Below are positions 1 to 46,719 of a stretch of 46,719 bases of DNA, piece after piece. The DNA lies in the IMG/VR virus record IMGVR_UViG_3300028363_000003, positions 1 through 46,719 of that record. One strand, given 5' to 3'. The number at the start of each line of letters is the position of its first letter. Positions within the stretch are counted from its first letter, which is position 1. A model generated the notes under the pieces. The model was not told the DNA's origin and ran no database searches. It saw only the letters and a program-made list of their open reading frames with translations. Position numbers and translations under genes: made by a program. This stretch comes from a virus.

Positions 1-149
1 TTCAGAGGTGTGTCACTTCCCGCTAAGGAGGATCAAGGCTCTTACTTTATCAGGTAGTTCTTCTACTCACGTTTAAGCTTATAGTGTTATGAATGTCGGG
101 TATCAAGGTGAAGGTGTCAGTTACCTGGGCCTCATTCTCGATACCCTTA

Positions 150-177
150 GTTATACTCTAACTCGTTTAAATGTCAA
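150..177 (-). promoter_or_regulatory. sigma70-type leftward promoter (probable capsid promoter)
   Basis: On the minus strand TTGACA (172-177) is followed by a 16-nt spacer and TATAAC (150-155), then TAAGG. It lies just after the scaffold stop codon and points out of the left edge, where the major capsid gene would normally be. Positions 1-149 hold no gene and would be the leader. An inverted repeat, GGGTATC (98-104) and GATACCC (140-146), could fold at the start of that leader. The -10 resembles those of the promoters at 11793-11820 and 22892-22920. Confidence 0.6.
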
Positions 178-180
178 CAG

Positions 181-1074
181 TTACTTTGACATATCGTACT
201 TAAAGTTTCCTGTAGCCATCGCTTCCATGATTGCTTGTTCATTCTTAGCGTACCACTTGTCTGACTCACGGTAAACTTGAGACTCAGAGAACTTCTTACC
301 GGTTCCTTCAGCATCAATCTTAGGTGTCGTTCCTTTAGACTGTACATCTAAGGCAGCATCCTTGGCGTTCTGCTTCTTAGCAGCGGGCGTAAGGTTGTTA
401 TCCATCTTGTATAAGTCGATCACACGGATGACAGCCTTGGAGTCGTCTTGGTTGTCATACAGTGCGTTCTTAATCCAGTCTGATTGCTCATCAACCCAGT
501 CATGGAAAGAGTCAGCTTCCTTCAGGGTATCGAAGTCAGAGTGAGCCTTACGTATTTCAATCTCTGCCTTACTACGTTTAGTCTCGTAGTTGAGGTCATC
601 AAGTTCTTTAAACCGAGAGTCAGTCTGCTCAAACATTTCCTTAGCTTTACGCTGGGCAATAGTCTCAACGATACCAGCAATGTCAGGATACTTTGAGGCC
701 CAAGCTTCAATGTCTTCGTCTGACTTAGGAGGAGCAATACCTTTAGCACCACCTTCCTTTAGAGCATTGAGTTCAGCTTTGTGTTTAGCTTCTTGTTCCT
801 GTTGGTAACGACGTAGATCACCATAACGCTTCTTGAAGGTAGATTCCTCTTTAGAGAGTTTAGTCTCCTCTTTGGTGTCCTCTACTTTTACCTCGGGGGT
901 TTCTGCCCCTTCCTCAATAACTTCTTCCTCAGTACTGTCTTCTTTACCTTCGGACTTCATGAGTTCTTCAAGTTCTTTCTCGTCAGCTTCCATACGTTTA
1001 CGATTGCTTCGGTTGTCATACCGAGGGTTAATCATTACGGACTTAGCTTGCTCGCGTACCATTTCGTTAGCCAT
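181..1074 (-). CDS. Putative capsid scaffolding protein
   Basis: 297 residues, highly charged and acidic, with long predicted helices: a Glu-rich stretch at about residues 28-80, then a Lys/Glu coiled-coil segment. There are no cysteines and no signal peptide. Its place after the portal and connector-region genes, immediately before a promoter that must serve the next (capsid) gene, fits the usual portal-scaffold-capsid order of podoviruses. A scaffold supports procapsid assembly and is then removed. The start is supported by GGAGAAC a few bases upstream of ATG. Assigned from composition and position rather than from a diagnostic motif; a protease-scaffold is less likely because no catalytic motif is visible. 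Confidence 0.65.
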   Translation of the reverse strand: MANEMVREQAKSVMINPRYDNRSNRKRMEADEKELEELMKSEGKEDSTEEEVIEEGAETPEVKVEDTKEETKLSKEESTFKKRYGDLRRYQQEQEAKHKAELNALKEGGAKGIAPPKSDEDIEAWASKYPDIAGIVETIAQRKAKEMFEQTDSRFKELDDLNYETKRSKAEIEIRKAHSDFDTLKEADSFHDWVDEQSDWIKNALYDNQDDSKAVIRVIDLYKMDNNLTPAAKKQNAKDAALDVQSKGTTPKIDAEGTGKKFSESQVYRESDKWYAKNEQAIMEAMATGNFKYDMSK

Positions 1075-1129
1075 TTGTAGTTCTCCAGTTGGGGCCGCTT
1101 ATAGCGGGTTGCCATTAAGTTGTTGTAGT

Positions 1130-3664
1130 TTACTTCTTGTTTGTTCGTTTACTTACAAGACCACCTTTGTTACGTCCTTGTGGCCGTGCCCGTGGTCTTG
1201 CTGATGTGGTCGGGGCGTTAGCTGTAACTCCTGCTGCATCTGCTGCCCTATTGTTTCTGGCTATACGGTCGTTTCGCTGACCAGCGTCCTCACTGCTGCT
1301 CCCCATATCAAATTGAACTGTGTCCCCTTGAGAAGGTCTTCCACTGTCACCACCAGCCTTAACGTCGTAAACAGGATTAGACCTAGAAAAGGTTCCTACT
1401 CCTTGGCTGTTGGTGTAAGGAGCTGTCCTTTGACCCGTAGTTCGCCTTGCGTTTACGTTGAGTGACTCCATATAATTCTCGAAGATACCCTCGCCGTCAG
1501 ATATGTCTTTTGAAAGCCTACCCGCAAGACCGAAGTTTCCTCGTGCTTCGTCAGCCATAGCCATCAAACGATCAGAAGACTCTTGGTCACCAATCTGTGA
1601 GTAGTACCGAGCAGCAGCACTCACTTCAGCAATGTCACGCATCCCTACAGCTGCCCTAGCAGCCCCACCTAGGAGACCACCTACTGCCGTTATACCTCGG
1701 TTAGCAAATCTGTCCTTTAGTTTGTCTTCAGCCCATGTCGAAACAGACTCAGTGTCTGTAAAGTCTAGGGTACCAAGGGGATTACCAAAGGCACCCGGCC
1801 CTTCTCCTGAACCAGCACTGATTCCTCTAGTACCCCTAGCATCTCCAGGAGTATTTCTTTCACGACTGCTACCGGTGTTACTAACTGCATTTTGAACTAC
1901 TAAAGGTGTCTCAGAGAAACCAGCTGGGATAGCCTGAGCAGGCTCACCGTTTATAAAGAGAATCATCTGACTAGTTCCACCGGGACCAAAGTATTCCTTG
2001 TAGGTGTAAGCAGAAGAACGCATAAGCTGATCCGCTAGACCAGGAGTATTCCAAGAGGCAGGGTTAAACGTCGGTTGGTTTACAAGACCACCCTCAGCCA
2101 TCATAGGGAGTTCCTCTGTTACGAGGGGTCCTTGTGTCTCCATGGTGTCATCTACAGGTTCACCCCCTACACGCCCATCTTGCTCCATGTCCAGCATACC
2201 CTGCTTAGCCTTAGTACGAAGCTTCTCAAAGAAGTTCACCCCAAAGAACTTTAGGACATCAGCAGGAATAACATACTCACCTTCAGACAACATCGCAGGG
2301 ATATCATCTCTTACATTCTCAGGTGTAGAGCCAGGGGGTACTTCGTTTCCACTAACAGGGTCACGTTCTACAGGACCACCTGCAGCCATAGTCTTAGGGT
2401 TTTTACTATAGTCCACTTTAATTCCTTTAGGTGTTGTGTTGACCTCTGCTAGCTTCTCAGTACCGGAGATGTCTACACTGTTATCCTCTGCAAACTGTCT
2501 CTCAAACTCGAGCGTACTCATCTTGTGCTTACCCACAAACTCTACCTCAGTCATCTTACCAGCAGAAGCTAAGAAGTAATCACTCATAGCATTCTTAGAG
2601 ACTAGACCTCCTTCTGCGTAGCCTTCAGGGCTAGACACAAGACCTCCGTTAGAAAAAGATATGTCTGGTGAAGCAGAGCTGTAAGTCCCAGCAGGACCTT
2701 GCATAGTAGACTTAATTGTGTCAGGATTAAAAATAACCACTTCGTTAATACCTTTTGATGGGGAGAAGGATTGTATCCCTTGAAAACCCTCTTCTTCAAG
2801 AATCGGTCTTAGGACGTTTTGTCCCCACCCCGTGTTTTTCCCTTGGCTATCTTTGAACAGGTCACTTACACTTACGTTTCGACCTTCTTCTAAACTTTCT
2901 AGTACCTCTGTTAAGTGAGGAGTCATGCTCTCTGTAGGAACCTCACTAAGGGATGACATAACTTTGCTTCGCACAACGTCGTCTAACAGTGCCTCATCTG
3001 TGAAAACCTCAGCTACATTTGTGTATACAGGAAACACTTGGCCGCCCATCTTCGCATCCGAAGGGTCAGTAAACCCTCTGTTTAAACTCATAGCATAATC
3101 AGAGGCATCTTTAGAGGAGTCTGTAAGGTACACCCCAGCTCCATAGTCTCCTGTGCTAGAAGGAGAAAGGTTAACTCCTTCAAAGTTTCTGGTGTCTCCT
3201 CTTAGAGTACCAGACATACCATGGTACAAAGGTGTCTGTTCATCTCCTATTTTAAAAAAAGAACCCTCCCCCCACGCTTCTAGTCCACTCGTTTCTGGGC
3301 GAATACGGATGTTACCTCCGAGAGAACCTAGGGCATTAGGGTCTACCTCTACACGTTTAAATCTCTCTACTGCTTCCCGTGCTCCTTTACTAATAAGTTT
3401 AGAAGCTGCATCACCCACTCCAGGAATAAGACCCACGACAGTAGCTCCGCCTAAAGCCCCAACAAGCCACCAGTTTGGGTCTTCTTTTTGTGTCTCTTCG
3501 TAGACCTCTTTTGCAGCCATAGCGTCACCGAGGATAGGTGTCATCTCAGCAATAAATTTAGCAGCCCCCTTTAGGGTGGGGCCACTGGTGTTTGGTCCCT
3601 GCTCTACCCGTCCTCTGTTTCTGTTTTGGATTCTAGGGCTAACCAAGTTTTTATCTTCATCCAT
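1130..3664 (-). CDS. Large virion-associated protein with ADP-ribosyltransferase-like domain
   Basis: 844 residues. Residues about 62-105 hold a hydrophobic segment with the motif VGLIPGVGDA, a pattern often seen ahead of toxin domains in polymorphic toxins. Residues about 145-320 look like the ADP-ribosyltransferase domain of phage polyvalent proteins: YHG (His148), GAGVYLTD (Tyr179) and NEVVIFNPDTIKS (Glu308), which could form an H-Y-E triad. Farther on is a segment DDIPAMLSEGEYVIPADVL, typical of phage structural proteins, and repeated GGLV motifs. The C-terminus is basic. It lies between the small post-portal gene and the scaffold and overlaps the former by 8 nt, so it is probably packaged in the virion. 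Possible role (inference): modification of host proteins after injection, or a structural protein with a vestigial enzyme domain. Confidence 0.6.
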   Translation of the reverse strand: MDEDKNLVSPRIQNRNRGRVEQGPNTSGPTLKGAAKFIAEMTPILGDAMAAKEVYEETQKEDPNWWLVGALGGATVVGLIPGVGDAASKLISKGAREAVERFKRVEVDPNALGSLGGNIRIRPETSGLEAWGEGSFFKIGDEQTPLYHGMSGTLRGDTRNFEGVNLSPSSTGDYGAGVYLTDSSKDASDYAMSLNRGFTDPSDAKMGGQVFPVYTNVAEVFTDEALLDDVVRSKVMSSLSEVPTESMTPHLTEVLESLEEGRNVSVSDLFKDSQGKNTGWGQNVLRPILEEEGFQGIQSFSPSKGINEVVIFNPDTIKSTMQGPAGTYSSASPDISFSNGGLVSSPEGYAEGGLVSKNAMSDYFLASAGKMTEVEFVGKHKMSTLEFERQFAEDNSVDISGTEKLAEVNTTPKGIKVDYSKNPKTMAAGGPVERDPVSGNEVPPGSTPENVRDDIPAMLSEGEYVIPADVLKFFGVNFFEKLRTKAKQGMLDMEQDGRVGGEPVDDTMETQGPLVTEELPMMAEGGLVNQPTFNPASWNTPGLADQLMRSSAYTYKEYFGPGGTSQMILFINGEPAQAIPAGFSETPLVVQNAVSNTGSSRERNTPGDARGTRGISAGSGEGPGAFGNPLGTLDFTDTESVSTWAEDKLKDRFANRGITAVGGLLGGAARAAVGMRDIAEVSAAARYYSQIGDQESSDRLMAMADEARGNFGLAGRLSKDISDGEGIFENYMESLNVNARRTTGQRTAPYTNSQGVGTFSRSNPVYDVKAGGDSGRPSQGDTVQFDMGSSSEDAGQRNDRIARNNRAADAAGVTANAPTTSARPRARPQGRNKGGLVSKRTNKK

Positions 3665-3845
3665 TGACTTGCTCCCTTAGTTGCTTCAACCTACGTAAGG
3701 CATCTATCGCCCCTTGTGCCCTGTAGACATCCTCAATAAGAGTAGACTTTTCCAACTTACTTTGAGTCTGTCTAATACGGGAATCAAGCTCTCTTAGAAA
3801 ATCATCATACAGTAACTTGTCGTTAACAAAAGGTTTTAGGTTCAT
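3657..3845 (-). CDS. Small coiled-coil protein next to portal
   Basis: 62 residues, mostly one predicted amphipathic helix with alternating Leu/Ile and charged residues. The gene overlaps the portal stop (4 nt) and the following large virion gene (8 nt), so it is translationally coupled within the head operon. Short helical proteins of this size often follow portal genes in marine podoviruses. Its function is unknown; a minor connector or assembly role is only a guess from position. Confidence 0.6.
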   Translation of the reverse strand: MNLKPFVNDKLLYDDFLRELDSRIRQTQSKLEKSTLIEDVYRAQGAIDALRRLKQLREQVNG

Positions 3846-5932
3846 TGTTCAGCACCCTCCCCTGTGTTGCCTGAGAACCCAGGGGTACCTGGGGCTGGCA
3901 CAGCGCCTGTACCAACGTTACCCCCACCAGCTCCGGTAGGGTCCATAGGGGCAGACCCCTCAGGGCCACCAGGACCCCCTTGTGGAGCCTGTGGTGCTGC
4001 TTGTGGGTTGGCTGCTTGGAACGTCTTAAGCATCTCAGCCTGTACAGCCGCACGTTGCATAGAGTTTGTTACTTTATCAGGATCAAGATCGAGAGACTTA
4101 GCAATCTCACGGATGATGTAATCCAACTTAGCAAAAGGTGCAAGCACAGGGTTCTGTACAAGACCAAGCAACTGCATCAAACGCTGGCTACGTACTTCGT
4201 TAGCCATGAGTGAAGAAGTACCAGCAGCTTTAACCTCAAGATCACCCTGAATCTCTGGGTCAAAGTCAAACTGCATGTTGAAGGAGAAGAGAGCTTTACC
4301 GAGAGGACCAAGCAGGTAGTCGTCGAAGTTCTGGACCACGGTACGGATACCGCCGTTAGCAGCAGACATCAACATAGAGATACCTGAGGCTGTACGACCA
4401 ACACCAGAAATACCCGTCTGCCCGTGAGCAAACGAAGGGAAGCCAGTAGACTCATCAGAGAGCTGACGGGCTTTATCGAACATTTGCATGTTCTCGTTAG
4501 ATACGTTAGGGAACTTGGTCCCAAAGATAGCCTGCCCTGGGGCACCAGCCTGACGCCTAAACACTTTACCAGGGTACACCTTTAGGTCTTGACCTGGTGT
4601 CAAAGCAGACTCGTCTATCTCAATAAGCAGGTTGCCTGAGAGAGCAGCATTGTCCACAGCCATACGCATGAAGCCGTTCATCAATGTCTGAGTGTCGTCC
4701 ATGTTTTCTGCAAGACCTACACCCCAAAGGCTGTAAGGGTTCATCTCGTAAGGGACAGCGTAGTAGGGGATGATCGCAGGAGTAAACGGGTTAACGACAA
4801 GACGAAGGACACGTCCATGACATACCCAGATGTTTACGTTAACTTCGTCTACATCGTCAAGGTTGTCAGGGATATCTACATCGTGGTCTTCTAGGATTTC
4901 ACGATCAATGTTACCCCAGAACTCTAAGACTTCGTAACGTTCAGTACGGGAGTCTTGAGCGTCGTCGTCCATGACCTGCTCCCAGTCTTCCTTGATATAG
5001 TTGGGACCCCACTCTAGTGCAAGAGCAATCTCTTCTTTACGAAAGTAAGGACGTTTGTTCAGACCACGTAGCTTAGGGCCTGACATCTTATGACGTTCAA
5101 CGAACCATTCAGCTTCATCCATGTTTGCGGCGTCTGGGTCAGGGTAGCCGTTCCAGATGGATACGTGGGAGACCTTAGGGACAGTCTTGATCAGAGGCTT
5201 GTAGTTGCCCTCCTCATCCCACTTAGGATACTCTTTGTTCTCTGTAAACGGACCCTTCATCAAACCTGTACCAAAGAGGGCACACTCGAAAGCAGCAGCC
5301 CGCAGGTGCTTCTTAGCACGAGACTCCTCTAGTTGGTCGTGAATTTTCTTCTCCATCTTCTTAGCTGCAATCTCTGCAGGATGAAATGTAACCTGAGTAG
5401 GAGATGTACCTGGGCCAGCTTTGAGTTTGTCCTTAATAGGATCAAGCTCGTCACTCATACTACCTAGGCGACGTAGGAAGTCATCGGTGGTCTCACCAGG
5501 ATTTACCTTAGGGTACTCAAACTCTTTCTCAGCTGTGGCCACCTCATCGTTAGTCTCAAGGTGGACTGTGTCCTCTACTCCATCAGGAAGAGTAGTAGGG
5601 TCAATGGTCAAAGGGAACCTAGCGGAGCCAAGCAAGACATCAGTAATCTGACCATAGGCTGCTGTCACCTTGGTCTTAGTTACTTTAACGAATACCTTAG
5701 ACTTCTCTGTTTCTAAGAACTGTACTTCAGGGCCGTAGAGGCCACGATAGTTCCTGTAAGCCCTGAGCCAACGGTGCTCCTCGGTTTCACGAGCAGTAGA
5801 AGCTTTGCTAAACCGTTCTTGTACGTAGAGAGCAATAGTGCCTGAAGGGTTATCTGTCTCGTCTTCTTCTTCACGGTCATCCAGGGCAGTCATGTCTTCC
5901 TGATCCATGTTGTTCTCGAAGTCGTCTTCCAT
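3842..5932 (-). CDS. Portal protein (head-tail connector)
   Basis: 696 residues. The N-terminal third has the typical portal pattern: ERFSKASTARETEEHRWLRAY, VFVKVTKTKVTAAYGQI, and LLGSARFPLTIDPT. It belongs to the large portal type of podoviruses related to SIO1. The central part carries acidic and aromatic segments typical of the wing and stem. The last ~60 residues are rich in Gly, Pro and Ala and probably disordered. The portal forms a dodecameric ring at one capsid vertex and is the channel for DNA packaging and ejection. It follows the terminase gene, with an HNH gene inserted between. Length is normal for the type and no truncation is seen. Confidence 0.88.
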   Translation of the reverse strand: MEDDFENNMDQEDMTALDDREEEDETDNPSGTIALYVQERFSKASTARETEEHRWLRAYRNYRGLYGPEVQFLETEKSKVFVKVTKTKVTAAYGQITDVLLGSARFPLTIDPTTLPDGVEDTVHLETNDEVATAEKEFEYPKVNPGETTDDFLRRLGSMSDELDPIKDKLKAGPGTSPTQVTFHPAEIAAKKMEKKIHDQLEESRAKKHLRAAAFECALFGTGLMKGPFTENKEYPKWDEEGNYKPLIKTVPKVSHVSIWNGYPDPDAANMDEAEWFVERHKMSGPKLRGLNKRPYFRKEEIALALEWGPNYIKEDWEQVMDDDAQDSRTERYEVLEFWGNIDREILEDHDVDIPDNLDDVDEVNVNIWVCHGRVLRLVVNPFTPAIIPYYAVPYEMNPYSLWGVGLAENMDDTQTLMNGFMRMAVDNAALSGNLLIEIDESALTPGQDLKVYPGKVFRRQAGAPGQAIFGTKFPNVSNENMQMFDKARQLSDESTGFPSFAHGQTGISGVGRTASGISMLMSAANGGIRTVVQNFDDYLLGPLGKALFSFNMQFDFDPEIQGDLEVKAAGTSSLMANEVRSQRLMQLLGLVQNPVLAPFAKLDYIIREIAKSLDLDPDKVTNSMQRAAVQAEMLKTFQAANPQAAPQAPQGGPGGPEGSAPMDPTGAGGGNVGTGAVPAPGTPGFSGNTGEGAEQ

Positions 5933-5941
5933 GTGTATTCC

Positions 5942-6475
5942 TTAATAACCTGAGTCGTAAGAGTTGTTCTTCGACAAGTTGTCTGTGGCTTTAATGATGT
6001 GTAGGTTATCTGCTACGTGCAGGCCTGAGACGTTAGTACCCTGAAGTGGAATCCTGTGGTCAACGTGGTATGCCTCACCCTTGAGCCTACTTATAGCTGA
6101 GCAAAGCTTGTAAATTAACTTTATCTTCGTATGGTCAGCCCAGGTGGGTGTTCGTTGGAGTACCGCTGCTCTTCGCTTAGCTACTCTTGCAGCTCCACTA
6201 CCACCCCTGTCCCGTAACCTTGCTGTCTCGTTAACTCGCTCTCTGTTGTCTTTCTTCCACGTGCTGTTTTGTGCTCGTTCCATGTACTTTTCTTTATTAT
6301 CTTGGTAGTGCTTTACACCTGCTTTGGACTTACGTTCTTTGTTACCTCTGTTCCACTCTGTTGATCTAGTCCTTGAACAAGGTTTGCAAGTATAAGCTTT
6401 ACCAAGGGGAAAACTCTTTACATTGTAAAAGCAATCAAGACTCTTTTCCTCTTTACATCGATTGCATATCCTCAT
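5942..6475 (-). CDS. HNH homing endonuclease
   Basis: 177 residues. N-terminal zinc knuckle CNRCKEEKSLDCFY with a second CKPC pair, a basic middle, and a C-terminal HNH core YHVDHRIPLQG followed by NLHIIKATDNLSKNN. This is a free-standing homing-type nuclease. It sits between terminase and portal with only 1 nt between the terminase stop and its start and 9 nt before the portal start, so it is inserted without breaking either gene. Its last residues (DSGY) loosely resemble the terminase C-terminus (SVMGY). It most likely promotes its own spread between related phages and is not needed for growth. Confidence 0.85.
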   Translation of the reverse strand: MRICNRCKEEKSLDCFYNVKSFPLGKAYTCKPCSRTRSTEWNRGNKERKSKAGVKHYQDNKEKYMERAQNSTWKKDNRERVNETARLRDRGGSGAARVAKRRAAVLQRTPTWADHTKIKLIYKLCSAISRLKGEAYHVDHRIPLQGTNVSGLHVADNLHIIKATDNLSKNNSYDSGY

Positions 6476-6476
6476 G

Positions 6477-8072
6477 TCAGTATCCCATAACGCTGTCTGA
6501 TGGTGTGTATGGCTCTTGAATAGGTGAGTCTAAGTAGCCGCTCTGAGGTCTCGTCATAACACCGTAGCGGAAGGCGTCGTAGAGGTGGTCTTCTGAGTTA
6601 GTATCTACGTCCTCTGAGTTTCGTTTGTCGAGAGGTATGAGAGGGAGCTGCTCGATAGTTTTCTTACAGCTGCTAAAGAAGACTACTCTTGGTTCCTCTG
6701 TGTCTGGGTCTACTTGAAGTCTGCGGTGTATCTCGTTCTTACCGGAAACCCTAGAGCCTGCACTCCTGTCTGCTGGTCTCCAACGGCAACCCTTAACAAT
6801 CATTCTCTCAGCGATACTAGGACCAGTGTCTCCTCGTTTGTGCCAAAGGGATGAGTCGAGAACACCGTAGCGTATCTTCTCTCCTCTCTCTAGCTCAAGG
6901 ACCATGTCGGCTAAGTCCTCAGCAAGGACCTTACTAGCGTACAGTTCACGGTAGACTATAAGCTTTTCATCGAGTGGGTCTACAGCAAACCAAAGAATCC
7001 CTGTGTAAGATGAATACCCGTAATCTGCAGCGCGGAACTTAGTCCAGTTGTCTGGTATAGAGTAAGGCTCCACAACGTGTATCTTGCGGTTGAACTCAGG
7101 GAAAGCAGCACCTTCAGCAATGTCCCAGTCTCCTTCTAAAAGTTGTCGCCGTAGATGCTCCGGCATAGACAGTAGGTTAGCTTCGTACATACCATCGTCT
7201 GCGAGGTATGGGTTGTCAAACAAGGTGGCAGGAATAAACCTGCGCTTTAGCATTGGTGTTCCTACTAGGTCGTTTGCAACAGCGTAAGTAGACGTGCTAG
7301 GCCATACTAGTGTGTCACCAGTTTCATGGTCAGCAGCCCAGAATGCTTCGTTATACGGTGCTGGGTCGATAAACATCTTCTTAACCCAAGCGTGACCTGA
7401 GCCACCAGGGTTAGAAGTAGCTCGTTGTATTAACGGCAGGTTAGAACCTTTAGCTGTACGGAGACGAGTACGCATATAGTTCCAAGCGTAGGGTGTAGGC
7501 CACTGTGTTAGCTCGTCAAAGCCAATCCAGTTGAAGGCCTGCCCTTGGTAACGCTGTACGTCGTCGTCTTTGTCTAGATAGGACATCCATAGTGTTGCAC
7601 CACTAGGCATGATCCAGGTTTTTTCCCTCTCAAGGAACTTTGCACCAGGAACAGCCTTAGGGTAGAGGTCTTTGGAGACGGAGATCAGTTCTCTTAGCTC
7701 TTCTGTAGAGCGACGAACCAGAAGCATGTTAGCTTTAGGGTTATTGAAGTAACGAACAGGGTCAGCCACCATCGCGTAGCTCTTACCACCTCCAGCTGCC
7801 CCACCGTAGAGCACTTCTTGTTCTGATGACGCTAGGAAGTCCTCTTGTGGTCCAGGGTTAGCCTCAAATATTACTGAGGTAGCCTTCTTAACGTCTACAT
7901 CAGGGGCTTTAACTCTAGCAGGGACCTTAATCGGTTGAGCAGGTACTGTTGCCTGCGGTTTCTCTTCGACCGAGGCTTCTTTCTTCGATGTGTTGGGCTT
8001 TTTCACACGCTTCTTTGTAGCATCGGGCGAGGTAGCGGTAGTTTGCAGATTCTTTCGTACGTTGTTGCTCAC
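6477..8072 (-). CDS. terL: Terminase large subunit
   Basis: 531 residues. ATPase domain with Walker A GGAAGGGKS at about residues 90-98 and Walker B FNWIGFDEL (Asp187, Glu188). The C-terminal RNase H-like nuclease domain begins near FRAADYGYSSYTG and ends with an SEDHLYDAFRYGV motif. The protein drives DNA into the procapsid and cuts concatemers. The GTG start at 8072 follows AAGGG. The first ~65 residues are low-complexity, Lys/Pro/Ala-rich. This gene overlaps the preceding helix-turn-helix gene by 146 nt in another frame; in relatives I recall both parts as one polypeptide, so a frameshift fusion is possible. Confidence 0.92.
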   Translation of the reverse strand: MSNNVRKNLQTTATSPDATKKRVKKPNTSKKEASVEEKPQATVPAQPIKVPARVKAPDVDVKKATSVIFEANPGPQEDFLASSEQEVLYGGAAGGGKSYAMVADPVRYFNNPKANMLLVRRSTEELRELISVSKDLYPKAVPGAKFLEREKTWIMPSGATLWMSYLDKDDDVQRYQGQAFNWIGFDELTQWPTPYAWNYMRTRLRTAKGSNLPLIQRATSNPGGSGHAWVKKMFIDPAPYNEAFWAADHETGDTLVWPSTSTYAVANDLVGTPMLKRRFIPATLFDNPYLADDGMYEANLLSMPEHLRRQLLEGDWDIAEGAAFPEFNRKIHVVEPYSIPDNWTKFRAADYGYSSYTGILWFAVDPLDEKLIVYRELYASKVLAEDLADMVLELERGEKIRYGVLDSSLWHKRGDTGPSIAERMIVKGCRWRPADRSAGSRVSGKNEIHRRLQVDPDTEEPRVVFFSSCKKTIEQLPLIPLDKRNSEDVDTNSEDHLYDAFRYGVMTRPQSGYLDSPIQEPYTPSDSVMGY

Positions 8073-8352
8073 TTTTTACCCTTGTCATAAGTCCTGAGTG
8101 AGAGATGTAGCGCCCACTGTTTGTGCTTAACCAGTTAGCTACGTCACGGTAGCTGTACTGTTTTAAGAAACCTTTAGCTTTCTCCATTAAAAGAAGTTCT
8201 TCTTCAATAGGCAAGAGGATATCTTTATCTTCTGGGTCTTGCTCGTATCCAAAGGGTACCACTCTCCCTATCCGTACCACGGGTAGAAACCTGTAGCCGT
8301 CTGGACCTAGAGAAGGCTTAGGTAACTTAAACTCTGTTGTTATTTTAGCCAT
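7927..8352 (-). CDS. Helix-turn-helix protein upstream of terminase (possible TerL N-terminal domain)
   Basis: 141 residues. The N-terminal part contains KPSLGPDGYRFLPVVRIGR and VPFGYEQDPEDKDILLPIEE, then a winged-helix-like segment SYRDVANWLSTNSGRYISH, and a basic helical tail. This sequence type is regularly found directly before, or fused to, terminase large subunits in marine phages and probably helps in DNA recognition. Its 3' end overlaps terL by 146 nt in a different frame (terL is +1 relative to it). Either it is a separate protein translated by coupling, or ribosomes shift frame in the overlap to make a fused terminase. The sequence alone does not decide. Confidence 0.7.
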   Translation of the reverse strand: MAKITTEFKLPKPSLGPDGYRFLPVVRIGRVVPFGYEQDPEDKDILLPIEEELLLMEKAKGFLKQYSYRDVANWLSTNSGRYISHSGLMTRVKSEQQRTKESANYRYLARCYKEACEKAQHIEERSLGRRETAGNSTCSTD

Positions 8353-8373
8353 CTACGCCTCCTTTGTCAAGCA

Positions 8374-8730
8374 TTAAATCTTAGGTGGCAGGATAAAGAT
8401 AGGAGACTCAGCCTTAATCTCTACTTTGTCAGCACCCTTGTGACCAGCACGGTCAAGGAAGTCTTTAGCAGCCGCCATCTTCTCTTTGTTACCAAGATCA
8501 GTAGGAGACTCCATCACAGACTTCATAGCCCAAGCAGCCTGAACCCCAGTGGAGACAAGAAACTTCTTAGTAAGTTCTGCAATTTCATTCTCTAGTGCGT
8601 TAACTACAGTGGAGGAGGATACCTTGTCAGCGTAACCTGCTAGTTGTTTAGCTTTAACAAAGCTACCCTCGGCTTCCTCAAAGAGGACATCAAGGAAAGT
8701 CTGTTGCATCTCTGTTAGTTCTCGTGCCAT
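8374..8730 (-). CDS. Putative terminase small subunit
   Basis: 118 residues from the ATG at 8730, chosen because AAGGAAATAGT lies directly upstream; a longer frame exists but would run through the upstream gene. The N-terminus reads ELTEMQQTFLDVLFEEAEG followed by AKQLAGYADKVSSSTVV, the pattern of small-subunit DNA-binding domains. The remainder is a helical region (NALENEIAELTKKFLVSTG) and a short C-terminal tail ending SPIFILPPKI. It probably recognises the packaging site and loads TerL. Gene order (TerS-like, HTH protein, TerL, portal) supports the call. Confidence 0.7.
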   Translation of the reverse strand: MARELTEMQQTFLDVLFEEAEGSFVKAKQLAGYADKVSSSTVVNALENEIAELTKKFLVSTGVQAAWAMKSVMESPTDLGNKEKMAAAKDFLDRAGHKGADKVEIKAESPIFILPPKI

Positions 8731-8731
8731 A

Positions 8732-8986
8732 CTATTTCCTTTTCTTAGCAGTCTTAGCTGCGATCTTCTTAGGCTGCGCAACGTGTTGCTTACCCGCCTT
8801 GGTGCCCTTACGCTTAGCTGCGGAGGTAGCTGCGTACTCTTTGTCTGTGAGAGCAGCTCTGGCTTTCTTAGGTAGGTACCGTTCTCCTGTGGCCTTCTTA
8901 CCCTGGGTAGAGTTCTTACCGCTCTTGGTGCCCCAGTCCTCCTTAGTCCACTTGGTGAGGTCCTTCTGGCTCCTTGCTTTTACCAT
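8732..8986 (-). CDS. Small basic protein, DUF5872-like
   Basis: 84 residues, strongly basic. Contains SQKDLTKWTKEDWGTKSGK and GERYLPKKARAALTDKEYAAT, which I recognise as the DUF5872 pattern of small phage and bacterial proteins. The C-terminus is a run of Lys/Ala/Arg like a nucleic-acid-binding tail. Start and stop are coupled to its neighbours: TAATG overlap upstream, and its stop lies in the ribosome binding site of the TerS-like gene. Role unknown; DNA binding or condensation is a guess from charge. Confidence 0.7.
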   Translation of the reverse strand: MVKARSQKDLTKWTKEDWGTKSGKNSTQGKKATGERYLPKKARAALTDKEYAATSAAKRKGTKAGKQHVAQPKKIAAKTAKKRK

Positions 8987-9165
8987 TACTTGTAGCTCCC
9001 ACCCTTAGCCTTATACTGCTTAGCAACCATCTGTGCTTTACGGGCGGACCACTGCCCAGCGTTACCGCCTTTAGAACCTGCCTTGATAGAAGCGACAAGG
9101 TTCTTGCGCATCGTAGGTTTGGTGTAGTTACCTGCGGCGTTAACCGTGCTCTTCTTCTTAGCCAT
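8986..9165 (-). CDS. Small basic conserved phage protein
   Basis: 59 residues beginning MAKKKSTVNAAGNYTKPTMR and continuing with KGGNAGQWSARKAQMVAKQY. I recognise this as a small basic protein common in marine phages and cyanophages near the packaging genes; no function is established that I know of. It overlaps the next gene by TAATG at 8984-8988. High Lys/Arg/Gly content suggests nucleic-acid contact. Confidence 0.75.
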   Translation of the reverse strand: MAKKKSTVNAAGNYTKPTMRKNLVASIKAGSKGGNAGQWSARKAQMVAKQYKAKGGSYK

Positions 9166-9168
9166 TAT

Positions 9169-9267
9169 TTACCGACCCATACTATTTGCAAGTAAGACGA
9201 GGAACACTGCGCCTAACACGAGGGCTACTGCTACTACAGTCCCTACTACTGTGAGAAACGTACCCAT
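9169..9267 (-). CDS. Very small single-pass membrane protein
   Basis: 32 residues. After Met-Gly-Thr comes an uninterrupted hydrophobic helix (FLTVVGTVVAVALVLGAVFL), then a short polar end NSMGR. Start overlaps the stop of the preceding gene (TAATG at 9265-9269). The tight coupling and clean transmembrane helix support a real gene. Being next to the lysis block it could be an accessory holin or membrane factor, but nothing in the sequence proves this. Confidence 0.5.
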   Translation of the reverse strand: MGTFLTVVGTVVAVALVLGAVFLVLLANSMGR

Positions 9268-9410
9268 TATTTCTTCCCCTTCTTGGCTGGAGCTTTACCC
9301 ATCTTCTTAGTAGCACCCTTAGCGCAGCCGCTAGTCATACCACCTTTAGCCATACCCTTAGGTTTGGCTTTAGCTTCCTTGTCCATCATTTCTTTCATCT
9401 TCTTGTTCAT
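9267..9410 (-). CDS. Small Lys-rich protein
   Basis: 47 residues, very basic, beginning MNKKMKEMMDKEAKAKPKG and containing GMTSGCAKGATKKMGK. Start overlaps the stop of the upstream HNH gene (ATGA at 9407-9410) and AAGGAACC lies just upstream. It is one of a run of small basic proteins (8732-9165, 9982-10254), perhaps DNA-binding. No family recognised with certainty. Confidence 0.6.
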   Translation of the reverse strand: MNKKMKEMMDKEAKAKPKGMAKGGMTSGCAKGATKKMGKAPAKKGKK

Positions 9411-9982
9411 AGTTTGGTTCCTTTGTTTAAGTATGTGTAGGCTCTATTAATGTGTTCTTTAAACTCTTCAAAAGACATGTCACTCTTAGCTCGGTTACAG
9501 TACTTGCAACAAGGCACACAGTTGTCAGGTGAGTACCCTAGTGAGCTGTCTACGCGGTCAACACCGCTAAACTTAATTGTGTACTTACTCCAGTCTCGAC
9601 CAGGGGAATCTTTTTGTAAGCTATGTGCGTTTTCAAAGTAGTTTAACTCCTGCGGCTCTAACCCGCAGTACGTACAGTCTTGCTGGGTAAGATCGTTAAA
9701 CTCCTCGTAAGACAGTTCAAAGTTAAAACCCCTTTTTACCGCTCCGCTTTTGTAGGAGTGCAGTCTCGAGTTTAACATGCGGCGTTGTTCTTTGGTGTTG
9801 CCCTCTTTGTCTGTACCGCAGCCACAAGTGTTTTGATTTAAGATTGCAGGATATTTCCAGAAACGTCTTTCGTCACCACAAAGACACTCCACAATCCATG
9901 TTTTATTTTTCCCAACAAGCTCAGTCCGTGTAAGCTTAAAACTACCTACAGTCTCACCAGGAACGGCTTGGTTACTTTCCAT
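9407..9982 (-). CDS. HNH endonuclease (zinc-binding)
   Basis: 191 residues from ATG at 9982, which overlaps the upstream stop (TGATG). Residues about 30-55 have a CLCGDERRFWKYPAI...CGCG zinc-binding segment. The nuclease core is DCTYCGLEP, then SGVDRVDSSLGYSPDNCVP, CCKYCNRAKSDMSFEEF, a zinc-containing HNH arrangement. It is inserted in the row of small basic genes and joined to both neighbours by overlapping stop/start codons, so transcription and translation of the row continue. Predicted role: self-mobilising homing nuclease. Confidence 0.85.
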   Translation of the reverse strand: MESNQAVPGETVGSFKLTRTELVGKNKTWIVECLCGDERRFWKYPAILNQNTCGCGTDKEGNTKEQRRMLNSRLHSYKSGAVKRGFNFELSYEEFNDLTQQDCTYCGLEPQELNYFENAHSLQKDSPGRDWSKYTIKFSGVDRVDSSLGYSPDNCVPCCKYCNRAKSDMSFEEFKEHINRAYTYLNKGTKL

Positions 9983-10254
9983 CAGCAGTCCCAAGCCTTC
10001 CGACTCCAGTAGTTAGCTGAGAGCTTACTAGACTTACCTTTGATACCACCAGAGCGGGCACAGTAACTCTTCTTACGATTTGGTTGGTCCTTCTTGATCG
10101 TCATCTTGGGGTCCCCAAAGCGAACAAGCTTAACTGTATCTCCTTCTTTAGCAAGTACTGCCATCTTCTTGTTAGCTCCTGGCGTCTTCTTTGGTTTGTT
10201 GTAACCGTCAAACTTAACACCCCCTCGGGTGAGCTTATCTGTTCCCTTAGCCAT
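9982..10254 (-). CDS. Conserved small phage protein, DUF6321-like
   Basis: 90 residues. Contains KMAVLAKEGDTVKLVRFGDP, then KKDQPNRKKSYCARSGGI and a C-terminal YWSRKAWDC, a pattern I recognise as the DUF6321 type of small basic phage proteins. Cysteines and basic residues suggest a small nucleic-acid-binding or zinc-binding fold. Function unknown. Its start overlaps the stop of the lipoprotein gene (TAATG region at 10254). Confidence 0.7.
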   Translation of the reverse strand: MAKGTDKLTRGGVKFDGYNKPKKTPGANKKMAVLAKEGDTVKLVRFGDPKMTIKKDQPNRKKSYCARSGGIKGKSSKLSANYWSRKAWDC

Positions 10255-10646
10255 TACTTCTTGTTCCTTTTAAACAGTGACCTGACGTACCTGCTAACCT
10301 CCCCAGGAGAAGGGAGTAACCAGCCAAGGACCAGTAGCAGCAGGACCCAGGGTGGTATGTTCTGCACAGTGACGTTGTCTATTGCCCCAGCCTTAACACC
10401 CTTGTCAGCAGTCTGCGTTATGTCTCTGGCGTTTGGTCTGACTATCTGTTGTTCGTTGGAAGTCCTAAGGCCCACTGTTTGCTCGTTTTCCTGACCAAGC
10501 TGGGTGTTTGCTGCTACGTTAGGGCCACCCCCTGTTAAAAGACTAAGAGGGCTAAGGCTTGAACAACTTGTCAGAGTCATCAATCCGCTTAAGACCAAAG
10601 GCCACAGCAGCGTAAGTCGTAACAGGCCAGATGATAGTTTGAACAA
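10254..10646 (-). CDS. Spanin-like lipoprotein (lysis)
   Basis: About 130 residues from a TTG start at 10646. Residues 1-28 form a lipoprotein signal: basic start, hydrophobic LLWPLVLSGLM, then lipobox LTSC. The mature part is periplasmic and polar (GGGPNVAANTQLGQENEQTVG), followed by a C-terminal transmembrane segment PPWVLLLLVLGWLLP and a basic cytoplasmic tail. An outer-membrane lipid anchor plus an inner-membrane helix is the layout of a unimolecular spanin. Its first 95 nt overlap the holin gene in another frame. The start is uncertain because the region is constrained by the holin frame. Confidence 0.6.
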   Translation of the reverse strand: MFKLSSGLLRLTLLWPLVLSGLMTLTSCSSLSPLSLLTGGGPNVAANTQLGQENEQTVGLRTSNEQQIVRPNARDITQTADKGVKAGAIDNVTVQNIPPWVLLLLVLGWLLPSPGEVSRYVRSLFKRNKK

Positions 10647-10734
10647 GGGGTACGTTCTCCATGTAAATTGACCAACATAAGACAGAAAGCAGAACGGCAG
10701 CTGACTCTCGGGACCATGTTTTATTGATGAACAT
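10552..10734 (-). CDS. Holin-like membrane protein
   Basis: 60 residues with two hydrophobic segments (ESAAVLLSVLCWSIYM and VQTIIWPVTTYAAVAFG) and a charged tail GLKRIDDSDKLFKP. This pattern matches small holin-type proteins found beside endolysins in marine podoviruses. Position in a block of endolysin, coiled-coil membrane protein and spanin-like protein supports a lysis role: permeabilising the inner membrane so the endolysin can reach the cell wall. Its 3' end is dual-coding with the lipoprotein signal sequence. Confidence 0.6.
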   Translation of the reverse strand: MFINKTWSRESAAVLLSVLCWSIYMENVPLVQTIIWPVTTYAAVAFGLKRIDDSDKLFKP

Positions 10735-10978
10735 TTTCTAGTATGCCTTTTATTGACTTGATGTTTTCGTCGATACGGCCAAGGGTTACTTCTTGCCTCT
10801 GGACTACACTGTTAACTGCTGTAATGTTATCTTTGTTTTCCTGGATGTTCCCAGTGTTGGTAGCAACAGTACCCGCTAGGTCAGTTAGGAACACTACAAG
10901 AATAATAGTTTGGATGACGATTGAAAAGATAAGTGTGATAGGGATAGTCTTCGAAAGGTGCCATGATTCGTTAGCCAT
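10721..10978 (-). CDS. Single-TM coiled-coil protein of lysis block
   Basis: 85 residues. A polar start (MANESWHLSKTIP), one transmembrane helix (ITLIFSIVIQTIILVVFLTD) and a C-terminal coiled coil with heptad-like Ile/Val/Leu spacing. The topology resembles an inner-membrane spanin subunit or a regulatory membrane protein. It starts at the endolysin stop (TAATG, 10976-10980) and overlaps the holin-like gene by 14 nt. Membrane location and coiled coil are clear; the role is inferred from context. Confidence 0.6.
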   Translation of the reverse strand: MANESWHLSKTIPITLIFSIVIQTIILVVFLTDLAGTVATNTGNIQENKDNITAVNSVVQRQEVTLGRIDENIKSIKGILENVHQ

Positions 10979-11550
10979 TACTTCTTCACCTTGTTCTTAA
11001 ACTTATTCCACCAGGTGGTAAAAGGGTGTTCTTTCTTAACTTTAACCTGCCCGTACTTAATCTCTTGGAGTTCTTTCTGGTAGGCTCTAGCAACTTCCCT
11101 GATTTCACGCATCTTGTCTGCACCGTTGATGATACGTCGAGCGTTCATGTAGTCTGTGCCTTGAGCGTTGATGTAGTCACCGAGACCCTTGCCAGTGAAC
11201 CAACCTTCTCGGCTACCAAGAACGAGTATCTTTGCGGACACCCAAGGTTCCATAACGGAGTCAGGGTCAGTAGTGAGGTCTAGGCCAAGCTCACGGCCAG
11301 CTTTAATGTAGTTGTCTTCCCATGTAAGCTGAACGTATCCTCGCCCATACCAAGGCCAGTAACGTAGGTTCTTCTTTCGCCATGTAGAAGCATTGCGCAC
11401 CCAGTAAGCTTCTTTAACTGGTTTCATCGTGTGTGCTGTTTCCCACCATGCGGTGGCTAAGACGTAAGCAGCTTGGTCCAAAGAAAGACCGTAGACTTGG
11501 CACTCCTTTAGAATAATCTGAGTGTCGCCAAGGTTTAAGTTAATCTTCAT
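10978..11550 (-). CDS. Endolysin, glycoside hydrolase 19-like
   Basis: 190 residues. Residues about 27-50 read QAAYVLATAWWETAHTMKPVK with the likely catalytic Glu37. Later motifs YGRGYVQLTWEDNYIKAG and RRIINGADKMREI are characteristic of the chitinase/lysozyme-like GH19 endolysins. The enzyme should cut the glycan of peptidoglycan. The last ~30 residues are very basic (FTTWWNKFKNKVKK) and may bind membrane or wall polymers. There is no signal peptide, so release would depend on the holin-like protein next door. The gene overlaps the upstream gene by 11 nt. Confidence 0.88.
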   Translation of the reverse strand: MKINLNLGDTQIILKECQVYGLSLDQAAYVLATAWWETAHTMKPVKEAYWVRNASTWRKKNLRYWPWYGRGYVQLTWEDNYIKAGRELGLDLTTDPDSVMEPWVSAKILVLGSREGWFTGKGLGDYINAQGTDYMNARRIINGADKMREIREVARAYQKELQEIKYGQVKVKKEHPFTTWWNKFKNKVKK

Positions 11551-11779
11551 CCCACTCTCTTCTCATATTAGGTTTATAGCAGTCGCTGGGCTTGAGGAAT
11601 CCCTCTTTACGCATAGCCCATTCTACGTGGTCAAGGGAGTATGACACCCCAGTGTCTTGACGTATGGCCTCCCGTACGTAGAAGACATCAGACATAGGGA
11701 TATGCACTCTCTCAGGGTTGTCTGAGTCCAGAAGGTTCTTGTAAAACTCTTCAATGACATTCTCACTTTTGTAGTACAT
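11540..11779 (-). CDS. Conserved hypothetical protein, first gene of leftward late block
   Basis: 79 residues, acidic, soluble, with MSDVFYVREAIRQDTGVSYS and EWAMRKEGFL, suggestive of a small helical fold. No family recognised. It is the first gene left of the non-coding control region; GGAAGAAG precedes the ATG. It overlaps the endolysin start by 11 nt. Confidence 0.65.
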   Translation of the reverse strand: MYYKSENVIEEFYKNLLDSDNPERVHIPMSDVFYVREAIRQDTGVSYSLDHVEWAMRKEGFLKPSDCYKPNMRREWDED

Positions 11780-11792
11780 ATTCTTCTTCCTA

Positions 11793-11820
11793 GTTATATT
11801 TATTTAGGGACACTTGTCAA
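11793..11820 (-). promoter_or_regulatory. sigma70-type promoter of the leftward block
   Basis: Minus strand TTGACA (11815-11820), 16-nt spacer, TATAAC (11793-11798) followed by TAGG. Same spacing and -10 as the promoter at 150-177. The predicted start (about 11786) leaves only a few bases before the first start codon at 11779, so the leader would be very short; this lowers confidence. Confidence 0.45.
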
Positions 11821-11862
11821 CCGTTACTTCGTCTTTGATGACAAGAAAGGTTTTACCTCCTA

Positions 11863-11944
11863 CCCTAAGTATAAAACCCTAAGTATAAACTAAGAGTCTT
11901 TTATAGTTTAGAGGAGTATACCTAAGTATAAGACCTTAAGTATA
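11863..11944 (+). repeat. CCCTAAGTATA repeat cluster
   Basis: Four copies of CC(C/T)TAAGTATA on the plus strand at 11863-11873, 11877-11887, 11921-11930 (10-nt form) and 11934-11944. The first two are 14 nt apart and the last two 13 nt apart. The same element recurs, also inverted, just upstream of the -10 boxes at 14904 and 21121. Behaves like a binding site for a phage regulator or replication protein. Confidence 0.6.
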
Positions 11945-11949
11945 CCCTG

Positions 11950-11980
11950 TTATACTACATGTATACTTATAGTATATAAT
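11950..11980 (+). promoter_or_regulatory. Possible rightward early promoter
   Basis: A perfect TATAAT at 11975-11980 in an AT-rich stretch next to the CTAAGTATA repeats; the best -35 candidate TTATAC (11950-11955) gives a 19-nt spacer. The -35 is weak, so this would need an activator or may be an unwinding element instead. No gene follows for 1.4 kb. Confidence 0.3.
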
Positions 11981-12342
11981 ATAGTGCATGTAGCCCCGGT
12001 TGTCAAGGGGTACCCAGGGTTTATTTACCTTAATGTAGCTTTTCCTCTAAGTACTTACCACTAAAGTTCCTTACACTGGTCACTTCACACTCTCATAAGC
12101 CTAGGAGTACCCAGGGTTCTGTCCTTATCTTGTCATTTAGAGGACCAACCTTCCTACACCACATCAAATTACCACACTAATCCCTTGGTTTACACCATAA
12201 AAGACTAACCGTTGTACTACAAGTATATACTACAAGTGTTAACTGCTCCAAAGTACTTACCAATATGTAAAAATACCCCCCGCTGTCAAAGGGCGTATAT
12301 AAATAACGTACGGCCCCCCGGTGGCCCCTGCACCCCTAGCTT

Positions 12343-12368
12343 GAACGTGGTTCATGAACGTGGTTCAC
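12343..12368. repeat. Tandem 13-bp palindromic repeat
   Basis: GAACGTGGTTCA occurs twice head to tail (12343-12355 and 12356-12368). Each copy contains the inverted repeat GAAC-GTG-GTTC, so two symmetric sites lie 13 bp apart. Likely a protein-binding site. Confidence 0.5.
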
Positions 12369-12483
12369 AGGATAAATAACACCATTCTACTAGCTAAACC
12401 ATTGATATAACACGATAGTTTACACAATTAGTCATCGTGTATGTCCTTTTTGTCACACCTAGTGGGGTATCTGAGTACCGTTG

Positions 12484-12498
12484 TGTTATATCATAACA
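12484..12498. repeat. 15-bp perfect palindrome
   Basis: TGTTAT-ATC-ATAACA: six-base arms around a three-base centre, the usual shape of an operator for a dimeric regulator. It lies alone in the control region. Confidence 0.4.
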
Positions 12499-12649
12499 GT
12501 ATGCATCACGTGGGCTAGCGCCATGTAACCATAACGCAACACTGCTGTGCCATTTATACCACATACATCCTCACAGCCACACAGAGGGCCGCTACAAGCC
12601 CTTCTTACGTTTTACCTAGGGTCAGGTCACTAAAACTCAGGTTGACGAT

Positions 12650-12710
12650 TTGTTCACCCCTTGTTCTACTTTGTTCACCCCTTGTTCTACTTTGTTCACC
12701 CCTTGTTCTG
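12650..12710. repeat. Three tandem 21-bp direct repeats
   Basis: Unit starts TTGTTCACCCCTTGTTCT: copies at 12650-12670 and 12671-12691 are identical, the third (12692-12709) is identical through base 18. No spacer separates the copies and there is no CRISPR architecture. Pyrimidine-rich strand. Candidate iteron or operator array in the control region. Confidence 0.7.
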
Positions 12711-13348
12711 GTTACGTTCCTCAGCCATGCTCTGAGCGCATAGCTCTTATGCAATCTTAGCACTGGTCATTCTGCTGCACAATTCCTAACATACTTAGGG
12801 ATTCTTTACGTGATAAATGTTACAAACGCTGTAATATTTCGTGATTTGCTAGGTAGTCGGTTTCATGACCTTAATGTCTTACGAAACGACCACCGGTAGA
12901 CGGTCCACTTAGTCTCCACGTTCTTTATATTTCCACCCTGTTCAGGGTTCCCTTTGTCCTAGGGGTCGCGCCTCACTAGCGCATGGACACATACAAGGGT
13001 CGCAAGACTTTCCCCTAGGGGTTCACTTGGCCCGCTTCACATTTTCAACAGTGTGCACAGTGTCTGATAGGTGTGATGTAGTGTCACCTGTAAAAAAGTT
13101 TCGGCTAAGACCCGACTACTCAGACAAGCGTTAGCTATAAGCATTTATTGCAATGGGTTCCCCTTGTCATAATAGTGTCAATTTACCTTTTAAAGGTCGG
13201 TTGCCTGTTATGCTTTGACCCATAGTCGATAGGTGCGCGATAAGTCTAACCTAGGGATATATGCGTGAACGCAACGGGCTAACCCCTAAACGCTTTACGT
13301 GATGAGACAATACAACTAAACACGACTTAATGAGGGGTCCAAAACCCT

Positions 13349-13376
13349 AACACTGCCCTAACAGGTGGTGTTTTTT
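13349..13376 (+). terminator. Hairpin terminator upstream of first rightward gene
   Basis: AACACTGCC (13349-13357) pairs with GGTGGTGTT (13364-13372), with two G-T pairs, around a 6-nt loop; T tract 13371-13376 follows. Oriented to stop rightward transcripts coming from the control region before they reach the gene at 13452, so it may be an attenuator or an early/late insulation element. Confidence 0.5.
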
Positions 13377-13451
13377 ACGTTGTGTTTTAGTTGTGTCTTA
13401 TGGAGTGTTACACGGTGTAGCATTCCTTGGATACAACTAAAGGTGTATAAA

Positions 13452-13985
13452 ATGACTACTTTTACTTTCAAGATGGATGATGCTCAGATTATCGCTGGTA
13501 TTAAAAGCGTTGGACAACGTTCTAAGTCTATTCGCGTTGACATCCAGAAACTTGCGGTGTCAATCACACTAAACTGGGCGAAGGCTGGGGCAGCAAATAT
13601 TGCTGCTGAACGTATGACTGACCTACTGAATAATATGGACCCAAGCCATAAACAGAAGCTAGTAAATTGGTGTGACTCTTTTTGCGGGTTTTCTTTGGTG
13701 GATAACAAAGATGGTGAAAAGGTGTTTGCCTATAGCCGAACAAAAATGAGTGAGAAGCAATGGGGTGAGGCGAAAGCTGCCAACCTGTTTGACTTCACAC
13801 CTGACTTGCCGCCTGTTGCCTTCAACTTCAAGGCTAAGTTTGCACAGTTGATTGCTGCTGCTGAAAAGCGTAGCGCCGTGACTGATGCGACGAAGCGTAA
13901 CGCAGATGATGATATCCCTGCTGAGCTGGTGGCCAGTGCTAAGGCACTGCTCGCTGCAATGCCAGAGGTTGAACCTGACTTCTAA
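13452..13985 (+). CDS. Early protein of unknown function
   Basis: 177 residues from ATG at 13452 (AAAGGTG just upstream); an in-frame extension to 13365 would lie over the terminator and is not used. Mostly helical and Ala/Lys-rich, with SVGQRSKSIRVDIQKLAVSI near the N-terminus, a WCDSFCGF motif in the middle and an Ala/Glu-rich C-terminus (AELVASAKALLAAMPE). No family recognised. Being the first gene of the rightward block it is probably expressed early. It could be a host-takeover or regulatory protein, but no DNA-binding motif is evident. Confidence 0.7.
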   Translation: MTTFTFKMDDAQIIAGIKSVGQRSKSIRVDIQKLAVSITLNWAKAGAANIAAERMTDLLNNMDPSHKQKLVNWCDSFCGFSLVDNKDGEKVFAYSRTKMSEKQWGEAKAANLFDFTPDLPPVAFNFKAKFAQLIAAAEKRSAVTDATKRNADDDIPAELVASAKALLAAMPEVEPDF

Positions 13986-14052
13986 AGACGGATCAAATGA
14001 TTTAACTGTAAGCACCCTGTAAGGTTATACTTATGGGGTGTTTCTATGTCTG

Positions 14053-14090
14053 GTTAAGCGTAGCTTAACTGTAATTAACCTACGGTTAAT
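14053..14090. promoter_or_regulatory. Tandem 17-bp palindromes, probable operator
   Basis: GTTAAGCGTAGCTTAAC (14053-14069) and ATTAACCTACGGTTAAT (14074-14090) are both perfect inverted repeats with 7-base arms and a 3-base centre (GTA and TAC). The centres are 21 bp apart, two helical turns, so two dimers could bind on one face. They lie between the 13452 gene and the small early genes. They could also form RNA hairpins. Confidence 0.55.
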
Positions 14091-14150
14091 GCTAATCATG
14101 GGGAGAAAAACTATGGTCGTCAATAAGGAAGTGTTGTGAAGGTGTATACT

Positions 14151-14258
14151 ATGGTAAACATAGTCACTGGTAAGGTGGTGCTTGAGACCTGCACACTTGA
14201 TGATTGGATACGTCACGAGAATAGAAACGTGATGGAATTGAAACCTAAGAAAGGATAA
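14151..14258 (+). CDS. Small early protein (35 aa)
   Basis: 35 residues beginning MVNIVTGKVVLETCTLDDW with a Lys-rich end. GAAGGTG lies upstream at good distance, and the gene directly precedes another small gene whose ribosome binding site overlaps its 3' end. No family recognised. Too short for certainty. Confidence 0.45.
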   Translation: MVNIVTGKVVLETCTLDDWIRHENRNVMELKPKKG

Positions 14259-14262
14259 CCCA

Positions 14263-14355
14263 ATGCTACGTACCTTCCTCACTGACACCCTTGGTATTAT
14301 GTCCATTGCTACTATGGTGTATGTACTACCGTTTATAGCTTATGGGTTGCAGTAG
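14263..14355 (+). CDS. Small early membrane protein (30 aa)
   Basis: 30 residues with one hydrophobic helix (LGIMSIATMVYVLPFIAYG) after a short polar start. AAAGGATAACCC precedes the ATG. One of two tiny predicted membrane proteins in the early region; such proteins could act on the host membrane, but nothing shows it directly. Confidence 0.45.
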   Translation: MLRTFLTDTLGIMSIATMVYVLPFIAYGLQ

Positions 14356-14430
14356 TTTACTGCGCCAAGCGTCCGGCTTCCTAAGGCAAGACCAAGGACG
14401 GTAAACCCTCTGGTGTCTGGAGTCTAGACT

Positions 14431-14592
14431 TTGGATGACGGCGGGGTAGCTAGCGTAGCAGCGGCTGTTATGGGCCTTACCTTACTGTTTGTGTACGTAG
14501 GACCCATGATGCCTGAAGATGGTGCCGTGGTGCCTCTCGCTGGGAGTGTCACACCCTGTCAGGACAACGTAACCCCTCAACTAGGAGAGTAA
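14431..14592 (+). CDS. Small membrane protein, TTG start (53 aa)
   Basis: 53 residues with a predicted transmembrane helix (VASVAAAVMGLTLLFVYVG) and a C-terminal polar tail containing one Cys. The TTG at 14431 has GGAG 8 nt upstream. The stop codon (14590-14592) lies in the ribosome binding site of the next gene at 14595, a packing seen throughout this genome. The unusual start and small size keep confidence moderate. Confidence 0.45.
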   Translation: MDDGGVASVAAAVMGLTLLFVYVGPMMPEDGAVVPLAGSVTPCQDNVTPQLGE

Positions 14593-14594
14593 CA

Positions 14595-14783
14595 ATGGAA
14601 AACTCTGTACTTATCAGCGTCAACACAGCTGAACGTCTTGCTAAGCGGGTACCACGAGCGATGGGTACAGTAGTTATCCGTCGTGTCTACAAAAGGTTTG
14701 CCCACCAAGGCTACTCACTTGTGGTCAATGGCAAGCCTCTCAATGAACGAGCGATGTCTTTGCTCAGCAACGAACAACGTTAG
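14595..14783 (+). CDS. Small early basic protein
   Basis: 62 residues, basic: MENSVLISVNTAERLAKRVP, then GTVVIRRVYKRFAHQGYSLV and NERAMSLLSNEQR. Strong AGGAGAG ribosome binding site. No family recognised. It ends just before the AT-rich promoter region at 14840. Confidence 0.6.
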   Translation: MENSVLISVNTAERLAKRVPRAMGTVVIRRVYKRFAHQGYSLVVNGKPLNERAMSLLSNEQR

Positions 14784-14839
14784 GGTATACTATGAAATAT
14801 AAGCTTACCAAGAAGCAAGTAAGGTACCAGTTAAACTAA

Positions 14840-14947
14840 CCTAGGGTATATACTCTAAGTATCTACTCTTCTAAACCCTTAAATACCTTAAGTATACTTA
14901 GGGTATAATAAGATACACTAAAAGAAACTTAAGTCAAGGAGAAAGTT
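14840..14947 (+). promoter_or_regulatory. Promoter/operator module A (near-copy at 21039)
   Basis: Contains TATAAT (14904-14909). Directly upstream lies the perfect palindrome TAAGTATACTTA (within 14889-14900), formed by CCTTAAGTATA (14886-14896) and the inverted TATACTTAGGG (14893-14903). Further blocks GGTATATACTCTA and ACTCTTCTAAACC, and the leader element AAGTCAAGGAGAAA, are shared with module B at 21039-21165. No good -35 is seen at 17 nt. Transcript would start the cassette beginning at 14948. Confidence 0.65.
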
Positions 14948-15343
14948 ATGCTAGAGTTTGTGCTCTTTGCTATCGACGACGGACACAACTTACACAAGCG
15001 CAAGAAGTTTATGCACTACGTGGATACTCTCCGTGCCATGGGTAAAGCATCTACGGTGCACCTTTGTGTTGGTAAGTATAAGGGGAATCTTGAAGGCTCT
15101 TACCTTATGCTCTCAAAAGACTATGACAACCACATACAAGGGCGTGAGTATGTCAAGTATCAAGAGAGTGTACTCAGGGTACCTGGTGACACTCGACAGC
15201 CCTGTGTGCTTGAGTTCTCTGATGGAAGTTCTATCGTAGCTGGAGGTATGTCACAAGTGTCCCCTGAAGCAGCAATGAAACTTGATAGTTGGACCTACGT
15301 AGAGGAGACAGGTAAGTACTTTACCTGTGGTTCCTTTGTTTAG
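14948..15343 (+). CDS. Hypothetical protein, first gene after promoter A
   Basis: 131 residues, soluble, no cofactor motif. Begins MLEFVLFAIDDGHNLHKRKK; the middle contains LGVG-like KASTVHLCVGKYKG and the C-terminus ends TGKYFTCGSFV. Excellent AAGGAGAAAG ribosome binding site. It overlaps the next small gene. No family recognised; by position it may belong functionally to the amidoligase cassette that follows. Confidence 0.65.
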   Translation: MLEFVLFAIDDGHNLHKRKKFMHYVDTLRAMGKASTVHLCVGKYKGNLEGSYLMLSKDYDNHIQGREYVKYQESVLRVPGDTRQPCVLEFSDGSSIVAGGMSQVSPEAAMKLDSWTYVEETGKYFTCGSFV

Positions 15344-15557
15344 TGTGGGTGACAGGGTACAGTGTGGAGATGGCAATGAAGTATTCACAGTCACTGCTGT
15401 TACTGACGCTCCACCCCGGGTAAGCTTAGGTGGTACCCGCGACCATTGGTATCCCTCACGTATATTCACTCTAGTAACCCCTGTTGCTCCTGTCAAGCCT
15501 AAACTAACAGGTATGGCTCAGTTCCTAAAGGATACGGAGGATAAATATGTCACGTAA
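15336..15557 (+). CDS. Small SH3-like protein, paralogue of 21166 gene
   Basis: 73 residues from TTG at 15336, chosen because the resulting MFSVGDRV aligns with MFQVGDEV of the gene at 21166; a longer GTG start (15327) exists. The body is short beta-strand-like segments (VFTVTAVTD, RVSLGG) and both proteins end with KPKLTGMAQFLKDTE or its close variant. The VGDxV start and strand pattern suggest an SH3-like or KOW-like barrel. Both paralogues follow copies of the same promoter module, so this is a duplicated unit. Function unknown. Confidence 0.6.
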   Translation: MFSVGDRVQCGDGNEVFTVTAVTDAPPRVSLGGTRDHWYPSRIFTLVTPVAPVKPKLTGMAQFLKDTEDKYVT

Positions 15558-15852
15558 AGTACTAGGTATCACTGCTCACTTCCGTAGACAAGACGGTAAA
15601 CCAGAGCTTGATATGGAGAAGATCAACCCTGACTGGTCCTACGCCCTTGATAATCCCCGGAGTACCCTATGTAGCTCCTCCTTAAACACACTCCTAGAGA
15701 CAGGAAAAGGATTATCAAGAGCCTTTACATGGTCATCTACTCCTCAAGGGAGGGGGTACTGGTCTCGTCTCTGTGAAAACGGTGACGGGTGTGCTATCCT
15801 CTCGGAGGAAGACAAGGAGTATACCCGCTATCTCATGAGGGAGCACACCTAA
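15547..15852 (+). CDS. Hypothetical protein
   Basis: 101 residues with RSTLCSSSLNTLLETGKGLS, RAFTWSSTPQGRGYWSRLCE, and ILSEEDKEYTRYLMREHT. Preceded by GGAGGATAAAT; overlaps the previous gene by 11 nt. Occupies the same position behind the paralogue as the 71-residue gene at 21359 does behind its partner, but no clear sequence similarity. No family recognised. Confidence 0.6.
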   Translation: MSRKVLGITAHFRRQDGKPELDMEKINPDWSYALDNPRSTLCSSSLNTLLETGKGLSRAFTWSSTPQGRGYWSRLCENGDGCAILSEEDKEYTRYLMREHT

Positions 15853-15897
15853 TGAATTACAATGAGTTTATGCGTAAGCTAGACGGAAGGAAATCAA

Positions 15898-16854
15898 ATG
15901 ACACTACTAATCGTACGACGGAGACGCCTCGGGCACTCGACTTGCAAGGCATTATCAGGTTTGCTATCAGACTTGGGCACTCCGAACAAAGTTTGGCGCA
16001 ACGACCAAACGTTCCCGACCTCCGAGAGGCTAGCTTCTGGGCAGGGTTTGACGGGTATCGTGCGTTGGGGGTGTACGGCGACGGTACCACGATCTTCTAC
16101 TGCTCGGGTGCCTGTTATAAACTTAGCCTCGGGGATACACCAAGTGAACAACAAGACCCAGTTCCTCCTGAAGCTACAAGAGAGTATGCTGGATCAGACG
16201 GGCTTGCTTCCCGTGTTGACTAGTATGAACGTATCTATGGGTGCAGGTTCCGGTGGGACACAAGTGACAGATGGCAACCAACAGTGGGTAGTGAGACCCC
16301 ACCAGCACAGCCAAGGGAGGAACCTAGAGGTGTTAACTCAATCGCAACTGAGCACGAGACTCGCACAAGGGAGTCTGAACGGGCACTATGCGAGACCCTT
16401 AATCGAGAAGAAAGCAGAGTACAGGGTTTACGTGGTGAATGGGAGGGTTGTGAACGTAGCTCAGAAGACCCCTGGTGATCCCTCTTCAGTAGCATGGAAC
16501 GTGGCTCAAGGTGGGAGGTTTGACAACCTACGCTGGGGTGACTGGCCTATGAAGGTGGTTGACCTTGCTTGTCGTGTCTTCCCTCACACAGGGTTGAACA
16601 TCACAGGTATTGACATCATGGTTGACCACGATGATGAGGCGTGGTTCATCGAGGCTAACTCCGCCCCCTCACTGCCCTTCAACTCCGATGGGTCCACTAC
16701 CTACCGCCAAGAGTGTATTGCAAAAGCGATACACTACACACTGACAGTTAACAAGGACATGATTGATGCCGAAACAAACAACGGGTGGCGGGGCTACGTA
16801 CATCCAGCAATCTGGTCAACGACGAGAGAAAGCGAAGCAAGGGTTCAAAGCTAA
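15898..16854 (+). CDS. ATP-grasp peptide/amide ligase
   Basis: 318 residues. N-terminus MTLLIVRRRRLGHSTCKALS followed by GIVRWGCTA and VINLASGIHQVNNKTQFLLKL, the pre-ATP-grasp part of RimK-like ligases. The ATP-binding core contains EYRVYVVNGRVV and the metal-binding motif GIDIMVDHDDEAWFIEANSA with Asp239, Glu252 and Asn254. Such enzymes join a carboxylate to an amine through an acyl-phosphate. GGAAGGAAATCAA precedes ATG. It overlaps the downstream cyclotransferase by 89 nt and opens the six-gene amidoligase cassette. Predicted to add amino acids (perhaps Glu) to a peptide, metabolite or wall component; the substrate is unknown. Confidence 0.8.
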   Translation: MTLLIVRRRRLGHSTCKALSGLLSDLGTPNKVWRNDQTFPTSERLASGQGLTGIVRWGCTATVPRSSTARVPVINLASGIHQVNNKTQFLLKLQESMLDQTGLLPVLTSMNVSMGAGSGGTQVTDGNQQWVVRPHQHSQGRNLEVLTQSQLSTRLAQGSLNGHYARPLIEKKAEYRVYVVNGRVVNVAQKTPGDPSSVAWNVAQGGRFDNLRWGDWPMKVVDLACRVFPHTGLNITGIDIMVDHDDEAWFIEANSAPSLPFNSDGSTTYRQECIAKAIHYTLTVNKDMIDAETNNGWRGYVHPAIWSTTRESEARVQS

Positions 16855-17239
16855 CCCTCGGGTCTTTGTCTACGGAACACTCAAGGAAGGGTACGGTAAC
16901 AACCGTTTGCTTTCTCACTCGAAGTTCCTTGGCGCTGCTCAAAGTGTCGGTAACTTCGTGCTTGGTAACGTAGGTTTTCCCTATGCTTTCCCTTCTGACG
17001 CAGTGCCAGAGCAGTACAAAAAGCTTTGCTTCCCTGTGGTGGGTGAGCTTTATGAGGCTGACAGTGTAGAATCTTTCCTCAGCCTTGACTTCCTAGAGGG
17101 TTACCCCTCTCACTACGACAGGCGTATCACAATGTTTGACAATGACGTCAACGCTTGGATGTACGTTCAACCTGACTGGTACAACGCACGGTATTGTGAT
17201 GCGTGTACCTTAGAGAATGGAGTTTGGTCATGGCCTTGA
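16766..17239 (+). CDS. Gamma-glutamylcyclotransferase-like (GGCT/AIG2) protein
   Basis: 157 residues from ATG at 16766. Residues 33-50 read VFVYGTLKEGYGNNRLL, the family signature; the second half has VVGELYEADSVESFLSLDFL followed by EGYPSHYDRR, with the expected catalytic acid at Glu111. The first ~30 residues are an extra polar segment encoded within the overlap with the ATP-grasp gene. Enzymes of this fold release 5-oxoproline from gamma-glutamyl amines. Here it could remove or edit gamma-glutamyl groups added by the neighbouring ligases. It overlaps the next amidoligase gene by 10 nt. Confidence 0.85.
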   Translation: MPKQTTGGGATYIQQSGQRREKAKQGFKANPRVFVYGTLKEGYGNNRLLSHSKFLGAAQSVGNFVLGNVGFPYAFPSDAVPEQYKKLCFPVVGELYEADSVESFLSLDFLEGYPSHYDRRITMFDNDVNAWMYVQPDWYNARYCDACTLENGVWSWP

Positions 17240-18105
17240 CACTAGACCGGAGCGGAAGCTTCCCTCGTGTTGCTACAAAACGTAAGACAAAAGTTTCTGT
17301 TGGCTTCGAGTGGGAGGTACCAGCAGACATAGAGGAACCAGAGTGTACCTGTTGTGAGGAAGGATACATAGACGAGGATGGTAATCGAGAGGAATACTGT
17401 TCATACTGTTGCGGGGAAGACGGCTCTAGGGTAGACCTCAACCGTGTGACAAAAGACTTCATTGAGACACACGGTTTCCGTACTCACATTGAGTGCGGCG
17501 GTACAGAGTTTGCATCTCCTGTGTTTGGTAATATCACAACAGCACGTAGGGTTGCTGGTCTCCTTAAAGGTGTGGCCTTACAGGACCGTGCCCTTGGCCC
17601 AGAGGTGGCTGACTACAATGCCTGCGGTATACACGTTCACACAGGACACACTGACTGGAACAAAGGGGTTGGTTATGAGTACTCTACTGACGTAGAGTCT
17701 GTCTATGCGCAGGTTGTCTCTATGCTAAACCGTAAGAGTTCTGCTGCTTTTGTGCTGGAGTTTTCTGGGCGGGAGAATGGTAACACACATTACCTTACTC
17801 AAGCTGTGTCTTCTTGCTGGGACTATACTGAGGGTGTTACCACACCAACGAGAGAGCAGCTCTCCTACATGAGATGTATGAAAATGGTTCGTCCCAATTG
17901 TTTTGGAAGAATAGGCACTGTTGAGTATCGTCTGTGGGATGCTGCTGAAGACAGGTTGATCCCTGCTATTGAATTTGCCCATGCCTGCACGACCTTCATC
18001 ACTCGACGTAAGGATATCCCTTACCTCAAAGAGTTTAAACTGTGGCTTGACAGGCAGTCAGGGTACAAAGTTTTGAAACAAGACAACGCTTGGCGTTTAC
18101 TCTAA
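17230..18105 (+). CDS. Amidoligase-like enzyme with Cys-rich knuckle
   Basis: 291 residues from ATG at 17230 (GGAG 7 nt upstream). Amidoligase (glutamine-synthetase/glutamate-cysteine-ligase fold) features: VSVGFEWEV (Glu27, Glu29), GGTEFASP (Glu93), CGIHVHTGH (His135, His137) and GTVEYRLW (Glu232, Arg234). Between the first strand and the next motif is a cysteine cluster, ECTCC (Cys39, 41, 42) and CSYCCG (Cys57, 60, 61), resembling a DnaJ-type zinc knuckle. The family forms amide bonds using ATP. It is one of two consecutive amidoligases here, so a two-step or heteromeric reaction is plausible. The substrate is unknown. Confidence 0.8.
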   Translation: MALTLDRSGSFPRVATKRKTKVSVGFEWEVPADIEEPECTCCEEGYIDEDGNREEYCSYCCGEDGSRVDLNRVTKDFIETHGFRTHIECGGTEFASPVFGNITTARRVAGLLKGVALQDRALGPEVADYNACGIHVHTGHTDWNKGVGYEYSTDVESVYAQVVSMLNRKSSAAFVLEFSGRENGNTHYLTQAVSSCWDYTEGVTTPTREQLSYMRCMKMVRPNCFGRIGTVEYRLWDAAEDRLIPAIEFAHACTTFITRRKDIPYLKEFKLWLDRQSGYKVLKQDNAWRLL

Positions 18106-18115
18106 GGAAAACCAC

Positions 18116-19402
18116 ATGACCTATGTAACACTCAAACTCGATAACTGCTTCCTCGTGTCAACAGTAAGGGATGACTGGGTACGGATTGATGGCTCACCCA
18201 TTGCACCATACACTGATCGTTGGTTTCAGGACCCGGCGTTCATTGCCTCTCTTGCGACCAACACTTGGGGCTCTGTTATAGCTTTCGTAAAGAAGAACGA
18301 AGATGAACTAAGAGCGGGCATCTACACGGGATACTTTATCTCTGACCTGCTATCCACCCCGGAAGAGGTTCTCTCTAAGCCGGTGGTCAAAGTAAACCTA
18401 GGAAATATAAGGGACTCTACTTCGGTGCTCTTCACAGAACCTCAGGGGGGTGCAAAACCGTATGTACAGTATGATGGTTTCTCCAAGCAACCTAACTTTC
18501 CTCTGACAAAGAGGAGCACTGCGGTCTTCTTAAACGTATACTCCTCAGCCTACGTACGGGGTTTGAACAGTACCATGACAGCCGTTCGTACCCCTTCTCA
18601 GGTTATGAACTACACGTATCGTCCTGACTACAAGTTCATGGCTATGCCTAAGGAAAAGACAGAGTGTTTCTTTGGTCTTGAGCTGGAGGTTAACTCAAGG
18701 ATTCCTTGGGACGATGTCTACCGCACAATGACAGAGGTCTTCCCTGTCCAAGAACCATTCATCTTTGCTAAGTCTGACTCCAGTATTAGCGGAGATTTTC
18801 TTAACAGTTACGAGATTGTCTCACACCCTATGTCACCCCGGCGTATGCGGGCCGAGTTCAGAATCCTGTTTACCAAACTTGAGAGACTCCTTAAGGAGAA
18901 GAACATGGTATGGGAAGAGAACTTTGACATGGTAACTAAGAGTACAGGTATACACGTCCATGTCTCTAAGACAGCGTTCACTCCTTTGTCTCGGACACAC
19001 ATGAAGAAGTTCATGCTCTTATGGAACACTTCAGGCTCGACGGTCTCCTCATTCACGTCTCAACTTGCCTGCCGTGAGACTAAAGGCAACCACTACATCA
19101 AACCTGCTGAGAGTTACCGTGGTCGTTCCCTTGCTTGGATGCTTCGGGAAGGTAAGAATAGTGAGCGTTACGCAGCCTGTAACGAGACACGGGAAACTGT
19201 TGAGGTCCGTGTCTTTCGTGGTCAACCTTGTCTCAAAGCTGTGTGTCACGCTATCGACACAACAGAAGCTATGCTCAAGTTTACTGAGCAGGCGTCGATG
19301 TCTCAACTGAACCGTCGCTTCCCTACCGCTTTCAAGTCTTGGTTGGGTAAACAGAACAAGAACTCTTATCGTTCCTTGAAGGAGACTCTCAAATGTGCTT
19401 AA
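18116..19402 (+). CDS. Second amidoligase-like enzyme with N-terminal extension
   Basis: 428 residues. The C-terminal ~240 residues are amidoligase-like: FFGLELEV (Glu189, Glu191), AKSDSSISG (Asp221), SYEIVSHPMSPRRM (Glu233), TGIHVHVSK (His280, His282) and ETVEVRVFRG. The first ~180 residues are a separate, unrecognised domain with beta-like segments (VIAFVKKNEDELRAGIYTGY) that could bind substrate or a partner. It lies 10 nt after the first amidoligase and overlaps the following amidotransferase gene by 10 nt. Similar two-motif organisation to the upstream enzyme but much diverged, so the two probably have different substrates. Confidence 0.8.
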   Translation: MTYVTLKLDNCFLVSTVRDDWVRIDGSPIAPYTDRWFQDPAFIASLATNTWGSVIAFVKKNEDELRAGIYTGYFISDLLSTPEEVLSKPVVKVNLGNIRDSTSVLFTEPQGGAKPYVQYDGFSKQPNFPLTKRSTAVFLNVYSSAYVRGLNSTMTAVRTPSQVMNYTYRPDYKFMAMPKEKTECFFGLELEVNSRIPWDDVYRTMTEVFPVQEPFIFAKSDSSISGDFLNSYEIVSHPMSPRRMRAEFRILFTKLERLLKEKNMVWEENFDMVTKSTGIHVHVSKTAFTPLSRTHMKKFMLLWNTSGSTVSSFTSQLACRETKGNHYIKPAESYRGRSLAWMLREGKNSERYAACNETRETVEVRVFRGQPCLKAVCHAIDTTEAMLKFTEQASMSQLNRRFPTAFKSWLGKQNKNSYRSLKETLKCA

Positions 19403-20400
19403 TCATAACACGAGAACCTAACGTCACTCTTGACAAAGTGAAGTTTGACACAGCTGTGTTGAACAACCCCGATGGCTGGGGTATCTCTGTACCTGACATG
19501 GAGGGACAGCTCTACACTACACGGAGTGTCACTACTGACAAGGAAGAACTCTATGATCTCTTGCACGGAGAGTTCAAGGGTGACCGCCTACTCCTTCACC
19601 TCCGGTACACTACCGCTGGTGACACAGTGTTACGTAACTCTCACCCCTTCCCTGTGCTTGAAATGGGTACGCATGGTGTTGACATGCGTGTAGCACACAA
19701 TGGGACGCTCACTAAGTGGTCTCCTCCCGTTGCTGGGGCAGGTAGCTGGGAGTCTGACACTCGTCGCTTTGTACGAGGCTATGTGCGTCCCCTTATGGAG
19801 CGTATGATTAGGGGGCACTCCAGTGAGGACGTTCTGTCTGACCCCTTCGTCGATACTTTACTCGACAACCAGCTCACCAGTGCGTCTGTCCTTGCGTTCA
19901 TTGATGGGTATGGCAACACAAGCGTCGTTAATGCTAAGGGTAACGGTGGTTTCACTGACGATGAAGGGACCTACTTTAGCAACAAGTACTCCCATGACCC
20001 AGGCCACCGTGTGCCTACCCCTGTGACTCACGGAGGTTCGTACAAGCCTATGGGAAAGAAGACTGGGACGACTACTACTACGGGTCGTCCCGCTACTGGG
20101 ACGAAGGCTACTGGGGCCAAGAAGTACTTCACTGATTGCGTCACTCAATCCTTTATGGAGAAGTATGAGGTGGATGACCCAGCTGATCTTGCTCTAATGT
20201 CGGATGAGACTATCCAAGTACTCGTAGAGGATGAGCCTGAAGATGCTATCCTTCTTATCAAAGAACTCTTGGCTCTGCACTATCGTGAGTGTCGTGCTGT
20301 CACCTCTCTGGTAAACAATGGAGCACTTAAAGATAAGCAGATCAAAGACTTACAAGACAAACTTAATGTAAAGGCGGTGCTCTCATGCCCAACCTCCTAA
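19393..20400 (+). CDS. Class II glutamine amidotransferase-like (Ntn hydrolase)
   Basis: 335 residues beginning Met-Cys; removal of Met would expose Cys2 as nucleophile. Diagnostic motifs follow: NNPDGWGI (25-31), LLLHLRYTTAG (Arg71), NSHPF (82-86) and VAHNGTL (Asn103, Gly104), which build the glutamine site and oxyanion hole. The C-terminal ~130 residues after a Thr/Gly-rich linker (TGTTTTTGRPATGTKATGAK) form a helical domain with no synthase activity recognised. The domain normally releases ammonia from glutamine for a partner ligase, so it may feed the amidoligases, or hydrolyse a gamma-glutamyl product. Coupled to both neighbours by overlaps of 10 and 16 nt. Confidence 0.82.
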   Translation: MCLIITREPNVTLDKVKFDTAVLNNPDGWGISVPDMEGQLYTTRSVTTDKEELYDLLHGEFKGDRLLLHLRYTTAGDTVLRNSHPFPVLEMGTHGVDMRVAHNGTLTKWSPPVAGAGSWESDTRRFVRGYVRPLMERMIRGHSSEDVLSDPFVDTLLDNQLTSASVLAFIDGYGNTSVVNAKGNGGFTDDEGTYFSNKYSHDPGHRVPTPVTHGGSYKPMGKKTGTTTTTGRPATGTKATGAKKYFTDCVTQSFMEKYEVDDPADLALMSDETIQVLVEDEPEDAILLIKELLALHYRECRAVTSLVNNGALKDKQIKDLQDKLNVKAVLSCPTS

Positions 20401-21044
20401 CCTTTGAACCTAAGACTAAACCAGAGGAAACAGCTAAGGAATATGCTAACTCTTTCGTTGACTACCTCAATGAAGACGTCTCGTTCTCTAACACACCTGA
20501 CTTGCCTGTCCTACGGTATGCTAAGATCATCCCTGTCTTTATCTGGGATGAACTCAAGACCTACAAAGGTCTAGCCGAGGCAGCAAACATCACACATGAT
20601 ATGCACGAGACAGATCAGTACCTTGTACACAGTAAGCAGAAGTATCTTCCGTTCATCAATGCCGCTGACAAGCCGGGGTCTCATCACGACATGCTCTTGC
20701 CTTCCAGCCCTGAGTGGACTAAGGGTTTCAAGGTTAACCCTATGAAGAACATCCCCACTCGACACTTAGCGGGACGCATCATCCACGTAAACCTTGAGGC
20801 TATCCAGTCTCTCGATCGCTACTACTACAACACTTCTTTCCACGTACGTCACAAGGCTTTGTTCTGCCGCCCTCAAGGTGCGCAAGAAGAGCTGAGTGCT
20901 TGGCTGTACACTGTGCCCACTCGTAACATCACTAAGTACCTTCCTCATGAGAACACCTACGAGATGCTACGGGGCTTCAGACCTAAGCAGTGCTCAAGTA
21001 ACATGGGTGGCCCTTACACAAGTACGCACCAACGTCCAACCTAA
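20385..21044 (+). CDS. Degenerate GGCT-like protein, last gene of cassette
   Basis: 219 residues. Compared with the GGCT gene at 16766, IIPVFIWDELKTYKG resembles its VFVYGTLKEGYG strand-loop, and LAGRIIHVNLEAIQSLDRYY followed by AWLYTVPTRN resembles its VVGELYEADSVESFLSLDFL and C-terminal strand. The catalytic Glu position is Tyr here, so a binding or scaffolding role is more likely than catalysis. The N-terminus (about 45 residues) is extra. The alignment is by eye and weak; an unrelated fold is possible. It overlaps the amidotransferase gene by 16 nt and ends just before promoter module B. Confidence 0.5.
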   Translation: MPNLLTFEPKTKPEETAKEYANSFVDYLNEDVSFSNTPDLPVLRYAKIIPVFIWDELKTYKGLAEAANITHDMHETDQYLVHSKQKYLPFINAADKPGSHHDMLLPSSPEWTKGFKVNPMKNIPTRHLAGRIIHVNLEAIQSLDRYYYNTSFHVRHKALFCRPQGAQEELSAWLYTVPTRNITKYLPHENTYEMLRGFRPKQCSSNMGGPYTSTHQRPT

Positions 21045-21165
21045 GGTATATACTCTAGGCACTATACCCTGAGTGTTATACTCTTCTAAACCTTTAAATA
21101 CTTAGGGTATATACTTAAGGTATAATAAGATAGCAGACTTCTTTTGTAAGTCAAGGAGAAAAGAT
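21039..21165 (+). promoter_or_regulatory. Promoter/operator module B (near-copy of 14840)
   Basis: Shares with module A the blocks GGTATATACTCTA, ATACTCTTCTAAACC, TTAAATAC, CTTAGGGTATA, GGTATAATAAGATA and the leader AAGTCAAGGAGAAA. TATAAT lies at 21121-21126, preceded by CTTAGGGTATA and TATACTTAAGG copies of the repeated element. Spacing between blocks differs slightly from module A. It drives the small-gene block starting at 21166 and probably the integrase. Confidence 0.65.
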
Positions 21166-21375
21166 ATGTTTCAAGTAGGAGACGAGGTAAGAAACTATTC
21201 CACAATCTACACTGTCGTGGGGGTGGTAGGTAACCGTGTAAGTGTCATTGATGAACAGGGTCAAAACACGGGGGGCACCTTCTCTATGTCTTCGTTTACC
21301 CTAGCCAAACCTAGACTAACAGGTATGACACAGTTCCTCAAAGATACGGAGAAGAAGTATGAAACACTTAGCTAA
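21166..21375 (+). CDS. Small SH3-like protein, paralogue of 15336 gene
   Basis: 69 residues beginning MFQVGDEVRN, with strands IYTVVGVVGNRVSVI and the shared C-terminal KPRLTGMTQFLKDTEKKY. The matching gene behind promoter A has the same start and end, so gene and promoter were duplicated together. Strong AAGGAGAAAA binding site. Function unknown. Confidence 0.65.
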   Translation: MFQVGDEVRNYSTIYTVVGVVGNRVSVIDEQGQNTGGTFSMSSFTLAKPRLTGMTQFLKDTEKKYETLS

Positions 21376-21574
21376 GGTATACTCTGGTGGCTCAGGTACT
21401 CTTGTCATGGTCGCCCCCTACGACCTGATGTGTGACGCAGTAAACTTCTGTGACATAAACTCTAGAGCAGGAGACAGGTGTGTGGTGAGAGAGGGGTACG
21501 AGTCCTTGACAGGTACCGAAGAGTACACTACTATTGTAACTTGGATAAAAGAAAAGGAGAACAAGTATGTCTGA
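21359..21574 (+). CDS. Hypothetical small protein
   Basis: 71 residues with LVMVAPYDLMCDAVNFCDIN and a C-terminal TTIVTWIKEKENKYV. Overlaps the previous gene by 17 nt. CxxxxxC-like cysteines (residues about 25-38) but no zinc motif. No family recognised. Confidence 0.55.
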   Translation: MKHLAKVYSGGSGTLVMVAPYDLMCDAVNFCDINSRAGDRCVVREGYESLTGTEEYTTIVTWIKEKENKYV

Positions 21575-21755
21575 CATGGAACCTACAAGATTAAACACCT
21601 ACACTATCGAGAGTATAAACCTACGTATCAAGCACGGGGTGACAGCTCAAACACTGCGCGATGAAGGTGTATGGGAGGGGCACATCAGCATGGCTCTGCA
21701 CCTAGCAGACAAACCTTCTGCTGAAGAGCACCTTGCCTACCAAGAGGAGGGCTAA
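21567..21755 (+). CDS. Hypothetical small protein
   Basis: 62 residues: MSDMEPTRLNTYTIESINLR, then RIKHGVTAQTLRDEGVWEGH and a short acidic end. AAGGAGAACA precedes the ATG. The IKHGVTAQTLRDEG segment could be a small helix-turn-helix, but this is not certain. Lies just before the integrase leader. Confidence 0.55.
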   Translation: MSDMEPTRLNTYTIESINLRIKHGVTAQTLRDEGVWEGHISMALHLADKPSAEEHLAYQEEG

Positions 21756-21756
21756 G

Positions 21757-21795
21757 ATGGACGGAGCGTTGACACCCCTCAGTCTAGACGTATGA
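21757..21795 (+). CDS. Tiny leader peptide coupled to integrase
   Basis: 12 codons (MDGALTPLSLDV) with a very strong GAGGAGG site upstream, ending in ATGA so its stop overlaps the integrase start. The integrase itself has no good ribosome binding site, so its translation may depend on this leader. Could also simply be chance; no homologues can be checked here. Confidence 0.35.
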   Translation: MDGALTPLSLDV

Positions 21796-22889
21796 AGTAT
21801 GTCAAAGAGTACACAGCTAACGGTAAGAAAGTATGGCGGTTCAACTGCCCAAAGGATGTAGCTGCTGCTGGGGTTACCAAGTCTCAGACCTTCGAGGATG
21901 GACGCATAGCTCGCTTTGAGTTACCACGGTTAGTCCTCCTCGTTGGACAGTACCGCAAGGGTGACATCAAGGAAGGCACGGTGGGTGTGCACTCTCTCAT
22001 GGTTCACCTGCTCAACCACTATTTACGTACTGATTACTTCAGGCAGCTGGCTGGTTCCTCTCAGAAACAATACGAGTCTGTCTTAGGATTATGTCTCTCC
22101 ACTAGCGTCGGCAGCAAGACCTTTGGTGACATCAAGGTGACAGAGGTAGACGCTAAGCTATGCCGTGACCTCTACACTAAGTGGACCGAGCAAGGGTCTG
22201 TCTCCACAGCTAACACCAAGGCACGTATCTTGTCAGTGTTGTTGAACTACGCAGTGAGCATTGAGCTACTCGTTAACAACCCAATGGCTAAGGTACGGAA
22301 GCTGAAGCATGAACCTACCACACGTATATGGACACAAGGAGAGGTAGAGAAGTTGCTTGAGGTAGGGTACCAAGGGTTTGCCCTAAGGAACATCGCCCTG
22401 CTAGCTCACATGTGCTATGAGTACGCACAGAGGCCTGTTGATATCTCCCTTCTTACATGGGAGCAGGTAGACTTTGATACTAACTGTATCACTATACGTC
22501 AGACTAAGCGTGGTGCTACTGTCCACCTCCCTATTGAAGAACCACTGTGTACCATGCTGTTAACACAACAAGACGAGTGGGGTTTCCAAAAGTATGTCGT
22601 CCCTCACCAGACGCCAAGAGGTTCAGTGTACCACCCGATGAGCAGAGCAGAGATGAACACACAGTTTGTTACTCTCCGGGACACAGCAGGACTGCACCCC
22701 GATCTACAACTGGGCCTGCTACGTAAGACCGCTATATCGGAGTTGGTTCAGGCTGGAGTTGACGCGGTAGGTATCATGCAAGTTACAGGGCATAAGAGCA
22801 TACAGAGTTTAAACCCCTACATGGTCAACACCTTAAAAGGTTCTTCGTCAGCGTTGTCAGCAAGGACAGGTAGGAAGACACCTAAGTAA
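21792..22889 (+). CDS. int: Tyrosine recombinase / integrase
   Basis: 365 residues. Core-binding domain about 65-170, catalytic domain about 175-345. Catalytic residues: Arg214 in YAQRPVDISLLTW, likely Lys239 in QTKRGATV, Arg311 in LGLLRKTAISEL, His334 in TGHKSIQ and Tyr343 in NPYM. The usual His just before the second Arg is replaced (GLLR). Catalyses site-specific insertion and excision of the phage genome. No excisionase or repressor is recognised nearby and the attachment site could not be located. The start overlaps a 12-codon leader peptide. Its position between the early cassette and replication genes resembles integrase placement in marine podoviruses. Confidence 0.85.
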   Translation: MKYVKEYTANGKKVWRFNCPKDVAAAGVTKSQTFEDGRIARFELPRLVLLVGQYRKGDIKEGTVGVHSLMVHLLNHYLRTDYFRQLAGSSQKQYESVLGLCLSTSVGSKTFGDIKVTEVDAKLCRDLYTKWTEQGSVSTANTKARILSVLLNYAVSIELLVNNPMAKVRKLKHEPTTRIWTQGEVEKLLEVGYQGFALRNIALLAHMCYEYAQRPVDISLLTWEQVDFDTNCITIRQTKRGATVHLPIEEPLCTMLLTQQDEWGFQKYVVPHQTPRGSVYHPMSRAEMNTQFVTLRDTAGLHPDLQLGLLRKTAISELVQAGVDAVGIMQVTGHKSIQSLNPYMVNTLKGSSSALSARTGRKTPK

Positions 22890-22891
22890 TC

Positions 22892-22920
22892 TTGACTTTA
22901 TAACAGTCTTACTGTATAAC
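22892..22920 (+). promoter_or_regulatory. sigma70-type promoter downstream of integrase
   Basis: TTGACT (22892-22897), exactly 17 nt, TATAAC (22915-22920), followed by TAGGG. Lies between integrase stop and the HNH gene and would drive the replication genes. The -10 matches that of the two leftward promoters. Confidence 0.65.
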
Positions 22921-22949
22921 TAGGGAGACCTACTATATAGGAGAACAGT

Positions 22950-23453
22950 ATGGATAGTAAAGTTTGTCTAACATGTAAAGAAGAGTTACCAGTAGACAGT
23001 TTCTACACACGCAAGTATTCAAAAGACTCAGGCTCAGTTCCCTTTGGGGAGTGTAAGACGTGCGCTAATGTGAGGGCTACTAAAAATAGAAAGAGCAGAC
23101 GTGCTAAAAAACCTAAAGAGTTCTACGAAAAGGAACGTAACTACGGTAAGAAACACTACGCAGCTAACAGAGACGTATACAGGAGCCAAAACCTCAAGTC
23201 ACTTTACGGGATAACACTTGAAGACTGGTACAGAATGTATGAGGAGCAAGACGGTAAGTGTGACATCTGTCAGAAAGACTTCCCTAAGGAAAGACAGAGG
23301 TGTAACTCTAAGTCTCTTGCTGTCGATCACTGCCACGACACAGGTAAGGTTAGGTCTTTACTCTGTGTGAACTGCAACATGGCTATCGGAGGTCTACGAC
23401 ACGATGAAAGTTTAGTTAAGAAAGCTCTTGCGTACTTAGTAAAACATAAATAA
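22950..23453 (+). CDS. HNH endonuclease, endonuclease VII-like
   Basis: 167 residues. N-terminal zinc pair VCLTCKEELPVDSFY and CKTCANVRATK, basic middle, then endonuclease VII/HNH core: YGITLEDWYRMYEEQDGKCD, CDICQK, and VDHCHDTGKVRSLLCVNCN. AGGAGAACAGT upstream. Closely similar in plan to the gene at 29768 (both have GITLEDxxRMY and VDHCHxT). It could be a homing nuclease or a resolvase-type nuclease; the abundance of similar genes here favours homing. Confidence 0.85.
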   Translation: MDSKVCLTCKEELPVDSFYTRKYSKDSGSVPFGECKTCANVRATKNRKSRRAKKPKEFYEKERNYGKKHYAANRDVYRSQNLKSLYGITLEDWYRMYEEQDGKCDICQKDFPKERQRCNSKSLAVDHCHDTGKVRSLLCVNCNMAIGGLRHDESLVKKALAYLVKHK

Positions 23454-23463
23454 GGAAAGAACT

Positions 23464-23703
23464 ATGGAAATTATCATCTCTATCATCATCATCTGGCTTA
23501 CTCTTGGAGCTTTACATCTGCCTCTAACCAAGTACTGGTGGACAGATGTCCTCGACTACACTAAGGAAGACCAGCGTTTTGTTAGATGGGCTGTCCTTCT
23601 TGGGCCTTTTGCTTTAATATCAGGTATGATTCTTGTCTTACCTCTCTTTTTAAAACCTCGCTTTGAAGACCGCACTATCATTACAAAGCGGAGAACAAAA
23701 TGA
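23464..23703 (+). CDS. Small membrane protein, two TM helices
   Basis: 79 residues: N-terminal helix IIISIIIIWLTLGALHLPL, a polar loop with WWTDVLDYTKEDQRF, second helix VLLGPFALISGMILVLPLFL and a basic tail. AAGGAAAGAACT precedes the start. The stop overlaps the next start (ATGA). Function unknown; an inner-membrane location is clear. Confidence 0.65.
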   Translation: MEIIISIIIIWLTLGALHLPLTKYWWTDVLDYTKEDQRFVRWAVLLGPFALISGMILVLPLFLKPRFEDRTIITKRRTK

Positions 23704-23885
23704 CTGACCTTGATAAGAAAAGACTACTGCTCCTTGCCTCAGGGAGTGCCGACCACAAGAGACACTACTCAAAATACTGTGAGTTGTCACGAGAGGGGTT
23801 GACAAGTTGGGCTTTAGGTCATGCGTACCTCACACTGACTGGTCAGCGAGAGTTAGAAAGATTGCAAGGAGAACAAGATGACTAA
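23700..23885 (+). CDS. Hypothetical small protein
   Basis: 61 residues, helical, charged: MTDLDKKRLLLLASGSADHK, then REGLTSWALGHAYLTLTGQR and a polar end. GGAG upstream; coupled by ATGA to the gene before and overlapping the next by 8 nt. The C-terminal part resembles a short winged-helix or degraded marR-like element, but this is weak. Confidence 0.5.
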   Translation: MTDLDKKRLLLLASGSADHKRHYSKYCELSREGLTSWALGHAYLTLTGQRELERLQGEQDD

Positions 23886-24294
23886 TGTAAAAGATGAAGC
23901 TCTGGAAGTATTCATGTTAAATAATACAACAGAAGACACACCCTGCCGCAGCCTTATAACAAAAGCATTCAAAGAGGGATGGAAGGCACGTAAGAAATCT
24001 GAGTACGAGGAAACAGAGTACATCCGCAAGGATACCTACGGCGCAGTGGTTGCTGACCTTGAGGAAGTAAGGGAAGAGTTAACCTGGGAATATGACACAG
24101 GTCACCTTATAAGATCAGCCGCAGACCGTATCACCGAACAGGCGGCTGAGATTGAACGGCTGCGCGATGCTTTGAACCGCATCGTTTCAGCGTCTGATTA
24201 TTACTGTAGAGAAAACACCGATCATGAAGCGATGACACTCGCCTATGCCCACAAATCGACAGGACACATCGCCCGCGCCGGTCTCAAGGAGTAA
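23878..24294 (+). CDS. Alphaproteobacterial-prophage-like hypothetical protein
   Basis: 138 residues. The middle and end (SAADRITEQAAEIERLRDAL and TGHIARAGLKE) strongly resemble a repeated type of small helical protein in phages of Rhodobacterales and relatives. It contains a coiled coil. The nucleotide sequence of its 3' half (24100-24290) is richer in GC and in CG dinucleotides than its neighbours, pointing to recent transfer. AAGGAGAACAAG precedes the ATG. Function unknown; it is useful mainly as a hint to the host group. Confidence 0.6.
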   Translation: MTNVKDEALEVFMLNNTTEDTPCRSLITKAFKEGWKARKKSEYEETEYIRKDTYGAVVADLEEVREELTWEYDTGHLIRSAADRITEQAAEIERLRDALNRIVSASDYYCRENTDHEAMTLAYAHKSTGHIARAGLKE

Positions 24295-24295
24295 T

Positions 24296-26878
24296 ATGAA
24301 ACAAAGCACACCCCCAATTAAGACACACCGTACCTGCCCCTCGTGTGGTGCAGGGGGTAGCTACTCAGTGTGGGCTAACGGTGCTGGCTATTGCCACTCC
24401 TGTGACAAGTCCTCACGAGGCGAAGCTACCCATGAGAAACAAGTAGAACGAAAGGAACCAAGCCCTATGACAACAGACCTAACCCTTAAGTACCACCCTA
24501 TGCGAGGCGTAGATGGTGACGTAGAGAAGTTCTACGGGGTACAGACAGGTATGTCTGAGAGTGGTGACCCAGTCACCAGAGTATACCCTTACCCTCACCG
24601 ACCCAAGACACGTATCCTACCCAAAGACTTCTCTAAGAACTATGGGTTTACCAACGATTACCTCTTTGGTATGGACAAGTTTAACGCAGGTAGCTCTAAG
24701 TACCTGACGATTACTGAAGGGGAGGAAGATGCTCTTGCTGCTTACCAACTGTTAGGCAAGACTTTCCCTGTTGTATCCCTACCTTCTGCTGGTTCAGTCA
24801 AGTCTGTCCTCCAGAATAAAGAAGCATACAACTACATCAAAGCTTTCTCTGCTATCATCCTCGCTACTGATAACGACGAGGCAGGTAACAAGAGTGCAGA
24901 GATTCTCCAACGTGCATTCCCAGGACGGTGCTACCGTGTGAACATGTCTACCCACAAGGATGCCTCGGCATACCTACAGGCTGGTCACGGTTCAGACTTC
25001 AAGTATGCTTGGATCAATCGTCAGAAGTACGTACCTGACAATGTGTTCAACACGACAGACCAGTTCGAGAAGATTATCCGTGACGACAAAGGCTCTATGT
25101 ATATCCCAACAGGTATCAAAGACCTTGACTCACGGTTGCTTGGGCTTATGCAGGGTCACTTTACTGTGTTTACTGCACCAGAGGGCGTTGGCAAGCAACT
25201 ACCGAACACGACCCTTATACCTACACCTACTGGGTTTCAGACTATGGGAGGGTTAAAATTGGGGGATGAGGTTGTAGGTGGTGATGGTAAACCAACTAAA
25301 ATTACGTACATCACGGAGACACAGCACAACGTACCTTGCTTTGAGCTTACGTTTTCTGACGGCACAACGCAGGTAGCTGGTGGCCCACACAGGTGGGGTG
25401 TTGTTAACACTGACGGCAAGTATAAGGTTAAGACTACTGACGAGATTATTGAGGAAGGCGTAACCCGTGGAGACGGTGTAGCATTGTACTCTGTCCCTAT
25501 CTGTCAACCTCTTGTCCTGCCTACTGCTGATCTAGTCCTCGATCCTTACTCATTTGGACTTTGGCTTGGGGATGGAAACTCCTGCAGCCGTGGTATTACA
25601 GTGGGGTACACTGACCGAGAAGTCTTTGAGACTCTTACTGATGTTGAAAGATGTGTAGAGTATCCAGCAGGTGTGACTTACTACTTGAATACACTAAGCC
25701 ATAAAGACCTTGTGTCTGAAGGAGTCTTAAAGAATAAACATATCCCAGAGGACTACCTTCGGGGTTCTATTGAACAACGTACCCGTCTATTGCACGGTAT
25801 GATGGATAGCGACGGGGGCACACAGGGTTCTGGTTGTGAGTTCTATACTTCAAGTGCCCAGCTACGGGATGACTTCCTTGAGCTTGCCCGTAGTCTTGGC
25901 TACAAGTGTCGAGTACGTTCTAAGCAGAGTAAACTGTACGGTGTCCCTAAGAAGATAGCATACACTGTTTGGTTCTTAGCTCACGGTGATCGACCCATCT
26001 TTAAGTATCCCCGTAAACAGGATAAGGTTGTCTACTGTAAGACACGACGAGCAACACACAAGACTATCCGAAGCATTGTACCTGTGGAATCAGTACCTTC
26101 ACGTTGCTTGACAGTTGACAATGAGGATCACTTGTTCCTCTGTGGTGAGGCCTATACTGTGACGCATAACACAGAGCTTATGCGTAAGCTGGAGTATAAC
26201 CTCTTGGCTAACCACCCTACTATTCCTATCGCTATCATGCACCTTGAGGAAACAAAGAAGCGTAGTCTCCTAGGTCTTGCATCATATTTCTTAAACAAAG
26301 ATGTGACACTACAGGACACAGAGACAATCACTAACGATAGGGGTGACGAGGAGATTGTATACCTCCCGAGTTACAAGGGTACCTCAGAGGACGAAGTGCT
26401 ACAGGCTATCAAAGAGTTTACTGATCGTGAAAACTTCTATCAGTTTACCCTAAGTGTAGACGATGACCCTATGTCTATCCTCGAACAGATCAGGTACTTT
26501 GCTGAGGTGTGTGGCTGTCGGTACGTGTTCTTTGAACCTATCCAAGACCTAGCCTACTCACGGCAGAGTGAATCAAGTATCGAGGGATGGCTCAGTGAGC
26601 TGTCTACTAAGCTTGCCCGTCTTGCCACTGAGCTAGGGGTAGGTATCGTGTCTATTGCTCACGAGAATGACGATGGGCAGATACGTGACTGCCGTATGAT
26701 TGGTAAGCGAGCCAGTGTTGTCATCAAGTTAAGCCGTGATAAGCTTGCCGCTGATGAGGAGACTAAGAACACAACACAGCTTCTTGTAGATAAGAACCGA
26801 CCCGTCGGGCCAACAGGCTTCGGAGGTATGCTAGAATTTCACCCCGAATCTTTCACACTTTCAGAAAAGGAATTTTAG
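24296..26878 (+). CDS. Primase-helicase (T7 gp4-like) with intein
   Basis: 860 residues including a 325-residue intein; mature protein 535 residues, close to the T7 gp4 length. Zinc-binding primase start CPSCG (Cys14, Cys17) and CHSC (Cys33, Cys36), TOPRIM core with TEGEEDALA and ATDNDEAG, then a RecA-type helicase with Walker A APEGVGK joined after splicing to TEL. Later helicase motifs include HLEETKKRSLLG, FFEPIQDLAY and VDKNRPVGPTG. Start chosen at 24296 because AAGGAGTAAT precedes it. It primes and unwinds DNA at the fork for the DNA polymerase at 27569. Its last residues LSEKEF recur at the end of the next gene. Confidence 0.9.
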   Translation: MKQSTPPIKTHRTCPSCGAGGSYSVWANGAGYCHSCDKSSRGEATHEKQVERKEPSPMTTDLTLKYHPMRGVDGDVEKFYGVQTGMSESGDPVTRVYPYPHRPKTRILPKDFSKNYGFTNDYLFGMDKFNAGSSKYLTITEGEEDALAAYQLLGKTFPVVSLPSAGSVKSVLQNKEAYNYIKAFSAIILATDNDEAGNKSAEILQRAFPGRCYRVNMSTHKDASAYLQAGHGSDFKYAWINRQKYVPDNVFNTTDQFEKIIRDDKGSMYIPTGIKDLDSRLLGLMQGHFTVFTAPEGVGKQLPNTTLIPTPTGFQTMGGLKLGDEVVGGDGKPTKITYITETQHNVPCFELTFSDGTTQVAGGPHRWGVVNTDGKYKVKTTDEIIEEGVTRGDGVALYSVPICQPLVLPTADLVLDPYSFGLWLGDGNSCSRGITVGYTDREVFETLTDVERCVEYPAGVTYYLNTLSHKDLVSEGVLKNKHIPEDYLRGSIEQRTRLLHGMMDSDGGTQGSGCEFYTSSAQLRDDFLELARSLGYKCRVRSKQSKLYGVPKKIAYTVWFLAHGDRPIFKYPRKQDKVVYCKTRRATHKTIRSIVPVESVPSRCLTVDNEDHLFLCGEAYTVTHNTELMRKLEYNLLANHPTIPIAIMHLEETKKRSLLGLASYFLNKDVTLQDTETITNDRGDEEIVYLPSYKGTSEDEVLQAIKEFTDRENFYQFTLSVDDDPMSILEQIRYFAEVCGCRYVFFEPIQDLAYSRQSESSIEGWLSELSTKLARLATELGVGIVSIAHENDDGQIRDCRMIGKRASVVIKLSRDKLAADEETKNTTQLLVDKNRPVGPTGFGGMLEFHPESFTLSEKEF
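25196..26170 (+). mobile_element. Class 3 intein with LAGLIDADG endonuclease motifs
   Basis: 325 residues inserted in the helicase P-loop between GVGK and TEL. Block A: TTLIPTPTGFQTMGGLKLGD. The first residue is Gln, so the normal N-terminal nucleophile is absent. The class 3 trio is present: Trp67 (block B, PHRW), Cys304 (block F, SRCLTV) and Thr323 just before the terminal His-Asn (VTHN), with Thr at +1. A LAGLIDADG-type endonuclease lies in the middle: FGLWLGDGN and RLLHGMMDSDGG. It should splice out of the protein and its nuclease could home into intein-free helicase genes. Confidence 0.88.
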
Positions 26879-26879
26879 A

Positions 26880-27410
26880 ATGTGTAAAGAAAGTGTACCT
26901 TCGGAAAAACAACTCTTGCTGATGATTAAAAACTTTAGGTTAGAGGAGGATGGCAAGCTTTACTGGAAAGTATCCCCAGTGCACAACGCAACTGTAGGTT
27001 CTGAAGCAGGTACGTATAGAAAGGGTTACAGGTCTGTTAAGATTAAAGGTACGCAGTTTTACACACACAGAGTAGTGTGGTACTTGAGGTACAGCGAATG
27101 GCCAAGTGACCAGATTGATCACATAAACGGTGTAAAGGATGACAACAGAGTAGAAAATCTAAGAGTGGTGTCGCCGGGTTTAAACCAAAGGTCTTACTGC
27201 AAGCCCAGAGGAGGGTACTCGAAGTACCGAGGAGTTTCTTATCATAAAAGTATGTCTAAGTGGATAGCCCAGGTAAGGTATGAAGGTAAACTCCTATACT
27301 TAGGTGCCTACGACAGCGATAAAAAAGCAGCTCTAAGGTATAACGAAGCCGCCTTAGAACTGGGGTTTAACAAAGAGGCTTTAAACATGCTATCAGAGAA
27401 GGAGTTCTAA
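26880..27410 (+). CDS. HNH endonuclease with AP2 DNA-binding domain
   Basis: 176 residues. N-terminal HNH_3 part: KLYWKVSP, YRSVKIKGTQFYTHRVVWYL, then QIDHINGVKDDNRVENLRVV. C-terminal AP2-type DNA-binding domain: YRGVSYHKSMSKWIAQVRY and LYLGAYDSDKKAALRYNEAA. A known homing-nuclease arrangement. It follows the primase gene with only 1 nt between, and its final LSEKEF and stop copy the primase end with synonymous codon changes, including the embedded Shine-Dalgarno for the next gene. Insertion therefore kept downstream translation intact. Confidence 0.88.
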   Translation: MCKESVPSEKQLLLMIKNFRLEEDGKLYWKVSPVHNATVGSEAGTYRKGYRSVKIKGTQFYTHRVVWYLRYSEWPSDQIDHINGVKDDNRVENLRVVSPGLNQRSYCKPRGGYSKYRGVSYHKSMSKWIAQVRYEGKLLYLGAYDSDKKAALRYNEAALELGFNKEALNMLSEKEF

Positions 27411-27565
27411 TGGACAACTACCCACAGAAACCACCCAGCTTAACCGCCTACCTAAACATTCGTAAAGTAAAATGCTTTGGGTATAAAGTGGGCGACCTCT
27501 CAACGATGACTGTTTACTGGAACCCCACCACGTGTAAACAAGAAATAGGTTTTGTAAAGGAGTAG
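27410..27565 (+). CDS. Small hypothetical protein (51 aa)
   Basis: 51 residues: starts MDNYPQKPPSLTAYLNIRK, ends VYWNPTTCKQEIGFVKE. Start overlaps the HNH stop (TAATG) with GGAG upstream; its final codons AAGGAG form the ribosome binding site of the polymerase gene. No family recognised. Position suggests it was originally next to the primase gene. Confidence 0.6.
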   Translation: MDNYPQKPPSLTAYLNIRKVKCFGYKVGDLSTMTVYWNPTTCKQEIGFVKE

Positions 27566-27568
27566 GAC

Positions 27569-29003
27569 ATGACCCTAGTAGTAGTCTCGGATTGCGAAAC
27601 AGATGGGCTAGACCCTGACAACCTGTGGTGTGTGGTCAATAAAGAACTTGGAGCTAAGTCCTACAAAACGTGGGACTTCAACTCAGGGTATGAAACCTTC
27701 ATTGACTACGCAAAGACAGTAGACCGCTGGGTATTCCACAACGGTATAAGCTATGATGGTCCCGTGATAAACAAACTACTCGGGTCCACCGTGATTGATC
27801 CCTTTAAAATCTGTGATACTTTTGTTGTGTCCCGCCTTGTTAACTACATGGGGTACAACGGTCACGGACTAGATGAGATCGGTATCTCCCTTGGGCAGCC
27901 TAAGACAGTCTTCAATGACTGGGAGAAGTACACACCAGAGATGTTGTCCTACTGTAAGGATGACGTAGACCTAGGCACAAAGATATACAATAAGTACAAG
28001 AAGTATATCGACGACCCTGCTTGGGCTATGTCTATGGAGACTGAGCACCGGATGGCTATGTTGTGTAAGAAGATGCACGACAATGGTTTCAAGTTCAACC
28101 TTCAGTTAGCTAACGAAGTCCTACCTCAGATACAAGACAGACTTGACGAACTTAGCGCAGGGATGCAACGTGCTTTCCCACCTGAGCTTAAGGAGGTTCA
28201 CCGTATCCAGTACCGTACTAAGGCAGACGGTGAGCTCTACGCTACCACAGCTAACGCTATGGATAACTTCCCTAAGACTGTGATCGACGGTGATGAGCTG
28301 GTGTGTTTCGATTGGGTATCGTTTAACCCTGGGTCACACCTGGATCGTATCGATAAACTCTGGGATGCAGGGTGGAGCCCTACTGAGAAGTCTAAGGCAC
28401 ACTATAAGTTCTCTCAACGGGGTGCAGTAGGTGACAAGTGGGGTAAGAAAGTCCTTACTCAGGAGACGTATGACGCTAAGAAGGAAGAGTTCGAACACTA
28501 CGGCTGGACGGTAAGCGATGAGAACCTTGAGACACTCCCAAGCACAGCCCCTCAGGGTGCTCGTGACCTTGCTGAGTGGTTGTGCCTCAACGGTAGACTA
28601 AAGCCACTAGAGGAGCGTATCAGGGAGTGTGAGAGGGACGGACGTATCCGCACTAACTTCTGGCATATCGGGGCATGGACCCACCGTATGTCCCACTCGT
28701 CTCCTAACCTAGCTAATATCTCCTCACCATTTCAGGGGGAAGTAGTCACTGCTGTTGACCTTGTTAAGGAGAGGTTCGACGGTCAACTACGTGCTATGTT
28801 TACAGTGGACGAAGGCAACTGGCTAGTAGGTACAGACGCTGAGTCTATCCAGCTACGTATCCTAGCTCACTACCTAAAGAACGACGAGTACGTTAAGGCT
28901 ATCACTGAAGGGAGGAAAGAAGATGGAACAGATATCCACAACGTTAACCGTGCAGCACTCGGACTTGAGCACCTTACTCGGGACCACGCCAAAACTTTTA
29001 TCT
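27569..29003 (+). CDS. DNA polymerase family A, exon 1 (exonuclease and most of polymerase)
   Basis: Codes for residues 1-478 plus the first base of codon 479; unspliced translation would stop at 29017. Proofreading exonuclease motifs: SDCETDG (Asp8, Glu10), FHNGISYDG, and YCKDDVDLG. The polymerase part has RMSHSSPNLANI (motif A region upstream), VGTDAESIQLRILAHYL (motif A) and RDHAKTFI, the first half of motif B. Motif B is completed only by exon 2. The enzyme is T7-like and replicates the phage genome with the primase-helicase. Joined length is 638 residues, slightly short of T7 DNA polymerase. AAAGGAGTAGGAC precedes the start. Confidence 0.92.
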
Positions 29004-29299
29004 TAAAGCTAGGATAACTTAGGGGTAACCCTTCGATTAAAACCTCGTGAACTCAGGGGAGGCCTCTAGTAGGTAATCCTGAGCCAAGCTAAGTAAACAA
29101 AAAGCTATTGATTACTTAGAAGGTGCAACGACTATCGAAAGCACATCGAAAGATGGAAGTTAGTAGAGTACACCCAAGTGGGTGGAAGCGCGAGGCTCCT
29201 GCTGTAAGCAGGATGATGATATAGTCTAGTCTATGCGGCGACGTGTAGCAGTTCATAAGAGAACGGGCTGAGCTTAACGAACTCAGTTGAATAAAAACG
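29004..29299 (+). ncRNA. Group I self-splicing intron in DNA polymerase gene
   Basis: 296 nt, no open reading frame inside. P1: exon end TTATCT (28998-29003) pairs with GGATAA (29012-29017), giving the expected U-G pair at the splice site. P6-like stem CTAAGTAA/TTACTTAG (29089-29096, 29112-29119). P7: GACTAT (29130-29135) with ATAGTC (29221-29226). CTCTAGTAGGTAATCC resembles the P4-P6 region of phage td-type introns. The last base is G (29299). Joining T29003 to A29300 restores motif B as KTFIYAWLLGAG in frame. Confidence 0.9.
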
Positions 29300-29781
29300 A
29301 TGCTTGGCTACTCGGAGCAGGAAACGGCAAGGTCGCTAGAATCTTGGGCTGTACAACACGACAGGCGAAGGGGGCGGTGGATTCTTTCGTTGACCGTACC
29401 AAGGGACTTGGGAAACTTAAATCAGGACTTATCCGTAGGGATGCAGCCCGAGGTTTCTTTGAAGGTTTCGACGGTAGAAAAGTTATCTGTCCCTCAGAGT
29501 ACTTAATGTTAGCAGGTTATCTGCAGAATGGAGAGGCTGTAATCATGAAGAGAGCCAACTGGCTATGGGACAAGTGGTGCACAGAGGATGGCTTGAACTT
29601 CAAGCAAGTCAATCTTGTTCACGATGAATTTCAAACAGAAGTTTGTGGGACGTATGAAGAGGCAGAAAGAGTAGGTTACCTGCAGTGTAAATCTCTTGTA
29701 GCTACAGGAGAAGAACTCGGATTGTTTTGCCCCATGTCTGGTGAGACACGTATAGGGAGGTCTTGGCTTGAAACCCACTGA
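29300..29781 (+). CDS. DNA polymerase family A, exon 2 (C-terminal fingers and palm)
   Basis: Supplies the last two bases of codon 479 and 159 further residues. Begins with the rest of motif B (YAWLLGAGNGKVARILG), contains DGRKVICPS and motif C VNLVHDEFQTEV (palm His-Asp), and ends RIGRSWLETH. A separate start at 29287 (TTG) lies in the intron and would give a useless fragment; the splice explains the split. It overlaps the downstream HNH gene start by 14 nt. Confidence 0.9.
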
Positions 29782-30184
29782 TAAACGGTGTAAGCATTGT
29801 AAGAAGTATAAACCAGCAACCTTTGACTTCTTCTTTAGGAAAAAATCTGCTAAGGATGGTTACGCCACAGACTGTAAAGTGTGTCACGTAGCTAAGAACA
29901 AGGCAAACCCCAGCTTTGTAACACAACAGAGAAAGTCATGGTTAAAAACTAAGTATGGCATCACCCTTGAGGACTACGATAGGATGTACAAAAAACAGGA
30001 AGGACTATGCGGATGTTGTGGTGAGCCTAATAAAGAGACCTACCTCTGCGTTGATCACTGTCACTCTACTAAAGAAGTAAGAGGTTTGTTATGTCGTATG
30101 TGTAACAAGAGTATTGGCAGCCTTGGAGACACAGTTGAAGGACTGCAGAAAGCTATAGACTACCTAGAGAAACACACACACTAA
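29768..30184 (+). CDS. HNH endonuclease VII-like, next to intron
   Basis: 138 residues from TTG at 29768, which has GGAGG 8 nt upstream. Zinc pairs CKHCKKYKPATFDFF and CKVCHVAK, then GITLEDYDRMYKKQEGLCGC, VDHCHSTKEVRGLLCRMCN. Related to the 22950 gene. Overlaps the polymerase stop by 14 nt. Since the intron 0.5 kb upstream has no endonuclease of its own, this free-standing enzyme may drive collaborative homing of intron and gene together; this is an inference. Confidence 0.82.
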   Translation: MKPTDKRCKHCKKYKPATFDFFFRKKSAKDGYATDCKVCHVAKNKANPSFVTQQRKSWLKTKYGITLEDYDRMYKKQEGLCGCCGEPNKETYLCVDHCHSTKEVRGLLCRMCNKSIGSLGDTVEGLQKAIDYLEKHTH

Positions 30185-30194
30185 GGAGAACACA

Positions 30195-30743
30195 ATGGAA
30201 TTTAACTATGAAGATAGCGGTGTAGAATTTAAGTCTTGGCCTAAGATACCGAGGGACAAAGGTAACATCATCACTATTACTGAAAAGATTGACGGTACAA
30301 ACGCTTGTGTTATTGTGCAAGACGGAGAACTTGTAGGTATTCAATCACGTAACCGTTTGATTAAACCTGGTGATGATAACATGGGGTTTGCCTCCTGGGT
30401 TATGCAGAACAAGGAGGGACTAGAGAGCCTTGGTGACGGGTATCACTATGGTGAGTGGGCTGGTCCTGGTATCCAGAAGAATCCTCATATGTTGGAGAAC
30501 AAGACGTTCTACTTGTTCAACACATTCAGACCACACGAGTCTCTACCTGAGTGTGTCCAACAGGTTGGTATCTTGTACCAAGGTGTGTACTCTAAGGAGA
30601 TTATAGAGGACTGCATGAGTACCCTTTGGTCTTGTGCTGGTTCTGCAGGTTACATCCCAGAAGGAGTTATCGTTTACTTTCATGACACACGCACCTACAT
30701 GAAGGATACCTTTGCAAACCGTAAGGGCAAATGGAACTCTTAA
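30195..30743 (+). CDS. RNA ligase, Rnl2-like nucleotidyltransferase
   Basis: 182 residues. Motif I TEKIDGTN with the nucleotide-accepting Lys31, then ESRNRLIKPGDDNMG-like QSRNRLIKPGDDNMGFASWV, HYGEWAGPGIQ (motif IIIa region), FYLFNTFR, and PEGVIVYF (motif IV). A possible motif V is near KDTFANRKGKW. It joins RNA ends using ATP. It is shorter than typical Rnl2 because it lacks a C-terminal domain. AAGGAGAACACA upstream. It may repair tRNAs or other RNA cut during host defence; the target is unknown. Confidence 0.8.
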   Translation: MEFNYEDSGVEFKSWPKIPRDKGNIITITEKIDGTNACVIVQDGELVGIQSRNRLIKPGDDNMGFASWVMQNKEGLESLGDGYHYGEWAGPGIQKNPHMLENKTFYLFNTFRPHESLPECVQQVGILYQGVYSKEIIEDCMSTLWSCAGSAGYIPEGVIVYFHDTRTYMKDTFANRKGKWNS

Positions 30744-30761
30744 CACACTAAGGAGAACAAG

Positions 30762-30932
30762 GTGACACACGAGGATAGACTACAAAAAGCTAGGCTAGAC
30801 TGGGACAAAGCTTATGACGCTATTGATGTCCCCTACTTTGAGGGCTACGAAGAGCTACACAAGGAATACCTCAGAGCTAGTAGGGTTTTATCAGAATGCA
30901 AAGCTTTATACTTGACACAACCCCAAGACTAA
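30762..30932 (+). CDS. Small helical protein, GTG start (56 aa)
   Basis: 56 residues from GTG with AAGGAGAACAAG upstream: THEDRLQKARLDWDKAYDAI, then acidic/aromatic helix (EGYEELHKEYLRASRVLSEC). Its last codons Leu-Thr (TTGACA) are the -35 box of the next promoter. No family recognised. Confidence 0.55.
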   Translation: MTHEDRLQKARLDWDKAYDAIDVPYFEGYEELHKEYLRASRVLSECKALYLTQPQD

Positions 30933-30940
30933 CTTACTAT
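30912..30940 (+). promoter_or_regulatory. sigma70-type promoter before ssDNA-binding gene
   Basis: TTGACA (30912-30917), exactly 17 nt, TACTAT (30935-30940) followed by TAACGTA. The -35 lies inside the previous gene. Shares TACTATTA with the promoters at 36966 and 40043. Confidence 0.65.
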
Positions 30941-30978
30941 TAACGTATGGAAACAAAGATAGCTATAAGGATTAACAC

Positions 30979-31425
30979 ATGGCATCCACTACTCAATACA
31001 TCACAGGCACAGCAATGTGGGCAAAAGTATTCGCTCATAACAAAGACAAGAACGAAGACTTCCACGGACCAGGGGGTGCCTACGTTGTAGACCTCATCGT
31101 TGACAAGGAAGAGCTTGATAGTTTCGTATCTACTGGTGCTCGTACTACACCTAAAACTACCGATGAAGGTATGTCCATCAAGTTCAAACGTAAGCATACT
31201 CACCCCACTATCCCTGCCTTTGGTGGTCCACCTCAGGTTGTTGATGCAGACAAGCAAGCATGGGACGGTACCTTGATTGGCAACGGTTCTACACTTGAGA
31301 TTGCATACACAGTGTACGACACTAAGCTTGGTAAAGGTACTCGCATGGAAGGTGTTCGAGTTATTGAACACATCGAGTTACCACCTATGGAAGGTGACTC
31401 TGGTGTTGCCAAGCTGCCGTTCTAA
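30979..31425 (+). CDS. Single-stranded DNA-binding protein, T7 gp2.5-like
   Basis: 148 residues. Begins with GTAMWAKVFAHNKDKNEDFH, then AYVVDLIVDKEELDSF, FKRKHTHPTIPAFGGPPQVV and the C-terminal DTKLGKGTRMEGVRVIEHIE typical of OB-fold phage ssDNA-binding proteins that accompany T7-like replisomes. The C-terminus is moderately acidic. AAGGATTAACAC precedes the ATG and a promoter lies 40 nt upstream, so it heads the recombination/repair block. It would coat single strands at the fork and help recombination. Confidence 0.75.
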   Translation: MASTTQYITGTAMWAKVFAHNKDKNEDFHGPGGAYVVDLIVDKEELDSFVSTGARTTPKTTDEGMSIKFKRKHTHPTIPAFGGPPQVVDADKQAWDGTLIGNGSTLEIAYTVYDTKLGKGTRMEGVRVIEHIELPPMEGDSGVAKLPF

Positions 31426-31613
31426 TGGAGAAAATAATCCTAGACTGCGGTCCAGAACTAATGGGGGCGGCGTTAAACGCTGTCTTCCAAGTCCAACTCC
31501 AGAACCCTGACCAACAGGTAGGCTCTGAGTTTGCTATCAACACACAGGTTAACGGTGTCTCAATGGATGTCATTCGTAACCTCAACTCATACACAATTAG
31601 GGAACCATACTAA
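31425..31613 (+). CDS. Hypothetical small protein
   Basis: 62 residues, mixed alpha/beta, MEKIILDCGPELMGAALNAV and an INTQVNGVSMDVIRNLNSYT part. TAATG overlap with the ssDNA-binding gene, AATG overlap with the next gene. No family recognised. Confidence 0.6.
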   Translation: MEKIILDCGPELMGAALNAVFQVQLQNPDQQVGSEFAINTQVNGVSMDVIRNLNSYTIREPY

Positions 31614-31879
31614 TGACTAATAAACCAAGCTATGCAGCACAGATGATGATGCAACTAGACACCACTGTAACACTACGCCTTATCACGGTACTGGAGGATA
31701 TCGAGGCAGGTAACGACCCTGCTCACATCCCCTTCTATGACTCCCTCAATGAGACCTTGTCCTTCATGCTTAAGCCTGCGGAGCTAGAGCGATTGTCTAC
31801 CCGTGATATTAACCCTGCGTGGCTCACTACTGTGGCTAACCAAGTTGAAGACGCAGAGGTGGTCACTGAGGATGTCTAA
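31613..31879 (+). CDS. Hypothetical helical protein
   Basis: 88 residues: SYAAQMMMQLDTTVTLRLIT, VLEDIEAGNDPAHIPFYDSL and an acidic C-terminus EDAEVVTEDV. Overlaps the exonuclease gene by 8 nt. No family recognised; soluble and acidic. Confidence 0.6.
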   Translation: MTNKPSYAAQMMMQLDTTVTLRLITVLEDIEAGNDPAHIPFYDSLNETLSFMLKPAELERLSTRDINPAWLTTVANQVEDAEVVTEDV

Positions 31880-32744
31880 AGATATCTCAACACTTATCCC
31901 TGATATCATGAAGGTGGTTGACGGGGAAGGGGGGTGGGACGAGACGATCACTAAGTACCTTGCAGATACAATCTCTGAGGTAGCTAGTGAACGTTTCGGT
32001 GGTGTACCGGAGAAGCCTAGGGATACCCTTAGTCTCTCCGGTATCGGCAAACCCTGCGAACGCCAGCTGTGGTCCAAGGTAAACGAGCCTGACCAACAGG
32101 AAGTAATCAACGCTGAACTCAAGGGTACGTTCTTCTATGGTGATCTACTGGAAGCCCTAGTGATTGCCCTTGCTAAGGCAGCAGGCCACGACGTACAAGG
32201 AGAGCAAGATGTTCTCTACGTTAACGGTATCAAGGGTCACCGTGACTGTGTTATTGACGGGTGGCTTGTTGACGTTAAGTCTGCTAGTGACTTCTCCTTC
32301 GAGAAGTTTAAGCGCGGAGACCTAGCCTCTAACGATCCCTTCGGTTACTGCAGTCAGCTCAGCTCCTACCTCTACGCTGGTCAAGACGATCCACTGGTTA
32401 CCGAGAAGAACAAGGCAGCTTTTCTTGTCATCAAGAAGAACCGCTTCGAGTTGTGTCTCGACGTACACGACTTCACTACTCGTCTACCTCACAAGGAGGC
32501 AGAGGTACAGCACAAGAAGGACATGGTACGTGGCCCTATGCCACCCATCCCTGACGTTGCTGCACCTATCCCACAGTCAAAGACTTCACCTAATATGAAG
32601 TTGTCAACGCTGTGTACTTACTGCTTCCGTAAGAAGAAGTGCTACCCTGGTCTACGTACTTTCATGTACTCAGGTGGGCCATCACACCTTACTTACGTAG
32701 GTAAAGAACCACAGGTGCCAGAGATTGACAAGGAGATTTGGTGA
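31872..32744 (+). CDS. PD-(D/E)XK exonuclease with Fe-S cysteines (Cas4/RecB-like)
   Basis: 290 residues. Nuclease core: FFYGDLLEALVIALA (Glu94), GHRDCVIDG (Asp125), WLVDVKSAS (Asp134, Lys136) and FGYCSQLSSYLYAG. One cysteine precedes the core (Cys62, PCERQLW) and three follow it (LCTYCFRKKKCYPGL), matching the four-Cys iron-sulfur site of Cas4/AddB-type nucleases. Predicted 5'-3' exonuclease in host DNA degradation or recombination, replacing T7 gp6. The ATG at 31872 lies close behind GAGG; translation is coupled to the gene before. Some in-frame sequence upstream is read in the other gene's frame and is not used. Confidence 0.82.
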   Translation: MSKDISTLIPDIMKVVDGEGGWDETITKYLADTISEVASERFGGVPEKPRDTLSLSGIGKPCERQLWSKVNEPDQQEVINAELKGTFFYGDLLEALVIALAKAAGHDVQGEQDVLYVNGIKGHRDCVIDGWLVDVKSASDFSFEKFKRGDLASNDPFGYCSQLSSYLYAGQDDPLVTEKNKAAFLVIKKNRFELCLDVHDFTTRLPHKEAEVQHKKDMVRGPMPPIPDVAAPIPQSKTSPNMKLSTLCTYCFRKKKCYPGLRTFMYSGGPSHLTYVGKEPQVPEIDKEIW

Positions 32745-32965
32745 TGAAAGTAGAGTACCAGTACGACCAAGACCCTAGGTACGGATGGGCTTCTATAACT
32801 GTAGACGACAGTAAGCAAGAGCTAATTGTTATGCACAGTACATCCGGTGGGTCTAGAGGTTTTTACTACGATGGTGAGTCTTTTACTCCAACCTGTATTT
32901 GCTCTGCTCACGAACTTTCTGAGTGCGCTTGTGAAGGAGTTAGCTGGGGAGATACGTATGACTAG
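32744..32965 (+). CDS. Hypothetical Cys-containing small protein
   Basis: 73 residues from ATG at 32744 (TGATG overlap; AGGAG 8 nt upstream). The C-terminal half has CICSAHELSECACEGVSWGD, a possible small zinc site. Similar short Cys-containing proteins are typical in phage replication blocks. No family recognised. Confidence 0.6.
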   Translation: MKVEYQYDQDPRYGWASITVDDSKQELIVMHSTSGGSRGFYYDGESFTPTCICSAHELSECACEGVSWGDTYD

Positions 32966-33332
32966 AATAACAACGTCTAGTGCCAAGGCCAAGGGACGAA
33001 AACTTCAAAAGCTTGTACGAGATAAGCTCATAGCTCTGCTTACTCCTCGGGGTATAGTAGAGGATGACGTTAAGTCTACTGGTATGGGGCAAGGAGGAGA
33101 AGACGTACAGCTTTCCCCTGCTGCCCGTAAGTACATGCCAGTTAGCATCGAGTGTAAGAGCTACGCTAAGTTTGCGGTCTACGGTCCTTACGAACAGGCA
33201 GAGAAAGCCTCTGGTTCATACGAACCACTCCTTGTTATCCGAGGAGATAGAAAGAAACCACTCGCTGTTGTATCTCTGGACTACTACCTGTCCCTAGAGG
33301 GATGGCGCATAGTAGGAGAACACGATGAGTAA
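32958..33332 (+). CDS. Endonuclease / Holliday junction resolvase-like, PD-(D/E)XK
   Basis: 124 residues from ATG at 32958 (GGGGAGATACGT upstream). N-terminal KAKGRKLQKLVRDKLIALLT helix, then GMGQGGEDVQLSP and the nuclease motif VSIECKSYAKFAVYG (Glu-x-Lys), followed by EPLLVIRGDRKKPLAVV. This plan (helix, D, ExK) is that of small phage resolvase-type nucleases and functional analogues of T7 gp3. It probably resolves junctions and branched DNA before packaging. Coupled to both neighbours by overlaps of 8 nt. Confidence 0.75.
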   Translation: MTRITTSSAKAKGRKLQKLVRDKLIALLTPRGIVEDDVKSTGMGQGGEDVQLSPAARKYMPVSIECKSYAKFAVYGPYEQAEKASGSYEPLLVIRGDRKKPLAVVSLDYYLSLEGWRIVGEHDE

Positions 33333-34104
33333 AAGTAAAGTCACGCTTGTATTCAGCTGCGCACATGCTGACCCTAGTGCAAGTAACGAACGCTTTGATT
33401 GGTTGGGTAAGTTTATCTACGACCTCAAGCCTGACATGGTTATCGACTTAGGTGACGGTGCAGACATGCGCAGTTTAAACATGTATGACAAAGGAAAACC
33501 CACGGCTATTATAGCCCAGAATTACGAGGCGGATATTGATGTCTACAACGACTCCCAAGAAAGACTCCGACACCAATACCGCTACCACCGCAAAGGGAAA
33601 CCCACATGGATTGGCTTTGAGGGAAACCATGAGCATCGAATCGAAACGGCTCTCTCCTCTGACCCACGTCTTGAGGGATCAAAGTACGGGATTTCCTTTA
33701 GCCATCTTCAAACAGACAAGTACTTCAACGAGTACCACCGGTACGCAAACTCTGCCCCCGCTATCGCTAATTACGATGGTGTGGACTACGCTCACTACTT
33801 TGCTTCTGGTAACTCTGGCCGTGCTTTGTCTGGTATTCACCACGCTTATGGACTCCTCCAGGCTAGAAATGTTTCTTCTACCTGTGGTCATAGTCACCTT
33901 AGGTCTATGTACTTTAAGGATGGTGTTCGTTCTTCGGGGATTATTGCTTCTGTCGTCGGCTGCTACAAAGGGAAAGAAGAATCCTGGGCTGGTCAGTCGA
34001 ACAGTATGTGGGCTAAAGGTGTCATGGTTAAGCGGGAAGTAGAAGACGGTATGTATGACCCACAGTGGGTCTCGATGAAAGCTTTAAAGAAAGAGTACTC
34101 ATGA
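33325..34104 (+). CDS. Metallophosphoesterase, calcineurin-like
   Basis: 259 residues. Motifs: FSCAHAD (residues 10-16), DLGDGADM, GFEGNHEHR, and STCGHSHLR: the Asn-His-Glu, Gly-His-x-His and Gly-Asp elements of binuclear metal phosphoesterases. In the first motif the usual Asp before x-His is replaced by Cys (SCAH), so metal site 1 may be altered. Family members in phages are thought to act on nucleic acids or nucleotides. AGGAGAACAC precedes ATG. Lies between nuclease and small genes in the DNA metabolism block. Confidence 0.78.
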   Translation: MSKSKVTLVFSCAHADPSASNERFDWLGKFIYDLKPDMVIDLGDGADMRSLNMYDKGKPTAIIAQNYEADIDVYNDSQERLRHQYRYHRKGKPTWIGFEGNHEHRIETALSSDPRLEGSKYGISFSHLQTDKYFNEYHRYANSAPAIANYDGVDYAHYFASGNSGRALSGIHHAYGLLQARNVSSTCGHSHLRSMYFKDGVRSSGIIASVVGCYKGKEESWAGQSNSMWAKGVMVKREVEDGMYDPQWVSMKALKKEYS

Positions 34105-34262
34105 ACATTGAAGTAAACCTAAATCTAACGATTGATCCTGATGCTAACTTCCTAGAGTGTGACGAACAGTCTACCCTAGAGGTGCTGATGGACACCATCA
34201 AGACAGCGTTCTACGAGATTGATGACATCAAGTTAACCTACATCGAACTGGAGAAGACTTGA
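34101..34262 (+). CDS. Small acidic protein (53 aa)
   Basis: 53 residues, mainly acidic: MNIEVNLNLTIDPDANFLEC then IKTAFYEIDDIKLTYIELEK. Start overlaps the phosphoesterase stop (ATGA). A ferredoxin-like alpha/beta pattern is possible. No family recognised. Confidence 0.55.
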   Translation: MNIEVNLNLTIDPDANFLECDEQSTLEVLMDTIKTAFYEIDDIKLTYIELEKT

Positions 34263-34498
34263 GCCTATGGGTTGAAGTATACGTTGGAAGTAAAAAGAGC
34301 AGGATACTCGTAGCAGAGTCTGTTGCACACAATGTTTCCAACCTAGAGGATACATCTGACTACACTTTTACCAACACAGAGTTTGGAGCAGCACACCTAG
34401 GTATCCCCCCGTCAGAGACTAGGGGTGCAGTCAAAGGACACAACAGGTTATCCTCTGTATGGAAACTTGTACACAAAATCACAGGAGAAACAACATGA
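34259..34498 (+). CDS. Hypothetical small protein, TTG start
   Basis: 79 residues: after TTG (34259; GGAG just upstream, overlap TTGA), LWVEVYVGSKKSRILVAESV and TEFGAAHLGIPPSETRGAVK. Possible beta-rich fold. Ends in ATGA coupling with the MazG-like gene. No family recognised. Confidence 0.5.
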   Translation: MSLWVEVYVGSKKSRILVAESVAHNVSNLEDTSDYTFTNTEFGAAHLGIPPSETRGAVKGHNRLSSVWKLVHKITGETT

Positions 34499-34866
34499 CA
34501 CAGATGACATTCCTACCCCCCACCATTGCCGACATGGTTGAAGAGTATGCTACTGCTGCTAACCAACCGATACTCAAGGGACGTTATGCTACTGCTATTC
34601 AAGAGGAGTATGGAGAGTGGCGGGACGAAGTAAACGTAAGGGACCACAACCCTAAGGCAGAACTAAAAGAACTCTCTGACTTGGTGTACGTTTGTTATGC
34701 TCGTGCTCGGGAGATGGGTTACAAGTTAGATGAAGCAGTAGCCCTAGTACACAAGAATAACATGGGACGTATGTATCAGCCTGACGGTACGATCTTACGT
34801 AGAGAAGATGGTAAGATTATTAAGAACCCAGAGTATCCTCGAGTATACCTAGGGGACTTAGTATGA
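34495..34866 (+). CDS. MazG-like / PRA-PH family nucleotide pyrophosphohydrolase
   Basis: 123 residues. The four-helix pyrophosphatase motif is visible: IQEEYGEWRDEV (EExxE-type acid cluster) and ELSDLVYVCYARAREMG. Then VALVHKNNMGRMY. Family members cleave NTPs or dNTPs to monophosphates, and phage versions can adjust host alarmone or nucleotide pools. GGAG precedes ATG; ATGA overlaps at both ends. It stands directly before the ribonucleotide reductase region, consistent with a nucleotide pool function. Confidence 0.75.
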   Translation: MTQMTFLPPTIADMVEEYATAANQPILKGRYATAIQEEYGEWRDEVNVRDHNPKAELKELSDLVYVCYARAREMGYKLDEAVALVHKNNMGRMYQPDGTILRREDGKIIKNPEYPRVYLGDLV

Positions 34867-35069
34867 GAACTGAGGATATGTCTAAGGTTAGTATTGACAT
34901 AGATGCACTAGACGCTATCACAGTGGAGGGATTAAAAGATATCTACCGACTAGCACACTACTTCGAGGAGACTAAGGAGTGTCTAGCAGTATTAGTAGTC
35001 CTGGAGTACATGCTGTCAACAAAAGATTACAAACAGTTTCTAGATAAACTAGACGAAAAGGAAGTATAG
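34863..35069 (+). CDS. Hypothetical helical protein
   Basis: 68 residues, predicted helices with Leu/Ile heptads: SIDIDALDAITVEGLKDIYR and ECLAVLVVLEYMLSTKDYK. ATGA overlap with the MazG-like gene. AAAGGAAG at its end serves the reductase gene. No family recognised. Confidence 0.55.
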   Translation: MRTEDMSKVSIDIDALDAITVEGLKDIYRLAHYFEETKECLAVLVVLEYMLSTKDYKQFLDKLDEKEV

Positions 35070-35072
35070 TAT

Positions 35073-36974
35073 ATGAGTAACTACCTACCAACAGATTATC
35101 AAACATTCATTGCCACATCTCGCTACAGTCGGTGGCTAGAAGATAAACAACGACGAGAGACATGGGGAGAGACAGTATCCCGTTACATTACTAACGTAAT
35201 TCCAGATGGGTTTGATCATCCAACAACACATCAACTAGAGCAGGCTATCCTGTCTCTCGAAGTGATGCCCAGTATGCGTGGTTTGATGACAGCAGGTGGT
35301 GCTATGGAGCGTGACAACACCTGTCTGTATAACTGCGCGTATACACCAGTAGAGAAGCCAACAGACTTCGACAAGGCTATGTTTATCCTCCTCTGTGGCA
35401 CAGGTGTAGGGTTCTCAGTTGAACGACAGTATGTCTCCAAGCTTCCTACTGTACCTAGTGAGTTTACTCAGAGCTCAGCGACTATCGTTGTGGCTGACAG
35501 TAAGGAAGGCTGGGCCAAAGCTCTCCGTAAAGTTATCAAGGCTCTGTACGAAGGTGTTCTACCCACCTGGGATGTATCCAACGTACGCCCTGCTGGTGCT
35601 AAGCTTAAGACCTTTGGTGGTCGTGCCTCTGGACCTGCTCCTTTGGTTGAGCTCTTCAACTTTGTCACTGCTGTATTCAAGGGGGCACAAGGCCGTAAGC
35701 TCTCCTCTATTGAGTGTCACGACATCATGTGTAAGATTGGTGAAGTGGTAGTAGTCGGGGGTGTTCGTCGCTCTGCAATGATCTCTCTGTCTAACCTGTC
35801 TGATGACCGTATGCGTCACGCTAAGTCAGGTAGCTGGTGGGAGACCTCAGGTCACCGTGCTCTGGCTAACAACTCTGTGTGCTACACTGAGAAGCCTGAC
35901 ATGGAGACATACATTCGTGAGTGGTCTTCCCTAATCGAGAGTAAGTCTGGTGAGCGTGGTGTATTTAACCGTGTGGCTAGTAAGGCTCAGGCAGCTAAGA
36001 ATGGACGACGTGACCCTAACTGGGAGTTTGGTACCAACCCTTGCTCTGAGATTATCCTTCGCCCACGACAATTTTGCAATCTGACGGAGTGTGTCATTCG
36101 TGCAACAGATAGCATTGACGACATCGAACGTAAGGTACGTCTAGCTACTATCCTTGGTACTGTCCAGTCTACCTACACTAGCTTCCCCTACTTGGGTGCT
36201 GAGTGGGAGGCTAACACCAAGGAAGAACGACTGCTTGGTGTATCGCTAACAGGGATCATGGACAACCCGTTGATGACCCTGAAGAACAAAGGACTGGAGA
36301 AGACTCTTGAGCATCTTCGTAGTGTCGCTGTTACTACTAACGCTGAATGGTCTGTTATCCTGGGTGTTCCTCAAAGTACTGCGATCACCTGCGTCAAACC
36401 ATCGGGCACGGTATCTCAGCTTGTGGATAGTGCTTCAGGTATCCATCCTCGCCACAGCGAGTATTATATCCGTACCGTCCGAGGCGATAACAAAGACCCT
36501 CTGACACAGTTCATGGCTGATGCAGGTATCCCAATGGAACCCTGTGTTATGAAGCCTGACACTACGTCAGTCTTTAGCTTCCCTGTTAAGTCTCCTAACA
36601 AGTGCGTCACTCGTGATGACCTCACTGCCGTAGAACAGATGGAGACATGGCTTGCTTACCAACGTCACTGGTGTGAGCACAAACCCTCTATCACTGTCAC
36701 TGTTCGTGATGAGGAGTGGATGGAAGTAGGTGCCTTTGTGTACAAACACTTTGATGAGATGTCAGGTGTATCCTTCTTACCTCACTCTGATCACACATAC
36801 CAGCAAGCTCCATACCAGGAGATTGACAAGGCAACCTACGAGGAAGCATTAGCTCTCATGCCTAAGTCTATCGACTGGACTAAGCTAACAGACTACGAAC
36901 TGGAAGACACTACCAAAGGTTCCAGTACTTTTGCATGTTCTGGCGGCACATGCGAGATTGTGGACTTGACGTAG
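35073..36974 (+). CDS. nrdJ: Ribonucleotide reductase, class II (adenosylcobalamin-dependent)
   Basis: 633 residues, monomeric class II type. N-terminal DNTCLYNCAYTP (Cys84, Cys88), GTGVGFSVERQYV, GGVRRSAMISLS, thiyl-radical loop NPCSEI (Cys324, Glu326), then CVKPSGTVSQLVDSASGIHP and the C-terminal redox pair FACSGGTCEI. It reduces ribonucleotides to deoxyribonucleotides using B12 from the host, so the host must make or import cobalamin. No cobalamin riboswitch was recognised nearby. The next promoter's -35 (TTGACG) is formed by its last two codons. AAAGGAAGTATAG precedes the ATG. Confidence 0.93.
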   Translation: MSNYLPTDYQTFIATSRYSRWLEDKQRRETWGETVSRYITNVIPDGFDHPTTHQLEQAILSLEVMPSMRGLMTAGGAMERDNTCLYNCAYTPVEKPTDFDKAMFILLCGTGVGFSVERQYVSKLPTVPSEFTQSSATIVVADSKEGWAKALRKVIKALYEGVLPTWDVSNVRPAGAKLKTFGGRASGPAPLVELFNFVTAVFKGAQGRKLSSIECHDIMCKIGEVVVVGGVRRSAMISLSNLSDDRMRHAKSGSWWETSGHRALANNSVCYTEKPDMETYIREWSSLIESKSGERGVFNRVASKAQAAKNGRRDPNWEFGTNPCSEIILRPRQFCNLTECVIRATDSIDDIERKVRLATILGTVQSTYTSFPYLGAEWEANTKEERLLGVSLTGIMDNPLMTLKNKGLEKTLEHLRSVAVTTNAEWSVILGVPQSTAITCVKPSGTVSQLVDSASGIHPRHSEYYIRTVRGDNKDPLTQFMADAGIPMEPCVMKPDTTSVFSFPVKSPNKCVTRDDLTAVEQMETWLAYQRHWCEHKPSITVTVRDEEWMEVGAFVYKHFDEMSGVSFLPHSDHTYQQAPYQEIDKATYEEALALMPKSIDWTKLTDYELEDTTKGSSTFACSGGTCEIVDLT

Positions 36975-36994
36975 CCCTCTAAGTACTTTACTAT
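36966..36994 (+). promoter_or_regulatory. sigma70-type promoter overlapping nrdJ end
   Basis: TTGACG (36966-36971, the Leu-Thr codons of nrdJ), exactly 17 nt, TACTAT (36989-36994), then TACGGTA. Drives the thyX region. Confidence 0.65.
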
Positions 36995-37145
36995 TACGGT
37001 ATACCTAGCCTCTGGAATAACCCGGAGGAGATCACTAGGCTAACGCCTTGCTCTGTCTCCTTTGACGAGTGTTTAAACCAAGGTGTGACACCTGAGCATG
37101 TGTAAAAACTGCTCGCCTAATTGAAACTACATCGAGGAATACACG
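36995..37145 (+). ncRNA. Candidate structured leader RNA before thyX remnant
   Basis: No gene. Several complementary arms: TAGCCT with AGGCTA, inside it CCTCTGG with CCGGAGG (loop AATAAC), CCTTG with CAAGG, GGTGTGACACC hairpin, and GAGC with GCTC around TGTGTAAAAACT. Starts right after the promoter, so it would be the mRNA leader. Could be a regulatory RNA or a relic of an intron; no known class recognised. Confidence 0.4.
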
Positions 37146-37208
37146 ATGAAAGTAACTTACAAGGATCACATGGGGTCTGACTTACTAGGTAGTCTATGTT
37201 ATAACTAG
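37146..37208 (+). pseudogene. Remnant of original thyX start
   Basis: 20 codons with their own ribosome binding site (GAGGAATACACG). The first 13 residues MKVTYKDHMGSDL match MEVKYLEHMGSDL, the start of thyX at 37675, at 9 of 13 positions; then it diverges and stops. The nucleotides differ mostly at synonymous positions. It marks where the HNH gene that follows was inserted. A short peptide might still be made. Confidence 0.65.
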
Positions 37209-37229
37209 ACCATCAGAAGGAGAAGTAAT

Positions 37230-37685
37230 ATGATTTGTCAGGGTTGCAAGGTAGATAAACCAAAAGAAGAGTTCCCCGCTAGAAACGATAGGTCTGGTAG
37301 GTTACGCCCGTACTGTAAAGTGTGCGCTGCTGACGCACAAAGAGCAAGGTACGAAAGCCACAGAACAACTAAACCCTTTAAACACAGGTGTACGAGGGCT
37401 AAAACAAGGGCGGGAAGTCTAGACGTTCCTTTTGACTTAACATCAGAATACCTTGAGAGTATCTGGACAGGCAGGTGCCCTGTTCTAGACCTCCCTTTAA
37501 GCCTGTACACAGACAGAAAAGATGAGCTTGCGGCAGAACTAGACAGGTATCTACCTGAACTAGGGTATGTACAGGGCAATGTAAATTGGCTATCCCGCAA
37601 GGCTAACCGTATTAAAAGCAATAGCTCAATAGAAGTACATGAAAGAATGTTAACCTGGATGAAGGACGTAAGAGATGGAAGTTAA
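37230..37685 (+). CDS. HNH-like endonuclease inserted in thyX
   Basis: 151 residues. N-terminal zinc pair CQGCKVDKPKEEF and CKVC, basic middle CTRAKTRAGSLDVPFDLT, then LDRYLPELGYVQGNVNWLSR and KANRIKSNSS, characteristic of phage HNH-like nucleases of the GYVxGNV type. The His of the classical HNH motif is not obvious. Its last codons overlap the current thyX start. Flanked by the thyX remnant upstream and thyX downstream, so it inserted at the thyX 5' end and brought a replacement start. Confidence 0.8.
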   Translation: MICQGCKVDKPKEEFPARNDRSGRLRPYCKVCAADAQRARYESHRTTKPFKHRCTRAKTRAGSLDVPFDLTSEYLESIWTGRCPVLDLPLSLYTDRKDELAAELDRYLPELGYVQGNVNWLSRKANRIKSNSSIEVHERMLTWMKDVRDGS

Positions 37686-38523
37686 ATACCTTGAGCATAT
37701 GGGCAGTGATTTGGCCTGTGTTAACGCAGCACGAGTAAGCTTCTCTAGCGAAAGTGACTGGGAATATAACCAGAATGATGCTGGTGTTGATCTTACCGAC
37801 CCAAAGCTAGGCAAGAGAGACACACACCTCATCAAGTTCCTAGCTCGTGGTTGTACCACTAAGGACTGGGAGGAGCTTGTCGAGGAGATCACAACCTGCG
37901 GGGAACGGCAGAGCTTTGATGACTTTGCGTGTTACCCTGTTACAAAAGGAGAGTGCAGGGAGTTAGACAGAGAACTGCGTAAACTGCTCAACCACGTTAA
38001 GCGTATGCCTTGTCACTGGGTACCATTCGCTAACGGTGGTCAGATCAAGTTACACTTCAAGGTTCCACTCTTTGTTGCTCGTCAACTGCAGAAACACACA
38101 GCAGGGTTTAATCCTTGGTCTGAAGTGTCTCGTCGTTACGTAGACAGTGACCCAGAGTTCTATACTCCTGAGGTATGGCGAGGACGTAGTGCTGACAAGA
38201 AGCAGGGGTCTTCTGGCGTTGTCGAAGGGATTCTTGAGTTAGAAGACGGCCCTTACTTTACACCAGAAGACGGGTATGGCTTATGTAAAGAAATGTACGA
38301 AATGCTGTTATTAAAGATGGTAGCCCCTGAGCAAGCCCGTATGGTCCTCCCTCAGTCAATGTACACAGAGTTTGTATGGTCAGGTAATCTCTATGCTTGG
38401 GCATCGTTGTACAACACTCGTTCATGGGGCGACAGCCAAGCAGAGACAGCACAGGTAGCGGAGCAGATCAAGGCTATTGTCGAACCATTGTTCCCTGTAA
38501 GCTGGGGGAGTCTTACGCAATGA
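37675..38523 (+). CDS. thyX: Flavin-dependent thymidylate synthase
   Basis: 282 residues. ThyX fold: SDLACVNAARVSFSSES, LIKFLARGCTTKDW, then the FAD/dUMP motif FVARQLQKHTAGFNPWSEVS with RRYV, later MLLLKMVAPEQARMVLPQSM, and NLYAWASLYNTRSWGDSQAE. It makes dTMP from dUMP using flavin and methylene-tetrahydrofolate, replacing ThyA. The start is encoded in the end of the upstream HNH gene and duplicates the remnant at 37146. It lies just after the reductase and so is part of the nucleotide supply group. Confidence 0.92.
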   Translation: MEVKYLEHMGSDLACVNAARVSFSSESDWEYNQNDAGVDLTDPKLGKRDTHLIKFLARGCTTKDWEELVEEITTCGERQSFDDFACYPVTKGECRELDRELRKLLNHVKRMPCHWVPFANGGQIKLHFKVPLFVARQLQKHTAGFNPWSEVSRRYVDSDPEFYTPEVWRGRSADKKQGSSGVVEGILELEDGPYFTPEDGYGLCKEMYEMLLLKMVAPEQARMVLPQSMYTEFVWSGNLYAWASLYNTRSWGDSQAETAQVAEQIKAIVEPLFPVSWGSLTQ

Positions 38524-38681
38524 GCTGGTATGCCTACGAACCTAAGTCTGTCACAGTGTTTGAATCTGATGACGTTAGGGAAACTAAAGTTTTACGAAGT
38601 GACGGAGAGTACTTTAGGCTAGAGACTAAGAAGGAACCTATAGGGTTCTTATTGAAAAGCAAGAAGGAGTTTACACAATGA
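38520..38681 (+). CDS. Hypothetical small protein (53 aa)
   Basis: 53 residues: MSWYAYEPKSVTVFESDDVR, then VLRSDGEYFRLETKKEP and a Lys-rich end. Overlaps thyX by ATGA with GGAG upstream. Likely beta-rich. No family recognised. Confidence 0.55.
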   Translation: MSWYAYEPKSVTVFESDDVRETKVLRSDGEYFRLETKKEPIGFLLKSKKEFTQ

Positions 38682-38914
38682 GTAAGTACAACCCAGTAAG
38701 TAAACCTTCTCACTACAACCAAGGGGACGGCATCGAGTGTATTACCTATATCAAGCAAGTCCTTGGTCCGGAGGGATTCGTAGCATACTGCCGTGGCAAC
38801 CTCATTAAGTACAACCACCGAGCGATGTACAAAGGTAACCCCACAGAGGACATGGCTAAGGCACAACAGTACCTAGAGTGGGCCAACGAAACACTAAAGG
38901 AGATTTACAAGTAA
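38678..38914 (+). CDS. DUF3310 protein (T7 gp1.7-like)
   Basis: 78 residues: KPSHYNQGDGIECITYIKQV, GPEGFVAYCRGNLIKYNHRA, and DMAKAQQYLEWANETLKEIY. This is the DUF3310 signature (HY, GN, KYxxR and WL). In T7 gp1.7 the domain belongs to a nucleotide kinase; here only the domain is present. Overlaps neighbours by ATGA and TAATG. Confidence 0.85.
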   Translation: MSKYNPVSKPSHYNQGDGIECITYIKQVLGPEGFVAYCRGNLIKYNHRAMYKGNPTEDMAKAQQYLEWANETLKEIYK

Positions 38915-39612
38915 TGGCACAGCAAAAAGCAAAGCCAAAGACTACTCGTGTTGTAACTAAACATGACGCAAACAAGAAGACCATTAGTATCCTACCTAAG
39001 ACTGAGAAGCAAGGAGAATACATCAAGGCTCTCCTAGCGGCAGACCAAGTGGTAGTCTTCGGGCCTAGTGGTACAGGTAAGACCTTTGTTGTGTCATCCA
39101 TTGCTGCCTCTCTCTACCATTCTAAGCAGATCAACAAGATAGTCATCACACGTCCTCACGTAGCTGTGGGTGAAAAGCTTGGGTTCCTGCCTGGCGACCT
39201 TAGGGAGAAGTGTGAGCCTTGGGCTCTGCCAGTCTTAGATGTACTGGACAAGCACCTAGGGAAAGGTACAGTTGACACAGGCATGAAGAACGGCAACCTA
39301 GAGGTTGCACCTATGGCCTTGATGCGTGGCCGTTCCTTTGAGAATGCCTTTATCATCTGTGACGAAGCCCAGAACATTACCTTCCATGAACTTAAGATGT
39401 TACTCACCCGTGTAGGTGAAGGCTCCAAGCTGGTGCTCAACGGTGACATCATGCAGTCTGACCTTAGGGAGGGCGATGGGCTTACTAAGGTACTTGCTCT
39501 TATCAACAAGTACGACATGCCTATCCCCATCATTGAGTTCAGTGTTGGTGATATCGTGCGGAGTAACATGACTAAGATGTGGGTAGAAACGTTTATCAAG
39601 GAAGGTGTATAA
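38914..39612 (+). CDS. phoH: PhoH-like ATPase
   Basis: 232 residues from ATG at 38914 (TAATG overlap). Walker A VVVFGPSGTGKT (about residues 47-57), ITRPHVAVGEKLGFLPGDLR, Walker B AFIICDEAQN, and KLVLNGDIMQSDLREGDGLT. The PhoH family is widespread in marine phages and bacteria; the role in phages is unknown (RNA-related ATPase or RNase functions have been proposed). It is of normal length and the key residues are intact. Confidence 0.92.
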   Translation: MAQQKAKPKTTRVVTKHDANKKTISILPKTEKQGEYIKALLAADQVVVFGPSGTGKTFVVSSIAASLYHSKQINKIVITRPHVAVGEKLGFLPGDLREKCEPWALPVLDVLDKHLGKGTVDTGMKNGNLEVAPMALMRGRSFENAFIICDEAQNITFHELKMLLTRVGEGSKLVLNGDIMQSDLREGDGLTKVLALINKYDMPIPIIEFSVGDIVRSNMTKMWVETFIKEGV

Positions 39613-39827
39613 TGTTTAAACCTGAGGAGATACATACCCGTGTTATTGACCAGAGGATAGGAATGGGTATTGGTGGTGTGGATACGGTTATACGTGTGAT
39701 ACACATCCCAAGCGGAATACTTATTGAGGTTCCCCGTGTTTCGTCCTCACAGTACTACGACCGTGAGATTGCAATACAGATGCTGGAGTCTGCTGTAACA
39801 CACCCAAAGTACCGTGAGGAAGTCTGA
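39612..39827 (+). CDS. Release-factor (RF-1 domain)-like small protein
   Basis: 71 residues from ATG at 39612. GMGIGGVDTVIRVIHIPSGI, then SSSQYYDREIAIQMLESAV, looks like the catalytic domain of class I release factors (GGQ...VRITHIPTGI...SQ..NR..A...L). The GGQ is GGV here, so the peptidyl-tRNA hydrolase residue is missing. It may be a non-catalytic ribosome binder. The call rests on pattern similarity only. TAATG overlap with phoH. Confidence 0.5.
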   Translation: MFKPEEIHTRVIDQRIGMGIGGVDTVIRVIHIPSGILIEVPRVSSSQYYDREIAIQMLESAVTHPKYREEV

Positions 39828-40063
39828 TGGAAGATGAGTTCTACCTAGAGTGTTGCCCCTTCTGTGGGCCTCAACCAGACGGCATAGACAACGTAGTACT
39901 AGCTGAAACTAAAGACGTACGTGACGACTACGTCCTTGGCTACACAGTGCTCTGTCCTGGGTGTGACTTTGAAATGAGCCATGAGTTTATGGCAGACCTA
40001 CTGGAGAAGTGGAACAACAGGTTCTACCACGATGATAAACCCTTGACACTGGGTAGCGAGTAG
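39827..40063 (+). CDS. Lar-like zinc-ribbon protein
   Basis: 78 residues. CCPFCGP and VLCPGCDFEM make a zinc ribbon, followed by EKWNNRF, the WNxR pattern of Lar/restriction-alleviation-type small proteins. Phage members can relieve host type I restriction, but this one is assigned from motif only. Its last Leu-Thr codons (TTGACA) form the -35 of the next promoter. Confidence 0.65.
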   Translation: MEDEFYLECCPFCGPQPDGIDNVVLAETKDVRDDYVLGYTVLCPGCDFEMSHEFMADLLEKWNNRFYHDDKPLTLGSE

Positions 40064-40071
40064 CTTACTAT
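40043..40071 (+). promoter_or_regulatory. sigma70-type promoter before terminal small genes
   Basis: TTGACA (40043-40048), exactly 17 nt, TACTAT (40066-40071) followed by TACTGTA. The -35 lies in the end of the preceding gene. Same architecture as 30912 and 36966. Confidence 0.65.
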
Positions 40072-40101
40072 TACTGTAGTAAAACAAAAGGAAACGACAA
40101 C

Positions 40102-40287
40102 ATGAATACATTCTTGATTAAGTTTGAAATCTTTACTTCACTGGCAGGTTCTAACCAAGTGTTTGAAACCGCACAGGACCTGCTTGGGTCTATAGATGAA
40201 ATCTACGAGCACCTTACTAGAGGTATCGACATGGACGAGCACGGTGTTAGTGACCCTACCGTCGGTAAGTTTGAAGGGATGAACTAA
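40102..40287 (+). CDS. Hypothetical small acidic protein
   Basis: 61 residues: MNTFLIKFEIFTSLAGSNQV, then DLLGSIDEIYEHLTRGIDMD. AAAGGAAACG upstream; TAATGG overlap with the next gene. No family recognised. Confidence 0.55.
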   Translation: MNTFLIKFEIFTSLAGSNQVFETAQDLLGSIDEIYEHLTRGIDMDEHGVSDPTVGKFEGMN

Positions 40288-40487
40288 TGGTACTCGGGTA
40301 TATCTTAATCTGCGGTATGGGGCCGCTAGACCCTGGAGCAATCGAGGGTTGCCGTGTCTTCCCCATGCCGTTCTCTACAGTAGCTGAGTGTGAGGAGAGC
40401 CGAGAAAACTTTCTCCTTAGTACTAGCCTGCGTGACCAACACTACGTTGATGACTCAGGTTGCATTGTGATTGGAACTGGAGCGTGA
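40287..40487 (+). CDS. Hypothetical small protein with hydrophobic start
   Basis: 66 residues. The N-terminus VLGYILICGMGPLDPGA is hydrophobic and could be a weak signal or membrane segment. Four Cys residues lie in the mature part (GCRVFP, AECEES, GCIVIG). Overlap GTGA with the next start. No family recognised. Confidence 0.5.
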   Translation: MVLGYILICGMGPLDPGAIEGCRVFPMPFSTVAECEESRENFLLSTSLRDQHYVDDSGCIVIGTGA

Positions 40488-40672
40488 ACACATTCAAGCT
40501 AGGTATCAAGCATTTCACAGAGAACAAGTATGACTACTCTCTCTTTGTAGATGGGACAGAAGACAAAAGGAATTACGAACATGGCTACAGCAAAGCTTAC
40601 TTCCGAAAGCTTGACAACGTCAAAGCCCGAGAGGCTCGCTCCCAAGGGCAGACCGAAGGCTCTTACCAATAG
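40484..40672 (+). CDS. Hypothetical small protein, GTG start
   Basis: 62 residues from GTG at 40484, which overlaps the previous stop (GTGA) behind CTGGAGC. Contains GIKHFTENKYDYSLFVDGTE, NVKAREARSQGQ. It overlaps the next gene by 92 nt in another frame. No family recognised. Confidence 0.45.
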   Translation: MNTFKLGIKHFTENKYDYSLFVDGTEDKRNYEHGYSKAYFRKLDNVKAREARSQGQTEGSYQ

Positions 40673-40790
40673 AGACTACTTTGCAGGACAGTTTGCTAGT
40701 ATCCTCTTCGATAAGAACTTTGGGGAGATGACCCTAGAGGACATAAAAAAAGAGGCCTACCGTATGGCAGACCTCATGATTGAAGAGTAG
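40581..40790 (+). CDS. Conserved small phage protein, last rightward gene
   Basis: 69 residues from ATG at 40581: after a Thr/Ser/Lys-rich start, RDYFAGQFASILFDK and LEDIKKEAYRMADLMIEE, a pattern seen in many small proteins annotated in phages (FAGQ...AYxxADxM). AAAAGGAATT upstream. It ends 4 nt before the terminator hairpin. Role unknown. Confidence 0.6.
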   Translation: MATAKLTSESLTTSKPERLAPKGRPKALTNRDYFAGQFASILFDKNFGEMTLEDIKKEAYRMADLMIEE

Positions 40791-40794
40791 TACT

Positions 40795-40828
40795 GAGGGG
40801 GAGCCGAAAAGTTCCCCCTCTTTGTTTG
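40795..40828 (+). terminator. Rho-independent terminator of rightward genes
   Basis: GAGGGGGA (40795-40802) pairs perfectly with TCCCCCTC (40813-40820) around a 10-nt loop, followed by TTTGTTTG. On the minus strand there is no U tract, so it mainly stops rightward transcripts before they run into the leftward genes. Confidence 0.75.
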
Positions 40829-40829
40829 T

Positions 40830-43800
40830 CTACCTCTCTAAGGCAGAGTCTCGCGTATCCCTGTGGACATCTTGTACATCTTTAATGCTGTCGTAGAGGA
40901 GTTGTAGCTGAGGTATACTCAGGTCCCCTAGGTCTGCTTCACTTGTCTCAAAGACATCCATCATCTGTTCAAAGGCTTGACGCCCAGAGCCCTTGAGGTT
41001 GTTAATGTTGATGATGAGGTTTGCTTCTGCTCTTGGACCAGAAGGTACAGCTGCAAAAGAATCTTTGATGTCCTTCCTAGCTCTTGTCATAATCTCTCTC
41101 AACATCGCCTCCTTGCCAGCAAGACCCATAGCTTCCCACCTACCATTCTCTAGCACAGTATCAGCGTGGTACTCTAACAGAGGGAATAGGTGTTGCTCAT
41201 AAATCTCCAGCATCTCAGGGTTGTCCCTTGGAAGGTCTACCTGCCATTGGGGTTTACCTATGTCGTTGTAGAGGCGACCGATAGACGAAGTAGGAACCAC
41301 CTCTCGTGAACCAAAGATACGACCGGCGTTAACCCCTATGTTTCTACCGTTAATAGCGTCGTAGTTCTGTGTGTTGTAGGCTTTAGCTATGTCCTCACCT
41401 ACACCAGGGATGTTTTCTAAGCCCACTATACTGTCGACAATCTGGTCAGTGTAACGTAGAGCGTTGTTCAGATGTTTGTTACCGATGTTCCTGGAAGGAG
41501 CAACGTAGTCCTCTCCTTCAGAGAACGCCAAAGCGGTGTTGAGTGGATCGAGGAAACGAGTACCACCTGAAGAGTACATGCCCACAGTGGATGATAAGGA
41601 GACAGTGACTGCATCAATAAGCTCAGCCTCGCCAGAAATTACGTCTGTAAACAACTCCTGTACACCGCCAGCTGCATCACCTAGTCCCCGTGTAACAGAG
41701 GGAAGTGTGAACTTGGCAAGAAACTCTGTAGCAAGAGGGGCAGGTATCACCCCGTCTCCAGGTCGCGTTAGGTGCGCACCCATGCGCCCGATTATCTTCC
41801 AGAAAGACAGAGGGAAGTCATGTAGACGAGAGACTATCCTACCATCAGAGTTACGTTCCTCATGCCAAGCAAGACCATCCTCAAGGTTCTCCATCTCCTT
41901 CAGTGTAGCCACAGCTATAAGACTATAACCAGCAGCAGCCCTGCTAAGTAACTCCATCCTTGACTTACTAGTTTTTGTGTAGGATTTTAAAGCCAGAGAG
42001 ATACCTGTGTGATCTGCCATGAAGACCATAGAGTTGTTGAAGAACTGACCAAAGGGGATCAGAGCACCGAGGACAGGAACGTTACGGGCTTCCTCTAGAA
42101 CGTTAGCTACGAACTCAAGGTTTGTACCGGAGTTACGTTTGCCGTACTTCCGTGCAAAGACGTTACCCAGAGCTTGCTCAACAGCGAGGGCTTCAATCTC
42201 CATAAACTCCTGGTAGCTTGCACCCTTCTGTGGGTCCTTAAGGAGAGTGAAGATATCGGGCCGTTGCATAAACTCATTGTACGACATATTATACTTATTA
42301 CGGATGTTCATGTCCAGGGCGTACATAAACTCCTGTGACTTAGTTAACATATCCTGAGCAGTAACACCGTACATAACCTGCATAGTGTCCATAGCCTTAG
42401 TAACACCTGTCCGTGTGTCAGGAGCATCATCAATGATACGGTTAAGTTTAGTCACCATGTCTCCGTTATCAATACCCCCAGACAGGTAGCTAAACATAGC
42501 CTTCTGCGCCTCCGGACGGTGGGTAAGATAGTCTACAGTCTCCTCCATAGTGCCTTGCGGGTTAACTAGGTTTCTCAACTTGTTGACCTGAGCTTTAAAG
42601 GTATTACCAGCAAGACGACGATACTCAGCAGCACCGATGGCATCACCACCTGCATACCTTAAGACAGAGTAACCCCCGTAGAGAGTGCCCTTGATCATGT
42701 CCACAGTAGACTGCATCGTACTTGCATGGGCCCAACCCACAACGTTAAGCTTTGTAGTAGCTGGGTGGGTAACCAGCATACGAATAAAACCATTCTGGAA
42801 GTTACGGGACCATTGTTTAAAACCACTAGGTCCGTCTAGCTCTTTACTGGTCGTCATGCTCCTAACAGCTGCTGCAACTACTTCGTCATCAGGAGTACCA
42901 TCAGGTATAAAGGCTCTTGACCTCTTAGCAGCTCCAAGGCTACCAAGGACAGAACCAGATACACTAGCTACCTCAGCTCCTTTTGCCATAATCTCGTCAA
43001 GGTCTAAAACCTTACCGTCAGCATTCTGGAAGACACCATCGACTAGAGTCTCAATCTGCCCTCTCCACTCAGAAGGAAAGTTCTCATCTTTAATAACATC
43101 GTTGTACCACCCAGCCCTACGCTGACCTAGCCTAGCGTTTAGAGAGTCGATAGGAATACCAGCGTCGTTAAAGAAACTCTTCAGTCCTCCGTAGAACTTT
43201 GCAAACTCAACAGGGGAGATACCTTCTGCATCAACCCCACGGCCAGCAGCAACCAAGTCCTCAAAAGGAGTGAGAAAGTTACGTAGTGATTGTTGTATAA
43301 CTTCATCTTCTTGTGTCTCTGCTGCACGAGCAGCAGCACCCTCGGCTTCGTCCACACGTTTAAGAGCTTCTTCAAATTTCTCCTCGCCTCTCAAGATGTT
43401 TGTACCAGCAGTGTTGGTAGGACCCCACCCACGGGTCAGTAGAAGACCACCTTGTAGTCCACCCCCTACCACACCACCAAGTGCAGAGATGGCACCCTGA
43501 GTGACGTTGTAGCCCTCCTGACGGCCAACCATACGGTCTACACTCTGGATACCTGCGTCAGCAGCGACACCAGCAGCAGAGTCTAAGGCAGAGCTACCAA
43601 GGATATCCCCCACGGCACGACGACGACCAGCTGTTTGACCAGCCTCAGTTCCTAGCTCCTGGAAGCCTCGGGTCATAACACGGGATTGCGCTTGAGTAGC
43701 AGCCTGAGAAGCTACCTTACGGGTAGCCCCCCTGCTTAAAGCAGCACTAGAGGCAGCCTCACCAGCGCCTCGGGCAACTGCCTTTAAAGCTTGAGTAGCT

Positions 43801-44336
43801 CCACGGGTAGCGGCAGCACCACCTGCTCTACCGAAACCTAGGGACACAGCGTTAACAGGGTCCAGGATAAGAGACCTAGCGTAGTCCCCAACGGCATCAA
43901 GCTTTTCACCAGTAGTAGTGTTCTTATTGAAAGCACCACCTAAGGAGTCCCACAGTTCGTAGGCAGAAGCAGCAGTGGCTCTCCGGTTAACAAGTTCGTC
44001 ACCTTCGCCCCGGTAAAGGTGTTCCATCTCTTTGATGACAGCTATAGAGTTTCCTGAGTTAAACTTACGCATAGTGTTTACATAAGCATCTCTTATTTCC
44101 TCACGAGAGTAGTCCTCTTCGGTCATACCGGAGCGGTCTTCCATATAAGTAGCGGCTCTACTAAACTTGTCTTCGTCTAGTATGTTTGATACAGTGAGTG
44201 GTTCGACAGGGGTAACAGCCCCTGCCATCGACTGGTCACGAAGAGAACTAAAGCGGCTAGTAGTAGGTCTACCTACAGTCTCAGACACAGGGGTTACACC
44301 TATTGACCGTTGACGTAGCTCATTAAATCTTGACAT
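40830..44336 (-). CDS. Large internal virion / ejection protein
   Basis: 1168 residues. After a polar N-terminus (about 1-150), an Ala/Gly-rich stretch (about 165-300) like the internal-core proteins of podoviruses, then long helical regions (NPQGTMEETVDYLTHRPEAQ, MQVMYGVTAQDMLTKSQ, and KSYTKTSKSRMELLSRAAAG). It has the plan of T7 gp16-like ejected proteins or large polyvalent-protein-associated domains. I see no lytic transglycosylase motif. It is the last leftward gene, 41 nt from the terminator hairpin. It probably enters the cell with the DNA. Confidence 0.6.
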   Translation of the reverse strand: MSRFNELRQRSIGVTPVSETVGRPTTSRFSSLRDQSMAGAVTPVEPLTVSNILDEDKFSRAATYMEDRSGMTEEDYSREEIRDAYVNTMRKFNSGNSIAVIKEMEHLYRGEGDELVNRRATAASAYELWDSLGGAFNKNTTTGEKLDAVGDYARSLILDPVNAVSLGFGRAGGAAATRGATQALKAVARGAGEAASSAALSRGATRKVASQAATQAQSRVMTRGFQELGTEAGQTAGRRRAVGDILGSSALDSAAGVAADAGIQSVDRMVGRQEGYNVTQGAISALGGVVGGGLQGGLLLTRGWGPTNTAGTNILRGEEKFEEALKRVDEAEGAAARAAETQEDEVIQQSLRNFLTPFEDLVAAGRGVDAEGISPVEFAKFYGGLKSFFNDAGIPIDSLNARLGQRRAGWYNDVIKDENFPSEWRGQIETLVDGVFQNADGKVLDLDEIMAKGAEVASVSGSVLGSLGAAKRSRAFIPDGTPDDEVVAAAVRSMTTSKELDGPSGFKQWSRNFQNGFIRMLVTHPATTKLNVVGWAHASTMQSTVDMIKGTLYGGYSVLRYAGGDAIGAAEYRRLAGNTFKAQVNKLRNLVNPQGTMEETVDYLTHRPEAQKAMFSYLSGGIDNGDMVTKLNRIIDDAPDTRTGVTKAMDTMQVMYGVTAQDMLTKSQEFMYALDMNIRNKYNMSYNEFMQRPDIFTLLKDPQKGASYQEFMEIEALAVEQALGNVFARKYGKRNSGTNLEFVANVLEEARNVPVLGALIPFGQFFNNSMVFMADHTGISLALKSYTKTSKSRMELLSRAAAGYSLIAVATLKEMENLEDGLAWHEERNSDGRIVSRLHDFPLSFWKIIGRMGAHLTRPGDGVIPAPLATEFLAKFTLPSVTRGLGDAAGGVQELFTDVISGEAELIDAVTVSLSSTVGMYSSGGTRFLDPLNTALAFSEGEDYVAPSRNIGNKHLNNALRYTDQIVDSIVGLENIPGVGEDIAKAYNTQNYDAINGRNIGVNAGRIFGSREVVPTSSIGRLYNDIGKPQWQVDLPRDNPEMLEIYEQHLFPLLEYHADTVLENGRWEAMGLAGKEAMLREIMTRARKDIKDSFAAVPSGPRAEANLIININNLKGSGRQAFEQMMDVFETSEADLGDLSIPQLQLLYDSIKDVQDVHRDTRDSALER

Positions 44337-44340
44337 CTAT

Positions 44341-46410
44341 TCACCTTGTATTTGAACTGTTTCGTCGTATGTCCTCGTTAACAAGCAAGTCGTAGTAGCT
44401 GTTAACTAACTGGTTTACACCCGAACCTTCGAGAGAACGAGCAGGGCTTGGAGGACCACCCCTTGCGTCTTGGTTTACGAGGGTATCATAGTATATATTT
44501 ACCAACTCGTCAAGTCCAGACCCTGGGCCTGTGGGAGCTACTCTATTGAAGTCATCATCAAAGTTCTTATCCGCCGGTATACTAACAGGGTCATTCCTGT
44601 CTTCGTTAGGTGCCTGCCACATGGTTGGCTGCGTAGGAGCACGACCAGGTCCTGTTAAAGGATTACGTCTGACTGGTTGACGAAGAGTGTCTAAGAGCAA
44701 AAGCAAAGTCTCTATGTTTTCAGGTACAGTCTCTAGAGTCCTAAGGGTGCCTACAGCAGAAGTAATCAGTTCATCTCTAACGTTTAAGTCTTCTTCACGT
44801 AAAAGAGCAATGAATACCTCCTCAAACTCAGGACTGTTTATCTCCTCTATGTCGGATAGTACAGCAGACACTACAGCAGACTCAGGTCTTTGGTCTGTCT
44901 GGCCCAGTTGATCTGGTCTTAAACGAGGACGCATACTGCTTACTGCTTCTTCAAGGACAGCAAGAGGTTCCTGGCCGGGTCTTGAACGAGGACGCATACC
45001 ACTAGCATCTGTACCTAAGGTAACCGGGGTGTCTTGTTCTACCGGAGCTTTAGCTTCGTAAGTTGATAAAGGTGTGGTGGTTATTACCCTACCAAAGAAA
45101 TCTGTTTGGTCAGGAATGACAGACTTATAAAACTCTAGGTCCGGTGTTTCACTCTCTACGGCCATGTCTGGTGTAACTAGGACAGGCTGTGTACCTCCTT
45201 CAAACAAAACATGGATGCCGAACGAGCCTGGGTGAGCAGCAAAGTAGCTGTCAACAAATTGGTCAATGTTACCCTCAGTAACAGGGATAGCAGGGGTGTC
45301 GAGGGGTAGAGCTTCTACTTCTTTATCAGGTAAACCTGCGGGGTCTCCAGGCACACCACTAGGATCAACAACTGGGTCTCCAGGCACACCACTAGGATCA
45401 ACAACTGGGTCTCCAGGCACACCACTAGGATCAACAACTGGGTCTCCAGGAACACCACTGGCATTCACAGCGCCGTCAGACGTATCCTCTGGAGCTCCTA
45501 GGAGTATTGAGAGAGAGCTAGAGGAGAACCCTTGAAGAGGGTCGAAGAGTCGTGTCCCAAGTGTATCGGCAAGCATAGTCGTGTTAGGACCAGGAGCTAT
45601 ACCTAGGTCGAGAATAGCGTTCAGACGTAGGACCCCATTTAGATCATCAGCCTCTTCAAGACCTTTAATCCGAGCGTTGATAGTCTGTAGTTCACCTTCT
45701 TCTAAACCAGGAACTTTGCTAGCTTGCAACTCCTGGATCATACCTTCAAGGTTATAATCATCGTTAACAGTTTGCATGTGCGCTCGGAAGTCAGCAGCTC
45801 TCATAGGCTCAGCAGGAACAGCAGCTGTAAAGTCGTAAGTCACTCCACCTTCGTTAGAACCTTGAGCCTGAATAGGTAGGTTCAGACTAGCCATAATCTG
45901 GTCACCAGTCATACCTCCAACAATCTGTCGGTTGTATACTTCGTTAGACAGAGCTTCATCAACGTTGAGTCCAAGCCACGAACCAATAGACCTACGACGA
46001 GATGTCACTGGGTCTGTATCATTAGGCATAGCTTGGGCAGTAGGTAGGATTGAAGCAAGGATTTCCTCCATAGAGGCCTCGCTACGGTAGTCAGCAGCGA
46101 TAGACATCATATCGTTAAGGTTGTTTCCTGTAATTCTGTTATCATCTTTAGTGTCAGAGTACACCATCATCAACCCTTGGGGGTCCATCTCCAGTGTACC
46201 AAGGACTGTACGCTCATCAGCACCACGGCGGATAAGACTAGTAGCTGCTCGTTCGTAAGCACTACGTTGCTCTTGGATACCAGCTTGACGTTTGAGACCC
46301 TGCTCACGTAGGTATGTACGGTCCTCGTCTACACGAGCACGGATGTATTGCTTCTGATCTGTGATGTCATTATTGAGCTGACCAAAGAACCCTGCTGCTG
46401 AAAACCCCAT
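44341..46410 (-). CDS. Internal virion-type protein with Pro/Gly repeats
   Basis: 689 residues. The N-terminus is helical and charged (ITDQKQYIRARVDEDRTYLR). A middle linker holds nearly four copies of GVPGDPVVDPS, encoded by 33-bp repeats. The C-terminus contains an imperfect duplication: ELVNIYYDTLVNQD and QLVNSYYDLLVNED. Lies between the partial gene at 46410 and the large ejection protein; 4 nt separate it from the latter. Probably a structural or ejected virion protein; no catalytic domain recognised. Confidence 0.55.
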   Translation of the reverse strand: MGFSAAGFFGQLNNDITDQKQYIRARVDEDRTYLREQGLKRQAGIQEQRSAYERAATSLIRRGADERTVLGTLEMDPQGLMMVYSDTKDDNRITGNNLNDMMSIAADYRSEASMEEILASILPTAQAMPNDTDPVTSRRRSIGSWLGLNVDEALSNEVYNRQIVGGMTGDQIMASLNLPIQAQGSNEGGVTYDFTAAVPAEPMRAADFRAHMQTVNDDYNLEGMIQELQASKVPGLEEGELQTINARIKGLEEADDLNGVLRLNAILDLGIAPGPNTTMLADTLGTRLFDPLQGFSSSSLSILLGAPEDTSDGAVNASGVPGDPVVDPSGVPGDPVVDPSGVPGDPVVDPSGVPGDPAGLPDKEVEALPLDTPAIPVTEGNIDQFVDSYFAAHPGSFGIHVLFEGGTQPVLVTPDMAVESETPDLEFYKSVIPDQTDFFGRVITTTPLSTYEAKAPVEQDTPVTLGTDASGMRPRSRPGQEPLAVLEEAVSSMRPRLRPDQLGQTDQRPESAVVSAVLSDIEEINSPEFEEVFIALLREEDLNVRDELITSAVGTLRTLETVPENIETLLLLLDTLRQPVRRNPLTGPGRAPTQPTMWQAPNEDRNDPVSIPADKNFDDDFNRVAPTGPGSGLDELVNIYYDTLVNQDARGGPPSPARSLEGSGVNQLVNSYYDLLVNEDIRRNSSNTR
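45341..45460. repeat. 33-bp tandem repeat in coding sequence
   Basis: Units at 45341-45373, 45374-45406 and 45407-45439 are identical, and the start of a fourth (to about 45460) is slightly diverged. In frame, coding for an 11-residue Pro/Gly/Asp unit. Copy number may vary by slippage. Confidence 0.85.
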
Positions 46411-46718
46411 TATACTTCCTTCCGTGACATCAAGCCACCACGCTTAGGTTTATCTTCCACCATCATCTCAACCTCAGGCTCAGCCTTCATAGCTGACTCC
46501 GTGTCATCACCTTTGAGTTTACTCTCCTTTAGACCAGAAATAGCACCAGACAAAGCGATACTCTTAAGTACGTCGTCATCGTTATCTTCTTCAAAGAACT
46601 CTTTGAACTCTACATCTTCTTCCTCTAGCAGGTTAACAATGTAGTCTTGGATAACCGGTGCAATCATCATAGAGATGTCAATGCTGTGGATGCCTTGGGC
46701 TACGGCACCTGTGAGCAC
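46410..46718 (-). CDS. Hypothetical virion protein, C-terminal part (runs off window)
   Basis: The visible 102 residues include VIQDYIVNLLEEEDVEFKEF, a very acidic stretch, and a C-terminal RGGLMSRKEV similar to the GGLV motif of the large protein at 1130. A GTG at the edge could start it, but no ribosome binding site can be seen, so it is probably incomplete. Its stop overlaps the next start by ATG (46410). Confidence 0.5.
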   Translation of the reverse strand: MLTGAVAQGIHSIDISMMIAPVIQDYIVNLLEEEDVEFKEFFEEDNDDDVLKSIALSGAISGLKESKLKGDDTESAMKAEPEVEMMVEDKPKRGGLMSRKEV

Positions 46719-46719
46719 T

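Follow-up and report, generated by a model that had tools for sequence, protein, structure and literature searches.

LexA-type boxes between the divergent gene arms of an HMO-2011-type marine podovirus

Results

A gene-free region lies between two divergent gene arms

The stretch of viral DNA analysed here (the window; 46,719 nt, to which all coordinates refer) encodes a terminase, a portal protein, a primase/helicase, a family-A polymerase and a B12-type ribonucleotide reductase. All ORFs of note left of position 11780 run leftward and cover structural, packaging and lysis functions, and the ORFs from 13452 to 40790 run rightward and make up the replication arm. This gene set and a search with the terminase (69% identical to that of Roseobacter phage CRP-13 and 61% to that of HMO-2011) place the phage, by its conserved genes and its divergent two-arm layout, among the HMO-2011-type podoviruses, described in the available text of PMC9038755 as a dominant marine viral group with a wide distribution. 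The window is contained in a longer contig, G001 (IMGVR_UViG_3300028370_000001; 57,902 bases; G001 coordinate = window position + 7100), whose two ends share 127 bases, closing it into a circle of 57,775 bases (57.8 kb); matched stretches of the window, G001 and a further contig, G002, are 99.995–100% identical. A terminase scan of bacterial genome and metagenome-assembled genome (MAG) contigs gave six loci (L176–L181), none recognized as a prophage of a plausible host; they are HMO-2011-type contigs in MAGs labelled Flavobacteriales, Neomarinimicrobiota, Blastopirellula and Bacteroidetes, and are probably misbinned phage DNA.

The two arms diverge from a non-coding region of 1.67 kb (11780–13451) without an ORF of at least 60 aa. 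The original prediction that no gene is present at 12343–12710 stands, with no ORF of that length between 11780 and 13364; the small ORFs in the gap (20–56 aa) lie across each other on the two strands and seem incidental. Isolates are also gene-free at the equivalent place (964 bases in CRP-13, 1209 in CRP-2 and 1480 in CRP-207), and the suggestion that this is a switch region for leftward and rightward transcription fits both the divergence of the arms and the equivalent gap in the relatives examined. The first leftward gene (11540–11779, minus strand) encodes a 79-aa three-helix protein found in all 11 genomes compared, and the first rightward gene (13452–13985, plus strand; scanned from an upstream GTG at 13365) belongs to phrog_1448, function unassigned. 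A sigma-70-like leftward promoter candidate, TTGACA-17-TATATT (11978–12006, minus strand), matches the consensus at 11 of 12 positions but is equally frequent in shuffled sequence, with three such sites in the region against a shuffle mean of 3.5. Terminator-like sites number four against a shuffle mean of 1.4; one of them, a hairpin immediately upstream of the first rightward gene (13349–13372, plus strand), lies in the path of any rightward transcripts begun at the boxes described below. Rfam found no family in the region, and a blastn search of the phage collection for distant similarity to it gave no match.

Several features elsewhere in the window are recorded for completeness. The sole Rfam match of the window is a group I intron (RF00028, 28994–29248; 83.8 bits, gathering threshold 50), which separates two parts of the family-A DNA polymerase (27569–29017 and 29287–29781). 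The primase/helicase ORF (24245–26878, 877 aa) probably contains an intein, with a PF05204 homing-endonuclease match at residues 500–575 between Toprim (156–244) and DnaB_C (728–858); PHROG terminase matches at residues 309–646 may reflect a shared intein. Diverged duplicates, 81–84% identical, pair 14838–14915 with 21038–21132 and 15494–15549 with 21306–21361, and carry AAGTATA-type repeats that also occur at 11866–11970, possibly as shared promoter or operator sequences. An ORF beside the control region (14948–15343) has a weak match to S-adenosylmethionine lyase (PF23780; 28.7 bits against a cut-off of 28) and is a possible anti-restriction gene.

Tandem repeats rather than palindromes exceed chance

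The original prediction had placed three repeat classes within about 400 nt, and all three were recovered there: two tandem copies of the TGAACGTGGTTCA palindrome (GAAC-N3-GTTC; 12342–12354 and 12355–12367), the TGTTAT-ATC-ATAACA palindrome (12484–12498) and three copies of a 21-bp repeat (12649–12669, 12670–12690 and 12691–12711), the third copy being 90% identical. Their density had been offered as the signal, and we compared it with that of the 1.67-kb region shuffled 500 times at the dinucleotide level. Palindromes are no denser than shuffling often makes them, and their density was rejected as the signal: the four palindromes with arms of at least 6 in the region were equalled in 96 of 500 shuffles, and the three with arms of at least 5 in 12343–12711 in 126 of 500. 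The 13-mer tandem and the triple 21-bp repeat do exceed chance, with no immediate 13-mer tandem in any of the 500 shuffles and a longest tandem run of 40 matches at period 21 against a shuffle maximum of 15.

Each 21-bp repeat contains GTTC-ACCCCTT-GTTC, a direct GTTC repeat with a 7-base spacer, giving boxes 1 to 3 (12652–12666, 12673–12687 and 12694–12708, all plus strand), and a fourth box, GTTC-TGGTTAC-GTTC (12705–12719, plus strand), overlaps box 3. All four follow GTTC-N7-GTTC, the direct repeat of alphaproteobacterial LexA operators, and on both strands of the 57.8-kb circle these are the only four copies, all in the control region and none elsewhere. The 21-bp repeats look like transcription-factor operators of LexA type rather than plain iterons. 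The promoter scan found nothing convincing at the boxes, its result being no higher than in shuffles; a weak candidate rightward promoter, TTGACG-17-TCTACT (12642–12670, plus strand), overlaps box 1 and was read by eye; the scan, whose rule demands A as the second base of the second hexamer, did not report it.

A conserved core is flanked by rapidly changing operators

A family-conserved core (12253–12328), immediately left of the tandem palindromes, first emerged when the gap was compared with related contigs by blastn; the window has a diverged copy of GTGGTTAACAG...CTGTCA...TATA...ACG...TGGCCC. An alignment of 33 sequences shows strong conservation across some 75 bases. The core can be recognized in both CRP-13 and CRP-9, more weakly also in HMO-2011, CRP-2 and CRP-603, and may act as a promoter, an origin core or a regulator site. 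An RNA element was rejected, with no Rfam family in the region and no covarying structure or helix in the core.

A degenerate pattern of the core retrieved 75 stretches from the viral collection, of which three (L126, L168 and L170) were dropped as non-family matches. The remaining 72 loci, together with the window, CRP-9 and CRP-13, were filtered by length and shared 14-mers to 34 non-redundant regions, each scored from the core to +650 (22,055 bases in total). Because the core pattern derives from the earliest metagenomic matches, these loci share it by construction; the window is an inexact match and was positioned manually.

GTTC-N7-GTTC occurs 51 times in the 34 regions, where the remainder of their contigs would predict 0.32 copies and a Markov model 0.2, although the loci are related and not independent. 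Other GTTC spacers are rare (four copies each at spacers 6 and 8), inverted forms at spacer 7 are absent, and the 13 copies at spacer 18 are due to tandem arrays. Boxes occur in 16 regions, and 18 are without the dyad. The unit is a GTTC pair, often single or 23–34 bp from its neighbour and on either strand, with minus-strand boxes about 280–430 bp and plus-strand boxes about 374–530 bp from the core; in five regions (L133, L134, L146, L159 and L166) a minus and a plus box lie 90 bp apart, and the window boxes sit at +404 to +457. Boxes of the form TGATTCGTTCCTGATTCGTTC (L136, L149, L154, L172, L175 and CRP-9) carry GANTC in or beside the LexA-type dyad; GANTC is the CcrM methylation site of Alphaproteobacteria, and methylation there might tune binding to the boxes.

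We also compared 11 genomes judged near-complete, six of them (G016, G030, G032, G036, G014 and G019) without end overlap. The five carriers have 19 boxes in the region and three elsewhere, and the six non-carriers none in the region and three elsewhere. Among 13 isolates (CRP-1, -2, -3, -9, -13, -207, -212, -235, -345, -603 and -738, HMO-2011 and HTVC033P), CRP-9 alone has LexA-type boxes in the region, and one host strain, FZCC0023, is listed for CRP-1, CRP-2, CRP-9 and CRP-13. In a terminase tree of 21 rows with five carriers, box presence requires at least two to three changes and carriers are weakly clustered, a result compatible with either answer on repeated box gain and proving neither. 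Given the single isolate, the one host strain listed for phages with and without boxes, and the changes on the tree, the boxes are an option that lineages gain and lose rather than a fixed part of the region.

Other dyads occupy the same place. GTTTAA-NN-TTAAAC (in 14 of the 34 regions), TGTGATCACA (in 8) and ATTC-N8-GAAT (in 11) are absent, or nearly so, elsewhere. TGTTAT-N3-ATAACA is found in four of the 34 (the window and three others) but nowhere in the roughly 280 kb that their contigs span beyond these regions, and the two copies of GAAC-N3-GTTC belong to the window phage alone. The CtrA-type TTAA-N7-TTAA was not notably enriched (4 versus 0.8 expected in the 34 regions together), and CtrA control was rejected. 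For pairs whose coding parts match at 80–89%, the matching fraction is 0.78 in the left gap and 0.40 right of the core, which we read as fast operator turnover beside a conserved core.

Origin, genome end and attachment site

The skew and box-spacing data bear on the suggestion of an iteron origin, in which a phage initiator would bind GTTC monomers every 10–11 bp and open the duplex near the core. The GTTC repeats of the window recur every 11/10/11/10/11 bp, relatives have tandem 11-bp arrays, the strongly conserved core has TATA and C-rich parts, and each of the 11 genomes has its minimum of cumulative GC skew between −216 and +801 bp relative to the core. The skew agrees with an origin here but is confounded, since gene direction flips at the same point and skew cannot separate an origin from a transcription switch. 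DnaA boxes were rejected, with no TTATCCACA anywhere in the circle and a single TTATNCACA far away. Many relatives have an isolated spacer-7 pair, on both strands, 18 of the 34 regions lack the dyad altogether, and no gene follows the distribution of the boxes. The phage also has a T7-gp4-like primase/helicase with a family-A polymerase, and replication of this type is known to start from transcripts rather than iterons. We consider an iteron-type origin unlikely, while an origin at this place and an operator array could both be true.

A physical genome end was likewise suggested, and a packaging or end region (terminal repeat, cos or pac) would account for one pattern: among loci L102–L175, the right-hand end lies no more than 400 bp from the core in 18 of 43 whole contigs, and this holds for no left-hand end. 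These ends, however, scatter from 32 bp upward over hundreds of bases and differ among near-identical strains; the window, G001 and G002 read straight through at 100% identity, and the end overlaps of 125–127 bp in G001, G006 and G035 are those expected of circular assembly. The drop in similarity right of the core would break assemblies anyway, and we read the cluster of contig ends as probable breakage at a hypervariable stretch, although it might mark a biological discontinuity; because the ends scatter and many contigs read through, a physical end is less likely, and overall we regard it as very improbable.

An attP flanked by integrase arm-type repeats is hardly credible. The phage does encode a tyrosine recombinase/integrase (21792–22889, plus strand; PF00589, 62.5 bits), and short direct repeats can be integrase arm sites. 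The integrase gene is nonetheless 9 kb away, no tRNA or tRNA piece was found, some box carriers have no detected integrase, and the attL/attR primers for CRP-3 given in the available text of PMC6918029 map to 2829–3642, away from the divergence region.

As a set, the family's boxes resemble alphaproteobacterial SOS sites

GTTC-N7-GTTC is described as the LexA site of Alphaproteobacteria in the accessible parts of PMC3323433, PMC12700426 and PMC4211646. In SOS cassettes reached by a plasmid search with DnaE, the dyad lies upstream of annotated imuA by 55 bases in Paracoccus, 76 in Agrobacterium and 73 in Shinella, and it is also nearby in two unannotated cassettes (Paracoccus aminovorans and Indioceanicola); the betaproteobacterial control, Burkholderia, has CTGT-N8-ACAG instead. 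A host matrix was built from the spacer and flank letters of six cassette boxes; two of the six (L215 and L218) come from unannotated stretches where the imuA link is assumed. Against it, the 51 phage boxes score a mean of 1.29, compared with −2.09 for their own letters shuffled and −0.67 for the best of 2000 shuffled sets; host boxes left out one at a time score 1.5 to 7.3. With this matrix of six boxes, window boxes 1 to 3 score low (−0.9, −0.9 and −3.1) and box 4 scores 4.5, so that the signal of the family is stronger than that of the window phage itself. Phage boxes and alphaproteobacterial SOS promoters (imuA, lexA and recA) share both GTTC-N7-GTTC and a T-rich spacer end. They differ in number and composition: SOS promoters usually have one box, whereas the window has a run of three or four whose spacers are C-rich, an arrangement unusual for LexA given that about 97% of Caulobacter SOS promoters have a single box (PMC12700426, in the text available).

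The boxes could instead be operators of a phage-encoded regulator that recognizes GTTC direct repeats. Operator types do turn over rapidly at the same place, a behaviour typical of phage-owned regulators, and the 79-aa neighbour occurs in all 11 genomes, with a predicted structure of three confident helices (mean pLDDT 78), of which the two best predicted (30–43 and 49–58) could form a DNA-binding unit. This protein might bind DNA. It is, however, equally present in box non-carriers, and it was rejected as a known DNA-binding protein: it showed no recognized DNA-binding fold, no Pfam or PHROG match and no PDB match with E < 1, and its best BFVD match is an uncharacterized phage protein (E 0.033). 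A phage gene tracking the boxes was also rejected, as no protein family (ORFs of at least 45 aa, 11 genomes) is in all five carriers and absent from the six non-carriers. Among 40 ORFs of the window Pfam identified no domain of a known repressor, of CI or of LexA, where novel folds could escape, and the LexA domain PF01726 is absent from all six frames of the window record. With dyad and spacer preferences that fit real SOS promoters, a phage-owned regulator appears improbable to us.

Discussion

On balance we lean towards reading this locus as a divergent control region whose 21-bp repeats form a host-LexA operator array controlling divergent transcription. Host LexA dimers would occupy the boxes on one face of the DNA, spaced by two helical turns, and hold down transcription starting here, probably that running rightward to the replication genes; upon host DNA damage, RecA-driven LexA cleavage would release it. 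Other regulators would act at TGTTAT-N3-ATAACA in the window and, in relatives, at GTTTAA-NN-TTAAAC or TGTGATCACA, and would be exchanged quickly between lineages.

Such an array would not be tied to integration, as the carriers CRP-9 (no integrase annotated), G016, G030 and G032 (none detected) show. A classical lysogeny switch is at most possible, because boxes occur in one of 13 isolates and several carriers have no detected integrase. CRP-3 integrates, and the available text of PMC6918029 names no repressor for it; its integration and the integrase of the window make a LexA-held prophage possible. Even a lytic phage could meet low LexA, because SOS genes, including lexA, can rise in SAR11 cells infected by HTVC027P, according to the part of PMC12753301 available. 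A broader proposal, which we offer as speculative and doubtful, is that some dominant marine podoviruses, integrase-less ones included, read the host SOS state: in an undamaged cell LexA on the boxes would defer or throttle the replication genes, as a repressed episome or in pseudolysogeny, sunlight or other damage would release them, and neighbouring lineages would have swapped operators at the same spot.

Judging by titles and the beginnings of abstracts, the literature searched holds no account of LexA boxes in HMO-2011-type phages, and the passages of the one paper found to mention both HMO-2011 and LexA concern other phages; the available text of PMC9038755 has nothing on this region under intergenic, origin, promoter or terminal. 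If the host-LexA reading is true, the operator array would be a simple answer to the wait-or-kill choice of HMO-2011-type phages and would link that choice to DNA damage in surface waters, so that phages of this abundant marine group may sense the DNA-damage alarm of their hosts.

The isolates HMO-2011, CRP-1, CRP-2, CRP-3, CRP-9 and CRP-13 resemble the window phage in genome plan, terminase, and conserved control region with its core element. Control of phages by host LexA has precedents, CTX-phi and phage 186 among them. One close parallel is Bacillus phage GIL01, which, in the accessible portions of PMC4551915 and PMC6182141, has SOS boxes at its control promoter and host LexA as the proposed sensor. 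As in GIL01, the window phage has a set of SOS-type boxes in its control region and no CI-like repressor was found in it, with host LexA the proposed sensor. Unlike GIL01, it has the alphaproteobacterial direct-repeat box, is a podovirus with divergent arms and has several fellow carriers without detected integrase; GIL01 also has the gp7 co-repressor, whereas no gp7-like protein was identified in the window phage, whose LexA sites are putative. A second parallel comes from Brevundimonas phage Delta and others, in which a 1.3-kb gap between divergent genes is full of CtrA sites and lytic deferment has been proposed (available text of PMC9437464). Those sites are TTAA-N7-TTAA and were tested by mobility shift, and the candidate sites of the window phage are GTTC-N7-GTTC; both phages nevertheless have a gap between divergent genes packed with sites of host-regulator type, and the LexA reading would fit a wider pattern of Alphaproteobacteria phages borrowing host regulators, as the same portion of PMC9437464 describes for CtrA.

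Follow-up and report, generated by a model that had tools for sequence, protein, structure and literature searches.

A divergent, complete variant of the phage amidoligase cassette in a marine podovirus assigned to the HMO-2011 type

Gene layout, conservation and genomic setting

The window analysed here is the whole 46,719-nt stretch of IMG/VR virus record IMGVR_UViG_3300028363_000003. Six plus-strand genes, w1 to w6, were found to form a single unit at 15898-21044, exactly where an earlier note on this DNA had drawn a six-gene amidoligase cassette. The features of the locus are as follows.

14839-14940, plus strand: repeated intergenic element, upstream copy, just before the ATG at 14948
14948-15343, 15327-15557 and 15547-15852, plus strand: small lead ORFs of the cassette unit (14948-15852 overall)
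15898-16854, plus strand: w1, RimK/cyanophycin-synthetase-type ATP-grasp ligase, 318 aa
16766-17239, plus strand: w2, gamma-glutamyl cyclotransferase (GGCT), with an 89-nt overlap with w1
17230-18105, plus strand: w3, amidoligase-like, 291 aa, with the motifs GFEWE / ECGGxEFxSP / CGIHVH / ExRL
18116-19402, plus strand: w4, amidoligase-like, 428 aa, with the motifs GxExE (187-191) / YEIVSHP / GIHVHVS / EVR
19393-20400, plus strand: w5, stand-alone class II glutamine amidotransferase (GATase) domain with a C-terminal extension
20385-21044, plus strand: w6, degenerate GGCT-fold protein
21039-21132, plus strand: repeated intergenic element, downstream copy, separating w6 from the integrase-side genes

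The genes had been described as mostly overlapping, and four of the five junctions indeed overlap (by 89, 10, 10 and 16 nt), with a 10-nt gap between w3 and w4. A purine-rich stretch lies upstream of every start, and the ATG at 16766 is the most likely start of w2. The six-gene set is compact and could be expressed as one unit.

All six genes were detected in the same order in the related loci L004, L009 and L018, where an integrase or recombinase-like gene comes next, and partial cassettes were present in L014 and L003. Of the three small lead ORFs, two are kept ahead of the L004 cassette and two ahead of that of L009. Amino-acid identity was 48-75% among the window, L004 and L009 and roughly 30% for L018; in addition, a near-identical IMG/VR contig (57.9 kb) was 99.99% identical to the window in the part compared. 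By the NG86 method pN was 0.13-0.35 versus a pS of 0.47-0.75 (integrase included), and omega was 0.10-0.24 where dS was unsaturated (two of the three w6 pairs were saturated). The six ORFs are real genes under purifying selection wherever this was calculable. A coding artefact was rejected, based on the conservation and on pN being far below pS.

The upstream copy of the repeated element contains a 20-bp imperfect palindrome, CCTAGGGTATATACTCTAAG, followed by CTTAGGGTATAATAAGATA and AAGTCAAGGAGAAA. The half-site CTTAGGGTATA was found ten times in the window at no more than one mismatch, as compared to 0.98 expected, and no shuffle reached ten; six of the ten copies are located inside 14839-14940 and 21039-21132. 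The upstream copy has counterparts ahead of the cassette at 644-782 in L004 and, in shorter form, at 4721-4743 in L009. The downstream copy is likewise represented at 10521-10624 in L009 and by a short copy at 3360-3448 in L014. The copies near the cassette in these three loci are shorter or diverged, and a diverged copy in the window, near 11861-11979, is found upstream of leftward genes. Counts of sigma-70-like promoters showed no excess over chance, and the promoter reading is therefore taken from the repeated element alone. We infer that the element may act as a shared promoter/operator, in which case the cassette would be one unit at 14948-21044.

The cassette genes are linked in the early region, near primase and helicase, as in known phage cassettes. 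The TerL protein was 68.8% identical to that of Roseobacter phage CRP-13 and 60.7% to that of HMO-2011, over at least 98% of the length. Based on these TerL identities (69% and 61%), the window is assigned to an integrase-carrying marine podovirus of the HMO-2011 type. As the integrase adjoins the cassette, the virus may be temperate; integration has been demonstrated for the HMO-2011-type phage CRP-3. No cassette matches were detected in the stretches compared of CRP-13, CRP-9, HMO-2011 and ctYwJ313, indicating that the cassette is an optional module, dispensable to HMO-2011-type phages.

Family assignment of the six proteins

Direct family searches with Pfam and PHROGs were done on each cassette protein, and placed w1 (ATP-grasp), w2 (GGCT) and w5 (class II GATase). 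Isolated phages were also searched at the DNA level and with single protein sequences, using the cassette, w1, w3 and w4; this gave no matches, and profiles from relatives were needed. Profiles built from the window, L004, L009 and L018 (and L014 where available) were compared with the 442 ORFs of ten loci in reference phages, in which the unrelated ORFs served as decoys; the profile E-values come from small databases and are read as rankings against these decoys.

For w1, the Pfam ATPgrasp_YheCD/TTL/RimK match was over the cut-off (1.7e-6) and phrog_2599 was matched at 7.8e-18. The w1 profile matched the cassette ATP-grasp genes of RIO-1, phiM6, LUZ24, UFV-P2, RHph_N3_19 and phiEco32, reciprocally with the cassette-type ATP-grasp (phrog_2599), and had no other matches at E<=1 among the 442 ORFs. 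E174, R176, K190, D239, E252 and N254 were invariant in the alignment of nine phage homologues, and the PDB relatives included cyanophycin synthase (1.9e-9) and S6-L-glutamate ligase (3.1e-8). The Pfam GGACT family was matched by w2 at 6.2e-15, and the best profile matches of w2 among the 442 ORFs were the GGCT genes of the reference cassettes. In alignment with LUZ24 gp22 and others w2 keeps both YGTL and the catalytic-Glu motif LDFLEGY, and in the PDB it matched YtfP (1.8e-4). For w5, PF13230 was over the cut-off (1.7e-6), and the profile matched phiM6_71 (1.2e-24), EVB99_043 (2.3e-22), MEP402 gp07 (2.3e-15) and LUZ24 gp19 (3.6e-4). The N-terminal Cys2 as well as H69, R71 (HxR), N103-G104 and D122 were invariant among eight GATases; we take these to be the class II GATase positions (GlmS Cys1, Arg73, Asn98-Gly99 and Asp123). 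By Pfam, w5 has no recognised synthase partner domain. The ATP-grasp, GGCT and class II amidotransferase labels of the earlier note are thus borne out for these three proteins.

Neither Pfam nor PHROGs gave a match for w3. Similarly, w4 had no direct Pfam match, and in PHROGs it matched only families of unknown function (phrog_16683, 3.8e-9), of which phrog_16683 is also matched, weakly, by the RIO-1 amidoligase gp13. The w4 profile matched MEP402 gp06 (6.7e-14) and, in ctgrD200, a gene with an amidoligase annotation (1.9e-8), and these two matched Amidoligase_2 (PF12224) in Pfam, just below the cut-off for MEP402 gp06 (9.4e-4) and over it for the ctgrD200 gene (5.9e-7). Members of the w4 family were matched by the four-member w3 profile, the best three at 2.1e-5 to 0.012, as was MEP402 gp06 (0.0018). 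The motif order GxExE, ExxSP-like, GxHxH, ExR is common to w3 and w4, and the w3 motifs were invariant in four homologues. From these profile links, w3 and w4 are both placed in the Amidoligase_2 superfamily, each as an amidoligase lineage of its own, and their earlier designation as amidoligases is right by way of profiles (w3 to w4 at 2.1e-5, w4 to MEP402 gp06) and not of a direct Pfam hit. The Amidoligase_2 (PF12224) superfamily member of the cassette is w4, through MEP402 gp06 and ctgrD200. The PF14395 COOH-NH2 ligase had no hit in the cassette proteins, and a PF14395 profile from four references reached at best an E of 0.5 in the window and its relatives; in its stead the cassette has w3, an amidoligase like w4. 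A gp17-like gene of the LUZ24/phiEco32 type was undetected in the window and relatives, and one scan of genome contigs gave no cellular relative of w4.

The direct Pfam GGACT match of w6 was weak (E 0.08), and the homologue in L004 matched at 7.6e-4. The w6 family profile matched EVB99_044 of RHph_N3_19 (1.6e-6), which is itself over the GGACT cut-off and sits directly 3' of the GATase of that phage, as w6 does after w5. In w6, FIWD stands in place of YGTL and LDRYYxN in place of LDxxEG, and the catalytic Glu is gone. Replacements of this type are kept in the window, L004, L009, L014 and L018, with the form LDFHYGN in L018. Because YGTL and the catalytic Glu are replaced, w6 is unlikely to be an active cyclotransferase, and with both GGCT signatures lost the description of it as a degenerate GGCT is upheld. 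Homology of w6 to LUZ24 gp17 was tested by hhalign and ruled out. With three-sequence alignments hhalign left w3, w4 and w6 unlinked to known families, and their family links emerged only once the distant cassette L018 was added. PDB sequence searches with these three proteins gave no credible match, and the AlphaFold models of w3 (mean pLDDT 33) and w6 (mean pLDDT 32) were left out of the fold searches.

Altogether, the predicted catalytic residues align for w1, w2, w3, w4 and w5, and sets of homologues co-occur in LUZ24, phiEco32, RIO-1, phiM6 and other phages.

Proposed mechanism and target

We consider it probable that the six genes are a divergent, complete version of the known phage cassette, with a mechanism of the class of sequential amide ligation with glutamyl editing. 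The ATP-grasp protein w1, together with w3 and w4, would provide three ATP-dependent ligases that act in sequence and create amide or isopeptide bonds, with glutamate most likely taking part. Hydrolysis of glutamine or of a gamma-glutamyl amide by w5 would supply ammonia or remove glutamyl groups, and w2 would free gamma-glutamyl residues as 5-oxoproline in a proofreading or deprotecting step. Probably w6 binds a gamma-glutamyl substrate or a partner without cyclising it. The unit, with its own repeated control element, would be made during infection or lysogeny and alter the host, most plausibly at the cell envelope, so as to exclude competing phages. The substrates, the order of the steps, the role of w6 and the target are all things that we infer, and the cell envelope is put forward tentatively as the leading guess for the target, the chief alternatives being a protein or a small molecule. 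The general idea of the earlier note, in which ligases build glutamate amides and the amidotransferase and GGCT edit or trim them, is supported, as are its gene identities.

Gamma-glutamyl groups are used for protection, and removed again, in the synthesis of butirosin (BtrJ/BtrG) and ergothioneine (EgtA/EgtC). By analogy, the ATP-grasp protein could add a transient gamma-Glu to an amine in a small-molecule pathway, with w3 and w4 elaborating the product and w2 or w5 removing the group. The ATP-grasp and GGCT genes of the window, L004 and L009 share 83-98 nt, which is consistent with this, as are the adjacency of these genes in LUZ24 and UFV-P2 and the lack of a recognised synthase partner domain in w5. 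However, the GGCT and ATP-grasp genes are apart in RIO-1 and phiM6, the w5 profile matched the GATase domains of GlmS and PurF in the PDB and not EgtC, and the surroundings of the cassette showed no obvious carrier protein, exporter or tailoring enzyme. We regard such a pathway as unlikely. A more elaborate form is rather improbable, in which protection and deprotection would yield a gamma-glutamyl peptide metabolite and not a wall modification, w6 would be a dead GGCT serving as a glutamyl-binding chaperone or regulator, and the operator would be shared with the integrase-side genes and allow expression in lysogeny.

The solved structures closest to w1 include ribosomal protein S6-glutamate ligases, and the PHROGs name of its family is 'ribosomal protein S6 glutaminyl transferase', so the RimK-like ligase and the amidoligases might attach amino acids, glutamate or others, to a protein of the host or the phage, for example a ribosomal one, and thereby redirect the host. 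RimK acts alone, however, and a model of this kind leaves the co-occurrence of two amidoligases, a GATase and a GGCT unexplained; we find it unlikely. Phages can also hypermodify their DNA with amino acids, which would allow a role of the cassette in modifying phage DNA bases. However, the window encodes ThyX and RNR, and no hydroxymethyluridine or base-kinase gene was found among the scanned window proteins, and this reading is extremely improbable. The genes might instead scavenge nitrogen or glutamate and enhance the amino-acid metabolism of the host, a role suggested for phage ZRK32, which carries amidoligase, GATase and GGCT genes, promoted growth and was suggested to act on nitrogen metabolism (PMC10945688). 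The ATP-grasp and GGCT of ZRK32 match the window-family profiles (5.9e-13 and 1.9e-17). The experiments, however, were done on the whole phage and not on its genes (PMC10945688), and three ATP-consuming ligases suit the synthesis of a specific product better, which makes scavenging very unlikely in our view.

Comparison with known phage cassettes

Modification of the cell envelope by the cassette, our leading guess, follows earlier proposals in the literature. A seven-gene 'peptidoglycan modification cassette' was hypothesised to prevent superinfection (PMC5498523), and the peptidoglycan proposal was repeated for phiM6, whose module counts as such a cassette (PMC6256558). Both papers trace the proposal to Iyer and colleagues and to Hardies 2013, and the prediction for phiEco32 has since been stated as fact (PMC11318856). 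In the literature searched (with Iyer 2009 and Hardies 2013 outside it) we found no substrate, product, target or enzymology of any cassette member. The earlier statement that no phage pathway of such composition is characterised thus holds for the biochemistry, but the cassette as such already has a name and published descriptions from several phages.

The same functional set is present in LUZ24 (gp16-22), UFV-P2 (ORF21-29), phiEco32 (77-86), RIO-1 (8-14), phiM6 (70-78) and RHph_N3_19. By profile, LUZ24 and UFV-P2 have significant homologues of the ATP-grasp, the GGCT and the GATase of the window; in these phages too the ATP-grasp gene lies directly 5' of the GGCT gene, and primase/helicase genes are near. 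The amidoligase gene is directly 5' of the GATase gene in LUZ24 as well as in the window, whereas UFV-P2 has an HNH gene between them. LUZ24 differs in gene order, and its PF14395 COOH-NH2 ligase and gp17-like gene were both undetected in the window set; its type of PF12224 profile fails to match the window amidoligases, and a counterpart of w6 was not found in it. The PF14395 ligase is a feature of the LUZ24, phiEco32 and RIO-1 subtype and is not taken as required for the cassette; the annotations of the phiM6 module include no such gene.

The closest GATase relatives of w5 were those of phiM6 and RHph_N3_19 (E 1e-24 and 2e-22), the former being described as resembling HMO-2011. In both, the GATase gene is followed by a gene with a GGCT domain, as in w5-w6, and the ATP-grasp and amidoligase genes are adjacent. 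However, this GATase-linked GGCT keeps a Glu after LD (LDKAE/LDKYE) that w6 is without, and phiM6, unlike the window, carries a peptidase C26 and another GATase as well as a distant GGCT. RIO-1 and PSA-HP1 also carry GGCT, GATase, two ligases and ATP-grasp in the early region, in an order (GGCT-GATase-ligase-ligase-ATP-grasp) unlike that of the window; the PSA-HP1 cassette has seven genes, and the RIO-1 ligases are a COOH-NH2 ligase and a PF12224 amidoligase. Methylophilales phage MEP402 (gp06-gp07) and ctgrD200 have a pair like w4-w5, ordered as in the window, and the two MEP402 genes likewise overlap by 10 nt; neither phage had an ATP-grasp or GGCT match in the stretches compared.

This kind of cassette is thus already known from other phages, and the window holds a divergent, complete variant of it. 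The hosts of phages with amidoligase cassettes include Pseudomonas, Escherichia, Pseudoalteromonas, Rhizobium and marine bacteria. This variant shows ATP-grasp, GGCT, GATase and amidoligase to be the parts that return in widely different phages, and the PF14395 ligase, the gp17-like gene and the degenerate GGCT to be exchangeable.

Repeats and small genes flanking the cassette

A repeated intergenic element with palindromic half-sites (CTTAGGGTATA) lies on either side of the six-gene amidoligase cassette, with a further copy upstream of the leftward genes. Together these elements probably serve as operators for a phage regulator. Two small paralogous ORFs also border the cassette, one at each side.

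14839-14940 and 21039-21132, repeated intergenic element
11861-11979, minus strand, further copy
15327-15557 and 21166-21375, plus strand, small paralogous ORFs

The two small proteins are 40% identical and share LTGMxQFLKDTExKY near the C-terminus, and the 3' ends of their genes are 84% identical across 56 nt. Both copies were also found in the relative L009.

Cassette organization in relatives

The ATP-grasp and GGCT reading frames overlap.

16766-16854, plus strand, ATP-grasp/GGCT overlap, 89 nt

The corresponding overlap was 98 nt in the relative L004 and 83 nt in L009; no such long overlap was present in L018 (IMGVR_UViG_3300022697_000010), which carries a complete but very divergent six-gene cassette followed downstream by a recombinase-like ORF. 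The L018 cassette has outgroup value for structure prediction of the two amidoligases and the degenerate GGCT.

Intron, candidate nucleases and primase/helicase insert

28994-29248, plus strand, group I intron, matching Rfam RF00028 at 83.8 bits
5942-6475, minus strand, candidate nuclease ORF
22950-23453, 26880-27410, 29768-30184 and 37230-37685, candidate nuclease ORFs
24245-26878, plus strand, primase/helicase

The intron lies where the DNA polymerase ORF (27569-29017) ends, and probably interrupts this gene. The nuclease candidates were picked by sequence appearance; with their Cys-rich starts they resemble HNH or endonuclease-VII type nucleases. The primase/helicase carries an insert of ~340 residues (roughly 309-647) at the Walker A region, likewise present in L004. 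This insert looks intein-like; phage homologues align to the sequence on either side, and the annotation of one matching record reads hedgehog/hint.
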